NCBI GenBank assembly: GCA_951802195.1
Contig: OX637631.1
Span: forward strand, 930,001-994,000
Length of the DNA stretch: 64,000 bases
Direction of reading: 5' to 3'
Origin: Tausonia pullulans
Lineage: Eukaryota; Basidiomycota; Tremellomycetes; Cystofilobasidiales; Mrakiaceae
Shown piece after piece: positions 1-64,000 of this stretch (positions are counted from its first letter, which is position 1; each line of letters begins with the position of its first letter). Under the pieces are notes generated by a model, which was not told where the DNA came from, made no database searches, and saw only the letters and a program-made list of their open reading frames with translations. The position numbers and the translations under genes are program-made.

Positions 1-3000
1 CGAGGCGATGAATTCACGCCACGACGGAACGCGCGTCGCACCGGCCGACGGGCTCGACTTGAGCGCAGGTGCGAGAGTGGCAGCCTCCTTGGCGACGAGA
101 TCCCCGACATGGGCCTTGTCGACAAAGACGTTCTTCATCGCCCGCCAGAACGCCGGATCCACGTCGAGGGCGCCCGTCTTGGGGTTCATCTTGACCACGA
201 GTTTGGCCGGGAGGTACGACTCAATCGCCTCGGTCGCTATCTGTGCGATCAGCTTCGACTGGGCGGCGGCCTTCGCAGCTTGCTCCGCTTGAAGGACGCG
301 GTCACTGAGATTCTGGAGCTCATGCAGGACCAGGCCGGCGCCGTCCGTGAGGTTGGCAATGATCTGACGATCCGAGTCGCCTCGCGTATGAACGTCCTTG
401 ACCCGATCCGTGAGAGCCTCCATATCGCTACGGATCGAGCCGACGACTCGGTCGAGGGAGGAGAGGCGTTCAACAAGCTCGTCCATCGAGTCAGGAGGGA
501 GCTGGGGGCTCTTGTAGGTGGGCAGAGCGTCCGATCGGCCAAAGGAGATGGAGGGCATCCAGGAGGTCGAGGACTCGACGCCATCCAAAGGCTGAGGTTG
601 GTCGAACCACAGCGCGGCCTGGCGGAGGAGGAGGGCCGCTGCGATCGCCCAGAAGAGGCCGCTCCATTTGGCATTGCTGAGCGAGCGTTGGACGCTGCCG
701 AGGGCGCCCGCGATGGAGTGGTAAGCGAGAAGGAAGACAAAGATGAGTGACCGGAGGAGCGACTTGATAGCGTTCGTTGCGAGGCCGGCCAGGCCTGTAC
801 CTTCAGGCTTGGAGTGCGGTGGCAGTGACGACAGAGCGGTGGCAGCCACGCGCTTCTTCCCCTTGGAGGCGACCTTCTTCTCGGCTTGCCCTGCCCGTCG
901 CTGGACATCAACGACGTAACTCTCGTCCTCCGCCGTGTCAGGAGCTGCAGAAAGATCGACTGTGACGCTGTCGTCATACGGGATCTTCTCGTTCTCCTCG
1001 TAAACTTCCTCTTCTGCCGTTGGCGGCGCGACAACGATGTCATCCCCGTCGTAATTATCGTCGATGTCGTCCCCGCTCTGGTTGGCAGCGCCCTTCTTGC
1101 CCCTGGCACCCTTCTTCCCCTTGCGCTTCTTGCCCTCCATCACAGGTGCCATGCCTTCGGCGCCGAGCCGCTGGCCGCTGAGGGACTTGCGCTTCGGCCG
1201 GCGCCTCCTCCCACCGTCGCCGTCCGACTCGGAGCCTGAGGATCCGCTTTCACCAGGCCGGTACTTGAAGGCCTGGTTGTCGTGTGAGATGCGGCTCTTC
1301 CGTCGAGCTGTTGACTTGGTCACCTTGGAGTCGGACGCCCCGAGGTCGTAAGCGTCGGAGTCCTCGGAGGAGAGGGAGGAACTCGTGTGGGCATCTTCCT
1401 CATCGTGGTGATCCTCGGGCGCCGGCTCGTACGTGGCGGCGTCATCCGTCGAGGGAACATTGGCCTGTGAGGGCGAGGAGCCCGAGGTCGCTGATGGTGC
1501 TCCAGCCTTCGTGATCCCCCCCGCCTCGAGTGTGGCCTTGGAGGCCGTAGGTCGGGCAAAGCCAGGGAGAGCCGAGAGCCAGCCATTCCCTGCACTGCTC
1601 GCTGCCGGCGCGTACGCAACCGCTTTGCCCTTCTCCAGCTGGGCTCGCCTCTTCTCCTCGATCTCCTGCATCAGCCGCTCCTCCTCCTCAAAGCGGTAGC
1701 TCTCCTCAGCCGAAGCCCCGAAGCTCTGGCTTGAGTCTGCCCCTCCGCCCGTGGCCGTCGTCGCCGAGAGGAATGACATGTTCTGCTGCTGCTGGCGGCC
1801 TCCTCTACCGGGCGAGAGTGCCGCTGCGAAGCTCTGAAAGCCCATGTGCTGCGAGTCGTCCATCTCCTCATCCTCCGGAAAGACGTCGTTGTGGACGCGG
1901 ACCTTTGGCTTGAGCAGATAGCTCACGGGGCTGAGAGCGCGTGCCCGCCCGGCGATCGCATCGAGGATGGGCGACTTCGCTCGCTCACGACGGTCCTGGG
2001 AGGGAGGAGGCCGCTCGGGGGGAGGCATTGGCGACTTGCGACGCGAGGTGGAGGCTTCGCTTGAGGCTGGGGCGTGCTTCATGCTGTCCATGTCCGGGGG
2101 TTTTGGGTAGAGGGAGCGAGAGGAAGCCGAGGCAGACGCGGAGGAGGTCGCTGCGCTGAAAGCCGAGGCAATGCTGCAAGGTGAAGTAAGTAGACGCGTC
2201 GTCTCAGCACATGGTGGTTCAACATTCGAGAGCGGAGGACAGCGAGCGGGTGGACCGGCTGACAGCGAGCCGGCCTGCATAGTAAGTTGACGCACTTGAC
2301 ACTCGTGTTGTTCAGGCCATTCCCATTGACGCGGCTCCGACTGCCAGTGTTCTGGTTGCGTTGTTTCAAACGGGCGTAACTAGGATATGCCAGCGAGGAG
2401 AGGGGAGAGGGAGAGAGAGAGGAAGAACGTCAGTTCACGATTCCCACCCTCCCCTCGGGCTGAGCTCCGTCCTTGTCTTCGCGTCACGACTCCGCCCTTC
2501 TTCTCTCACGCGTCTGTCCAGCCGCCGAGAAGGCGCGATTCGCATCGTCGTGGGACCAGCATTGAAGAAATGCCCCCCGGCCCTCCTTGGGTGAGCAAGC
2601 AAGCGAGAGGGAGACAAGCAGCGACGTATTCGGAGACGACAACCGCGACTCACCGGACTTCGGCACTCTCAGAGCCCCGGCTGCTGTGGCCGTCGTAGCT
2701 CAGTTCGCTCCCGTAGTCGTCCTCATCCGCGCCTGTGGCGATGGAGCTCGCTCTCATTCCCCGTCCGCCGGTGGTAGACTGCTGGGAGCGCGCGGGCGAC
2801 GGCTGGCGGAAGTGGTGAGTAGAAGGGGCAGCGTCGGCGGGAGCTGGAGGGACAACGAGGAGACGCGTGAAGGGGAACGCGTGGAGAAAGGGTCACATCA
2901 TCAGTGATACATCCATTCAAGGAGTAGGCGACGACAGCATGTAATCAAACACACCTCCGTACGCGCTCCGGACTTTGGGCGACTCGGTCGTCGGCTGGAG

Positions 3001-3042
3001 GGATCGTCTCCGGGCGCCTCCTGAGGATGGTGTTGATGCCAT
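1..3042 (-). CDS. SUN-domain nuclear envelope protein, C-terminus cut off by window edge
   Basis: Four exons: 2955-3042, 2654-2843, 2296-2379 and 2173 to beyond position 1; all join in phase, giving about 845 residues before the edge. Start is the ATG at 3042 (MASTPSSGG). The N-terminal 550 residues are Ser/Glu-rich and basic (nucleoplasmic type). Two hydrophobic stretches follow, near residues 589-611 (SLIFVFLLAYHSIAG) and 623-640 (WSGLFWAIAAALLL), then heptad-like helix (ELVERLSSLDRVV) and the block LPAKLVVKMNPKTG...DPAFWRAMKN...SWREFI. That block is what precedes the SUN domain in fungal Sad1/UNC-84 proteins. SUN proteins span the inner nuclear membrane and bind KASH partners in the perinuclear space. 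The SUN domain itself lies outside the window, so the call rests on the pre-SUN block. No neighbour suggests an operon-like link. Confidence 0.8.
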
Positions 3043-4192
3043 GTTGATGGACAGAGGCTCTCCGCGCGGCGCCGTAGAGGGTCTTGATGCGCCTTGGAGG
3101 AACGGGTGGTGTCGATTAAGGCTGGAAAAGCCTAAGGACCCAGATACGCGAGCGAGAAAGGGGGGTCGTGAAGGTTGGGAGTGACACGAGACAGCAGGAG
3201 GGCGAGCCGAAACGCAGAGGGGCTTGAGCGCATCCTTGTGGAGGGAGACGAGGCGAGACACCCTTGTTGGAAGAAAGGGGGGGTCCAGGCGGGCTGCCAC
3301 GCGATGTTGCCCAACCTTTATCTTTCACTAGCAAAGTTTCATGCAGAACTCAGATTCAGGTGCAAGGTGGGCGAGGAAGTAACCGCATCTGATCCGACCA
3401 CCATTCGTGTGCGCGCTTTCTGCGATCTCTCAGGCGAACATGACCATGAACATGAGCATGAGCCCTACTCTACCGTCAAAACCCAGCGGTTGCCGCTTGA
3501 CGGTGATCCACTCATCCGGCAGCCGCCAGATGAAGACTAGAGCAACGATGGTCGACCAAGAAAGAAGCACCTATCCAGACCGAACCAGCTTTGACCGTCG
3601 CCCCGCCACTCCCACATACATAGATGCGCATGCAGCCGGGCCTGACTCACAGGCTTCTCCTCCACTCGCTCGCGGTCTTTCTCCAATCACCACCAGCTCA
3701 TCCTCGGCCTCCCCTCCTTCTCCAATCAAGAGTCCTCTGGCTCTAGACCATGGCAGAGATAGTGTAGTTTGCATGGCTAGCTCTGAACAGACAAAAATCT
3801 GCATAGTCCGGATCAAGCGCGCACACTAGATAGATCAGGGCAAGAGATAATCTCAGACCCCTCAAGAGGCTGAAGACCTTAGAAAAGAGAAGAAGAGGGG
3901 TAAAACGATAGCATGAGAAGTAAGGGCGAAGAAAAGACAAGCCCAAAAGATCACGACAGAGAGACAAGAGGCAATGGATACGAGATGAGAGGACGAAGTC
4001 TAGTGCGAGAAACGAGAAAAGGAAATGGACAAGAGAGAAAAAAAACACAGAAACAGACGGAGCAAAGACAGAGGTAGAGAAAGAGATGAGGGAGAGGCGG
4101 AGATGGACGGAGAGAAAGATATGTAAAACAAGACTGAAGCCTCATGTTTCAGGTTTTTTTGGGTCGAAAGAAAGAAGGAAGAAGCTCCTTCA
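3043..4192. other. Intergenic: SUN gene promoter and 3' end of the scaffold gene
   Basis: Both flanking genes run on the minus strand. The part near 3840-4140 is a long purine-rich stretch on the plus strand (pyrimidine-rich on the coding strand of the gene to the right), typical of 3' UTR. Short open frames at 3175-3540 and 3407-3829 show no family resemblance and poor codon use. No RNA gene or repeat was recognised. Confidence 0.5.
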
Positions 4193-7100
4193 CTAGTCCC
4201 GAGGGGCGGCGAGCGACCTCTGAAGGAGGTCGGCCGCCTGCTCGGCCGTGAAGTACATGCGCTCTGTCTCGGTGCGGGCGGTCCAGGAGCGTTGGCTCCG
4301 GAGAATCATGGCCTGGAGAGGAGAGAAACATGTTGTTAGCATCTGGTTTGATCGGGAAGGAAAGCACGAAGACTGACTTGCTGAGCACCAAAGTTGCGCT
4401 GGTCGCGCTCAAAGTATGCTCTCGATTCGTCATCGAGCCCCTCGAGGAGCTGCTCAATGTCGACAAGGATAGCCTCGAGAGAAGAGAGATTCTCCCTCTG
4501 GAGCGCCTCCCTCCGCTCCCGCTTACTGCCGGCGACGGCGTGCCCGACGCCCGCCGAGAGCTGCTCGACGATACCGGCCATGACGGTTTGAACAATCGTC
4601 CGGGTTTCGCTCATGAGGCGCTGGGCCTGCCGGTGGTTGCGTTTCGAAACGAGTAGGAGCGCTCGGGTGATCATGTCTGAGACGAGGAGCTCGAGTCGAC
4701 GACGAACCAGCATCGGCTCTGGAGGCGGGGCAAACGAGGCGTCGCTGGATGACGGTGGGGTGAGAGTGAGAGCGAGAAGAAGAGGTTGGGCGAGTCGAGT
4801 GCACGTCTTGCCGCACGCCGGATCCGCAAACGAGCAGTCGAGTTCGAGGGCTGGGACGTCCTCTATCATCGACATGCCGCTGGAGCCAAACATCGACACC
4901 GAGGTCGCCGAGCCCGTCGACGAATCGTCGCCGCTGTTGTCCATCGCCGGCCCGTCTGAGGGTCCGACGTCGAGCTCGAGCTCGACGATGAGTTCCTTAC
5001 GCTCGCCATGTCGGAGCTCGCGGAGCTCGACATCGACATTGCGGCCGTCCGGAGCGACGCTCGCGTCGATTGAGCCGGAGATCTTGCGGATTCGGAAATC
5101 GGTCGCCGCGGTGGAGACGTGAATCTTCATCTTGGTGACCGCGATCGACATGAGACCACCGATGACACCAGCAAGCGTGTTCTGGAGGTCGTACCTGGAG
5201 CAAAGAGAGCGTATCAGCCAAGCTCAAAAATGAACCCCAGCGAGAGATCGAGCTCACCAGTCAGGCACAAAGGTATAGCTGCCGTGGGTATGGTTCGAGA
5301 CGAGCCAGAGGGGAGACGGGTCGTGCGACTTGCCGTAGCCGATTGAGTGGATCGGGACACTGGATGATGTTCCAGGTCAGCAGTCAATCGAGACAGAAGA
5401 GAGAAGACGGCAGCTACTCACGTAGCAGCCTCTGCACGAGCAAGCACTAGGTCCATCTGTCCACGGTTGATGCTGTCGGTCGAATCGCTAACGAGGCAGA
5501 CGCCCGTAAGCGCGTTCTTTGTCTTCCGCTGCATGACCACGTCAAGCGCAACATTGATGGCCGAGACAACGTCGGCCTTCTCCTCCCTATGGAGCGTGAC
5601 GGTGAACCCTTTGCCGCCTCCTTCATCGTAATCGACATCGTCGAGGTATTCATCCGTCCTGTCGGATCCAATAGTCTCAAGCATCCTCTGCATGCGACGC
5701 CGTCCGCGACCCTCGCGACCGACGGCGAGGAAGGGCGTCTTGCGGATCTTGCCGCCAGGTCCGTTCTCATACGTGACGACCGAGAGTCGGTCCCGAGGGG
5801 CAAGCGTGGATATGAGGAAGGCGAGCGAGGACCGGATGATGCGGGTCCGGAGGGCGGTCGCAGATGAGGAGGCTGCGGGCGAGGATAGCGAAAGGATGAG
5901 GAGGAGGTCAATGGGCGTGTGAGCCAGGGACGAGTTCGACGCCGAGGTCATCGTCGAACCGGACAGAATCGAGACCGTCGGCGAGGTGGTTGCTGGGTCG
6001 TACTGAGACATCGGGGTCGGCGACGGCTGCTGACGACCGGTCACCTTGTCGCGTAGGTGGCCAATCGCGTTCTGACCAAGCGAGCTCTGACTCCGCTCCG
6101 AGGGGGCGTACGAAGCCATCGAGGGGACACTGAGGACCGAGGCACTCGACGACTTCTTCATACTGTCTCCACCTGACCCAGATGTCCCCGTAGCGGTGGG
6201 AATGCCGTCCTTGGTGAGAACAGGGAGGAGATGAACGATGCGGTCCCACCAGCGGTCCTTGGTCGTCCGGTCAGCAAACGAGATGACAAAGTCGTCCGTG
6301 TCGCGGTTCTTCATGAGGATTGTCATGCAAAGCGATGGCGGATGCGCCGACGACGACGACGACGCCGTGCCCGTCCCGCGGAGGCCGTCGACGACGCCCT
6401 TCATGTGATGGAGAAAGACGAGACCCTTGAGCTTGAGAACCCGCTCGCCCGGGTCGGCATCCTTGAGCGCCGAGCTCGACGGCTTGCGTTTGAAGATCGA
6501 CGATGTCTTGGACCGGACGTGCGAAGGGGAGGCCGGTGGGCCGGCGTCGTGGACGCAAAGGAGGGCCTCCTTGAAGAGGTAGAGGAGGAAGTCGCGGTCC
6601 CGCGAGTCCTTTTTGCCCGAGCCCGTCGAGGGCATCGTCGCTGACGAGGACCGGACGAGAGCGCGGTCCGAGGCGAGAAGCGTCGAGAGGTTGTCGAGCG
6701 TCGCAGGACTGAGCGTGTTGTCCGAGGCGAGTAGCCGCCGGCGGAGCTCATCGGGAGACGGGAGCGCGGGGCCGGACGAGGCTGTCACCGGCTGGGTGAG
6801 GAATCGTGATGAGGAAGCAACCTCCTGATTCGTCGGTCGATGAGGCTGGATCGTTGGCGCCAGTGAGACTGATCGGCTGAGGTCCGCAGCGGGGTTGGTA
6901 ACGACCCGCTCGGGGATCTCGATGACGACGACAGCATGGACGATGAGCTTGCCATCCGGTCCTGCCCGCCGGGGGACACTCGAGAATTCTGGGAGGATCG
7001 CGATCGTCGGGACGACGATCTGGGATGCCGATTCGTGCCGCGAGACGTGATCGCTGGCGCCCGAGCGGGTCGAGGAGCCAGAGGGACCTGCCAGCGAGTC

Positions 7101-10100
7101 GATGTCGTCGTCGCCGTCGTGGCCCTTGGACCGGACTTGGTTCGGGTTGAGCAGAGGTGGCGGAGGCGCGTTTATGCCCTGAACACCCGTGAGCGCCGCA
7201 AGCTCTGCAAAAGAGGGGAAAAGGGGGGAGGTCAACTTGTTTGAAGGAGGAAGGCATGCAAATGGGGTGGGGAAAGAACGCACTGCTAGCCTTGCCGGAA
7301 CCCGCTCCACTAGAGCCACCATCCTCGGCGACCTTCATCGGCTTGCGACACACGCCACAGACACCGAATGATTGAGGTTGGCGCATGACACCGTACCTAG
7401 TCGTCTCAGGCAGAGGTCCATAGACGTGGACGAAGCAGTCCTGAAGGGGCATGAACTCGTCAGCAGCGGCACTCAAATGAGAACAGGAAGGAAAAGAGAT
7501 TCACATGGTGAATCGAGTGTCCACACTCCGGGATGACATCGGGTTTCTCGCCCTGGATGCGGTACTCAGCGCCCATCTTCTCGACGCAAACAGGGCACTT
7601 GTACGCGTCATCGTCCTCCTCCTCCTCCGTCACAACAAGCGCGAGCGGGGCGACCGCGAGCGCAGCCACAGGGTGCCTCCGAACGCCACCGTTGCCGACA
7701 CCTCCGTGGCTGTGCGCACCAGACGAGTATGAGCCTGAGGAAGCTCCCGGGGTCGGAAGCGTCTGCTGAGGCGGCAACGCGAAAGCGGCGAAAGGGTGTG
7801 GGGCCGAGGCCTGCTCGCGAGTAGAGGATCGGGAGGAGAAGGCGGTCGAGTTGGGTCGGAAGGAAGCACCACTGCCTCCGCCTTGCTGCTGCTGTTGCTG
7901 CTGCTGGATGGTCGAGAGCGAGGGCGACTTTGAGAAGGATCCCATTGGCGGAGAACGAGAGGACGAGGCTCCTCCTCCAACTCCGCCGCCACTGCCGTAG
8001 TAGCCGCCGGAGCCGTTTGTGCCGATTGAGGTGAAGCTCGAGGCGGTCGAGTTGGCGCTTGCCCGGACGCTTGCACTGAAGGCCGAGCCGCGACCGGAGC
8101 CAGAGCCCGAGGCTGAATCAGCGATGGAAGGTCCTGTCGACCGCTTAGCCATTGAGGACGTCGAGGGGGCGCGAAGAGGCGGGAGAGCGTGAGGAGGAGG
8201 GACGGAGGGCAGCGAGGGCGGTAACAGCGCCGACGGGTCGAAGCGGGTCCCGTTGGTGCCGGCGGAGGAAGATCGGCCAGGGCGGTCGCCATTCCTGGAC
8301 GACGAGGACGAGTTCGTCGTCGCCGTCAAATGGTCTGGCGGGGCCGGGAAGCGGGCGGTCTTATGGCGGCGGAGATCCGAAGAGGCAGTCCGTAGTCAGA
8401 AAAAAAAGCGGACTAGGCCGGGCGTGAAACGAGGAAGCTCACTCACATCGACAGTCCTCAACTGGCGCTGCTGATGAGTAGCATCGTATTCCTCATAGTC
8501 GGTCTCGTCATCATCCTCCTCGATCCCTCCCCTCCGAACAGCAGCACCAAAGGTGCCTCCTCGTGTGCCGGCAGGCGCCTGTTGATAGTGCTGGTCCTGC
8601 CTGCGGAGGCCACGCTCCCGCATGCCAAACTCCTGGAAAGCCTCGTTGAGCTCGCCCTCGCCAAACGTGCCATTTGCCCCCCGGTGGCCGTGGCCGGTGC
8701 CAGCAGGCGGGTTGGCGTCGCTCCAGCCGGAAGGGGGCCGACTGCGCTGTTTGGAGGAAGACGAGTCTCCGCCTCCCCTGACGGACCCTCCGGTGGACGA
8801 GGTACGGATTGAGTCGAGATCGTCCCGGCCCCAGGAGGACGGTGGCTGCTGCTGGGCGAGCCTCTGTTGGGAGCTGAAGGAGGATGACACCGGATTGCGG
8901 TCCATGGCTGAGAGGTGCTGAGAGCGGTGGTGGTGTTGAGGGAGCGAGGTGACGATGAGGGGCGTGCTTACGTTGTCGGACGAGGCCGCCAGCGAGGAAA
9001 CAGTCAAGAGGGTGTGTGCGGTGGTGGAGGCGAGAGAGGACGTCGACGAGGCTGAAGGGAAGGGGACGTGGCTGCTGCTGGACCGAGTAATGTGAGAAGA
9101 GGAGGCAGCGAGTTGGGACCTGAACAAGGAGGACGAATTCTGGCGGGGGCTCGAGATGATGGATAAGGGCGGGGTTGGCGCCGAGGAAGACAAGGGTGGT
9201 CTTGGGAAGGAAGGGAGCAAGGAGATTTCAAAGTCGAGCTCGCCGTCTGAGTCGTGCTGGTGCTGGCTATGGTGTCCGTCGGAGGGCGTTGAGGGCGAAA
9301 GCGGAGGGGGCGGAGCAGGAGGAGGCGGCGGAAGCGAGAAGGCGAGGGCGAAGGTTGCAGAGGAAGAAGACCCGCCAGGGGATGATGGACTGTTCGCAGC
9401 GGCGGAGGCGGCGGCGGAGACTTTGGGCAGCGGAGAAATCGACGAAGGAGGAGGAAGGAGCTGGTGCTCGGATGCTCTCGCGCGAGGAGGCTCGGTCGTT
9501 CTCTGCGTCGCGGAGGAGGAGAGGGCCGTTGGTCCTGCTGGCGTACGAGTGCTATTGACTGTTGTCGTCGTCGTTGGAGGCGAAGAGGTGGGCGCTCGGC
9601 CCCAAGTGGGCGGCCCCTTGAGGAAGGACGACCTGACGAGCGGCGTCGGGGCTGCTGCTCCAGCCCCTGCTGTCGCGGGAAACGCGAGTGCTGAAGACGA
9701 GGGAGACAAGGCCCGGAAGGGAGTGGCCTGTGACACCTCCGCCTTGACTGCCGCCGCCGCCAGGGCGCAGCGGTTCATTGCCGGCAACGCCGAACGCAAA
9801 TTGGATCCGCCACCGTCACTTTTCTCCTGCTCCTCGTCCGCTGCCGCGTGTCGCAGTCGCAGCATCTCACCGCTACCGCTACCGCTGCTGCTCGACGATG
9901 AGCCATTGTCGACGCCGCCGACTTCTAGCTCATTGATCGTCGCCAGGGGCTTGCTGCTGCTAAGAGTAGCAGCAGCAGCACCGGCGCTGGCACTAGCACC
10001 ACCACCCTCGGGCAGCTCGGCGAATTGCGACAGCTGCTGATCTCCCTCGTCTGTTGCACCCACGCTCGTTTCCGATGACTGCATCGACGACGACGCGATC

Positions 10101-10600
10101 AACACCGTCGAGAGAGGCCGTGAGCCCGCCGGGCTCGAAGTCGAGCTGCTGCCGAGACTGTTGCCTCCTTGGCCGATCGTCAGGGACGACGACCAGGAGC
10201 CGGCGAGGTCAAGCGGGAGCCCGCGGGACGTGACGGCGATGTCGACGACGTTTGATACCGGCGCGAGCAAGGGCGAGGTCGACGCGCTGGACGACAAGCT
10301 ATTGCTACCAGACGCCCCCGAGTACACTAAGACCGAAGGCAACGGCTGCTGGAGATGTTGCATTGCTAGAGGGGGTGGCGACCAGCAGACGGAGCGGAGT
10401 GTGCCCACGTCGTTCGCAGCGAGGTCGATACCGAGTGTCGCTGACGGCCGTACGCGAGTCCCTCCTCGTCTGCCGCTGCTGCTGTTGGAGGGCGACGTCG
10501 GGGCTTGGAAAAAGGAGCTCCCGGATGTCGTCCAGCAGGGCGAGAGAGGCGGCGACTGGGGGAGCGAGTCGCGATAATCAATGTGTGGAAGGTCGTTCAT
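4193..10600 (-). CDS. RING-H2 / PH-like / VWA scaffold protein, Ste5/Far1-like
   Basis: Seven exons: 8447-10600, 7505-8359, 7284-7440, 5422-7204, 5258-5359, 4378-5194, 4193-4312; 1,995 aa, all phases agree. Residues 1-950 are low complexity (Ser, Pro, Gln). A RING-H2 follows at about 965-1030: CPVC, ECGHSIHHDC split by an intron, then CGVC. A PH-like fold is seen near 1250-1390 (RDFLLYLFKEALL ... LCMTILMKNRD ... WWDRIVHLL). A VWA domain occupies about 1480-1690 (IDLLLILSLSS, VCLVSDSTDS, IHSIGYGKSHDPSPLWL, SYTFVPDWYDLQ). RING-PH-VWA in this order is the plan of Ste5/Far1, the MAP kinase and polarity scaffolds of the yeast mating pathway. Low-complexity N-terminus and length exceed the yeast proteins. 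Alternative: an unrelated RING-VWA ubiquitin ligase. I infer, not see, a mating role. Confidence 0.85.
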
Positions 10601-12923
10601 GAGGATGATGGCGCGTGGGCGAGTGAGGAGGAGGGCGCAAGGGCGCGCGTCAGGCCGATGACGGCGGATAAGAGCGAGCGAAGGCGAGCGTGAGAGAAGG
10701 GAGGACAGGGGAGGGTGGCGAAGAGTCGGGTAATATCCTGTTTCGTCTGTCCAAGCGAGATGTTGTCGTTGTACGTTGAATCCGGGAACAGTCGTGGGTC
10801 CGGAAACTTCGGAAACAAGAGAGCCAAGGGAGAACGTCCCGTCGGATGCAAGAAAGGCGGCGAGAGAGGGTGTGCGCGTGCGCGCACCCGCATCCGAGAC
10901 GGGCGCCCATGACTTGGTGTCATCGGCGGGGGGAGGCTAGCTTACCACAGCCCCGCTGCCGCTACCACTGAAGCGGGCAGATTTGTGGGTATCTCTGGCC
11001 TGCCTACCCGGGTTTGGGTGGAGGCGCTGTCATGAGGTACTCTCTTCTTTGCTGCCTTCATTTCGATGTCTCGCATGCCCAATCCCCGTGGAACTAACCC
11101 CCTGCTTAGCGGGATGAGCTAATGAGGATCTTCACATCATTGAGGCGCCCTCGAGATCTGTCGCATCGTGCGCGCGCAAGCCCTTGATGGCCACCTCTCA
11201 CTTCGTCGTTCAAACATGGCAGATCGCTTGAATCTGCTGCTTCTGCAACGCCGAGGTCGGCTGTCGCCTAATCAACAGACTATTATCCTCACATACTAAG
11301 CATAGTACAAGCCCCGCTCCGCTCGGTCGCTTACGGTTACAGCTCATACCAAGCAGATAGATAGAACGACAGCTGAGCCGAGCCTTCCGTGTGTCGATGG
11401 GACGGCGGGCGCCTAGTTCCATGCTTGCTCAGCTCTACAATCTTGCTACTGTCTTGGTCACGACAAATGAGTTTTAGTTCACCCCTTCTTATTCCCGTTC
11501 GTCGGGGTTCAAATTGAAAGCCCCACAGGGGCGCGACTGTGTGTGAACCGTGCCATGAGGATGATGATGAGGTTGTGCCACGCGCGCATGTCAAAGGTCG
11601 GACTCCTTGGCTGCTCGGGCATGCACAGTCGGACGCCATCTCGCTTCAAAAGCAAGCAAAGTTTCATGTGAGCAACCAGGTTTCTGCCTCAACTGCCGGC
11701 TGTTCACGAACAGGCGATGGGAGTTTTGAAGGAACCTGGTCTAGAACTTCGACCAGATGAGGGTGCATGGCCTGCAGACAAATAATGATTGCTGATCTCC
11801 CCTCCTTCTCTACCTCTTCTTTCTTTCACAAAATCCTCTTTCATGGGCAAGAGAGTGTGTCACCTGCATCTCGTCCGGATGATCCCAGTCCTGCAAAAAA
11901 AAAAAAGCAAGAAGGCCCGTGTGGAAAAGGTCAGAGGGCACGCACGACCTCGTGGCTGAGCTTGCTAAGGCTGTTCCACCGAAGCTTGGGCTCGCGCCAG
12001 CCCAAGTAGTCTCGATTTCTCGCGCTCCCTTGGTATGAACTCTCATCATGAAAGTGTTCGTCGCCTTCTCCCCCCTACCTGGCCCTCTGGCCCTTTTTCT
12101 CTCCTTCCTCTTCCTCTTACTGACTCTTCTTCCTTTTCTTCTTGCTCCTTCAGTCAGCGCCTCTTATTTGCAATACCTCTCGTGCCCGGGCGGTAGTTCG
12201 GGTTGCTCCATGAGAACCCATTGTGAAAGAGGGTCGCTAGACGGATTCCCGTCCGTCTTAAAGCCTTCCCTTCCTTCGGGAGGGTGGGGGCTACCCTTCT
12301 CGGGGTCTGGGGCGGGCGAGAGCTATATCCACAAAGAACTCGGCCTCGACGTGCTTGCTCCTCTACCCGAAGAGCGAGGACACTAGGAGTGTTGGGTCCC
12401 GTAAGGTCTAGATATTACTTGTATAGCAATGTAGTTCTCATGAGTCGCTTGGGTCACAGTTATTGGGGAAAGCAAGAGGGAGCCGGAATGTTCGAGGCAA
12501 GAATGCCGGGCCAGCGAGACACAACCCGGGGAGATTTCAGTGCAAAAGTCGAAAGAGGAACGAACGCGTCAATGGAAGCTTCGACCCTGCGGCTCGCCTG
12601 GCGCGCGTTTCAGGGCTAGAGGGCTCAGGCTTACCCTTGATTGAGCTCTTAGTAAGCCAGCTTCCTTGAATATCAAGAAGAGAATGCCTTACCTTTAGGG
12701 AGACGTCGGCGCGAACGGCCCCTTCCTATTTCGACATCCGATCGCTCAAGCCAAGCCAGCCGTCTCGAACTCCTCCACGCAGCGTTAGACTCAAAGCGAG
12801 AAGAGCAAGAAACAAAAGCACCATGCTAGAATAAGCAGCGGCTACTGCAAGAACGCACGAGACACGAGCCCAATGCCGCGCTCGATGCAAACCAAAGATC
12901 GTCGTCCCTTCCCTCCCCCCAAA
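10601..12923. other. Gene-less stretch of 2.3 kb
   Basis: The right 300 bases near 10600-10930 are the upstream region of the scaffold gene. From 11000 to 12840 I see no frame with the codon bias or splice pattern of the neighbouring genes, no tRNA and no repeat shared with the rest of the window. One short frame is listed separately at 12048. Confidence 0.5.
12048..12386 (+). CDS. Doubtful short ORF with signal-peptide-like start
   Basis: A 112-aa frame starts at an ATG and opens with a very hydrophobic segment (LALFLSFLFLLLTLLPFLLA) ending in APSVSAS, which could be a signal peptide with a cleavage site. The rest has no recognised domain and its codons are not biased like those of neighbouring genes. 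The hydrophobic part is encoded by a CT-rich tract that ends in a perfect intron-like 3' end (CTGACT...TCCTTCAG), so it may be an intron tail or UTR rather than protein. Weak call. Confidence 0.12.
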   Translation: MKVFVAFSPLPGPLALFLSFLFLLLTLLPFLLAPSVSASYLQYLSCPGGSSGCSMRTHCERGSLDGFPSVLKPSLPSGGWGLPFSGSGAGESYIHKELGLDVLAPLPEERGH

Positions 12924-15060
12924 TCAGATCTCGACCGCGTTCTTGAGTTTGATCTTGCCCTTCGCACCCGCCAGTTCGCCCCCACCACCCGGGACCTCCG
13001 ACAAAGAGCCCTCCTCGGCAATATCAGCAGCAGCAGGCGGAGGCGTAGGCGTCGGGTTGTTGACATTGAGTTCGCGGACCATGTCCGAAAGGTACTCCGG
13101 TCCGCCGTCCTCCTCGTCCTCCTCCTCCTCCCGACGGTACTGTGCCATGTCCTCCTCCTCGTCGTCCTCTTCGTTGTCGTCCTCGAACCAGTCTGGGTTG
13201 AACTGGAAGAGGTCGCGACCGGACATGCCCGTGAGCTTGCCCTGAGCACCGGCGGCGGCCTTCATCTTGCTCGCAACCTCCTCCTCGGCCGTCTTCTTGT
13301 CCAGCCGGGTCTGATAGCCAGCAAGTATCAGTACCATAGAGAAACGTAAGAAAGGTAGCGCGACGACACACCTTCTTCCAAATGGCGAAAGTCTCGGCCG
13401 TGACGGGCGTGAGGTTTTTGCCGAGCTTGTGGCGCTGTGAGAAAGAGGAAAAGATCTCAATAAGACGTTGTCTGTTCGTTGAGAGCGGCAACGACGCACT
13501 TCGCTCTCGAGGAAATCTTCGAGGGTAATGGTGACGGCCTTGGCGGCCGCCTCCTTCTTCTTCTTCTCCGAGTTGAGGACGAAACCCGGGGGAAGCGCGT
13601 GCCGGTAGAAGCAGTTGACACCGTTCGGCTGCAGGGAGGAGAGACGTCAATTCATGCGCTGTTATCAAGTGTAACGAGAGGCCGGCACGCACGCATTCCC
13701 AGAACCTAATGAGAGTGGGCGAAAGTCAGTACTGTCGCTGATGTCACTGGGCGAGGAAATGGGAGACCATCGACGTACCATCCGTACTTCTCGTCCTCGA
13801 TGGCCTGGATGAAGTGCTTGCAGACAATCTGTCGAGCGAGAAGGTTCTGTAAGTGGAGAGCCCACCTCTTTCCTGGTGGAGAGGCCAAACGTACATCGGT
13901 CGTCGTCTTAGGGTTTCCGTACTTGGACAGGACAACCTTCTTGAGCTTCTCGTCGTCCCAAGTCTCCATCGTGTCCTTGGTCTATTTGGAAGGAAGTCAG
14001 ACTCCTCCTGCTCCCGCGCCAAAGCGATGCACGGAGACGGACCTTGTCGTTCGAGTCGCCCGCAGCGGGCTGGTCACGGTCGTCGGCGTAGAGGTTCCGC
14101 TTCTCGACCTTGCGGCCGACGTCCTTATCGTGGGAGAACTTGCACTTGTTGGCCTTCTCACAGTATCCGGCCTTGTAGTATTGGCAGAGACTGAGGGGTG
14201 GGGAAGAGGATGGGAAGCCAGGTGAGCGCGGTAGACACGAGTGACGAGCGCCGAGGTCTCCCTTACACAGTCTTGGGGTCTGAGGGAAAGGGAACGGAGA
14301 CAGCTGTCAGTCGGAGAAGCCTGATATGAGATAGACCAGGCAGTCGCCACTCACCGACACCGAAGGGGACCTTCTGCGCTTGGACAGGCTTGTTGAGGGC
14401 GGCCTCTGAGAGAGACAGGGAAAGAGGAGGGGATCGTGAGCAAGCTGTCCGACGAGCTCGACTCCGAGCCCTTCGAGCCATCGACACGCACCAGCCTTTG
14501 CGAGCTTGATGGCCTCAGCCTTGGCCTTCTTCTCGGCCTCCTTCTCAGCCTCACGCCTCAGCTGCCGTACGTAGGGGAAGGGAAGGAAGAATTAGACGAG
14601 ACGAGGGGACGGAGAAAGGCGGAAAGTAAAGCCAGGGCAGAAAGAGGACACGTACGTCCTCGGGGGCCTTTCCCTTCCTGGCCTGGGCGGCCTTCATCTG
14701 AGCAACCTCCTGCTGAACCCTGCTCGACTTGTTCTCTAGTGACGAGACGGAAGGTAGGGGTGAGGTCAGAAGCATGCATTAAGCAGTCGCGTGAGCGGAC
14801 TCCGACCACCAGCCCGCCGTTCCCCGGATAATGGAACGCGAACAAGCGAGCGAGCGAGCAAGCTGGGCAGCCAAGATGCATAGAGGACTCACTGTTCTTC
14901 ATACCGAACGTCTATAGGGCGGTGAGGAGGCCACCAGCCAGGATGAGGGACAGTGCAGAGCTCGTTCGGTCAGAGAGACGCGACGGCTGGGAAGCAGAAC
15001 GCCAGAACTCGCCTTGTCGACGACGATCTTCGGCCCCTGCTTCTGCTGTTTGGGCGGCAT
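12924..15060 (-). CDS. TMA46: CCCH zinc-finger protein, Tma46/ZC3H15 (DFRP1) family
   Basis: Thirteen exons give about 385 aa from the ATG at 15060 ([16 protein letters not shown]) to the TGA at 12924. Residues 17-45 hold the family N-terminus ([15 protein letters not shown]). Two CCCH fingers follow: [19 protein letters not shown] near 108-126, and CKHF...[15 protein letters not shown] near 185-213. The C-terminal third ([27 protein letters not shown]) is the region that in ZC3H15/Tma46 binds the DRG1/Rbg1 GTPase, a ribosome-associated factor. The tail is very acidic. Two exons are only 13 nt long (14267-14279 and 13693-13705) and the first intron appears to begin with GC rather than GT (AAG then GCGAGT). 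The gene is divergent from the mannosidase gene, sharing a 0.9-kb spacer. Confidence 0.93.
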
Positions 15061-15966
15061 GATAAGGGTGCACTAGTTGGTGTGTCGATGATGGCTGTGC
15101 GAGGTGTGGCCAGTGTAAGTCGACGGGCGAGGTCGAATGGAGGGTGGAAGTCGAGGGTCAAGAGTGAGGACCGATTTTCGGCGCGAGAATGGCCTGCGAC
15201 GTCACCTCGCTGCTGCTGCCGCTGCATGCTTGCCGACCTATGTCTTCTCTGCGCTGCTCATCAGACATCGAGCAATGAGGTACACGGAATGAGGGAGGAG
15301 GGAACAAACTGAATATGTAGAAAATGAGAAAACTGGATCGCCGGCGATGTGGGCGCTGCTGCGGGAGGTGTGTCTTAGCCGTGAGCAAAATGCACCCATC
15401 ACGTTTACCACAGCCACCCAAGGCTTGAGGCGGAGTGAATAGCTTGGGTGCAGAGTTTTTGAAGATTGATGCGAGAGAGTCACGGAAGGGAAACTTCCTT
15501 GGGCATGTCGCAATGGAACAACGGCAGCAAGCCGCCACCCAGACGCCATCTTCCGCCACATGTAATCCGAGGAAGGACGTCTTCTGCCCCCTATGATGGA
15601 TACCAGTGCCCACCTGGAGTCCTACGGGGGGCTTGAAAGCACTCTCTCGCCTAGCGAGCGTCCGGAAGCACTGGCCCTCTTTTCCACCCTTGAACCCCGC
15701 CGCGTCAGCAGTTCCGGAGCAAGGGGGAGAGGCCAAGACCCTTTGTCTCTGTCTTCACGATATCACACCATCATCCCACGCTACAGACCCGCCCAGGACA
15801 GGGGTCAGCAGCATTCTCAAGAGCCCAAGAGTCCATAGGATAGCCGGCTCTCGTCCTTTTGTCTCCAGCTCAAGCGTAAACCGCCCGGCTTTCCTGTCGC
15901 CCTCTCCACTCTCCCCTTCCCCGCGTCCTGTACGCGTCGTCGCGCAACGACTGCCCATCGTCGGAC
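15061..15966. other. Divergent promoter region between TMA46 and the mannosidase gene
   Basis: Spacer of 906 bp between two start codons facing away from each other. The short open frames on either strand (for example 15158-15736 minus) lack family resemblance. No RNA gene was recognised. Confidence 0.5.
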
Positions 15967-18900
15967 ATGGCCCTCATCCTTGGCTCCCTAGCTACCTCCC
16001 TCGCCCGCCCGCTCAGACGGGCTCGCTTCATGGGGCCTGGTATCGTCCTCCTCGTCTTCATTTTCATAATCCTCTCCTTCTCTCTGCCCGGACGACCGCC
16101 CCCGTCACCACACCGGCTATTTGGCCCCTTCGGGGATGGGCCTCCTCCTCCTCCACCAGAACATCACTTTCAGCCGAACCCCCCGCCGTCGAGGGTACGG
16201 CCAGCGGAGAAGAAGCCTCGCATCGTTAAAGGGTGTGTCTTGTCCTGGAGCTCACCACCCATTCAATCCAGCGGCGCACGAGACACTGTTTGTCTGGGCT
16301 GACGAGCCTCCCCTGGTTGGTCGGTCATTCGGCTGTCACAGGGCGCACGCGCTTGCGAATCCGGTACTGCCTAAGGCGGCCCCAGGCGCGGATGATCTCG
16401 TCTCTCCCTTCAATGAGGATGTATTTGGAGACGTAAGTGCCCTGTCGGACCTGTCTGTCACCAGGAAGGAAGAGAGCGAGTGGTGCCAGCTGTCACTGGT
16501 GTGGCAGTAACTGACAGGTTTCGCCACCCCCTCAGTTCTTCGGGCCACCAGACTCCAAGCCTCCGAACACCACGCACTTCCCCACGAACCTCCTCTACAG
16601 AATCCGGCCCGTGAATATTGCCAATGCCGACGACGACGTGGACGGCCGTGAGGCGACGTGGGCGTCTAAGCCGCTCGAGCCTGCGAGCGGGACCTGGGCG
16701 CCACCGAAGGATAGTTATGCCGGTCGGTGGAAGGACCCTTCGAGCAAGACATTCTTCAAGGGCCGAAAGAAGATGGCAAAGATCCAGTGGAGTGGGTTCG
16801 AAACGAGGAAGGACGACGACGAAACGACGGAGATTGAGGTCGCGCGGTGTCAGATCATCAGGAACGCATTTTTGTGAGTGCCGCCCTTCCTCCTTCATAT
16901 GTGCTCAGATTCTGAATACCAAGATCAGACATGCTTGGGAGGGTTATAAGGCGACCAGCTGGGGCCATGACGAGGTCAAGCCTGTCACAGGCGAGCCGTG
17001 AGTGCTAACTACGCGAGTCTCTCGCTATGAAGTTGACAAATCTCGGCTTGTGTCTTACAGATCGAACCCGTTCATGCAATGGTCAGCCGCTCTTCCCGCT
17101 TTGATGATAAAAATAAATGCTGAGTCTTCTGCCTCTGCCTCGAACTAGGGGTGCAACAATCATCGAGTCAGTCCTGTTCCTCTTTCCAGCGACTGCTTGT
17201 CTCATCTTTGAGTCTCCGTCGTCTCAATCTTGCCCCCAGCTCGCTCGACACTCTTCTCATCATGGGCCTTCAGCACGAGTTCCAGTATGCAAGGAAGCAC
17301 GTCCGTGATGTCGACTTTGGGATCATCTCTGGTGAGCAGGCAGTGCATCCAAATCTCAACTCCGAATCCAGATAGCTGATACCCCTCCGGGCGAAAGGCA
17401 TCGACTGGGGTCGTGTCTCGGATCAAAGTGGCCGTCGGACCGTCTCCATTCATGCTTTCGAGGTGCGTATACGAAGACGCGAACACTTCCTATCAAAGCT
17501 GATGCCATGCGCATTCCAGACCGTCATTCGATACATGGGAGGCCTTCTCGGCGCGTACGATCTTGTGAGTATCCTACACACTAGGTTGGCTCTTCAGTCA
17601 TAATGCTCAATTATCATCTTGCATTAAGTCGGGAGACAACATACTCCTACAGCGGGCAGAGGAGCTCGGCAAGATCATCCTCCCAGTCTTTGACACTTCA
17701 TCAGGAGTGCCGCTGAGTGCGTCTGCCTCACTATCTGCTTGTTGTTCTGCTCGTACCTGACTCGTCCCCTCGTCCACACCCCCTTCTCAGGCCGTATCAA
17801 CCCCAAGAGGTGAGAGCGTTCATTTTCCTCTTTGAGGAAGCAAAAGAATTAACAGCCCTCCCCCCCCCCTCTCCTCCTCCTTCTCTCCGAATCAGGCCAA
17901 CGCCTCAGTACAAGGGTCATGGTATTCAGGTTCGTAAGCGGTAGTTCTCTGCGCTTTATTTAAGCAATGCGCTCACATCTCTCCTTCCTCACTCCCAGCT
18001 TGCAGAGGCAGGGACCCTGCTCCTCGAGTTTACCAGGCTATCCCAGCTCACCGGAAACCGTACGCCTTCAACCATTCTTCTCTGCCTTCGATAGGCTTAC
18101 ATCCTTGAACCTGTGTTCGCTCTCTTTCCAGAGACCTACTTCAACCTCGCGCACCGCGCCTCCTCGTACCTGAATGACGAGCTCGCCCCAAATAGCCCCT
18201 TCAAGCCGCTCCTTCCGAACGTTTTTCAGACCGAAGGCTCCAAATTGAGCACAGGTGTGGGCCAGTATTCGTTGGGTGGCATGGCCGATAGCTATTACGA
18301 GTGGGTGTGGTCTTTCATGTTGCGATTCTTGACTTGCATAGCTGATCTGGACGTGTCTTGCTCAGGTACCTCATCAAACAGTCAGCCCTATCAATGCTTG
18401 GACCGCTAAAGACGCCCATCTGATCTCCCCGGCTCTCTTACCAGGCATCTCCTCACCCACGGCGCCTTCCCGATGTACTCTGACGCAGTCCGGACTCGCT
18501 TTCTCCTCATCCGATGAGATTGCCTCTTTCTGACACAGCCTCTTTTTCAGTACGAGGACTTTGTCGACACGTCCTCGACGCACCTCTTCCGCAAGGTGGA
18601 AGTCGTCCCTGGGCGGGATCTCCTTGTGAGTTTTCTGGGGTTCTCCACCAAGCATGAACGCTGATCTTTGTATCTCTCAAGACGATTGGTGACATCATGA
18701 ACGGGCGGTATCGAAGCTCCATGGAGCATCTGGTCCGTCTCACCTCCCTCCTGTTTTCCTCGTCGAGAAAAGACTGATCTTCGGCATGCCTCAGTCCTGC
18801 TTCACCGGCGCGATCCTCGCCATGGGCGCTAGGCTCCTCAACCGGCCACGCGATCTCGACACCGGCAAGAAACTCTCTGACACTTGCTACTTCCTCGTTC

Positions 18901-19728
18901 ATCTTTCCCTTCCTCCCTCCGCGCCGTAGTATTACGCTGAGCCTCGTTCGTCAATAGGGAGCCATCATGCCCACGGGGCAGCAACCCGAGCGCGTCGACT
19001 TTTGGGACGCGGGCGATCCTAACGGCGTGGAGCATGTCATCGACGCCGACACGGACGAGGAGGTGGACATTCAGAAGGGCGCGCCCGTCCCGGGCATTCG
19101 ATCGGCGCATCCGCAGTGAGTTCAAGTCCTTCTCGTTCTTCCATGCATCACGGATGAGCTCATGAAGCTTTCTTTTCCTTCCAGCTACCTCTCTCGGCCA
19201 GAGTCTCTCGAGTGAGGCAGCACGCTGCGTGGTTTCCCCTCTGGCCCCAGCGCTAACGTGTCCATTTCTCTTCCCCTTCCCCCCCCTCCGCACCCGTCAA
19301 GAACCCTCTTGTACCTCTACCGCACAACCGGTGACAGGAGGTACCAAGCCCAAGGCTGGCGGATGTTTACCGATTGGATTGCCAACGCCAGGACCCCGCA
19401 CGGCTTCTCCTCTCTCGTCGACGTCCGACGTAAGCCCGCCACGCTCGGGAACAACATGGAGTCGTTCGTGTTGGCCGAGACATTCAAGTACCACTACCTG
19501 CTGCAAACGCATCATTCGGAGATCTCTCTCGACACCTACGTCTTCAACACCGAAGCCCACCCGTTCATCCACGACCCGTCCATGGAACCGGGCGACTCGC
19601 AGCTGTGGGATCCCCTCCGCCTCCAGCCGGACGACAAGGTAGGCACTGTTGGCGAGGGGACCGACACCCAGAAGTGGGGGGTCTACAAGGAGGTGGAGAA
19701 GATGGAGAGCGCGAGCAAGGAAGATTGA
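15967..19728 (+). CDS. GH47 class I alpha-1,2-mannosidase, type II membrane protein
   Basis: Starts at the ATG at 15967 and ends with TGA at 19726-19728. A membrane anchor lies at about residues 22-42 (GPGIVLLVFIFIILSF), followed by a proline-rich stem, as in ER/Golgi mannosidases. GH47 blocks in order: HAWEGYKATSWGHDEVKP, GATIIDSLDTLLIMGL (split by an intron), IDWGRVSDQ, VIRYMGGLLGAYDLSGDN, LAEAGTLLLEFTRLSQLTGN, GGMADSYYEYLIK, MEHLSCFTGAILAMG, RPESLETLLYLYRTTGDRRY, LAETFKYHYLL, and the calcium-binding NTEAHP near the end. The enzyme trims alpha-1,2-mannose from N-glycans. About twenty short introns are needed. The second junction is uncertain: two 37-nt introns (near 16195-16231 or 16235-16271) both restore phase; the donor at 16438 (GTAAGT) to TTCTTCGGG at 16535 is firm in phase. 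Confidence 0.92.
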
Positions 19729-20186
19729 AGGTGCAGAGGGAGACGCAGAAGTTGGCTAAGGAGACGGACGAGGATAAAGAGGAGGGCGGTGCATGAGCGT
19801 GGAGGATCGCCCCGAGTCAGGAGGCATCTCGCACGCATCGACAAGCCACGACCATTGCGTCGTAAATCGCATGGGTTTTGACAACATGTGCAGGCATGCG
19901 GTTCTTGTTAGCGAACCTGGCTATCCAGGTCAGCTCTCGCCGAAGTCACCTTCTCCACGCTCTTCCCGAGTGAGTGTAGACCGAGCCCGTATCGTCCAAG
20001 TCATGATAAAACGATGTCGGTCCGACTCTGTGACCGCCCTCGGCGACCTCTCAGCGTCGCCGCGCTCAGTGGACCGTATTCAACGTGTCGACGCGACGCG
20101 CGCCGTCCGTCGAACCTCTGTCCCTTCGCGCCCGGTAAAGCAAGCCCTCAGCCATATTCCTCCAAGGCACGGACTCTGCATTCCCT
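19729..20186. other. Spacer after the mannosidase gene
   Basis: About 460 bp of GC-rich sequence with no frame of normal codon use and no RNA gene seen. It would hold the 3' ends of the mannosidase gene and of the doubtful gene to its right. Confidence 0.4.
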
Positions 20187-21092
20187 CTATCGGCCGCTAA
20201 CGCGACCCCCCGCCCGCCGATCGCGCGTCCGCGAGCCAAACGGCGGGTCGTCCGGATCGGCGCGTCGATCGAGCATCGACATTGTGTAAGGGTTCTGCGT
20301 CACAAGTAGCGTGTGAGCCGAGGCGGTGCAACTCGCTCATGCGATCTCTCTTCAGAGAGTCCACGGGGAGGGACGCGTCCACGACTCACGGACGACCCGC
20401 CATTCAGCTCCGCATAGTTGACCTCGTTTCTCTGCCTCCCGCCTCCTGGCGTCCCCGGCTGAGTCCCTCCACCGGAGAAGAGATCTGCGCCACCCCGGGC
20501 GGTCCGCCGCACGCCCGTCGGGGTACCAGCCCCCGTTGAGGACGCTCCGGACGCGACGCCCGAGCCGACCATGCTCGTCGCGTCCGCTGAGGTTGGATCC
20601 TGGCCGTCGCGCGAAGGGATCAAGGGCGGGGCAAAGTAGTCGGGTGAGAGGTAGTCGACTTGGTAGAGTTGAGCTACCAAAAGTGCATGCGACGTCAGCG
20701 GGTGGAGCGATGAGTGGCAGGCAAAGAGACAACGACGACAGGGAGAGCAAGGAGGGAGTTGGAGGGGGCGGGGACGTACTCGCACAATCCCACTGAGGTC
20801 CCCGGTGTTTTCTCGCCGAAATAAGCAGCCCATTCCACTCCCTCGCGCTCGCACTTGCAGTTACTACGCGTTTCGTCGTCATTGGTGGTGGAGGGGGGAG
20901 CAGGATCTGGCCGCGCTCCAGGGCGAGCTGCCGCGCGAGTGCGAGGACGCGCTTCGAGGGCTTGCCGAAGGCTGCTGCCGAGGCTCCTGCTGGCGGGGAG
21001 GACGTCGATGCGGTGGCTGCTGGTGGCGGGGCGTCGGTGGTGGACCTGGGAATGAGAAGATGCATCGTGCGGGGCTGTCTGGATGGAGGCAT
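20187..21092 (-). CDS. Hypothetical protein, possibly a truncated gene
   Basis: Best model: ATG at 21092, exon to a GTACGT donor near 20782, acceptor TTTTGGTAG near 20673, a clearly coding exon to a GTGAGT donor near 20375, and a short last exon ending in TAG at 20187-20189. The middle exon has good codon bias and reads YQVDYLSPDYFAPPLIPSRD, then a Gly/Ser/Thr-rich stretch and RNEVNYAELNGG. A VNYAE motif occurs in the N-terminal part of fungal Sfh1-type chromatin remodelling subunits, but no SNF5 domain is present, and the last exon looks like random sequence. In the first exon two frames compete (one gives CKCEREGVEWAAYFGEKTPG). Either a small unknown protein or the 5' remnant of a longer gene. 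I do not assign a function. Confidence 0.3.
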
Positions 21093-21295
21093 ATGTGCAA
21101 GAGAGCCGAGGGAGTGGGAGGAAGAGCGCCGTTGGTGGTGGTTGAAAGTGCGAGCGGCGCGCGAGACAGCAAGAGAAGGACGCGCGCGCATCGCCTTGAC
21201 AACGGTTCTTGCACATTCTTTCTCCTGCACTTTCCTCTAGTTCAAATCAATCCAGAAGAGAAAAAAGATGCCTCATCATCATCTCCGAGCTATCA

Positions 21296-23130
<1,835 letters not shown>

Positions 23131-24289
23131 GACTTTGTGTATGAAGGAGGTCGAAGCAGGGCAGAGGAGAGGGAGGGGAGGAGAGGGGAGAAGGCTGGAG
23201 GAGAAGACAGGTGAGGTGCGTCCTCCGCGTCAGTCAACGGCCGTTCTTTGGAGGAATCCAGCGTTGACTGGGATAGTTGGAGGGCAACTGACGGATCTCA
23301 GATGAAGAGACAGAGGAAATGAAGCGACCCGAAGTGGAAGGACGGCTGGTTGCTAGAAATGATGGGTTGGGAGGATGGATGGTGGAAGTCGATAGAGGCA
23401 GTAACTCAGGTGAGAAGTCGAGAGAACGTCCGTCAGCGGCGAGTGCCGTCCACCATGGCAACGCTCAGAGAGAGATTAATGAGACCATGGCACACGTTGG
23501 TTGCCCATGTTTCCGATCTCCATCAAGTCCACATTGTTGACCGCCCAGTTGCTGATCTTGTTCCCAGGTAGGTATCGTTGACAACGAGCAAGCGCGCGCG
23601 CGCTATGCCTCGTAGCTCCAATTCTCCCTTGACACTGTCTTGACCTGGATGTCAGAGCTCATCCATCAGTGCTTGTCGGTAGACCTCCGTCGTGAGAACT
23701 CCAAAGCATGTATAGCAGTATGTTTCTCGGCCGAGAACCGTGGCCATCTCGCCCTCCCAGACCTGCGCTCACATCTCCTCCGAACGCTCCTTCTTATCTC
23801 TCCACTTTGACCTTACGCGAGGCATTTCCCGCGGGAGGTATAAGATAAAGCCCTGCCGCCAAGTGGACCCGATGCAACGCAGTGCGCTGGACGAGTGATG
23901 GAAGGACGATGACCGGGGGACGCATTGCAGCCACAGAATCTCTGCTCGCGCGAGAGACGTCTGCCTGGCAGCGACGAGCACCGTGCTCTCGACCCCCTTG
24001 GACTGAGCGAAGCAACTAGAGGCCTGGGCTGGGAATGCTGCTGGGCCGACTGCGAAGGCTGGGTGTGGGTGCCTGTGTGTGTTGCACATGCGGGGTCCGC
24101 CTCACCCGCGCGCCCTGACCGCAACCGCCCGCTGGAGCTGCTGACTCCGCGGGGGCCGCCCCTCAAAATGGATTTTCCATTCGGGTTTCTTGGTTCGTGG
24201 GCAACCCCCACTCGTCCTTCCTCAACTTTTCTTCTACACCCCCCTCCTTCCTTCCCTTCTCTCTTTCCGCCCTTCTCTTCCTCTTCATC
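23131..24289. other. Divergent promoter region between RVB1 and the IMPDH gene
   Basis: 1.16 kb between start codons pointing apart. Contains a short CG-repeat (GCGCGCGCGC near 23595). No gene, tRNA or dispersed repeat was recognised. Confidence 0.5.
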
Positions 24290-26542
24290 ATGGCCTGTTC
24301 GTTCCCTTGTCTTCGGCGTCCCGCATCCCTTCTCGGCCGCCCTGCTGACGGCCGTGTCGTGCCTCTGGTTGATCCTGTCATCTAGCCTCCGCCCCCCTCC
24401 TCAACATCGCCGACGCCGTCGCCGAGCTCGCCAAGTACCCTCGGGGCGACGGTCTCTCGGCTGCTGAGCTTGTCAGTCTCCCCCTCCCTCCCCACACACC
24501 GAGTCCTCGCCTCGCCACCGTGGTTGTGGCAGTCCAGCGCGCATGTGGGACTAAACCGCCCGCTCCCCCGACTGGCTGTCATTAGATGGACTCGCAGAAG
24601 AACGGAGGCCTCACCTACAACGACATTCTCATGCTCCCCGGCCACATTGACTTCTCGGCCTCGGAGGTCTCGCTCGAGACTTAGTGCGTCGCGCGATCCC
24701 TTGACCAAGTTCAAGTTGCGCATATGCTGACCGACGTTTCCCTTTCTGACCTCAGCGTTACCAAGCGTGTCTGCCTCAAGAACCCGTTCATCTCCTCTCC
24801 TATGGACACCGTCACCGAGACGGAGATGGCCATCGCCATCGGACTCCTGGGAGGACTCGGTATCATCCACCACAACAACACCGCCGAGGCTCAGGCCGCC
24901 ATGGTCCGCAAGGTCAAGAAGTACGAGAACGGCTTCATCACCGACCCGGTCGTCCTCTCGCCGGAGGACACTGTCGAGTCCGTCCTCGACATCAAGACCC
25001 GCCTTGGGTTCTGTGGTGTCCCCATTACTGGTCAGTACAGCTCTTCTGAATAACGGTCTCGATTTCTGCTTGCATCGGACATCATCCACCTCCTATCCCA
25101 TCTCGCTTCGATGATGACACATCATAACAACTGTTACCTTCGTTCTTCGTATCGGGGCCCTCTAGCGGAGGGTCCTTACCTGCCGATAACGTTAACTCAT
25201 GTCCACTGAACCCTCCACACATACCTTTATCCTCTTTTCCGTGGCTTCTTCATCTGCTTGCGACCGTTCAACTGACCTTTGTCTCTCCGCTCGTACACAG
25301 ACACCGGCAAGGTTGGCGGCAAGCTTCTCGGCATCGTCACCGGTCGCGACGTCCAGTTCCGCACGCCCGAGACTCCTCTCTCGTCTATCATGACGACGGA
25401 CCTCGTCGTCGCCCAGGTCGGCATCACCCTCGAGGAGGCCAACCACATCCTTCGCGACTCCCGCAAGGGCAAGCTCCCTCTCGTTGACGCCTCGGGCAAG
25501 CTCGTCTCGCTCCTCGCTCGGTCCGACCTCCTCAAGAACCAGAACTACCCCCTTGCGTCCAAGAAGCCCTCGACCAAGCAGCTCTACTGCGGCGCCGCCA
25601 TCGGCACTCGTCCCAACGACCGGGAGCGTCTCGCGCTCCTTGTCGAGGCCGGCCTCGACGTCGTCGTCATCGACTCGTCGCAGGGTAACTCGATCTACCA
25701 GATCGAGATGATCCAGTGGATCAAGCAGACGTTCCCGGACATCGACGTCGTTGCCGGCAACGTTGTCACCCGCGAGCAGGCTGCCCAGCTCATCGCCGCC
25801 GGAGCCGACGGTCTCCGTATCGGTATGGGCTCCGGCTCCATCTGCATCACTCAGGAGGTTATGGCTGTCGGTCGCCCCCAGGGTACCGCTGTCTACGCCG
25901 TCTCCGAGTTCGCCAAGAAGTTCGGCGTCCCCACCTGGGCTGACGGAGGTATCGGCAACGTTGGCCACATCGCCAAGGCCCTCTCGCTTGGTGCTTCGGC
26001 CGTTGTCATGGGTGGTCTCCTTGCTGGAACGACCGAGTCTCCGGGAGAGTACTTCTACCACGAGGGCAAGCGGGTCAAGGCTTACCGCGGCATGGGCTCT
26101 ATCGTACGTGGTCTTCGTTTTCGCTATCATGTCGATTGATCTCCATGCTAACCCGTTCTCTGTCGCTTTGTGCATTCAGGAGGCCATGGAGCACACTAGG
26201 GCCAAGGCCACCGGCAAGACGGGCGCCTCGACCGCTGCCATTGCCGCCGCCAAGGGCGATGACAACGCCGCTACCTCTCGCTACTTCTCCGAGGCCGACG
26301 CCGTCAAGGTCGCCCAGGGTGTCTCCGGCGATGTTCAGGACAAGGGCTCGGTCCGCCAGTTCCTCCCTTACCTCCACACGGGTCTCCAGCACTCGCTCCA
26401 GGACTCTGGTGTCCGTTCCATCACCGCCCTCAAGGATGGCGTCGCTGATGGATCGGTTCGCTTCGAGCTCCGCACGGCTTCGGCTCAGGTCGAGGGTGGC
26501 GTTCACGGCCTCAACTCGTACACCAAGCGTCTCTTCGCCTGA
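24290..26542 (+). CDS. IMD: Inosine-5'-monophosphate dehydrogenase
   Basis: Six exons: 24290-24296, 24386-24471, 24586-24683, 24756-25030, 25301-26103, 26180-26542; 543 aa. The first exon is only 7 nt (ATGGCCT), giving [25 protein letters not shown] after splicing; phase and family N-terminus both support it. The enzyme oxidises IMP to XMP with NAD, the committed step of guanine nucleotide synthesis. The catalytic barrel begins at [14 protein letters not shown] and includes SSPMDTVTE. Two CBS domains are inserted (about residues 115-235, with [12 protein letters not shown] and [12 protein letters not shown]). The active-site loop [10 protein letters not shown] carries the catalytic Cys, and the mobile flap region is YRGMGS...RYF. 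Intron 4 is 270 nt, much longer than its neighbours, and may hold a snoRNA (listed separately). Confidence 0.97.
25111..25209 (+). ncRNA. Possible intronic C/D-box snoRNA in the IMPDH gene
   Basis: The unusually long fourth intron of the IMPDH gene contains a perfect C-box (ATGATGA at 25111-25117, preceded by G) and a D-box-like CTGA at 25206-25209, about 90 nt apart. A GC-rich hairpin (GGGCCCTCTAGCGGAGGGTCC) lies between them. I do not see a convincing terminal stem flanking the boxes, nor can I name a guide target, so this is a candidate only. Confidence 0.2.
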
Positions 26543-27581
26543 ATAGACTTCAGCACTTTCTCTCTCCGTTACGCCCTCGTTGTACCATGTCGCAGTTCAC
26601 CTTTGTTTAGTCAAAACCACCTTAGCTTTCGTCTTTTCTTTTCCTTCCTTTTGACATTGTCGACTCGACATGTCGTCCGCTGCCCCAGCGATCTTTCTTT
26701 CGACTCTCCCTTCAACCCCTCTCCCACCCCACCCTTCTCTAATCATGGCTTTCACGATAGACAGCTGGAGGTCCCAGAAAGAACGAGGAAGTGAGATAAG
26801 CCAGCGAGAGGAAAGAAACACTCGTAAGCCCGTGACATGCGGCTCGGGCTTAGTGTCCCCCCTCTCCCTCCTGAAGGACGGACTGAACACCTCGCTGACT
26901 GGTCAGGAGGCTCCCTCTCCCTGCAGCTCAGCCAGCTCCTCTCCCTCAGGTTCCTTCCTTCCTTTCTTGCACAGCCGATCGTCGACGTGTCCTCCCTGTT
27001 GCGGCCGGATCGATATCAGCGAGTGCCGCCGGATAGAAGGATGGACGATCTTCTCTTGCTCGCGCGCCCGTTTCGTCAGAAAGGAGAAGACAAAAAACAC
27101 ATCAACTCAAGATGGGACATTGGGAAGGAGGGAATCGTAGGAGAAGCTAGGGAGAGCGAGCAAGCGAAAGGGAAGGAGACAGGGGAGGAGAACGGAGGGA
27201 GGGGGGGGGGGAGGGGGGAAGTGACCGAAGTGACCGAGGCGATGCGTAGATGGCAGCAGACGAGGGGGGAAAGGCGGAGAGTGGGGAACAATCTGGGCAA
27301 ATCGGGTGGCCTAAGGCAGAGAGGGGCATAAGGGAAAGATAGAAGAGAAAAGGAATAGAAGGAGGTTGGTGGCAGAGACAGGATGATTTAGAAGGGGGGG
27401 GGGGGGGAAAGGGCCAAAGGTTGATGGGCGTCGCTATGCAATGGATGATGGGGGTTGATGAGAGAACAACTGAAAGAGAGAGAGAGAGCGCGCGATGGGA
27501 CTAGGGATAGAAAGAAGAGGAGAGAGGCGAGGAGGAGGGAAAGAGTTCGTGGCAAGGGAGAGAGAAAGAAAAGGACAAGAT
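26543..27581. other. Convergent spacer between the IMPDH and Zds1-like genes
   Basis: 1.04 kb holding the 3' ends of two convergent genes. The right part is purine/G-rich on the plus strand and includes a dispersed repeat copy (27112-27216) and G-runs near 27206-27220 and 27397-27408. No gene seen. Confidence 0.5.
27112..27216 (+). repeat. Dispersed repeat, copy 1 (inverted relative to 34836-34933)
   Basis: About 66 bp (from GAGGGAATCGTAGGAGAAGC to GGGGAGGAGAACG) match the reverse complement of 34836-34933 with a single mismatch, and flanking GGGACAT and G-rich ends also match. This copy lies in the presumed 3' UTR of the Zds1-like gene. Such high identity between two non-coding places 7.7 kb apart points to a recent copying event. 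Confidence 0.85.
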
Positions 27582-30500
27582 CTAACGCCGAGGGTCGCCC
27601 CCAGATCCTCCTCCTCCGATCGGCTGCTGGCCCGGCTGCCTCTCCCCGCTCCGAGGCCGCTGCTGCATCGCGGGCGGGCCGCCATAGTAACCTCCCTGCT
27701 GCGGCGGCAGCTGCTGCTGGTGTGGGTGATGCTGCTGCTGCTGAGGCATGAGGTGAGGGTATCCTTGAGGCGGGTACCCGCTGTACTGCCCGTTCGGCGA
27801 GGGAGGAGGCCGTTGTTGTTGCATGTGCGGGCCCGGCGGTAGCCCAGGTCGCTGCTGGTACCCATGCGGAGGAGGGGGGCCGTACGGGTTGGGGACGGGA
27901 GGACCCGCCGGCGGCCGTCCGTACGGCTGGTGGAGCGAGTGGTGAAAGACCTGCCCGATCTGGGGAATCAACGACGGATTGAAAACCTCGCCGGGTCGAA
28001 TTCCGCCGGACGAGGATGAGTGTTGGAAAACCTGGCCGGGCTGGGGGCCAGGGGAGGGGCGGCTACTTGAGTGAGCTCGGGGACGCTGATGCTCACCGCC
28101 GCCTCCACCTCCGCTGCTGCCGGCGTCGGTGCTGTTGCTTGGACGAGGCGGATGCGGCGAACCAAGATCTCGCTGCTCGCTGGGAGACCTCCGGACGGCG
28201 ACGCCGCCGTTCGAGGACGAGTGGCCGCCGGATGACGACGATGACGAGAACGAGTGGTGTTGGTGAGGATGAGGGGGAGGTCCGCCGCCACCACCGCCAT
28301 AGGGGTAGCCGTTGGGGGGTGAAGTCGGTGACGAGCCTCCGCCTCCGCCAGATGAGCCGTACATCGGCGGCGGGCCCTGGCGGTCCAGGCGGGGCCGCTC
28401 TCGCGCGGCCTCGGGCGATACAACACGCTGTTGGGATGGTGGCGGGCTTTTGGATTGGGGGTACGACTGCGGCGACTGGTGGTGAGGGTACTGCTGGTGC
28501 TGGTGCTGCTGGGAATACTGATGCTGCTGCTGCTGGGTCTGAGGCAATGGCCGTTGGTCCCCCCGGTCGCGAGACCCCTCCCTCTCCCTCTCCCGCTCCC
28601 GAGAAGACGTCGAAGGAGCGTACTCCTTGTCGAGCTGGGCGTTCTGCACCCCGTATTGCGGGGTTCGCACGGGCATCTCGGCCGCCCGTGCTCCAGAGGG
28701 CCGTCCGCCGCCAGCGCCAGCAGCCGGCTCCTTCTTCGTCAGACTCGTCCGCTTGGCCGGCGGGGAGGATGCGGCAGCGGAGGCGAGAGCAGGCTGCTGT
28801 GGTGGACCCGACGAGGACAAAGAGGACGAGGTGACCAAGGCGAGGCCGTTGAGGTAGGCGTTCTTGCTCGAGACGCCCGACGGCGTGCCCTTACTTCCGT
28901 TGCTCGTCACCGCCGCTGCACGAGCAGCCGCCTCAGTGGCAGCGGCAGCGGCGGTGGCCTCCTCAGCGTCAACAGTCGGACCTCCCTCCGCTGCTACTGT
29001 AGCCTCCTCCTCGCCGGCTTTCTTCTTTGCCTCCTCAGCAGCCTTGATCGCCGCAGGGCCTTGGGCCGTCTTGTTGATGACGGAGAGGTACCAAAACATG
29101 AGGTTCGAGATGAGGACCTGTTCGTACAGCGGCCTCCGCGGATTTGCGAGCTTAATATGGCTCAACCGGTAGACGGCACGCTCGACGTGGATCGGATACC
29201 GTGCAAAATTGGAGTAGTGGCCTGACGTCGGGGCGGGTGTCCCAGGCTGATGAGGGGAGGCCACCACTCCAGTCGGCTTAGACGACTTGGATTGGAGGAG
29301 AGCCGTGGCAGCGGCGCGTCCGCCCTCGGAGTTGACGGGCGTCCGGGTCTCGTCATCTTGGGCCTTTTTCTTGCCGCCGAGGAGTGAGCCAAAGAAGCCC
29401 TTCTCCTTCTCGGGCTGAGAGGGTTAATGGGAGATTGGAAAGTCAGTCTCACGATTGCCGCGCTTACAAGGACGGTCAAGCTGTACTCACCTTGCCAGTC
29501 TTCTCCTTCTTCTTGTCCTTGTCCTTCTTGGATGAGAAGAACCCACCTTTCTTCTCCTTTTCCTTGTAGATGCTACTCCCTGCGCTGCTGCTGGCGCTGT
29601 TCCCGCGCTCCATCCGGATTTGGTTCGCCGACGGTGATTGAATGGACGAAGCGGGCGCAGGAAGCTCGGGGGGGGGAGAGGACGACGCCAACTGCTGCTG
29701 CCGCTGGTAGGCCGCCTCATCCGATGGCAATACCAGTGATGTGTCCGACCTCGAAGCAGCTAAAGATGTCGCCGTCGGCGGCCCACCCAACGAGAGCTGC
29801 TTCTCCTGTGTTGGCGTCGTGCTCGTCGGCGATCTCTCAGTGAGCGCATCGGCGGCGTTCTCCTCGCTCTCGCTCTCTATCTCGTCCTGGCCGACGGCGT
29901 GCTGCTGACTGCTGCTCGTCCCAGAGGGGATGGACGTCGTCGATCCGTGGGCGTCGCTACTTGTCGGAGGGGAGGCGCTGCTCTCGCTGCTCTCGGCCGA
30001 GGCGAGCTCTGCGGCGTCTACATCCGCCGAGGAGGTCGTCGAAAATATCGCTGCCTCATCCCCGCTGCTATAGAGCGGGGACGACAACGGCTGGCCGCTA
30101 ATGAGCGAATCGCGGCGGTAGGCGTCGTAGATGGACGTCTCGTCGAGCGACTCGGCCATCGACACTGGCCGGTAACCCTCCGAGCCGGCCTCGCCGCTGC
30201 CAGCTGTCGTCGTCGGTGGAAGAAAGCCCTCATCGGAGAGGGCCGTCCTTCGAAGCTGGCCCGAGAGCCCATCAACAGTGTCGTCCTCCGCGGTCGGAGA
30301 CGTCGACGTGGCCGCCGGCTCGCCCGCAAGGTTGAACCCCGTGAGATGGGCTGTCCGACCTCGTCGAGAGGGTCCAAAGTGCGAGGCGTCACCATCATTG
30401 CCGGCTTTGCGGATCTTGGTGCGGGCCGTCCGGCGGATAAGCGAGGGCGAGCCTGCTCGGGTCGAGATGATAGGCGCGTCGTTCTCGTCAAACTTGACAC

Positions 30501-31633
30501 CGTCGATCGAATCAATGCTCGCTGAGAGCAGCGGGTATGGGGGTGAGAGCGGGTGCGTCACATCAGCTCGGGAGACGTCCACTCAGCTCAGAAAGAGAGG
30601 GCCGGTCAAACTCACCAGCGTCGCTTCCGCCGTTGATGCTCCACGTCCGCTTGAGCATGCTCCTCAGCTTGCCCGGATCATCGCTCTTGGCTGCCTCGTC
30701 CGCAAGTTCCTCGAGCCTCTGTAAGTCCGAGAGCGAGACGCCCGGGTCCTCGTCGGTCCCCTTCGGACTGGAGTAGATGCTCGACCGGGAAGACCGGCTT
30801 CGGGAGAGCGAGAGCGTTCGGATAGGAGGCTCATTCTCGACACCATCACCTGCTCGTGGGGTGTACTGCCTCGAGAGCATCGATTTCTTGCGGCCGAGGG
30901 AGCCACCACCAACGTTGGATTTGGCGTCCTGGAAGGGGAGCGTTGTCCCGTCGGGAGAGGTCGTCGAAGACAGGAATGAAGGCGCCGAGGAGAGCGATCC
31001 TCCAGAGGAAACAGCCGCCGCGGCCTGCTGAACGTGAGCATGAGCGTGCTCCTTGAGGAACGCCCGGAACTCGCCTGGGGCGAGCTCGGGATGAAGGTTG
31101 GCAGGCACCCAGAAGAGGGTCGAGACGGCCTCGTCCTCGTTCACAGCCGCGTCGTCCGCGTCCTCGTCTTCGCCGCCTCCTCCTCCCTCGCTGCTGCCTG
31201 AGACGTCCCGCCGACTGGACGTCCTTTTGATGAGTCTCGCCGCTGCATCGGACGAGGGCGAGCGTGCGAGGATACCGTTCCCTGCCGCGCCACCAGTGCC
31301 GCCTGCTGCCGCAGTCCCGCCTCCTCCAGCGCCGCCCGCTCCTCCCCCGGCACCCGCTCCTCCTCCTGAACCGATGGACATCGGTCCCAGATCAGCAACC
31401 TCCAACGTGCTCTGCGCGGCCGTCATCGTCGGTACAGGCAAGTCCGGGTCGAGCTCGAACCCGGGTGGGCCTCCTGCGCCGCCAAGAGAGCCGGATCGTC
31501 GGCGGAGCGAGCGGACGGCCGAAAGCTCGCGCTCGACTTCTCGCTGGGAGGAGGGCGAGGACGGTGGGAGGGGGAGATGCCGAGGTGGAGGGTCGTCGCG
31601 ACTTGGGCGTCGGTGGGGCTGGGCAGTCGTCAT
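27582..31633 (-). CDS. Zds1-like protein (PP2A/Cdc55 regulator family)
   Basis: Three exons: 30616-31633, 29491-30581, 27582-29414; 1,313 aa; start at the ATG at 31633 (MTTAQPHRRPSRDD). Family blocks seen: LFWVPANLHPELAPGEFRAF near residues 168-190, RKKSMLSRQYTP near 250, GKLRSMLKRTWSINGG at the exon 1 end, a Lys-rich GGFFSSKKDKDKKKEK, and RYPIHVERAVYRLSHIKLA then RRPLYEQVLISNLMFWYL near 770-815. In yeasts Zds proteins bind the PP2A B subunit Cdc55 and affect mitotic entry, Cdc14 release and polarity. The 500 residues after the last block are a Pro/Gln/Gly/His-rich tail that the ascomycete proteins do not have. A plausible 3' splice site (CCTATAG) just upstream of the ATG suggests an intron in the 5' UTR. 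Confidence 0.8.
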
Positions 31634-33516
31634 GGATGCTGACCTATAGGGATGAGATGAGAGGGAAGGCTGGGGCGGAGAGATAGGAGAAGAGAGCCAA
31701 AGAGAGAGAGGTGCGAGGACCGGAGGCTGAAGTACGGCGAAGAAGAAGAGCTGAACGAGAAATAGAGCGGCAGGGATGTCAGAAGCGATTCTCAGTAGCA
31801 AAAGAACGGCGACAGATGACAGAGAGCGAAGCGAGAGCAACGAGGAGGGGAAGGAACGAGCAAGCAACAACGAGAGAACGAGACGCAAGGGCTCCGTCAC
31901 GCCTCATTGACCGGCGTCAGCAAGCAAGCACGCGTTGCCTCCTCTCTGACTCTTGTCTCGCCCGCCCGAGACGGGGCACACGATGAGAGGGATGAATGGC
32001 TTGACAGCATCGAGCCTGTCCTCTGTGCTTTCCTGTGCTTTGCGCGTGTGTGTGCCGACCCGTGGCGGGCCTGCACGCGCAGAGGAGGCGCGAGCGACTC
32101 CTCTCCCTCCGGGGCGAAGCGGCGGACAGGGCGGGAGTCGTGTGCGAGGAAAGCCGGGACCAACCTCGGGCGAGTCCAGTCGCTAGCTCTGGCCCGGGGA
32201 TCGAATGAGAGTGGTGAACGAGGGAGGGAGGGGAGAGGGTGAGAGAGGAAGTGCGACGAGGCGCGAGAAGGCCGGCGGCGATGGAGAGGGTTGAGGAGGC
32301 TCGTCGGTCGTTGCGTGTGTGGGTGGCCGTTTGGGAGAGCGGCCGCGCCGAAGGGCGGAGAGAAGCGCTGAGAGCGAGCGCCAGAGCGCACGGGCAGAGG
32401 CCGATGTTCTCTCTCCCTTTCTGGTCATCATCGGTCGGTCACCCCTGGCGTTCAGTGGCCGCCATGCTCCTCCTCGTGATGGGGCAGGCCGTCCCGGATG
32501 CAGCAGCCAGAGAGGCAGCCAAGAGTGAGCGCCCGTCGACCAGTCCTCGAAGCTCGACCCCCTGACAGAGGGTCTCGACAAGACGGAGTTGATCCCTCGC
32601 CGAGGGGAATCGGCTCCTCGCTGACATCAAGATGAGGGAGCGGAGAAAGCGAAATGCCGGTGAAAGGAGCCCCATCCGCGTCTTCGCTTCAACCTGTACG
32701 CTGGTTGGCCATCCATGCAAGGAAGGAGAACAGTCCAGGCTGGGCTGAAAGGGGCGGGCGGGCTGCGTCGCCCCGTCGGAACATCGCGAACAAACGAGGG
32801 TTTTGCGCGCGAATACAAGCTTGGGCAAGGAAACCGAGGGCGATTCGAAGCAGGCGGATGTGGATCCAGGGCTTTACTGCCAGCCTCCCCCGCTGTCACT
32901 CACCACAGCTCTGCTTCCCTCGCTGTTCACTATTTTTGCTTGAGACCTGAAATTTTTGATGGCTTGTCCAAGCAAGCGGTGGAAAGTCGGGGCGTCATCA
33001 TCAGAGTGCTCAAGATCATGACACAACGGGCGCGAGCAATTTTGCGAACGCGCTTGAAGAGAGTTGACACCTGCCAGCCTGGGTGCGAGCGACTTTGCGA
33101 GTTCGTCACTCTTCTTCCCATTCCTCCCCGTTCGGCACACCGCCGATGCCATTAATATCCCCCTGCGTGTGTCCGCAAACAGCTCTCCCAAGAAGGGAAC
33201 CCACTCTCTGGTGGAGAGCGGACCCCCGGTCTCCCCCGGACAACCAGGGCCTTCAACCTTCCTTCTCTTGAGCTCCTACGCCTCTTGAGAGGAGGAAGAT
33301 GGGGGAGAGAGGGGGATGGCTATAGAAAAGGGCTTGTAGACTGGAAGGCGTAGTCGTTGGATCATCCCAAAAACGAAGAACTAGATACACAGGAGACAGT
33401 TCGGCGATGGACGTAATCGCAGAGCCATCTCCGGCTCGCCCATCATCGGCCCACCATTTCAAGGGCAAAAGAACTGTCCTAACCGTCGTTTCCAACTCCA
33501 GCTGGCAAAAGGAGTT
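31634..33516. other. Gene-less stretch upstream of the Zds1-like gene
   Basis: 1.9 kb, the left part being promoter and 5' UTR of the Zds1-like gene. Many short overlapping frames exist on both strands but none has normal codon use, splice signals in phase, or a family motif. The right end borders the tRNA island. Confidence 0.5.
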
Positions 33517-33589
33517 CTCTCAGCGACGGGTTCGAACCGTCGACCTACAGATTAACAGTCTGACGCTCTACCAACTGAGCTAGCCGAGA
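33517..33589 (-). tRNA. tRNA-Asn (GTT)
   Basis: Reads 5' TCTCGGC on the minus strand. The acceptor stem closes with GCTGAGA, the D-arm has TAGCTCAGTTGGTAGAGC, the anticodon loop is CTGTTAA (GTT), and the T-arm is GACGG-TTCGAAC-CCGTC. No intron. A run of four T for polymerase III termination lies about 7 nt downstream (AAAA at 33507-33510 on the plus strand). First of a minus-strand tRNA island. Confidence 0.93.
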
Positions 33590-33649
33590 TAATTGATAGA
33601 CAAATCAGGCAAAACAAGTTAATATGGCTCAATCATCTCCACTGGTCGA

Positions 33650-33747
33650 CATTCGCTTTCCTTCTATCTAGCTACGAATCATCATCTCTCATAGGGTTAC
33701 CTCGTTCTCTACGTATAACTCATGACTTAGTTACAAAAACAAAAAAC
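33650..33747 (+). mobile_element. 5'-truncated LINE 3' end (copy a)
   Basis: About 70 bp (TATCTAGCTACGAATCATCA through GTATAACTCATGACTTA) match the 3' terminus of the LINE at 60 kb nearly base for base, followed by an A-rich tail (ACAAAAACAAAAAAC). Only the last 100 bp of the element are present. It lies about 60 bp upstream of the 5' end of tRNA-Asn and in opposite orientation to it. Confidence 0.88.
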
Positions 33748-33993
33748 AGGGGTTGGGGATGTTGCCGGTAGTGATGACGGTGGCGGTGGTGGAGGGTCAG
33801 GAGCATTGGGAAGAGATGACAGCTCGTCTCTCGCATGGTCAGCTTGTGACTTATGCCTTTTTGTGTTAAGCCTTCCTCTCCACCCTCCCTGGCAAGAATG
33901 TTTCCCTCTTCTTCCCTGACATACGTTTTTGACGTGTTCTGCTTGTTCCCTAAGACAACCAGGGCTGCAGTCAACAAAAAGATATTGCATCCA

Positions 33994-34065
33994 TATCAGG
34001 ACCGGGAATTGAACCCGGATCTAGGCGGTGTTAACACCTTGTACTAACCATTATACGATCCCGAC
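33994..34065 (-). tRNA. tRNA-Val (AAC)
   Basis: Acceptor stem GTCGGGA pairs with TCCTGAT (two G-T pairs). The D-arm is GTATAATGGTTAGTAC, the anticodon stem is AGGTG/CGCCT with loop TTAACAC (AAC), and the T-arm is CCGGG-TTCAATT-CCCGG. No intron. A TTTTT terminator follows about 14 nt downstream (plus-strand AAAAA at 33976-33980). Confidence 0.9.
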
Positions 34066-34150
34066 TTTGGATGGTACAGTCAACACAAACACCAACTATG
34101 CATGCTGTCCAGAAACTGTTCCTCTATATTTGCAGCTTCCTCGACCTCTC

Positions 34151-34190
34151 GTTGAATACAAAAAAAAGTTGACTTAAATACAAAAAATAA
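34151..34190 (+). mobile_element. Very short LINE 3' tails (copy b, two in tandem)
   Basis: The sequence TTGACTTAAATACAAAAAA at 34168-34186 matches the terminal ATGACTTAAATAC plus A-tail of the LINE at 60 kb. Just before it stands a second similar piece (TTGAATACAAAAAAAA at 34152-34167). These look like extreme 5' truncations. They lie about 85-125 bp upstream of tRNA-Val. Each match is short, so the call depends on the context. Confidence 0.5.
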
Positions 34191-34454
34191 TTGACTCACG
34201 TCGTTTAAACTCTCAAGCTAAGGGTGATTCGATAGTCTAAACAGAAACCAAAAAAACAAAGAAAAAAACGAAAGAAAGGAAACCTGTCAGAAATGGCTCC
34301 TTGAATCCCGTTCACTCGCATCTACCTGACCCCTATTCGTTCGCTCTAGTTCTACTCAACACAAGATAGAGGGGAGTGATCAGCGGTCTGTATGCAGCTT
34401 GCCAGCTCCAATCGCGGCTCCCCACGACGTCGAACTGAAGCAAAAGGAAACGTT

Positions 34455-34557
34455 AGCCCCACGGGGGGGTCGAACCCCCAACCTTCAGATCACCTTTGAA
34501 GTAACGATTTCATCCCTGTGTAAGAGTCTGACGCTCTACCGATTGAGCTAGCAGGGC
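34455..34557 (-). tRNA. tRNA-Lys (CTT) with a 30-nt intron
   Basis: The 5' part begins GCCCTGC and has the D-arm TAGCTCAATCGGTAGAGC and anticodon stem TCAGA with loop CTCTTA. A 30-nt intron (34491-34520) interrupts after A37, the canonical site. The 3' part resumes ATCTGA (closing the anticodon stem), with T-arm TGGGGG-TTCGACC-CCCCC-like pairing and acceptor end GTGGGGC plus T. A TTTT terminator follows about 10 nt downstream. Confidence 0.93.
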
Positions 34558-34654
34558 AAGAAATCCAAGCTCGGAAGCTCTTGAGTTGGCACGTGACCGT
34601 TCAGATTCACATCTGTCACTCAGCACGAAAGGAAGCAAAACCGCATCTCAGACA

Positions 34655-34835
34655 CACCAGCAGTTGAGCACGAGGTGGATGGCTGGCAGTGGCCAAAAGG
34701 CTGCTACTGTTGTCGGCGCCGTCGTGATCCTGGGTGAAAAGCAGGACAGGGGTGTAAAATATGGGTAGACCATAGACCATAACCACCGCTTGATATAGCC
34801 TGTCATCTTGATATGTACTGTTAGATTTTCCTTAC
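34655..34835 (+). mobile_element. LINE 3' fragment, internally deleted (copy c)
   Basis: Matches the end of ORF2 and the 3' UTR of the LINE at 60 kb in the same sense: GAGGTGGATGGCTGGCAGTG, then GATCCTGGGTGAA, then AGACCATA...CCACCGCTTGA, then a diverged or deleted stretch to GATTTTCCTT. The true 3' end is missing and is replaced by a C-run and the dispersed repeat at 34836-34933. Starts about 100 bp upstream of tRNA-Lys, again in opposite orientation to the tRNA. Confidence 0.85.
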
Positions 34836-34933
34836 CCCCTCCCCCCCCCCCCCCGTTCTCCTCCCCTGTCTCTTTCCCTTTCGCTTGCTCGCTCTCCCTA
34901 GCTTCTCCTACGATTCCCTCGGCCATGTCCCAT
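34836..34933 (+). repeat. Dispersed repeat, copy 2 (C-run plus Zds1 3' UTR-like segment)
   Basis: A run of about 15 C is followed by some 66 bp nearly identical to the reverse complement of 27112-27216, i.e. to the sense strand of the Zds1-like gene's 3' UTR. It is joined directly to LINE copy c, in the same sense as that copy. Confidence 0.85.
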
Positions 34934-35089
34934 TTCCACCCAATTCCTGAACCTGCGGGTCTAGTCCGCCATATACAGGTCCGCCACACGGACCAAGGCG
35001 GAGTGGCTGCACGCGATCCCTCCTCTTTCCCTTTACCTCTACGACCGCCCCTAGACCTCCCCCTCCGCCTGAGACGGCAAAACGAGCGT

Positions 35090-35161
35090 TATCGGGGACT
35101 AGTTCCAGACCCAGACCCACAGATAATAGTTTGACATTTTGGCAATTGAGCTAGCCAACAG
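35090..35161 (-). pseudogene. Decayed tRNA-Asn(GTT) copy
   Basis: Aligns along its length with the intact tRNA-Asn at 33517-33589: GGCTAGCTCAATTG for GGCTAGCTCAGTTG, GTCAAACTATTATCTGT for GTCAGACTGTTAATCTGT, and a degenerate T-arm. Several of the differences are G-to-A or C-to-T changes. The anticodon loop, D-arm pairing and T-arm are damaged, so it should not be functional. Confidence 0.7.
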
Positions 35162-35566
35162 GGAGACAGTGAAGTTGCAGCCCTATGGTGCCTGACTTCG
35201 ATGACCCTTCCGTGCAGTTCCCGCCTCTGACAGGCCAGAGCCGTCTGGTACACGCCTTTCCCTACGAATCGCTCTCCAGAAGGGATTGGAACATGTATCT
35301 TGAATAGTCAAGCTTGACGTTGCCCGCCGAGGTGTGAGGGATTCGAGGATCCAGAGCAGGCGGACAGTGGCGGCTTCCCGCTTACCATAGTGACCGTCTA
35401 CCCCCACCCGTCCATCGATCGCCAATCCAATTTCTCACCCTATACGTATATGCAGTCGTCACACGAAGGATCGTTAGCTATTGCTCGTACATTTGATAGT
35501 GAGCTGGCTATCCAGTCTCCTGATATTCCTGTCCTCGCAACACACGCGCGACCTTTTGCGCTGGCC

Positions 35567-35756
35567 CATGGAGATCCTCCTCGATCTGCTCGAGCCCTGC
35601 GTTGCTCTCGCCGACCCGATTAATGTGTTATTCCGGTGCAAGGCTATGCGGGAGATGCGCGCATTGCGTCTTGTGGCGCATAATTGGCCCAAGATTCGAG
35701 GGATAAAGAGAATGGATGAGGAGAGGGGCGACAGCAAAGTAGATGCGTGGAACTGA
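35567..35756 (+). pseudogene. Possible F-box motif remnant
   Basis: The frame reads WPMEILLDLLEPC ... MRALRLVAHNW before a stop at 35754-35756, recalling an F-box (LPxEI ... RLVCRxW). No start, introns or downstream repeats of an F-box gene were found, and the codon use is ordinary. It may be a relic inside the tRNA island or chance. Confidence 0.2.
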
Positions 35757-36162
35757 AGTGTTGGAGGTGGCATAGGTTCGCTTCGACGTCTTGGGCAGAT
35801 TGTCGAGTCCAAATGATAGACAAAGTGCAGAACAAACATCTACGATGAACTGAGCCTGTCATGGACGAGAGACGAGAAGGATGCGAAAGTAAGGAGTGCG
35901 GGACAATGCGGCGGAAACACGACCGAAGATAAGGAAATGCCGAGCGGCGAGGGAGAGGCTACACAGGTGCGGAGCAGCCGAGGTGGCGAATCTACGAGTT
36001 CTGACACCCGCCTCCTCGATCTCCTCCATGTGCACACAGCAGATCTGTTCAGTATTGAATACCTGCGAATCTAGCACGAGTTTCGCAGGAATCGTCAACC
36101 GACTGCCTTGTCTCTAATCTGATCCCACACATCCCAGGGGCAAAAAGATAATGTCGTTGTCT

Positions 36163-36242
36163 TCAGAACCGAGTGTACTAACCATCTATACTATGCAACC
36201 GATTTGAAGGTCGCACCCGGACTCGAACCGAGGTCGCTCGGA
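36163..36242 (-). tRNA. Circularly permuted tRNA-Gln (CTG): 3' half precedes 5' half
   Basis: Read on the minus strand, the 3' half comes first (36242 down to 36208): TCCGAG, variable CGAC, T-arm CTCGG-TTCGAGT-CCGGG, acceptor TGCGACC and discriminator T. After a 7-nt spacer (36201-36207) comes the 5' half (36200 down to 36163): acceptor GGTTGCA, TA, D-arm with A14, G18G19 and A21 in place, anticodon stem CTCGG and loop TTCTGA. Joined 5'+3' they give a 73-nt tRNA-Gln with a 7-bp acceptor stem (one G-T), 5-bp anticodon and T stems and the loop TTCTGAT. The break falls between 37 and 38, the normal intron site. No 5' half lies upstream and no second 3' half lies downstream. A TTTTT terminator follows (36142-36146). 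Position 32 (T) can pair with the A three bases before the 3' cut, as tRNA splicing endonuclease requires. Confidence 0.88.
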
Positions 36243-36354
36243 ATTGTGACTTGATGAAACAACATGCTTCATTTGAGACAGACAATTTGATGAAAGAACA
36301 GCTAAAAGTAAAATTCAAGTACCTGCGCTGAAATCCGTTCCTCACTTTCTTCTC

Positions 36355-36460
36355 TTTCCAAGTCGTTGCGCTGAACATCCAGAGTATGAGGCACTTCGCT
36401 TTCTTTTTGGGCAAGGGGAACGAACGCACTTCAAAGCGACCAGACGTGGTCCTTCCAACT
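36355..36460 (+). mobile_element. Possible LINE ORF2 5' remnant
   Basis: The frame reads VVALNIQSM ... KRPDVVLP, the usual start of an APE-type endonuclease in LINE ORF2. A 31-bp segment (36358-36388) matches the start of the 60-64 kb ORF2 at about 25 positions, including GAACATCCAGAG. It lies about 115 bp upstream of the permuted tRNA-Gln, opposite in sense. Short and degenerate. Confidence 0.35.
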
Positions 36461-36855
36461 CTCTTCTCTCTTACCCTCACATACTCTTTATTCTTTCTTC
36501 CTATACATCCTTTTTCCCCTCTCACCTCTTTCGGGGAGAGCGCGCGCTTTCCCTCCCCACGTCGGCTCTCTCCCATTGACCACGGCCATTGTGCTTGACC
36601 TTATGGGTGTCTCAATGGGTAGCATACGATAGTATGAATGAATGACAAAAGAGTCGCTGCCGTGGTGCTCCTACTCGCGACGCGCGCTGCGCGCATGCTT
36701 GGTCGCTCACTGATCCACGGTCGGTTCTCTTGCGCGGCTTTCCGCGCTCTTTCCCTGCGGACAGGTCCCACAGTTCCTGCGATCTTAGGTTTGCCGCTGT
36801 CGATGTCAAGCAACAACCAAGGGGGGAAACGTCTAGCATCTCCATCGATCACGCT

Positions 36856-39684
36856 TCAATCCCACACCCCAACCTCCTTGAGGACGCCCGCAAGCCGCTT
36901 GTACTCGAGGAGGAGTTCGGCGACCTCGTCGATCCTCAGCTCGCCCGCCCGACACTCGAGGAACCGCTTGTTCGGACCGGCGACGACATCCTCCTGCGGC
37001 GAGGACGTAGAAGTAGCCGGCGGCGGGGGCGTGTGGAACGTCGACGCTCCGCCACCGAGAAGCGAGGCCCGGCGGGATTGGGACGACGCTCCACGTGTCA
37101 GGGGCAGCGATCCCGGCGTAGGCGAGGGGGGCGAAGGGATGGGCGAGGAAGAGGTGGCGACGGTGGCAAAGAGACCCGCCTGGGAGAAGCCAAGGGGTCA
37201 GTCACTCGCGCTACGACGCCCAAGATGTCAACAGCTTACTTTGGGCAAACTTGTACTTGAGCTGTTGGGCGACCCAGCCTCGAGGGTGGATGCACCCCCA
37301 CCACTACCTGACCCGAGCCGGGCGAACCGCTCCGAGATGCTCATCCGCTCGCTGCGTTCCTGCCCAGCCGATGGGTTCCCGACGTTCGTGGGAGGCATGT
37401 ACGACGACGACCTCCGACTCGAGGCGACGCTCCGGACGCTCCTCAGGGAGCGAGTGTCCGCTGGGCCAGCGTCGTCGTCGTCGCTCGACCGCATCCCCCG
37501 GTCGCGCTCGTCGTCGTCGTCGCTGTCGTCCTCGCGCTCGTAAATCGATCCAGGCCGACTCGAAACCTCAACCATCTCCCGCCTCGGCCCCCATTCACTC
37601 GCCGTCCGAGAGGACGCGATAGAAGAGTTGGAGCTTCCTGCTCCCACGGACGACGCAGACCCACCCGCACCACCCCCCATCGTCGACCCGATGGACCCAC
37701 CGAGCAGAGCGCTCCCGCTGGCGGACCGCTCACGGCTCCCAATGCCCGCGACGCTCGCAGTGAGGCTGGCGATGGAGAACGCCGAGGCCCGTCTTGGTGG
37801 ACCACCCGGTCGAGTGGCGCCGCCTGCCCCACCTGCTCCTCCTCCCATGTCGCCGACAACGCCCCCCGGGAGCTGAACCAAGAGTCCCTCAGCGGCAGCG
37901 CCACCGAGAGCATGTCCCGTGTTGACAAGCGACCGTAGGGCGCCCAAGCCGGACCCCACGACGTTGTTGACTCCCGAGACGGCCAGCTCCCCGACGGCGC
38001 TAACCTTCCCGCGAAGCCTCGACTGAGCAGCCGCCACCTGCGCAGCCGACCCCGTCGTCGCCGCCGAGATGGACGACAGGTCTCTCTGGAGGTCCGGGTC
38101 GATCGGTGCGAGCTCCCCGACGGCGAGGACCTTGTCGGATCCACCGAGCCCGAGCGACGCCGGGTCGACGTTCTCGAGAAACTCGACGACGGCCGTGATG
38201 TTGACGAGCGCGTAGGAGGCTTCGCCGGAGAAGCACATCGACGCTCGGTAGCGCTGGATGTAAAGCAGGTGCGAGACGAGCCTGAAGGGGTTGGCCTTGA
38301 CGACGCTGAAGATGATCTGGGGAAGGGGGACCGGATTGGTTCAGTTATTAGAGCTTCTAAGCCGGAGCGCTCAGGGCAGGAGGACGCACGATGGGCAGGA
38401 GCAAGTCCGCTCCCGAAGCACCGCCCTTTTCACGATCTCCTCCTGTCGAAGATACGACAGATCGGACCGAGGCGCTCGAAGGCGCGACCTTCTCATCCTC
38501 CGTCTCTTTCCTCTCCGGCTTGGCAGGAAGCAACACGCTGTCGCCCATCGCCTCTCCGACAGCGACCGAGTGCTCCCCCTCCGACTCAACCCCATGAGCT
38601 TTGCTTGCCTCGGTCGTCGCCTCCTCCTCCTCCTTGTCGTCTTCCGCCGGCTCCTCCAGCACGAGCGCAGGCACCTCCTCGAGCTCAGGCTGTGTCAACT
38701 CCAGCGACGTCGACCCGCGGGGCGTCCTCTCTTCGTCGGTCGTCGTCGTCGGCCGGCCAACCTCACCATCTGCCGGCTTCTTCTCCGACCTCGTCGACGT
38801 TGCCTTTGTCGGCGAGAAAGGCGGCGACGTCACTGTCGGCGGGCTCGGGATCCCCGGTGGCACCCTCCCATCCTCCGACTCGGACGCCTCGGATGCGGCC
38901 ACGGGAGGTTTGTATGGCTCGCCCTCTGGGCGGAGGCGGATCGCCGGGAGCTCACGGAGACGCTCGATGACGAGTTGGTGGGCGCGGACGAGGACTTGGG
39001 TTTGCGCCTTGGGGGACTGACACGAGGGGGCTTGGAGCTTCGTGAACTCTGCGGCGCGCGTTGGAAGGATGGAGGTATGTTAGCGAAAAGACCGAGAGGG
39101 AAGGTGGGCAGGAGAGGCAACGCACCCTTGCCGACGGCCTTGACAATCTCGTCGAGCCCTTGAACGACCTCTTCGTCCAGCGTTCCGTCTGGATGGGTGG
39201 TGACGACCCCGAGATGGCCCAGGCTAAGATCAAGCATGTTGAGCGCGGCGATCCGCGAGGCAAGCGCTGCGTCGTGCTTGGGGTCGTTGGAGGTCGGTGG
39301 CGAGAAGAGCAAGTTGTGACCAAGCCCCAGGAGAACTCTCTCGACGCGATCGACGCCCTCCAACGCGCGCTTCTCCACCTCTCGCTCCCGCCGCTCAGCA
39401 GCGGTCTTGTCCTCACCTTCAACAGCATAGCTCTCCTTCGCGTACACCGCGTACAAGTCGTTATAAACGAGTGTAAAGAACGCCTGGTACGTCGAGGAGC
39501 AGACTTCGGGGTCCGACCAGGTTGAGGGAGGCGGGAACGTCGAGAGGGTAGGGACGGCGGGGACCTTGGAGTTGGACTTGGAGGAGAGGGTCGGGGTGAC
39601 AGAGGGGTGGGACCGGGACTGCGAGGCGGGAGGGTGGGGAAAGCTAGCGAATCTGAGGAACCGAGGGAAGAGGTGGAATCACTC

Positions 39685-39716
<32 letters not shown>

Positions 39717-41604
39717 GCTGCAACTAGACGCACCTCTTGACAGCTGCCACAATCCCCGTTGGAAGGCCCTCGAGCTCCTTCGTCATCCACTCGCGGAGCG
39801 CCCTCCCCGTAGCCTTCTCCATATCGGCCCGCTTGAGCGGCCGGTCGACCCCCCAAGCGGAGATCAGGACGTCGTCTCGAGGCTTGTCCGTCGTCGAAGG
39901 CGCTGTCGCCCTTGCTGCGTCGGATGAAGTGACAGAAGGGGACGTTGGAGAGGACGGGGAGGAGGCCGGGATGTACTCGGCTGCAGAGCTAGCTCGCCTC
40001 GGGGGGTGTCCGGTGCTGGTCGTCGTTCCTGAAGACAATTCGGTAGCCTCGGGCTCCACGACGACGGGAATCTCCTTCTCCACCGACGACGGCGATGTCG
40101 GCGGCGGTGGCGTCGGCTGTCGTTCCGGAGGAGCCGACTTCACCGGTGCAGCCCTCGACCCAAAGAACCCAGCGAAAGGGTTGGAGATGCGCGTCGCAGA
40201 GGCTGGGAGCGCCGCGCTCACGGCTCTTGGGCGAGAGGTAAGCGACGGCGGGAACAGGGAGGACGAGGTGGAAGTGGGGGCTATGGGGATTGGGGGAGGG
40301 AAGGGCAGGACAGAGGAGTAGAGGAGAGGGGTGAGTGTTGGGAAGGAGGGGGATTGCTGTTGGGTGAAGTTGATGGGTGGGATAGTGAGATGGGCGAGGG
40401 TGACCCTGGGGATAGAGGCGCAGGTGGTGCGTGAGTCGGAGCGGGATAGCGACAGTGAGATTGTCACATGAGGCACACTCACGACCGAGAAGCAGGATCC
40501 ATCAGGCGCGCCATGATGGGCCCGTTGGCCGGGATGAAAGAGCAGAACGTGAGGGCGTCACTGCGAAGTTCATGTGTCAAGTCAGGGGAGCGCGCTTCGA
40601 CGGGGCCTCCCTCGCTCTCACGCACCTTGACATCGTCCCGACGAGACCACTGAGTGTGACAACGAGCGCCGGGGTGGTCTCGGAACTCTCTGATGTTCCG
40701 CCCGTGGCAAAGACGAGATGCTCTCGGACGACCTCAGGCGTGATCTCGACGGAGGACGCCGGCGTCGCGAACGGGAGGAGCAACGTGAGCTGAGATGATC
40801 GGAGTGGAGAATCGACCATCAGTTTCAAGCGAGCCATAATAGCCCCTCTCCCTGCCCGTCCAATCTTACCCTTTTGACAAGCACGAGATCCTTCACCTCC
40901 TCCCAAGCGCGTTCTCCGCCCTTGGCCACGAGCGTCTCGAGCATCTTCATCCCGAGCGAGTCGTTACCGAGTCCGACGCCCCGCTGGGCCTCGGCCTTGA
41001 GGCTCGTCAGCTTGAGCCGGTCTTTGAGGCTCGTTGTGCGGCTTAGTGCAGGACTCGTGTTGCCGGCGGTTGTCGACACGGTCGAGGACGTGCCAGAGCC
41101 AACGTCGTCGGTGTCCCCTCCTCCTCCCCCGGCGGGCGATGATCCTCTTGCGATCGCGCCACTGTTGCTGCCCTCCGACGTGGCGACGGAAGACGACGAG
41201 ACGGAGCCGGCGACTGGGGAATCCTGGATGACGTCGGTTGAGTCGAGCTGGGACGTTGAGATGGTCGGTGTGACCGGGTTGGAGAAGAGCGGAGGGATCG
41301 TCGTCGTCGCTGACGTGGTGGTCGGGGAGGACATCGACGACCCGGCTCCACCAGCTCCAACAGTCCCAGTGGAGGAATGGCCAGGAAGGGACGAGATGGA
41401 ACCCCCGGGTGTCCTCCGTCTGGGTGCGTACGGCAAAGGGTGGAGCGTCGTCTCTGGCGACGAGTCGGGCCCCCCGCCGAGAGGGTGCGACGTCGAGGGC
41501 GTGAGCGCGCCGGCTTGATCGGAAGAGGAGGGCGACGAGCTTGGCCGGAGGAAGCGGTTGGCGGAATTGCGACCTAGGGAGGTTGAATTGAAGATGCCGG
41601 ACAT
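36856..41604 (-). CDS. VPS9-domain Rab guanine nucleotide exchange factor
   Basis: Eight exons: 40870-41604, 40626-40789, 40483-40560, 39734-40405, 39126-39643, 38390-39048, 37240-38316, 36856-37179; 1,163 aa, phases agree. Start at the ATG at 41604 (MSGIFNSTSLGRN). VPS9 domains activate Rab5/Vps21 GTPases at endosomes. Key parts: LVYNDLYAVYAKE near residue 590, GADLLLPIIIFSVVKANP near 935-955 with the catalytic Asp, RLVSHLLYIQRYR, and GEASYALVNITAVVEFLEN with the catalytic Tyr. An acidic, low-complexity insert of roughly 150 residues splits the domain just before GADLLLP. A Ser-rich C-terminal part ends with a helix (RIDEVAELLLEYKRLAGVL). The N-terminal segment with LTLLLPFATPASSVEIT and FCSFIPANGPIMARLMDP is conserved-looking but not recognised. 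Confidence 0.87.
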
Positions 41605-42456
41605 GACGGCCGCTTGCGAGGAGATCAAGGGAGATGGGAGGAAGAAGGGGCTGAGAGAGAGAGGAAGGGAGGCAACGGGCGTCGATGCGGGAGGCGAGAG
41701 AGCTGGCACCTCCTCGCTTGCTCAGGCGGGGGGCGAGTGATGCTCGACGAGAAGGGAGGGAAAGGGGGCGCTAGGACAGGGAGCTATATGTCGGTACGAG
41801 TGAGAGAGGGTTGGGACGGTCGTCGTGGTCGGAGGTGTGAAGGTGAGAGGACATCAAACGAGGGGCGAGACGCGCACCGGACCGCACGCGAGAGCAGCAA
41901 GAGAGCGAGAGATCATGCACATCTCCGCAGCCCTCATACTCGCCCGTCGTCACTCTCGGATGCTCCCCTCTGTCTCCATGTAAGCTATATTTCTCTCTCT
42001 CTTTCTTCTCTCTTTTTCGTAGATATGCCGAACTTGACGATCAAGCGACCAAGACGCGCCTGTCTTACACCGTACTGGAGCTGGCTTCCTCCAAGAAGCC
42101 GACCTCAGCAAGCCTCGACATGTCGCTTGTCGGCATCGACCACTCTACGAGCGGGATAGAAGTCGGTGTTGAAAGGAGAGAAAGCTTATTTTCCTCCGGC
42201 GGTGTCGCCAGACACCCTCGAAGGGTGGACGGCAAGTCGTCCTCCTGTCACCTGCCGTCCGCGCTGGCGACCCCCACGTTTACTCGTCGGCTCGCCTGTC
42301 TGCAGCTGCGGCCTTGGTTGCGGGTGGGCGGCTGCATCCCACGACATTCTCGCACACGCAGGCCGACCAAAGCGCGCGGCCGGGCATACGCGCACCCAAC
42401 GACGCGTCGTTGCCGGGCTCGAGGCAGCAATTCTTGTATAGACCACCCGCCCGGAA
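41605..42456. other. Spacer upstream of the VPS9 gene and 3' of mS33
   Basis: About 850 bp with no supported gene. Short frames on both strands lack codon bias or motifs. Includes a CT-repeat near 41990-42010. Confidence 0.4.
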
Positions 42457-43020
42457 TCACTTGAGCTTTCCAGCTCCACGAAGCACGGCTCTCCGTCCCA
42501 GGCCTGGAGGTAGAGGAGGGGCCAGACGAGAGCAGGGTGAGGGAGGGGTGGGCGGTCAGGTCAGTCAGTGGTCATCGGGGAGGCTGGAGGACGAAGCGGA
42601 GACAAGCAGCACTGGTTCACTCTCGCTCGCTCGCGCACTTCCTCCACTCGCATCGCCAGAGACGAGCGATCGACAGAGAGAGAGCGAGCGAAGGAGCAAG
42701 CGAGCGAAAGCCAGTCTCTCTCCCAGGGACTCACCCTTCTTCGGCTTGGCCTTGCCCCTCGCAAGCAGCCTCGCGTTCGTCTCCACCCGGTGTTGCTCCG
42801 CCTCGTTGACCCAGCCCTGCGGGAGGGCGAGCACCTGCCGCGCGATGTTATCCTTCACCATCGGCGGGTACCACGAGTTGAGGACGGGGCCCTTGAGCGG
42901 CCGGGTGAGGTGCTCGATACCCGTTCGGAGCTTGAGCGGGTTATAAGGGGTCTGGAGGACGGTCGACTTGAGGCGAAGGAGGTCTTGAAGGCGGGAGAGG
43001 GCTGGTGGACGGAGGGACAT
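42457..43020 (-). CDS. Mitochondrial small-subunit ribosomal protein mS33
   Basis: Exons 42735-43020 and 42503-42457 give 110 aa. Start at the ATG at 43020 (MSLRPPALSRLQDLLRLKS). The family signature is clear: VLQTPYNPLKLRTG, then LRGP-type LKGPVLNSWYPPM, NEAEQHRVETNARLLARGKAKPKKG. mS33 (yeast Rsm27, human MRPS33) belongs to the mitoribosome small subunit. The last exon is uncertain. The chosen one yields the basic tail GLGRRAVLRGAGKLK. An acceptor nearer the donor (CTTCGTCCTCCAG) would give ASPMTTD instead. Divergent from the RGS-LOV gene. Confidence 0.85.
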
Positions 43021-43994
43021 GATGACGGGGGGGGGAGGAGCCAACTGGGTAGCGGCAAGGTGGAGAGAGAGAGAGAGAAGGGCAAGCCGGTGGTTGTCGG
43101 CGCACGCGAGGAGAAAGAGTCGCGGACCAGACGGAGACCGCGCCGGGCAGACCGTCTCTGTCCTCCTTGACGACACACGGCGTACAGTGCGCCATCTCCC
43201 TCGCTGTTGGTCTTTGCAAGCGGAACCGACAGCAGAAGAATGCGGCACTGGTGGGTATGTCCGACTGCGCCCCCCATCCTCGAGTGGTCGTGTATAGAGC
43301 TGCGCGCGCTTGTGCCACCGTGCCGCCCCCGGATGAGACGGGCAAAACTCCGACGCGCGGCGTCGAGAGAGTGCGATAACAACGGGGGAGGATTTAGGGG
43401 ACTCGATAGCTGTCTCTTTGGAAGGTCTGAAGAGAGGAGAAAGGCCGACTCATGCAGAAGAGCGCTCGCAGTTCCCGACTTGACACTCCGATTCCCCATC
43501 GATCCCTTTCATCGACCGACACGCCTCGTGCTCAAGAGCGAGGGAGGGGGAAAGCAAGCAGGGACGCGGCAGGCCGGAGAGGCCCAGCTGTCCATCCGGA
43601 GTGGGCGAGGCTGCAGACGGAGACGATGTTCGAGTGCGACGGAGGGCGACCGTCGCCGACCGCTGCTGACCAAACATACGCGTCACAGGCCGCACCAGGC
43701 CATGCGCGGCGCCCCGCCTGGGCGAGCCGGGAGACGGACCCGTAGAAGCAGGGCGGCGAGGAGAGCAGACCAGGGTCCTTTTCTCTCATCTGCCACCACG
43801 CTCTCACGGCTCCCTTCGCCTCTCGACAAGGCCGAGCTCCCACCAACAGAGACCCCCAGCAGCTGAGAAGCCAGCCCCAAGGCAACTCCGGCTGCCCCAT
43901 TCCCGCTCCAGCCCCAGCCCACCACCCCTTCGCCGGTCGTCCCCCCGTGCCCTTGCCCGGCTTGGCGGAGACCCTCTTGATACCCTGCTCTGCA
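43021..43994. other. Divergent promoter between mS33 and the RGS-LOV gene
   Basis: 974 bp between two start codons facing apart. No open frame with support and no RNA gene seen. Confidence 0.5.
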
Positions 43995-46900
43995 ATGGCC
44001 TCCCTCTCCAACGCAGACGGCCCCCCGGCCACCACACCGGACCACGACCTCGGCTACGAGGAGGACGAGGAGGAGGAGGACGAGGAGGTCGATGCCGGCG
44101 GACTGTCCAACGATCAACAGGAGCACGCTGACGGCTCGACAGGGGGGCAGCCAAGTTCGCGGCCGCGCTCTCAGCCGAGCGAGGGAAACCTGCCCGTCCA
44201 AGGTGAGCGCTGCGTCGCCGGTCGTCGTGCCAGGATGCGGGCGCAGAGATCGTAGGAGAGTGGAAGGGGCATGGGATCGGTTCCTTCCGACGTCCTGCGA
44301 CGGGTTCTCTCCTGTTCTCCCGTGCTTCTCTCCCTAGCGGAGCGCAACCGCCCTGTCTCCTTCGGCCTTCTCAGCCCTCTCCTTCTTGTCCGGCCGCTGA
44401 CGTCGTTGCTGCCCCCCCCCTCGCCCTGATGACCCGTCGCATGCACACAGACATGAAGCACCACCTCGACCTCTCCAAGGTCAAGGCCAGCCGCGCCGTC
44501 CAGCACCACGCTAGAAACGCAGCCGCCGACCGTCGGAGGGCTGCGTCGGCCGCGTCCCAGGCAGCGAAGGAGCCCGAGGCCTCGTCCGTGGCAGTCTCGA
44601 CGACCTCCAACGGCGGCGGCGAGTCGAGTAATCCAAACAGCAGCTCCTCAAGCCCTCCTGCCGGGGCCGGGACTCACTCGACGGCCGCCAACGCTTCTGC
44701 TGGTGCTGCTGCTTCGTCGAGGTACGATGCGCGGAGGATGTCGTCTTCGTCGTCATCTGGGCCCAACTCGTCCGAAGGCGCTCCAGCGCCTCCTTCCTCG
44801 TCCGGGTCCCTCCCTCTCAGCTCGCCCTCGGTGGGCGCCGGAGGAACCACGACGGGAGGAGGAGTTGGCGGCAACAGCAGCTCCCACGTCCCCGCGTTTG
44901 TGACCCCCCGGATCGCGCCAGGCATATTCTTTGGTGCACCCAGGTTCGACAAGAGTTCCCATGCTGGCAGAGCAGGCCGAGGCTATTTCCCGACGGCCAA
45001 CCTCCCTCCGCCATCGGCGACTTCGTTTCTGCCGTCTGCGGGGTCTTCTGGCGTTGCTGACGTCGACAACGACTCGAAACCGCCGACCCGACTGGGACCC
45101 AGGACGGTTGAGGCTCCCTCTGGCGGGTCCGAGGGGGGTTTCAAGCGTCAGGGTTCGCACTCGTCGACCGAGGGTGACCATTCGTCGTCTGAAGGATCGA
45201 CGACTCCCCAGAACAGCGACACGACGCCGACGGGGGAGAAGACCGAGCGGAAGATTGACGGAGCGTTCCTGACGCTGCCAGATATGGCAAACGCTGAGCC
45301 GGGGGCACCGACGTCTCGTGAGTGTACGCTAGGGAAGAGCAAGGAGACTCGTGAACTGACCCTTTCTTCTCTCGCGTCCTGTTCAGGACCGGCTCGAGTC
45401 GTTCAGAGGGTGACCGCAGCAAATTTACCTGAGTGATGCGCATGTACTTGTGACTGACCTCGGCTTCCTCATTCTCCAGGGTCTCGACGAGTCAATCCGC
45501 CAGTACATGGACATCAGTGCCTTTGAAAGGCTCATGCGAGAGCCTGTGCGTCCAACTTTATCTCTTCCGCTTGTCTCCATCTCCCGACCATCTTTCTGGG
45601 TCGACACCAGATTGCCCGCGACCGTCTCCGGGAGTACCTCGACGTCCACGGCTCCTCTTCGTCCGCTGCATGCCTCACCCTCTACCAGGACGCGATCAAC
45701 TACGACCGATTCCTCGAAGAGTTCCGGCTCATTGGCGCCTCCCTCCACGCCAATTTTGTCGACCCGGACGCGCCCCGCCCCGCCCAGCTCCCCATCGAAG
45801 TCGCCCAGGCTGCGCTAGCGGCGCTCAAGATGCAGGAGCGGTACCTCCGGACGAGCCCATTCGCTGCAGCGGCCAAGCTCGCGCTTGAGACGCTTTATCG
45901 GGATGAGTTCTCTCAGTTCGTCAGGGAGAAGATCGCTCAGCAGGCGAGGATGCGGCTGGGCGTGTTCCCGTCGCAGCAGGAGCGTGGAGATCTGGGAGAT
46001 GTTTTCTGTCTGACGGACCCGCGGCTGGTGCGTGGTCTGATCCTGCTGTCCCACTGTTACCGCGAGAAGCACGACTCATTTACCCGCCCTCTAGCCCGAT
46101 TCGCCCATCGTCATGGCTTCGGACGGTTTCTGCCGACTGACGGGTTACGATCGCGAGCAGATCATCTCTCGAAACTGTCGATGTAGGTCCCTCCTCCTGC
46201 CTTCCCCAAGCCTTCCTTCGCTGACCTCTCTTGTCCTTACACAGTCTTGCAGGGTCCCTCCACGGACGTCGCTGCTGTCCGCCGGATTCGCGATGCAATC
46301 AAGTGTGAGCCTGCGCTTCTCCACTCCTTTTTCCCCTTTCTTATCTAACGTCCTCCCCACCTCTCAGCCGGCAAGCCCGTGTGCGAGATCATTCTCAACT
46401 ACAAAGCCGACGGCGCACCCTTCTGGAACTGTCTTTCCCTCATCCCCGTCAAGAACGCATCGAACCGGATCGAGCTTTTCATTGGTGGTCAGGTTGACAT
46501 CTCCGAGGCGCTCGCCAACAATCAGACGCTCTCCTTCCTCGTCGGCTCCTCAGACTCGGTCGATGACGTCGACGACGATGAGAATGGCGACGGAGAGAAC
46601 GGAAGCGACTCGACGAGAGGCGCCAACGACGACGGGTCGACGCTCGTCCGGTTCAGCCAGGAGGTTGTCTCGACCGTCGAGAGGGCGCTCGGTCATCGGT
46701 CAGTCTTTGGTCTCTCAGGTGAGACCGATGAGCTGGGTCGATCGAGGGGCAGCGCTACGGGTGGCGGAGGCGTCGGTGGTACTGGTACCCGCTTCGAGAA
46801 CAGGCGATCCTCCAATCTTCGTCTTCCTCCCTTCGTGGCTGCGGCTGCGGCTGCTGCCCAACAAGAGGTGGGCGATGACCGCCCTCTCGAGCGTATGCCG

Positions 46901-47311
46901 ACTGGCACGGAGGTCTACTCCCGACTCCTCCTTGTCTCGACCGTCGACTTTGACATCCGATACGTCACAGCCGGGCTCCTGCTTCACCTCGGTTTCCCCA
47001 TCTCGACGCCAAAGCAGGTTTACGCCTCGCCCCTTCTCCACCACTCGCTCCTCGACGTCCTGAGGCTTCCGACGCAGCGCGAAACAAGCAAGCTTATCGT
47101 GACGGTCCGGACCGTCTTTGAGCGCGGCGTCTCCTACTCGGTCCGTGCAGGTCTAAGACAGAATACAGCCAACTCTGGCGCAGCCGCCAGCAGGAGGCGA
47201 GGGTGGTTCGTCGATGAGTCCGGGACGCGGTTACAGATGGGGCTCATCCATCTCACGCCGCTCCGAGACTATGGAGGCAGGGCCGACATGTTCGCCGTCG
47301 TCTTCGGTTGA
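43995..47311 (+). CDS. RGS-LOV protein, putative blue-light receptor
   Basis: Eight exons: 43995-44202, 44451-45317, 45388-45410, 45480-45545, 45611-46027, 46095-46182, 46245-46304, 46368-47311; 890 aa. Start at MASLSNADG. Residues 1-365 are Ser/Gly-rich with an acidic patch. The RGS domain spans about 367-500 (SIRQYMDISAFERLMREP, ARDRLREYLDVHGS, AINYDRFLEEFRLIG, LYRDEFSQFVREKI); such domains speed GTP hydrolysis by G-alpha. A LOV domain follows at about 520-620: DSPIVMASDGFCRLTGYDRE, then the flavin-adduct motif NCRFLQG with its Cys near residue 556 (split by an intron), and NYKADGAPFWNCLSLIPV. A second PAS-like fold closes the protein (SRLLLVSTVDFDIRYVTAG ... DMFAVVF). RGS-LOV proteins are known from fungi, where some bind membranes in blue light. 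The adduct Cys is kept, so photochemistry is likely. Confidence 0.88.
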
Positions 47312-47892
47312 ACGATACCTTCTTCTCCTCCAACTCATCATGTCCCTTTTTATATCCTCGCTCTGCCAATCATGGCGGATCGCCTTGCAATATTCTCCTT
47401 GCTCTTTCTAGCTTCCCCTCATCCTTCCTACCTCTCACCATTGCCCTACCGCTCCTCTGGCTTATCAACAACGACATTCTTATCTCTTACCCCTCTCTTC
47501 TGTGTTGGGTCATTTTCTTGTCTCCTGTCTTTCCATGCCTTTTGTCTCGCGAGCGAACGAAGGCGGTCGGGCGGGCGGCTTGTCCCCATCCCCTGGCCGC
47601 CTGCTTCCTCCCCACTTTTCCGTTCTTTTATCTTCATACCTCTTTTACGCTTTCAATACAAGATATAAAGCGAGCAACACAAGCTAGACCGAGCTGGAAA
47701 TTTCTGAAGTCGGCAGCTGCGCGCCGCAGTCCTTTCGCTCTTTTCCAACCTCGGCGTCGCCCGAGGCTAGTCGGTGGACAGTGAACCCTGAAGCGAGCGT
47801 CTCCCGTTCAACGACCATCCCGCTGCCCTCCACCCAACCCCCACCGCTCTCCTTCTGCACAGCCTTCCTGATACTTCCTCCTCACTAACCCC
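47312..47892. other. Spacer after the RGS-LOV gene
   Basis: 580 bp of CT-rich sequence, fitting 3' UTR followed by the promoter of the next plus-strand gene. Nothing else recognised. Confidence 0.4.
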
Positions 47893-49080
47893 ATGAAGCT
47901 CTCGCTCCTCGGTGTCCTCGCGGGTTCGTCTTCACCCGCTTCATTCCTCAGTCTACCCTGTATGTGACCCAGCTGACGACGCTCAGGCCGGCCCCTCTCT
48001 CCTTCCAGCCGCCAGCCTTGTCGTCCAAGCGGTCCCCATCCGCATCATCACGGTCACCACCACCCCGAGTGACATTGAGTCCTTCCCCGAAGCTCATGTC
48101 CTCGACCGCCTCCGCCGTCCTTCCTTGGGCGGCTTCCGCGAGCGGCCCATCACCGGCTCGCGCCCGCCGTGCCACGGCGGCAAGACACGCGAGGCTTCGT
48201 GGCTTGCGGACTTGCTCTCGGGCCAGACGAAGCACCACCCGGATCATGAGGACGGAGGGTGGCGAAGCAGGCTACCGGCGCTTGTCAGGCCCGGTAGGAA
48301 GGAAGAGGTGCGTAGGTCTTCTCCGCTCTGTGCTGTGTTGTGAAAGGGGCGGGGGCGGGGGGGCGGCATGAGTCGAGCTGGCTTGTCCCTCGTCTTCCTT
48401 CATCCCCCTCGTCCCCTGTCCCTCCTTGCTATCGCAACTCTCGCTAGTCGCTAGCTCTCCTCCCCACACGCTGCACAACGTGGAAAGCCCCTTGCTTTTG
48501 CTGACGCACGATCTCTCTCCATCCATCCCCTCACAGGAGACTAGCCTCGTCCGCATCGCCTCCTCTGTCCCGGCTGCCACCGACCCCGCCCCTAGCCTTC
48601 GAGAGACCTTCTCCGCTCGACTCGAAGCCTCGCTCGACGAGCTCGAACAGGCCGAGGCGATTGGGCTGTCGTTCGTCTTTGGTCTTGGGCTTGGATCGCT
48701 CTTTGGTGTGTGTCGCTCGTTCTCCCTTCTCTCTCTTCTCCAGGCCGTTTGCCCGTACTGATGGCTGAGACGCAACAGATCCTCTTCAAGATCGTCCGCC
48801 TCCTCGTCCTCCGTAAACGGGCGCGCATGGCCGGCGTGGGAAAGGGACGCAGATGCTGCCGCCGCCGTCAGCTGCGGGAGCAGCGGGAGCAGCAGCAGCT
48901 AATCGTCGATGAGAAGCAGCCTGTGAGTGTGGATTCATCACTCCTCTCGCCGTCACACGCTGACGTGTCGTCCTCGTTTGAACTCAGGCTCCCCCTGCTT
49001 ACGAGGACGAGAACGTCTCTCCGCTCGTCCAGGAGACTCCTGTCACCCTGACTGAGACTGCTGCTGCTCCCCAGCAGTAA
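47893..49080 (+). CDS. Small single-pass membrane protein, function unknown
   Basis: Five exons: 47893-47923, 47973-48307, 48537-48707, 48779-48922, 48988-49080; 257 aa. The N-terminus MKLSLLGVLAADDAQ and the following hydrophobic SLLPAASLVVQAV suggest a signal peptide. One membrane segment is likely near residues 165-186 (IGLSFVFGLGLGSLFGILF), followed by a strongly basic stretch (RLLVLRKRARMAG, RRCCRRRQLREQR), so the C-terminus should face the cytosol. A conserved-looking helix before it reads RETFSARLEASLDELEQAE. The tail is PPAYEDENVSPLVQETP. The luminal part contains two Trp and a Cys in a basic context. No family was recognised. The first intron (49 nt) is the least certain junction. 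Confidence 0.7.
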
Positions 49081-49331
49081 AGCCTCCGAGTCCAGCCCTT
49101 CCTCCCTTCTCCCGCTTCCACGTTGTTTGTATCCCTTTCCTTCTTTTCTCCTCCTTCTTTTGTGCTCTGTCTTTCGCTCTCTCGTCTCTGATCCGCTCGC
49201 TCTTCTCTCTCAGTCCATACATACTGGTTCGATTTAACTTCAACCCCCCCTAGCTAAGCTCCTCCTTTCCACCCGATCCATGCTCCTTCTTCTTCTTCCC
49301 TCTCTCTCCTCCTCTCTCTTTCTCTCTCTAC

Positions 49332-52219
49332 CTACCACCCGTCGTCGCCCTCGACGGCGTCGAAGAAGAGGATGATCTCGTGGAACCAGGCGATGCCTTC
49401 GAGATGCGTCTGGAGGAGGATCCGCTCGTCGACCTGCGGAGCGGGGGGAGGAGGGGGGGGGGGGGTGAATCCATCATCGTTGTCAGCGGTCGAGCGACGG
49501 GAGAATGCAAAGGAACAGAGAGAGAGAGAGAGAGGGGAAAGAGATGAAACTAGACGGACGGTGTGCGCTCCCAGGCTTGTATCGACGCGTTTGGGGACGA
49601 AGCGGAAGAGGTTCTTGGTGAGATCCCACTGAAGAGAGACGTGAGGGAGGGGTATGACAGGGGGGAGGGGGGAGGTAATATAGGCTAGGTGTCAGCGGCT
49701 CCGCCGACGAGGGAGATTGCGCCTCCTCGGCAAGAAAGACCTCGATCGTTGCGCGCGACTATCAAGGTTTCTTTCTTCCTTGGCCTCCCCGCGGAGCAGG
49801 AAAAGGGGAAGGAAGGAGGGAAGGAGGGAGGGGAAGACGTACGTAGTGCTTTGTGTCGGTCTGTCCACATCAAATGTCAACGAGAGCGCTATTGAAACTG
49901 GTCGCTTCGACATTCCACGTGCCCACTCACGTTCCCCGTCATGCCCGAAGGCGCAAGGACGACCTTCCCTCCCTGTTCCGTTTCAAACACCCTCCGCGAG
50001 GCCCATCCGAAAATCTCCCAGGCCTTCCCCTGCTCGCCCGGTCCCATCGGCGTCGTCGGGCTCGGCGAAAGCGCCTCCCCTCCGTACAGCGACACCGTCA
50101 CCTTCCCCTCGTCCTCGCCACCGGGGACGAGGACCGAGCCGTTGTGCGCAATCAGTGAGAGGTTGAACTTTTGAGCGATGGGCACGAGCGGCGCCGTGTA
50201 GGCTGAGAGGACGACGTCGGGTGTTTGGGCGAAATCGATCCGCGAGTTGAAGGTGACGGAGGCAGATTCGGGGAGGGCGTTGAGCTTGTGGCCTCCGGTC
50301 GTGAGGGTAGCGGCTTTGGATGTGCGGACGCTGGATCGACGAGAGATGGATCAGCATCAAGTCTGTGCAGAAGAGAGTGTGGACCGGCGATCTCACAGGT
50401 ACTCCCCGTGCATCCTACCAGCGACCTCGGCGTACTTCCTCGCGAGCTCATCGAGCCTCTTCTGCGTTGGCTCGCCACTGAGGGCCTCGGTGAGCCACTT
50501 GGGGACGAGCGAGCGCTCGCCGTGGGCGGCGACGCAGTTGAGATAGCCATACAGAGGGGAGGCGGTCGTAAGCATGGGAGGGAAGAGCTCGCCGTCCCTA
50601 GGAGAATAGGGGATTTGTCAGATTTGAGGAGCATGAGATGCGAGGAGACGACTCTCACTCGATGGCGACGACCATGCGCGCGAGGAGACCGATGCTGGTA
50701 TGAGGCGAGGGAGTCGAGCTTTTGGAGGGACGTCAGCGAGAGGGCACCATCACGACCATTTGGTGTTCTTACCTGTGACCTCCAGACGTTTCAACGGTGA
50801 TCAGAGGCGAGACATTGCCCTTCTCGCTCGTCCCGGGGAGGATGAACGTCTGACCATATTCCTCCGAGACTCCGGACCCACCCTCGTCGATGAGGAGGGC
50901 GACACCATCCTTCCCGTACTTGTCGAGGAGATAAGGTCCGATCGTCGCTGCTCCCTGGGGCCCACCAATCTCCTCATCGAAGCCGAAGGCAAAAACTGAT
51001 TCGTATGGCGTCAGCTTGGACTGTGGATGGGTAGAATGAGGACCTCGCACCGAGTGTCCTGCGGTTCTCCCAGCCTCCTTCCAGGAGATGTTCGAGCGTG
51101 GCGAAAAGACCCGTCAGACTGTTTTTGCAACTGTTTGTTCGGGCAGGACCGTCAGCAGCGAAGCGCACCTGAGGGGAAAAGAGATGGCGTTCCTCACTCG
51201 GTCGACCCTCGGCCCCAAACAACCTCCCCGTCAAAATGTCCTTGGAAGGGAGGGTACGTCCATCGGTCGAGCGACGTCTCGGCAGGTACAACGTCCTGAT
51301 GGGCGGCTGTCAGGAAAAAAAAAAAAAGGTCTCAGCCTGAGGAATAAGAGCCTTGAAGGATGATCAAAGAGAAACATACTGAGGACCATCGGCTTAAGCT
51401 TAGGCTCCGAGCCCTTGAGAGTGAAGACGAGGTTGTAGCGGTTCTGCAGTATGCCTCGAATCGTCAAAGGGTGAACCGTATGAGAGAGCGACAGAGATAG
51501 AGTAGGAGCGGCTCACCGGTTTGACGAGCTCGGCCTTCTCGTGCCTGTGAGGGCAAGGCGTTCAGTCTGGGTGCTTCAAAGGGGCAGCATAGGGCCAAGT
51601 ACGCACACGAGAGGGTATGCCTTAGCCAGGTATTCGTGTAACTTGGCGAATGGAGCCCAACGAGGGTCGGCGTTGTCACCATCGACGGGAGCTCCGATCA
51701 TGTCGTCGAAGGTCTGCGTGGGAACTCGGATGGCGCCTGAGAAAGATCGGTGAGCGCGCATCACATGCTGGCCCAGCAAGATAAAGGCGACTCACCGAGA
51801 AACCGCTCGACCTGCTTCTCCTGAAATTCTTTGTCCCAGACGAAGTCGGACCTCGTCTCCTCGCCCTTCTTGAGAGGCACGGCCGGCGGCTGAGCGCACG
51901 TCGGCCCCCCCTGGACGTTGACGCGCGAGAAGATGACCTCGGCGACATCGGCCGTAGCAGGCACGGAGGAGGAGGAAGTGACAAACGAGTGAGCAGCGAG
52001 GCCTCCGAGAATGATGAGAGCGGCGATGCGGGGGATCGTGAGTTTCGAGGATAAGCGCTTCGGAGAAGGCGAGGGTTGTCCGAGATCGGGGATGCTGCTA
52101 CCCTTGAACGAGGTCGCCATGGGCAGGAGCGTCTTCTCCGTCAGAGCCGGAGAGGGAGGAGAATCGGGCGGCTGCCTTGGGGAGCGTTCAAAGCCGAAGC
52201 GGGAGAAGACTGGGTGCAT
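49332..52219 (-). CDS. CPS1: M20 family carboxypeptidase, CPS1 (Gly-Xaa carboxypeptidase) type
   Basis: Thirteen exons from 51796-52219 to 49332-49433; 635 aa, phases agree. One membrane segment near the N-terminus (IPRIAALIILGGLAAHSFV) makes it a type II protein, as for the yeast vacuolar enzyme. The M20 metal site is present: AHQDVVP, WGRGSTDCKNS, AFGFDEEIGG, and near the C-terminus GNTDTKHY followed by WDLTKNLFRF and AHTVDERI. The dimerisation region lies between (SGGHSSTPSPHTSIG, GGHKLNALPESASVTFNSR). It should release C-terminal residues from small peptides. One exon is 18 nt and codes exactly TDTKHY (49843-49860). The start could also be an in-frame ATG 33 codons later. Shares a 310-bp divergent promoter with the methyltransferase-like gene. 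Confidence 0.93.
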
Positions 52220-52529
52220 GAGGGGAAGGGGTAGGGGGGGGGGGTGACTAGCAGGAGATGAGGTTGGAGGGAAGGCGGACAACGGTCTCTGGGGTTTCTT
52301 TGACGGCTCTGGCTTGGTCTTCGGTCAAGGCCGAGACCGATGTTGACACTCTTTCGTCTTGATTGCCTCACATGCACCAAAGTCGGACTGGATGCCGAAG
52401 ACGATATGCCGAGAGTAGCCGACTCTGTGTAGGGGAATGAGACGTGGATGCCCGATGGTCGTTAAGTCGAGCCCGGCGATCTGGCTGTCTTCGGATGAAG
52501 GCTCTGGATCTTGGCTGTCAACAGCCACC

Positions 52530-53525
52530 ATGGTCTCCCCCGATTCGGCTCTTCCTCCCCTTTCCCAGCCTCTGAGCGCCCACCCGCTCTATCCTGAGCT
52601 CGTGAAGCTTCTCCGTGCTGCACCGGGATTGCCACCGAACGCGTTTAGTCTTCCTTCGGTCCTCGATGTCGGATGTGGCCGTCAGCCACTCCCTTTTCTC
52701 GTGCTCCATCTACCCTCGTCAACTGGTTGACGTCCTAATATTTGGATTTAACAGTGGCCAAAGATCTTCGACTTCTCGCCGAAACGGCCAACCTTTCCTC
52801 AGCACAGTGCTTTGGAGTCGATTCGGAGGCTCGCGTACGGCCACGTGTCTTGACGACCTCTCTTTCGCCTGTCTCGCGTCATCCGTTCACACCCTTTGTT
52901 GTCTTGCTACTATCATGCTCAGTTCAAACCTCTCGCCCTCTCCCTCGCTTCCCCATCCTGCTCCTCCTCGAAGCCTTTCATGACGTATCTCGTCGCCGAT
53001 CTCCACCGTCCTTCCTGCTTCCCAAGCCTTCTCACCGACCTCGAACATCGATGCACCGCGGTAATCGCCTATCGCTTCCTGCACCTCTTTCCTCCCGAGG
53101 AGCAGAGGACGTTGCTCAGGGTCCTGCTCGGCTTTCTTCGCCCTCACAGGGAAGAAGAAGGCGGGGAGGGAGGGGGAGGTGGCTCGTCGTTGCTTCTGGG
53201 TCTTCAACGCGCCGTCGCTGTGCCAACGACCACTACCACTTTCTCGACGTCGTCGTCTGATGATTTATTGCCATCATCACCATCACAAGAAAACAGTCAA
53301 CCATCAGCTCACCTCCTCGACCAAGGCCATTGGGCATGGTCCGCCTCAGCATGGCGGAAGGAACTCGCTCATGCTGTCGAGGACGTCTTCCTGGGGAACG
53401 CAGCCGTTATGTGCGGTGTGGAGGAGCTCGGTCTGGACACTACGAACCCAGCGTCGACGTCGGGATTCGGGAGGGGGGCGCTGCACTGGTGGATCACGGT
53501 GGGCGAGAGGAAGCGTAAATCCTGA
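52530..53525 (+). CDS. Methyltransferase-like protein (SAM-binding fold, short)
   Basis: Three exons: 52530-52680, 52755-52834, 52923-53525; 277 aa. The ATG at 52530 has a strong context (CCACCATGG); an upstream in-frame ATG at 52437 is weaker. Motif I of class I methyltransferases is PSVLDVGCGLAKDLRLLAE, interrupted by intron 1 inside the glycine loop, followed by FGVDSEAR. The rest keeps fold-like features (FMTYLVADLHR, AVIAYRFLHLFPPEEQRTLLRVLLGFLRP) and ends with WRKELAHAVEDVF and a GALHWWITVGERKRKS tail. It resembles fungal methyltransferase-domain-25 proteins of unknown substrate, but the middle is shorter than usual. Confidence 0.72.
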
Positions 53526-54004
53526 TTGATGGGTTTCGAGGAAACGAGAGGACGAAATACGCGGGAGAGTCGAGAGATCGGAGAACAGAGAACATATAAA
53601 GCTATGTGGGTTGAGGCTCGCTCACAAGGGCGGATGGGGACCAAAGAGGGAATGAAGGAATGAACAACACAAACAGGGAACTATGATTGAGGCATACAGA
53701 TGGGAGTTGAAGAAAGAACAAGAGGTGAATCGAGACAAACACGAAGGGGGACAACGCACAAAGGAAAAAAAAGACCCGAAATAGAGAGAGTGAAAAAGAG
53801 AGAGGTAGGCTATGGTATGGTTAAGAAACGCAGGGATGGGAGGCTGGGTGGAGTAGTGGCGACAAGGTGCCAAGCGCGGTCGGAGGGCAAGAGAAGAGTT
53901 CGACCGGCTCAGCTTCTACAAGGCTAGAGGCTGGGAAAATGAGATAGTGATGATGGGCAATGCTGGAAAAGGAATGCTAGTGGGGAAAGGCATGCTACCC
54001 CGAC
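53526..54004. other. Convergent 3' spacer
   Basis: 480 bp between the stop codons of two convergent genes; A/G-rich on the plus strand. Nothing else seen. Confidence 0.5.
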
Positions 54005-57000
54005 TTAGTTGTTACCGAGGTAGCGGTGGTTGAGCAGGGCCTGGCACATGGAAGGTCCATCGTCAGCATTGAGTCTTCTAAACCGGAAGGGGAGAGAGCG
54101 AGGACATACGATCTCGCGCGTCATTACCGGCCAGCTCATCGCCTTACGACCATGGAGCCGCTGCTTGTGAGAGTCGGCGGCGGCTGACTTCTGAGCGTAG
54201 TGCTGTTGTTTGCCGCTGCTGATGCCGCCGAAGGGGTCGTCGATGTTCATTGGGCGAAGGCCGTGCTGCGCCTCAGCTTTTTCTCGGGAGATCTCGACTG
54301 ATGATGGGGTATTAGTCGTTGTGCGCTAAAGTGGAGGAGAGATACGAGGAACCAACCTTCCCATCCCTGAAGTTCGAAGAGGAACTTGAGGTTTGGCTGG
54401 ATGAGGACATTGAGCCGGCGGGCTCGGGTGAGCATGTAGGCGTCGATGAGCGAGTAGTCGCAGTGCTTCATGAGGTAGCTGAAGTAGACAAAGAGCCGGG
54501 TTGCGTCAGGTGTGCATCTGCGGCAGACCAAGCCCAGAAAAAACTCACGCAATAGTGACCGTCGCCGATCTTGACACCCCAACCTTACAGTGTACAAGGA
54601 CCTTGCCACCGTCGAGCCTCGCCTGCTCAATCCACTCGACGGCCTCGGCGATCGCAGGCCTCAAAGGGCTCACGCCATCATCACAGATACTTTGCATGTC
54701 GAGGACCTTCATCCTCCCCGCCTGGTGCTCGTACCATAATGCGTAGTTCGGCGGGTGAGTCGACGACGGGGAAGGTGGGCCGTAAGGGTCTTGGTTCGCC
54801 CGACCGTTCTCGCGTGAAGGGTCGACGAGCGCCGACTCGCCCACTGAGACAATGTGCGTGATGTCAAGCGACTGGAGCATCTGAGGGTTCGAGGCGTGGT
54901 TGATGTTGCCCAGGTAGAGGAACTCGAGGATCCGCGAGGGGAAGGAGCCTTCGAACATCGGGCTCTGCCGGGAATCAAGATCGGTCAGACTAGACTTCAT
55001 CGACAAGAAGAAAAAAGAGAACAACCAACATTAAACCAAGCGTTGTGCTTCCTGATCTCGGCCTGCCTCGCCTCCTGTCGCGCGATCGAGAGCGCCTCGT
55101 TCCTCGGCGACGACTGGACCTGTATCGCCGCCTGCTGTTGTTGCTGCTCGTCCCTAGCCTTCCATCCGAGCGTCCATCCAGTCTTCCAGCGTATCGCACC
55201 CGCGAGCGTCGAGCCTTGCGGCGGCGAGGTCGATGTCGACGGCGGCGAGGCCGTGAAAGGCGAGAGGAGCGATGTCCTTGAGGTCGGGGTGGCCGGGATG
55301 GCGGGGACAAGGAGCCGCTCATGGGCGAGCTGTTCCTCGACGCGCCGAAGGAGCGGGAGATCGTGCGGGTAGACAAAGAAGGAGCGGCGCGAATGGAGGT
55401 GAAGGTGGACGTAAGCCTCCGGCAGCGATATATTGTGGACGGCCATGATGTAGCAGAGGCCAAAGATCGAAGTCTCGGTATAGCCATCGAAGCCGTGGAT
55501 GAGGATCCTCCTTCCCCCGTTAGTAAGCCGCTGATTCCAACGCACGAAGCCGATGATTTCGGTCGCGAGCTCTGCGAGTGCCCGCCAGTCTCCCTGAGGG
55601 CAGATGAGGGACGTCGAGACACACTGCAGGTGGTAGATCTGGTTCGGATGCGGGACAGTGACGACGGCGGGCGCTGCGGCGGCCTTCGCAAGGTCGTCGA
55701 GCGAGGGGAAAAGGCTCGGCGAGGACGATGGGTTCGGCGATGAGTCTGGAGAGGCGATGATGGTCGGATCCGAGGCTGTGCGCGGGGAGGTGAGGGTAAC
55801 ATTCGCGAGGGCGTGCGAGAGGAGAGGCGTCGTCGGCGGCTGAGGGTGGTCCCGCAGCTTCGGGCGGGCGGTCGCCAGGTAGTTGCTAGCATCGTTCAAA
55901 CGTTCCTGGTCGGGGATCTCCGCCCCGTCAAAGGCCTGGAGCAGATAAAGAGAGTCAAAATGAGCCTCACATGGAAGCAGGATCGACCACCCACCTCAAT
56001 GCAGACGTCAAAGCCGAGCGGGTTGAGATGCCCGCTGATATCGCCCTCCTCACCCTCCTCTCCCGTGGCGTTCGGGCAGTCGAACGAATTGCCCATCCAG
56101 AAGCCCGGTGAGACCTCCTGAGCGCGCGTCAGGGCGATGGTCTCCATCTTTTCCTTTTGGAAGAGATCGATTTTATTGCGAGGCGTGCCGCGGCTGTCGA
56201 AGGCGACCAGCTCCGGATGGCGGGCCTCAAACGCGAGAAACGGGTCTAAGCGAGGGATATAGGTTGTCAGGGGAGGGTGCGTGAGAGCGAAGAGGAAGGG
56301 GGTATGAAGGAAGAGAGTAACGAACCGGTAACGAGGTAGACATGATACCGGACGGGCTCCTGGCCTTCAAGGCACTCGGATTTGCGCTCGCGCCAGATGG
56401 TCTCGATCGCCTCAGCACAGCGCTCGGCAACGTTCAGGGATGAGGCACACTGTCCGTCTGGGTGGTAGATGACCTGGGATGGGGCCCGCATTCAAGGAGC
56501 CGTCAGATCACGTGGCGCAGCATGCATGGAGCGGGATAGAGACCCACAATATCCGAAATAGTGGCATACTTGGCCTGAGGGGGAACGACGAGAACGTCAG
56601 ATGCGAGCATGCAAAGAGGAGAATAAGAAGAGACTCACCACTTGGAGGCTCAAATTGCGTAGGCAGATGCTGTGCCCGACCTTACGGTCGACGAAGCGTC
56701 CGACTTTACGGTCTCCCGTGCGAGCCTCGTGGTCTTCCGCACTCCTAGAAAGCTCCTCTCCGGCCGAGGACGTGCCAGACGACGAGCCAGGCGATGAGGA
56801 CGATGACGATGATGACATGGTAGAGCCCTCCGAAGCCGTCACCTGGTGCGACTGCCTCCTTCGGGGCGCAGGCGCGTTCGACGCTCCGTGCGAGTTGGAC
56901 CTCGTGGAACGCTTAAGCGGGGCGAGGGTGAGGACCTCGCAAGCGGGGACGGCCGAGGTGAGGAGACAGCGCTTGAGAGGGAGAGAGACCTTGCGGCGGG

Positions 57001-58604
57001 GAGGGTGAGCGGTGCCTGAAGAGTGTTGTTGGTAAAGAAGGGACGACGTGCTCGATGCCGAGGTTGACGTTGACGTCGTGCTGGTGAGGGAGGGCGTCGA
57101 CGGTTGGGCGCCGGAGGTGAAGGATGAGGAGGCAGAAGCTGATAGTTATGATGCAAGGGGGTGATAAGCGTGGAGGTCTCATGACAGACGGACGGATAGG
57201 GTTCGCTTACACCAGCTGCTACGCTCACTCGCACCCGAGATGCTCGACGTGCTTTGGACGCTTGCCATGCTGCCTGTGCGGCTTCTGCCATGGAGGTCAA
57301 GGCGGCCAGCGTCATCCCAGGACCAACCCGCGGGTGGAACATCACCAGGGCCCGGGGCCAGAAGTGTGGTGAGGCCACGATAGCGAGGCCTAGTGGCGCA
57401 GACCAGGGTCGTCAGTACTCATCTCGAGATAGAGACACTAATGGGTGAAAGGACAGGGGGGACTAACGCTGGGCGCTGGGCACGGTAGCTGTTTCGGGGG
57501 GGGGGGGGGGGGGGGGGGAAGCTCTTGCGTCAGCCGCGGTCTTATTTCAGCAAGGCAGGGAAAGAGACGAACCCAGGGAACGAGCTGAAAAAGTCGTCGA
57601 GGTTCGGGTTACCATCGCCCATGCCGTGGAGCTGAGATTGAGAGACAGAGAGGGATGTGTCAGACAAGGGTTGATGATGAGGGAACTACCGGCGCTGGAT
57701 GGGAGCAGATTGAGGGGGGCGGTGGCGCTCTGCGCGCTCTTGGTCTGGACTTGACTGACCCAAGGAAACAATGCCGTCTCGGGGACGTCGAGGGCGAGAT
57801 GGAGGGCCTCCATGTGGGCAAACTGGGCAGAAAGAGAGGGAGATTCAGCGTTTTGCTTGAGGCGGGTGAGAGCGGCGAGAGAGTAAGGGCTTGGCCGAGA
57901 ACAGCGGCCCAGGCCAAGCCCCGCGCGCGCGCTTGCTGGCGACGACGCCGCCTAGTAGAGTGGATAACGCATCCGCCCTGAGGATAGAGGAGAAAGCTCA
58001 CGTCGTCGGCGTTGATGGCCCGGACGGTCGTCCCGCCGATGATACCAAGGACGGATCGGCTCTCGACCCAGCCGGGTCCGTACTCAAGGCCGTCGACGCC
58101 ACCCTCGCCCTGATGGACGCCTTCCCGATCATACAAATCGCGGATGCCCATCGCGACCCTCGCCGCCGTCACCGTCTCGCGGCTGCTTGCAGACGAAGAC
58201 AAGGGGACAGGCGTCGCCGGCGGTGTGGGGGAGGAGGGCCCGCTGTTGCTGCTGCTCAAGGCAGGCGGCGTCGGCGGGGGCCCGCCGCGGGAGACCGAAT
58301 GAAGCGTAGAAGCAGGCGGGGCCGGCCTCGCCGGCGTCAGGAACGACGGCGGCGAGGCCGAAGATGAGGGAGTGTGGGCGGTGTGGGTCGACGACGGCGA
58401 GGACGACCGGCTTGAGGCTGATGTCGAGCTGAGCGGGGGCAGGTGGACGGGCGGAGGAGGGGCGACGGTCGAGGTCGACGATGTGGTCGGTTGCTGCTGC
58501 TGGGACGACGGCGGGTGAGAGCGGGAACGATGGCCCGCAAGCGACACGGTCGGATGGAGAAGCGGGGCGGGGGCAACGACCGACGACGACGGGGACTCTG
58601 GCAT
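54005..58604 (-). CDS. PPS1: Dual-specificity protein phosphatase, Pps1 type
   Basis: Thirteen exons from 58002-58604 to 54005-54040; 1,208 aa, all phases agree. Start at the ATG at 58604 (MPESPSSSVV). Pps1 landmarks in order: VPETALFPWLHGMGDGNP near residues 256-275, GHSICLRNLSLQVAKYATIS near 495-515, DPFLAFEARHPELVAFD and FWMGNSFDCP, then HGFDGYTETSIFGLCYI with a phosphatase-like loop lacking the catalytic Cys, and the active DSP domain at about 955-1130. That domain has FPSRILEFLYLGNINHASNP, the signature HCKVGVSRSAT, and RARRLNVLIQPNLKFLFEL. Yeast Pps1 affects S-phase and MAPK signalling. The N-terminal 200 residues are low complexity. Intron 3 contains a run of 23 C on the coding strand (57496-57518). 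Confidence 0.9.
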
Positions 58605-60004
58605 GGCAGAGAGGAGCGCTTAAAGTTGAGGAGGGGCAAGAGGGGAAGGCGAGGAAAGAGGGAGAGGGGGGATGAGCGGGTTGTGACCGTTGAGACAACT
58701 CGAGAGTTTAGCGGGACGCTCGACGACAACGGCGGTCGGTCGTTTAGCTCTCTCCCTGGCGCAGACCACATACGTGCAGGCAGGGTGAGCAGCCCAAGGC
58801 ACAGCCGGTCCCGCGCTCGCCGAGGCGCCGCCCTCTCCCCTCCTGCTGTGGTGGCTGCTCCCTCGTCATGTGGCCCTTCTCTCTGTCTTTGATTCGGTCG
58901 CGTGCGCGAACCTGCAGGGATGTTCGCTCTCATCCAGTCTCTCGACATGCGTCCATCTTCCCCTGGATACTACTGCTTCTCTCGTCTTCGCTCCCCTTCC
59001 CCGGCGGTTCCCAGGACGGCGGAACATCCACCCAAGGCAGAGGAGGATTGGCTGGCTGAACTGCCTCTGAGTGGGTGTGCGCGCAGCTGGAGCGACGAAC
59101 TAGCTTTGTGGCGCCCATGAACCAAGTGAAATAGAGCGCGCGCGCGCGGGTGGAGGGAGGTGGCGTTTCCCTTGGTTTCCTCGCATGACCATCGAGTCGA
59201 GACTATCACAGTCCATCAGTCATCCGCCACGGGCTGGTGAAAGAAATCAACAACAAAGAGACGAAAGAACGAGAGGAGAGAGATCGCGGGCCGCCCGCCA
59301 TCTTCATCGCGAAGAGCAAGCCCCTTCGACAGACGGGTCAGGATAAGGACGACGACTCCACGAATGTACAACCCAAGGCGCGATTTGTGCGAGCAGAAGG
59401 CTGGGCCCTTGGCGCGAAATAGAATCTGACCGGTTCCGGCGCCGGACCGTTCAATCGTGGGTGGACAGGGAGAGCGAGCGTTTGGAAGCATTCGAAACGC
59501 TCGAGCCGAATGAGTACGTCCAGTCCGACTCGCGTTGCTTGCCCTCAAACCGAGTGCGTTTAGTCACTGTCGGGCGGGAGAGAGAGAGGAGGGATTTTAA
59601 GTAGTATTGTAAATCATCGAGTCGTCCGCAACTTAAATATATCACAAAATGAAGTCGAGGGAGAGAGAGCGGATGGGGAGGAGGGAGGGAGGGAGGGGCG
59701 CTATCGCACACGCGCTCCCGAAAGAGATGGGCATGGCACAAACGAGTGAGGAAGAGAGAAAGAGGAGGGCTAATGGAATGACGAAGAAAGCGCAGGGAAA
59801 GTGGCAGAGAAGGGGAGTTGGAAGGAGGAGGGAGACAAGGAGAACACCAGGGGTGCAACCCCCAGGAGCTCTGCCATCCCCATGACGACCAGAACAGCAC
59901 GCCCTGGCACCGATACCACCACCACACCAGTCCGAGACCTAGGTCATACCCCACCTCAACGGACTACCTCAGTCAACCACCTCCGTCTCCGGACTAATCG
60001 CCAG
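58605..60004. other. Gene-less stretch between PPS1 and the LINE
   Basis: 1.4 kb. The left part is the PPS1 promoter. A short GC-alternating run lies near 59131-59141. No tRNA is seen next to the LINE's 3' end. No frame with support. Confidence 0.5.
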
Positions 60005-60243
60005 TTTTTTTTTTGTATTTAAGTCATGAGTTATACGTAGAGAACGAGGTAACCCTATGAGAGATGGTGATTCGTAGCTAGATAGAGTGAGAGCGAAAAT
60101 GAAAGTAGGGGTGGAAGGAAAATCAAAGATGGGTCATGGACATAGGCCCATTAGAAAAAGGTAAGATATCAAAATGTCCGGCCAATTCAAGCGGTGGCTA
60201 TGGTCTATAGTCTAGCCATACTTCTCCACCCCTGACCTGCTGT

Positions 60244-63200
60244 TCACCCAGGATCGATGGCGGCACCGAGGGCAGTACCAGCCATCTGGCCACTGCCAGC
60301 CATCCACCTCGTACTCGACTGCCAGAGTGTCCGTCGGATTGTGGACGCGATCTTGCGGATTTCCTCGTCCGTGACAGGATCGAGGGCTGGGATCTTGCTG
60401 TACCTCCGCCTCCGGACGAATCGCCATGTCCGGGCTACAAAGATGCAGTGGAAGAGGAAGACCGCCCTCGGCGGCGACGGTGTCGGGCAGACAAGCGTCT
60501 GGAGAGAGGGAGGATGGGAGGGGAGTGAAGGCGAGGCACGTGCAGCAGCAGCAGCCGACCAGATAGCGCGCACGACGGGACACGGCTCGTCGAAGAGGTG
60601 GAAGAAGGACTCAACAGGGGCCGTCAGGCACAGCGCACATCGCTTGGACCTGTTGTGCGGTGTAGCGGTTCCGTCGGCGAGGAATGGCGCAGCAGTGTGC
60701 TTTCCTGGGTGGAGGCTGTACAGCGAGAAACGGTGGGCCAAGTCGACGTCTTCGGGCGACGCTTGGGACACGGCCTTGAGCAAGCACCACTGACGCTTCC
60801 AATCGATCTTGGTAAGCGCCGGGAAGTGGTCCTGCCATCCCTTTGGGATGATGAGGTCGTGGTTGGCTAGAGTCCGACTGTGTGCGCCGTGGGGCTCACG
60901 AGGAACGTTCAGCCGGCCAAGGTTTGTGTGGATAGGGAGGAAACCCAGCCGCAACTGGCTATCTGTACCGAACGTAGACATCCAGTGGACAGCGTTCCTC
61001 CAGCGGTCTTGATTCCAATAGCTCATGTCAAAGCTGATTTCTTCGAACCATGCCCGGAGGTAAGCCTGCCAACGTGCAGGGAGAGCTCTTCGGAGCCTTG
61101 GGATGGCATTCCACCAGACGGCTGGGAAGAACCATTGACCTTCCACTGGGGAAAGAAAAACGCCTAACCAGCTGAAGTTGGCGGGCCGGGGTCCACTGAT
61201 GAACTCTCCATCCCTGAAGATGGTGCGAGTCAGCATTCTATAAGCTTCTGGATCGAGGCTCATGGTATGGATGATACGCTTGCGAATGCGGATCGATGCG
61301 GGTAGCTCCGGTCTGAAGAGTACATCGCCAGCCCACTGGGCGCGCGCTTTGATGAGCCGGAAGCGGAGTGGCGTGAAGCCGAAGCCGCCGAGGTCTCGAG
61401 GGGTTTCTAGGCGTTCCCTGCTGACGTCGTGGTGTTTAGATCGGTAGAGGGACTTGTAGGCCGTTGCCTCGAGGTCTGTCAGGATATCGTCTGGGCACGG
61501 CAGGAAGCGGTCCAGGTAGATGACCTTCGAGTAGATGTACTGGTTGATGACGTTGCATCGCGCAAGGAGAGGGAGATCGTGCAGCGGGATGCGAGCAAGA
61601 CGAGCCTTCAGCTTGCCGATGATCTCTCGCCAGTGAGCAGGCCCGTTGACCGTGCGACCGCATGGAACGCCGAGGAAGTCGAATGAAAGCGTTTGGACAC
61701 GCCACTCGTGGTACCTCGTAGGCGCATCCGTCCGGCATGACCCTAGAGGATACAGGAGTGACTTCTGGTAGTTCAGCTTGCTTGCTGCGGCTTTCTCGTA
61801 CTCTCGGAGGCAGACCGTCGCCTCATCGACCTCCGACCAAGTCCGACACCGGATACTGAGATCGTCTGCAAAGAGGAGGACCTTCCGCTCATGTAGAGGG
61901 GGCGGATTGGCCGGTGGGAGGCGATGGCGGAGCATACATGCCAGCGGCTCCAGGAGGAGGGCGAAGATCGTCGGTGCCGCGGGATCGCCCTGTCGGACAC
62001 CAGACCGGATGTCGATGGCTTGGCCCATCCATCCGTTGATCATGAGCCGAGCTGTCTGAGAGGTCATCGTTGAGGTGATCCACGCTGCGGCGCGTGGGCC
62101 GAACCCCATGTGGCTGAGGCAGGGGCCAACGAAGTCGTGCGACACTCTGTCGTATGCCTTCTCAAAGTCGACTTGGGCGAGGACGCCAGGCAGGAGGTCT
62201 TCGTCGTCTATGGCGAGCTGAAGAGAGGAGATGTTACGACCCGAGTCGCGGCCAGGGAGGAAGCCTGTCTGGTCCCCGTCGATGAGGGTGTCCACAACGG
62301 TGAGCAGGCGGCTGTTGATGGCAAGGGAGAAGATGCGCGCGTCAACGTTGATGAGCGAGATCGGACGATAGTTGGCAATCTGATCGCGATCTCCCTTCTT
62401 CTTGAAGATCAGGTGGATATGGGCCTCGCGCTGTGAGGCTGATCGGAGGCCTGTCTCCGGGACGAGGTTCAGTAGGCTGAGGAGGATCGGTCCGACGACA
62501 GCCCATGTGGCCTGGTAGAACTCGACGGGGATCCCGTCACTTCCTGGTGTCTTGTTACGGTTCGATCTGAACGTAGCCCGCCTGAGCTCGTCCGGTTCGA
62601 AGGGTTTCTCGAGGGTCCGACTCTGGGAGTCGTCGAGTGTGTTGGTGACATATTGGAGGGCGTTGGCGTGCTCGGCAGCTGGCGTCGTCTTGGTCTCATA
62701 GAGAGTCGTGTAGAAGGTGTGTGCTGTAGCTAGAATGCTCTCGTTGTTTGCGATGGCTGCGGCTGCTGGGTTGTCGAGAGGCCGCAGGGCTGCGATAGTG
62801 TCGGCCTGGCGGACGATCTTGAGTCGCTGCTTGACGGCATACTCGCTTGTGTTGGCAGGTTCGAGATGGGCTCGAAGAGCGTGGCCTTGGAGGATCGACC
62901 TGTGTGGATCCCCGCCCGACACTCTGCTCATTCGGGCGAGGTGTCTTGAGATGTCTGATGCGTGATCCGCTATCTGAAGCTTGGTCTCGTCCCAGGCCTC
63001 GAAGGGGTCCCTGCTCTCTGTAAGCGCATCGTGGTACCACTCGGGGATATGGAATAGGAAGTATTCGACAAAACCGGTAATCTTCAGAAGGTGAGTTCCG
63101 ATCTTGTACGATCCGGGACCGTGCTGTATTGCACCGGGGAAGGTGAGGCTGAGTGCGATCGGCTTGTGGCTAGAGTACAGGTGGCCGGTCGGACGTGGTA

Positions 63201-63921
63201 GGAAGCGCTGTCGCACGGCTCGGCTAGCGAGTAGAGGCGACAGGTAGAAGCGATCAATGCGGCGATCTGCTCGCGTGATGCCAGTATAGTTGGTGTATTC
63301 GCGCTGAAGCGGGTATAGGGATCGGTATGGGTCAGAAAGGGCAAAGTCCCGGGCCAGCCGGCACATTTCCTCCTTTCCTGCGTTCTGGGTAAATTGGCTC
63401 ATCCCGTCGAGGTAGCTGTCCTCCACACAGTTCCAATCCCCGCCCAGAAGGAGAGGAATGTCAGAGTGGGCAGGTATCTTGCGAGATAGAGTAGAGATGA
63501 ACTCCTTTGTCGAACGGCCGTTTGTTTGGCTGTCTCGGCAGGGGACGTAGACTGCAGCCAATCTGACGGCTTCGCCGGCTATGGTGAAGACAGCATCCGT
63601 CAGGTTGGTTCGTAAGATGGGGGAGGAGCGGGATATGGATCTGATCCTAGTTGGTGGGGTATCGGGAGGAAGGAATCGAGAGGCATGTCGCCAGAGGATG
63701 GCAGTCTGGCATCCGACCGTAAAGATCGAGCCGAAGCCCATATCTTCACATTCGGCTGTCCAGGTAGCTACCTGATCTGGTGTTGTGCATGCCACTTCTG
63801 AGAGAAGGTATATGTCAGCCTTGGATCGTGAATATAGAGAGAGGAGGAGACTGCGGGCGCGATCTCGCGTGAACACCCTCTGGATGTTCGCCGCGACGAT
63901 CTGGACATCGTTGTACACCAT
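60244..63921 (-). CDS. LINE ORF2: endonuclease and reverse transcriptase
   Basis: 1,225 aa in one open frame. The N-terminal 235 residues are an APE-type endonuclease (VAANIQ, LLSEVA, AAVYVPCRDSQ, GGDWNCVED, RIDRFYLS, SSHKPIAL where SDH is usual). Reverse transcriptase covers about 445-730: KTPGSDGIPVEFY, NYRPISLINVDARIFS, GFLPGRDSGRN, QVDFEKAYDRVSHDF, SGVRQGDPAAPTIFALLLEP, and the catalytic LLFADDLSI. The C-terminal part has CALC...HLFDEPC, a zinc-finger-like pattern seen in this group. No RNase H domain is visible. The ATG overlaps the ORF1 stop by one base (TAATG), suggesting termination-reinitiation. Confidence 0.93.
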   Translation of the reverse strand: MVYNDVQIVAANIQRVFTRDRARSLLLSLYSRSKADIYLLSEVACTTPDQVATWTAECEDMGFGSIFTVGCQTAILWRHASRFLPPDTPPTRIRSISRSSPILRTNLTDAVFTIAGEAVRLAAVYVPCRDSQTNGRSTKEFISTLSRKIPAHSDIPLLLGGDWNCVEDSYLDGMSQFTQNAGKEEMCRLARDFALSDPYRSLYPLQREYTNYTGITRADRRIDRFYLSPLLASRAVRQRFLPRPTGHLYSSHKPIALSLTFPGAIQHGPGSYKIGTHLLKITGFVEYFLFHIPEWYHDALTESRDPFEAWDETKLQIADHASDISRHLARMSRVSGGDPHRSILQGHALRAHLEPANTSEYAVKQRLKIVRQADTIAALRPLDNPAAAAIANNESILATAHTFYTTLYETKTTPAAEHANALQYVTNTLDDSQSRTLEKPFEPDELRRATFRSNRNKTPGSDGIPVEFYQATWAVVGPILLSLLNLVPETGLRSASQREAHIHLIFKKKGDRDQIANYRPISLINVDARIFSLAINSRLLTVVDTLIDGDQTGFLPGRDSGRNISSLQLAIDDEDLLPGVLAQVDFEKAYDRVSHDFVGPCLSHMGFGPRAAAWITSTMTSQTARLMINGWMGQAIDIRSGVRQGDPAAPTIFALLLEPLACMLRHRLPPANPPPLHERKVLLFADDLSIRCRTWSEVDEATVCLREYEKAAASKLNYQKSLLYPLGSCRTDAPTRYHEWRVQTLSFDFLGVPCGRTVNGPAHWREIIGKLKARLARIPLHDLPLLARCNVINQYIYSKVIYLDRFLPCPDDILTDLEATAYKSLYRSKHHDVSRERLETPRDLGGFGFTPLRFRLIKARAQWAGDVLFRPELPASIRIRKRIIHTMSLDPEAYRMLTRTIFRDGEFISGPRPANFSWLGVFLSPVEGQWFFPAVWWNAIPRLRRALPARWQAYLRAWFEEISFDMSYWNQDRWRNAVHWMSTFGTDSQLRLGFLPIHTNLGRLNVPREPHGAHSRTLANHDLIIPKGWQDHFPALTKIDWKRQWCLLKAVSQASPEDVDLAHRFSLYSLHPGKHTAAPFLADGTATPHNRSKRCALCLTAPVESFFHLFDEPCPVVRAIWSAAAAARASPSLPSHPPSLQTLVCPTPSPPRAVFLFHCIFVARTWRFVRRRRYSKIPALDPVTDEEIRKIASTIRRTLWQSSTRWMAGSGQMAGTALGAAIDPG

Positions 63922-64000
63922 TATTCTTCCATGTCCTCGGCTTCAGCCAAGGTCACGAGGGTGTGCTCGATGGATGCCTGGGAGGACGGCTTGGAGGGGA
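63921..64000 (-). CDS. LINE ORF1, last 25 codons (partial)
   Basis: The only frame that stays open to the window edge and ends at the TAA overlapping the ORF2 start reads PSKPSSQASIEHTLVTLAEA then EDMEE and stop. Being the region just upstream of ORF2 it is taken as the C-terminus of ORF1 (usually an RNA-binding protein). Too short for a domain call. Confidence 0.6.
   Translation of the reverse strand, partial: PSKPSSQASIEHTLVTLAEAEDMEE

Follow-up and report, generated by a model that had tools for sequence, protein, structure and literature searches.

A multicopy family of circularly permuted, putatively functional tRNA-Gln(CTG) genes in a basidiomycete yeast

Circularly permuted tRNA genes, in which the 3′ half stands upstream of the 5′ half, are listed for six algae and one archaeon (34 genes; PMC3978253), a taxonomic range also given in PMC4033280, and those of the green alga Auxenochlorella were added in 2025 (PMC12633428). 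The tRNA-Gln(CTG) gene listed for the red alga Cyanidioschyzon merolae shares with the locus described here its isoacceptor, the order of its halves, and its type II break between positions 37 and 38 (with a spacer of 31 nt), and the permuted genes of this alga likewise carry a T stretch past the 5′ half (PMC3978253). Unlike C. merolae, for which that source lists one such gene, the present genome is fungal and holds 21 copies. A TATA-like box is described upstream of most C. merolae permuted genes, and TFC1 and TFC3 homologs are given as not identified (PMC3978253), whereas the fungal copies are without a clear TATA box. In prasinophyte algae and the Bigelowiella nucleomorph (Maruyama et al. 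2010, via PMC3978253), all but one of the listed genes are broken at 37/38, as here, and spacers measure 5 to 64 nt; however, these genes belong to photosynthetic lineages, encode Ser, Leu, Cys, iMet, Asn, and Arg tRNAs, and number at most two per anticodon and organism in that list. A circular intermediate has been reported for red and green algae (PMC3978253). Reversed halves with short spacers (1 and 7 nt) are also listed for Thermofilum pendens (Chan et al. 2011, via PMC3978253), an archaeon whose genes, unlike those described here, are broken at 59/60. Auxenochlorella is an alga and not a fungus, although the case is similar in that its permuted genes emerged after an incomplete tRNAscan-SE set (PMC12633428). 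No fungal permuted tRNA gene was found in the literature searched, which comprised titles, the starts of abstracts, and passages, most subscription papers being outside this scope. One Phaffia genome paper gives 49 tRNAs for 12 anticodons and one Mrakia paper 130 and 119 tRNAs; the passages holding these counts are silent on permuted genes.

We scrutinized a 64,000-nt stretch of a yeast contig (the window), on whose minus strand (36242-36163) a 3′ half, a spacer, and a 5′ half of tRNA-Gln(CTG), of 35, 7, and 38 nt, follow one another in that order (Table 1). Rejoined in the usual order, the halves were called by ARAGORN as a tRNA-Gln(ctg) of 73 nt in which every stem of the cloverleaf is present (acceptor of 7 bp, D of 4 bp, anticodon and T of 5 bp each). 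In its native order, the gene was called neither by ARAGORN across the whole window nor by Rfam cmscan at 30000-40000; nearby ordinary tRNA genes for Asn and Val were called by both. The intron of the neighboring tRNA-Lys(CTT) gene indicates that this genome has tRNA introns at the same site as the permutation break. Further along the window (60244-63942, minus strand) lies a 1,232-aa open frame of LINE-like look, with an RVT_1 match and an endonuclease match under its cut-off. The original prediction for this locus had proposed the reversed halves, the break at 37/38, a normal tRNA-Gln cloverleaf on rejoining, a B box before the A box, a terminator past the 5′ half, and a fungal host. The halves carrying the two boxes do stand in that order, and the remaining proposals are all supported, either here or by the data that follow.

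Table 1. Positions of the permuted locus, a neighboring tRNA gene, and a decayed copy elsewhere in the genome (window positions unless a contig is named)
Feature	Position	Strand	Remarks
3′ half, T38 to discriminator T73	36208..36242	-	TCCGAG...GCGACCT, 35 nt; carries B box; upstream
Spacer TCAAATC, 7 nt, between T73 and G1	36201..36207	-	
5′ half, G1 to A37	36163..36200	-	GGTTGC...TTCTGA, 38 nt; carries A box and anticodon CTG; downstream
TTTTT run, probable Pol III terminator	36142..36146	-	starts 16 nt past 5′ half
60-nt leader, 5′ of 3′ half	36243..36302	-	A at -3 can pair with T32 (A-I pair); other three bulge-helix-bulge (BHB) positions unpaired
Ordinary tRNA-Lys(CTT) with anticodon-loop intron	34455..34557	-	Rfam; ARAGORN with introns allowed
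22nd, decayed permuted copy (pseudogene)	C18:231633-231764	+	spacer 59 nt

Given that the described cases are largely algal, the identity of the host was also considered. An algal host was rejected: no chlorophyll a/b-binding protein was found at E 0.001, two window frames matched Zds_C and PH_10, and the organisms named among the best 120 of 561 Zds matches were all basidiomycetes. Zds_C and PH_10 are known as fungal families. An RPB1 exon was 83% identical to that of Phaffia rhodozyma, the other organism-named matches listed lying near 64%; among further clusters, one (P0121) was 100% identical over 97% and two were 82 to 85% identical over about four fifths. Judged from these matches, the host is in or near Cystofilobasidiales.

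Searching the whole genome (23.86 Mb in 21 contigs) at the DNA level recovered at least 21 intact permuted copies in 12 leader groups, counts that are lower bounds because the genome searches score best candidates only and favor near-identical copies. The copies are located on contigs C1, C11, C12, C14, C16, C17, and C18. The last of these, 644 kb long, holds nine of the 21 together with the decayed copy. In every intact copy, and in the decayed one, a single 3′ half stands upstream of a single 5′ half on the same strand, and all 21 are broken at 37/38. The same permuted order in 21 places is explained neither by chance nor by a single mis-assembly. The original prediction, in which this family went unnoticed, had named an assembly error, or a lack of junction reads joined with a normal gene elsewhere and decay of the locus in related strains, as what would overturn it, and had called for other tRNA-Gln(CTG) genes to be counted. 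An assembly error is very unlikely given 21 places in 12 leader groups, the window copy is intact, and the count gave 21 intact genes, all permuted, with no ordinary one found, although a diverged gene could escape such searches.

The 21 copies comprise three mature sequences, five being of the window type, one intermediate, and 15 having the acceptor GGCGGTG/CACTGCC; all three, once rejoined, were called tRNA-Gln(ctg) by ARAGORN. Spacers range from 4 to 46 nt, known permuted genes being listed with 1 to 74 nt (PMC3978253). Only nine of the 73 positions vary among the copies, eight of them in the acceptor stem. Outside the gene body, the leaders of the 15 identical copies are diverse, 74 of 105 pairs being less than 60% identical (random 60-mers, 50%, SD 7). 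The 12 leader groups and 13 trailer groups differ in membership. Leaders and trailers are also combined differently among the C18 copies, which suggests that the family spread via recombination inside the conserved tRNA body; gene conversion could account in part for the sameness of the copies. One proposed origin of permuted tRNA genes is tandem duplication of an intron-bearing gene (PMC3978253); for 15 of the 21 copies, the surrounding 3 to 8 kb were inspected and no remnant outer halves were found.

Covariation was found between the two halves. Four of the seven acceptor pairs are changed on both sides (one of the four being a U-G to G-U swap), and all 63 pair cells are standard, dropping to 30 to 43% in slid structures. 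This acceptor covariation, drawn from three sequences only, was matched by 5 of 500 shuffles, and the number of pair types, which is not unusual, by 142 of 500. The covariation nonetheless links two DNA segments whose order is reversed. For an independent score, a covariance model was built from 13 non-Gln tRNAs of the same genome, permuted in silico; 18 tRNAs had been prepared, of which three Gln were excluded on purpose and Met and Ile for bad alignment. The 21 permuted loci scored 44.6 to 56.3 bits, and the model's other 57 matches, every one of which overlaps an ordinary tRNA gene, scored at most 28.9 bits. No permuted gene of another isotype was found by the model in the 98 sources scanned, a small part of the genome. 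When whole precursors were folded by free energy, the minimum was not the cloverleaf in the runs inspected, and the energies were left unused; the rejoined Gln tRNAs also miss the cloverleaf minimum, since their anticodon and T arms cross-pair through CTCGG/CCGAG.

Transcription signals were compared across copies, ordinary tRNA genes, and background sequence. Every one of the 21 copies has a run of four to seven T at 7 to 17 nt past its 5′ half; TTTT occurs in 10,225 of 307,068 background 25-nt stretches (3.3%), and 48 of 55 ordinary tRNAs have a T run within 20 nt. This run probably ends transcription. No gene body, spacer included, contains TTTT, and in four of the 21 copies TTTT spans the border between leader and 3′ half, where it could halt Pol III early. 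The last 10 nt of the leader are richer in AT (0.63 across 17 distinct leaders) than those of ordinary tRNAs (0.51) or background (0.39), and TATA-like boxes are in weak excess, being present in 5 of 17 distinct leaders, 10 of 55 ordinary tRNAs, and 33 of 426 background stretches. A substitute A box upstream was not found, A-box-like matches with two mismatches allowed numbering 0.71 per 60 nt in leaders versus 1.25 in background. Pairing between leader and trailer was weak and depended on leader length; for leaders of 20, 30, 45, and 60 nt, P was 0.73, 0.036, 0.036, and 0.08 when set against re-paired loci and 0.46, 0.005, 0.010, and 0.030 when set against shuffled leaders.

Signals and machinery for splicing were considered next. 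With leader positions -3 to -6 set against loop positions 32 to 35 (the BHB register), in a test devised after the leaders had been inspected, a mean of 2.73 of four pairs formed over the 12 leader groups, compared with 2.31 in the best of 22 other registers; shuffled leaders gave P = 0.0001, rising to 0.0008 once related leaders were merged. The A-I pair 32:-3 occurs in nine of 21 loci and seven of 12 leader groups. It also occurs in all six ordinary introns scored (two of them Lys), whose borders were assigned manually; the introns of Met, Leu, and Ser were excluded as their borders could not be fixed. One of the scored intron tRNAs was read as tRNA-His, ARAGORN calling it Thr or SeC. The A-I pair is present in the window copy, which, with one of four BHB pairs in all, is the family's weakest, level with one other locus. 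Ordinary tRNA genes of this genome carry anticodon-loop introns at 37/38. The genome also encodes a Trl1-type ligase domain on C6 and tRNA-endonuclease exons on C1 and C7, both matched exon by exon and not as whole genes.

Another reading, which we consider very improbable, would make these loci defunct relics or a mobile element derived from a tRNA, and an ordinary gene that the searches missed would be the true source of tRNA-Gln(CTG). One decayed copy does exist, groups of copies share flanks, and the concentration of nine copies on a single contig would also fit such an element. The decayed copy came from a pattern search allowing three mismatches, and more such copies may have escaped the DNA searches. 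It is changed at 14 of 73 positions (8 of 35 in the 3′ half and 6 of 38 in the 5′ half), has six broken pairs, and lacks TTTT in the 37 nt past its 5′ half; on these features it has the appearance of an unused copy. Against relics stand 21 intact copies with three sequences, compensated acceptor pairs, and a T run each, and against a mobile element the 12 leader groups, which leave no shared body beyond the tRNA. A missed ordinary gene is favored by the counts being lower bounds, and by the anticodon-arm pattern, which at up to three mismatches gave 141 matches versus 97 for the control, the tRNA check covering the nine loci with two mismatches. However, those nine held no tRNA according to ARAGORN, and genome-wide the gapless pattern had no match with fewer than two mismatches. 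A search with the rejoined tRNA returned 42 pieces, all from the 21 loci, of which 41 start or stop exactly at 37/38; the 42nd overruns this border by 2 nt because its trailer opens with the same two bases. The exact 5′ halves recovered in pattern searches numbered 21, and all of them came from the permuted loci.

Glutamine decoding in this genome was further considered from its codons and other tRNA genes. Three long open frames contain 85 CAG and 24 CAA codons, an excess of CAG that puts a CTG tRNA in demand, although decoding of CAG by a TTG tRNA is conceivable as well. A pattern for the 5′ half of tRNA-Gln(TTG) had no exact match genome-wide, in a search that recovered the 21 CTG 5′ halves and, at one mismatch, the decayed one. 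Among eight other matches at one mismatch, C2:318666-318686 is a possible tRNA-Gln(TTG) 5′ half with the loop CTTTGA. The exact permuted-Gln pattern had no matches in viral and prokaryote contigs, where a fungal gene is hardly expected. At least 10 tRNA-Trp(CCA) genes with one shared tRNA body lie on C1 and C15, many for an amino acid with a single codon.

A further reading, which we regard as most unlikely, takes the loci for ordinary tRNA genes with very long introns, splicing running from the 5′ half in one copy to the 3′ half in the copy that follows downstream. Two tandem copies on C18 are 865 nt apart, and ARAGORN, allowing introns of up to 1,000 nt, reports an 836-nt tRNA-Gln across both (L090:3432-4267). 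This call is a by-product of two adjacent permuted copies, and an error that annotation pipelines may repeat. An intron-containing gene has its 5′ half upstream of its 3′ half, which is not the order at the permuted loci. The T run that closely follows every 5′ half also argues against long introns, as does the presence of only one 5′ and one 3′ half in the 64-kb window and, likewise, in the 3-kb stretches around ten copies. A split tRNA, whose halves are separate transcripts joined in trans, has scarcely any probability in our view. The halves are apart in the DNA, and separate transcription is conceivable, but they are not at separate loci: all 21 copies have both halves on the same strand, with 4 to 46 nt between them and a gene body free of TTTT.

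We return to the permuted reading, in which the window locus is very probably a tRNA-Gln(CTG) gene that is functional and circularly permuted (type II, 37/38). The 21 copies found appear between them to provide this isoacceptor for the yeast, whose place is in or near Cystofilobasidiales. By analogy with algae, the product of the window locus would be processed through a circle, and we infer that it would be transcribed, cut, circularized, and charged as follows. Pol III would make a single RNA that runs from the leader through 3′ half, spacer, and 5′ half into the trailer and ends in the T run. The arms would then fold so that the open ends sit in the anticodon loop, and cuts by the tRNA splicing endonuclease at 37/38 would remove leader and trailer. 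Position A37 would be joined to T38 by a Trl1-type ligase, giving a circle in which the spacer, 7 nt long in the window copy, would be the acceptor loop. RNase P and RNase Z would excise this spacer, and CCA would be added last.

The broader reading, which we hold to be likely at a lower level of confidence, is that the whole tRNA-Gln(CTG) supply of this yeast comes from permuted genes only, in at least 21 copies spread by recombination inside the tRNA body, a permuted gene having replaced and outgrown its ordinary ancestor. Decoding of CAG would then lean on a circular RNA made by the Sen/Trl1 machinery and on a Pol III promoter with reversed A and B boxes, and this would be the first fungal case as far as our searches show. 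Neither of the tRNA finders run here, ARAGORN and Rfam, calls the permuted genes of this yeast, so similar cases may have gone unnoticed in other fungi. If a basidiomycete yeast has such a family of 21 copies, permuted genes would be able to originate in a further kingdom of eukaryotes, one whose splicing machinery resembles that of budding yeast, and to displace the ordinary genes for an isoacceptor there. Genetics of the yeast type could reach two questions, namely how transcription proceeds when the B box precedes the A box and how the circle is cut open again.
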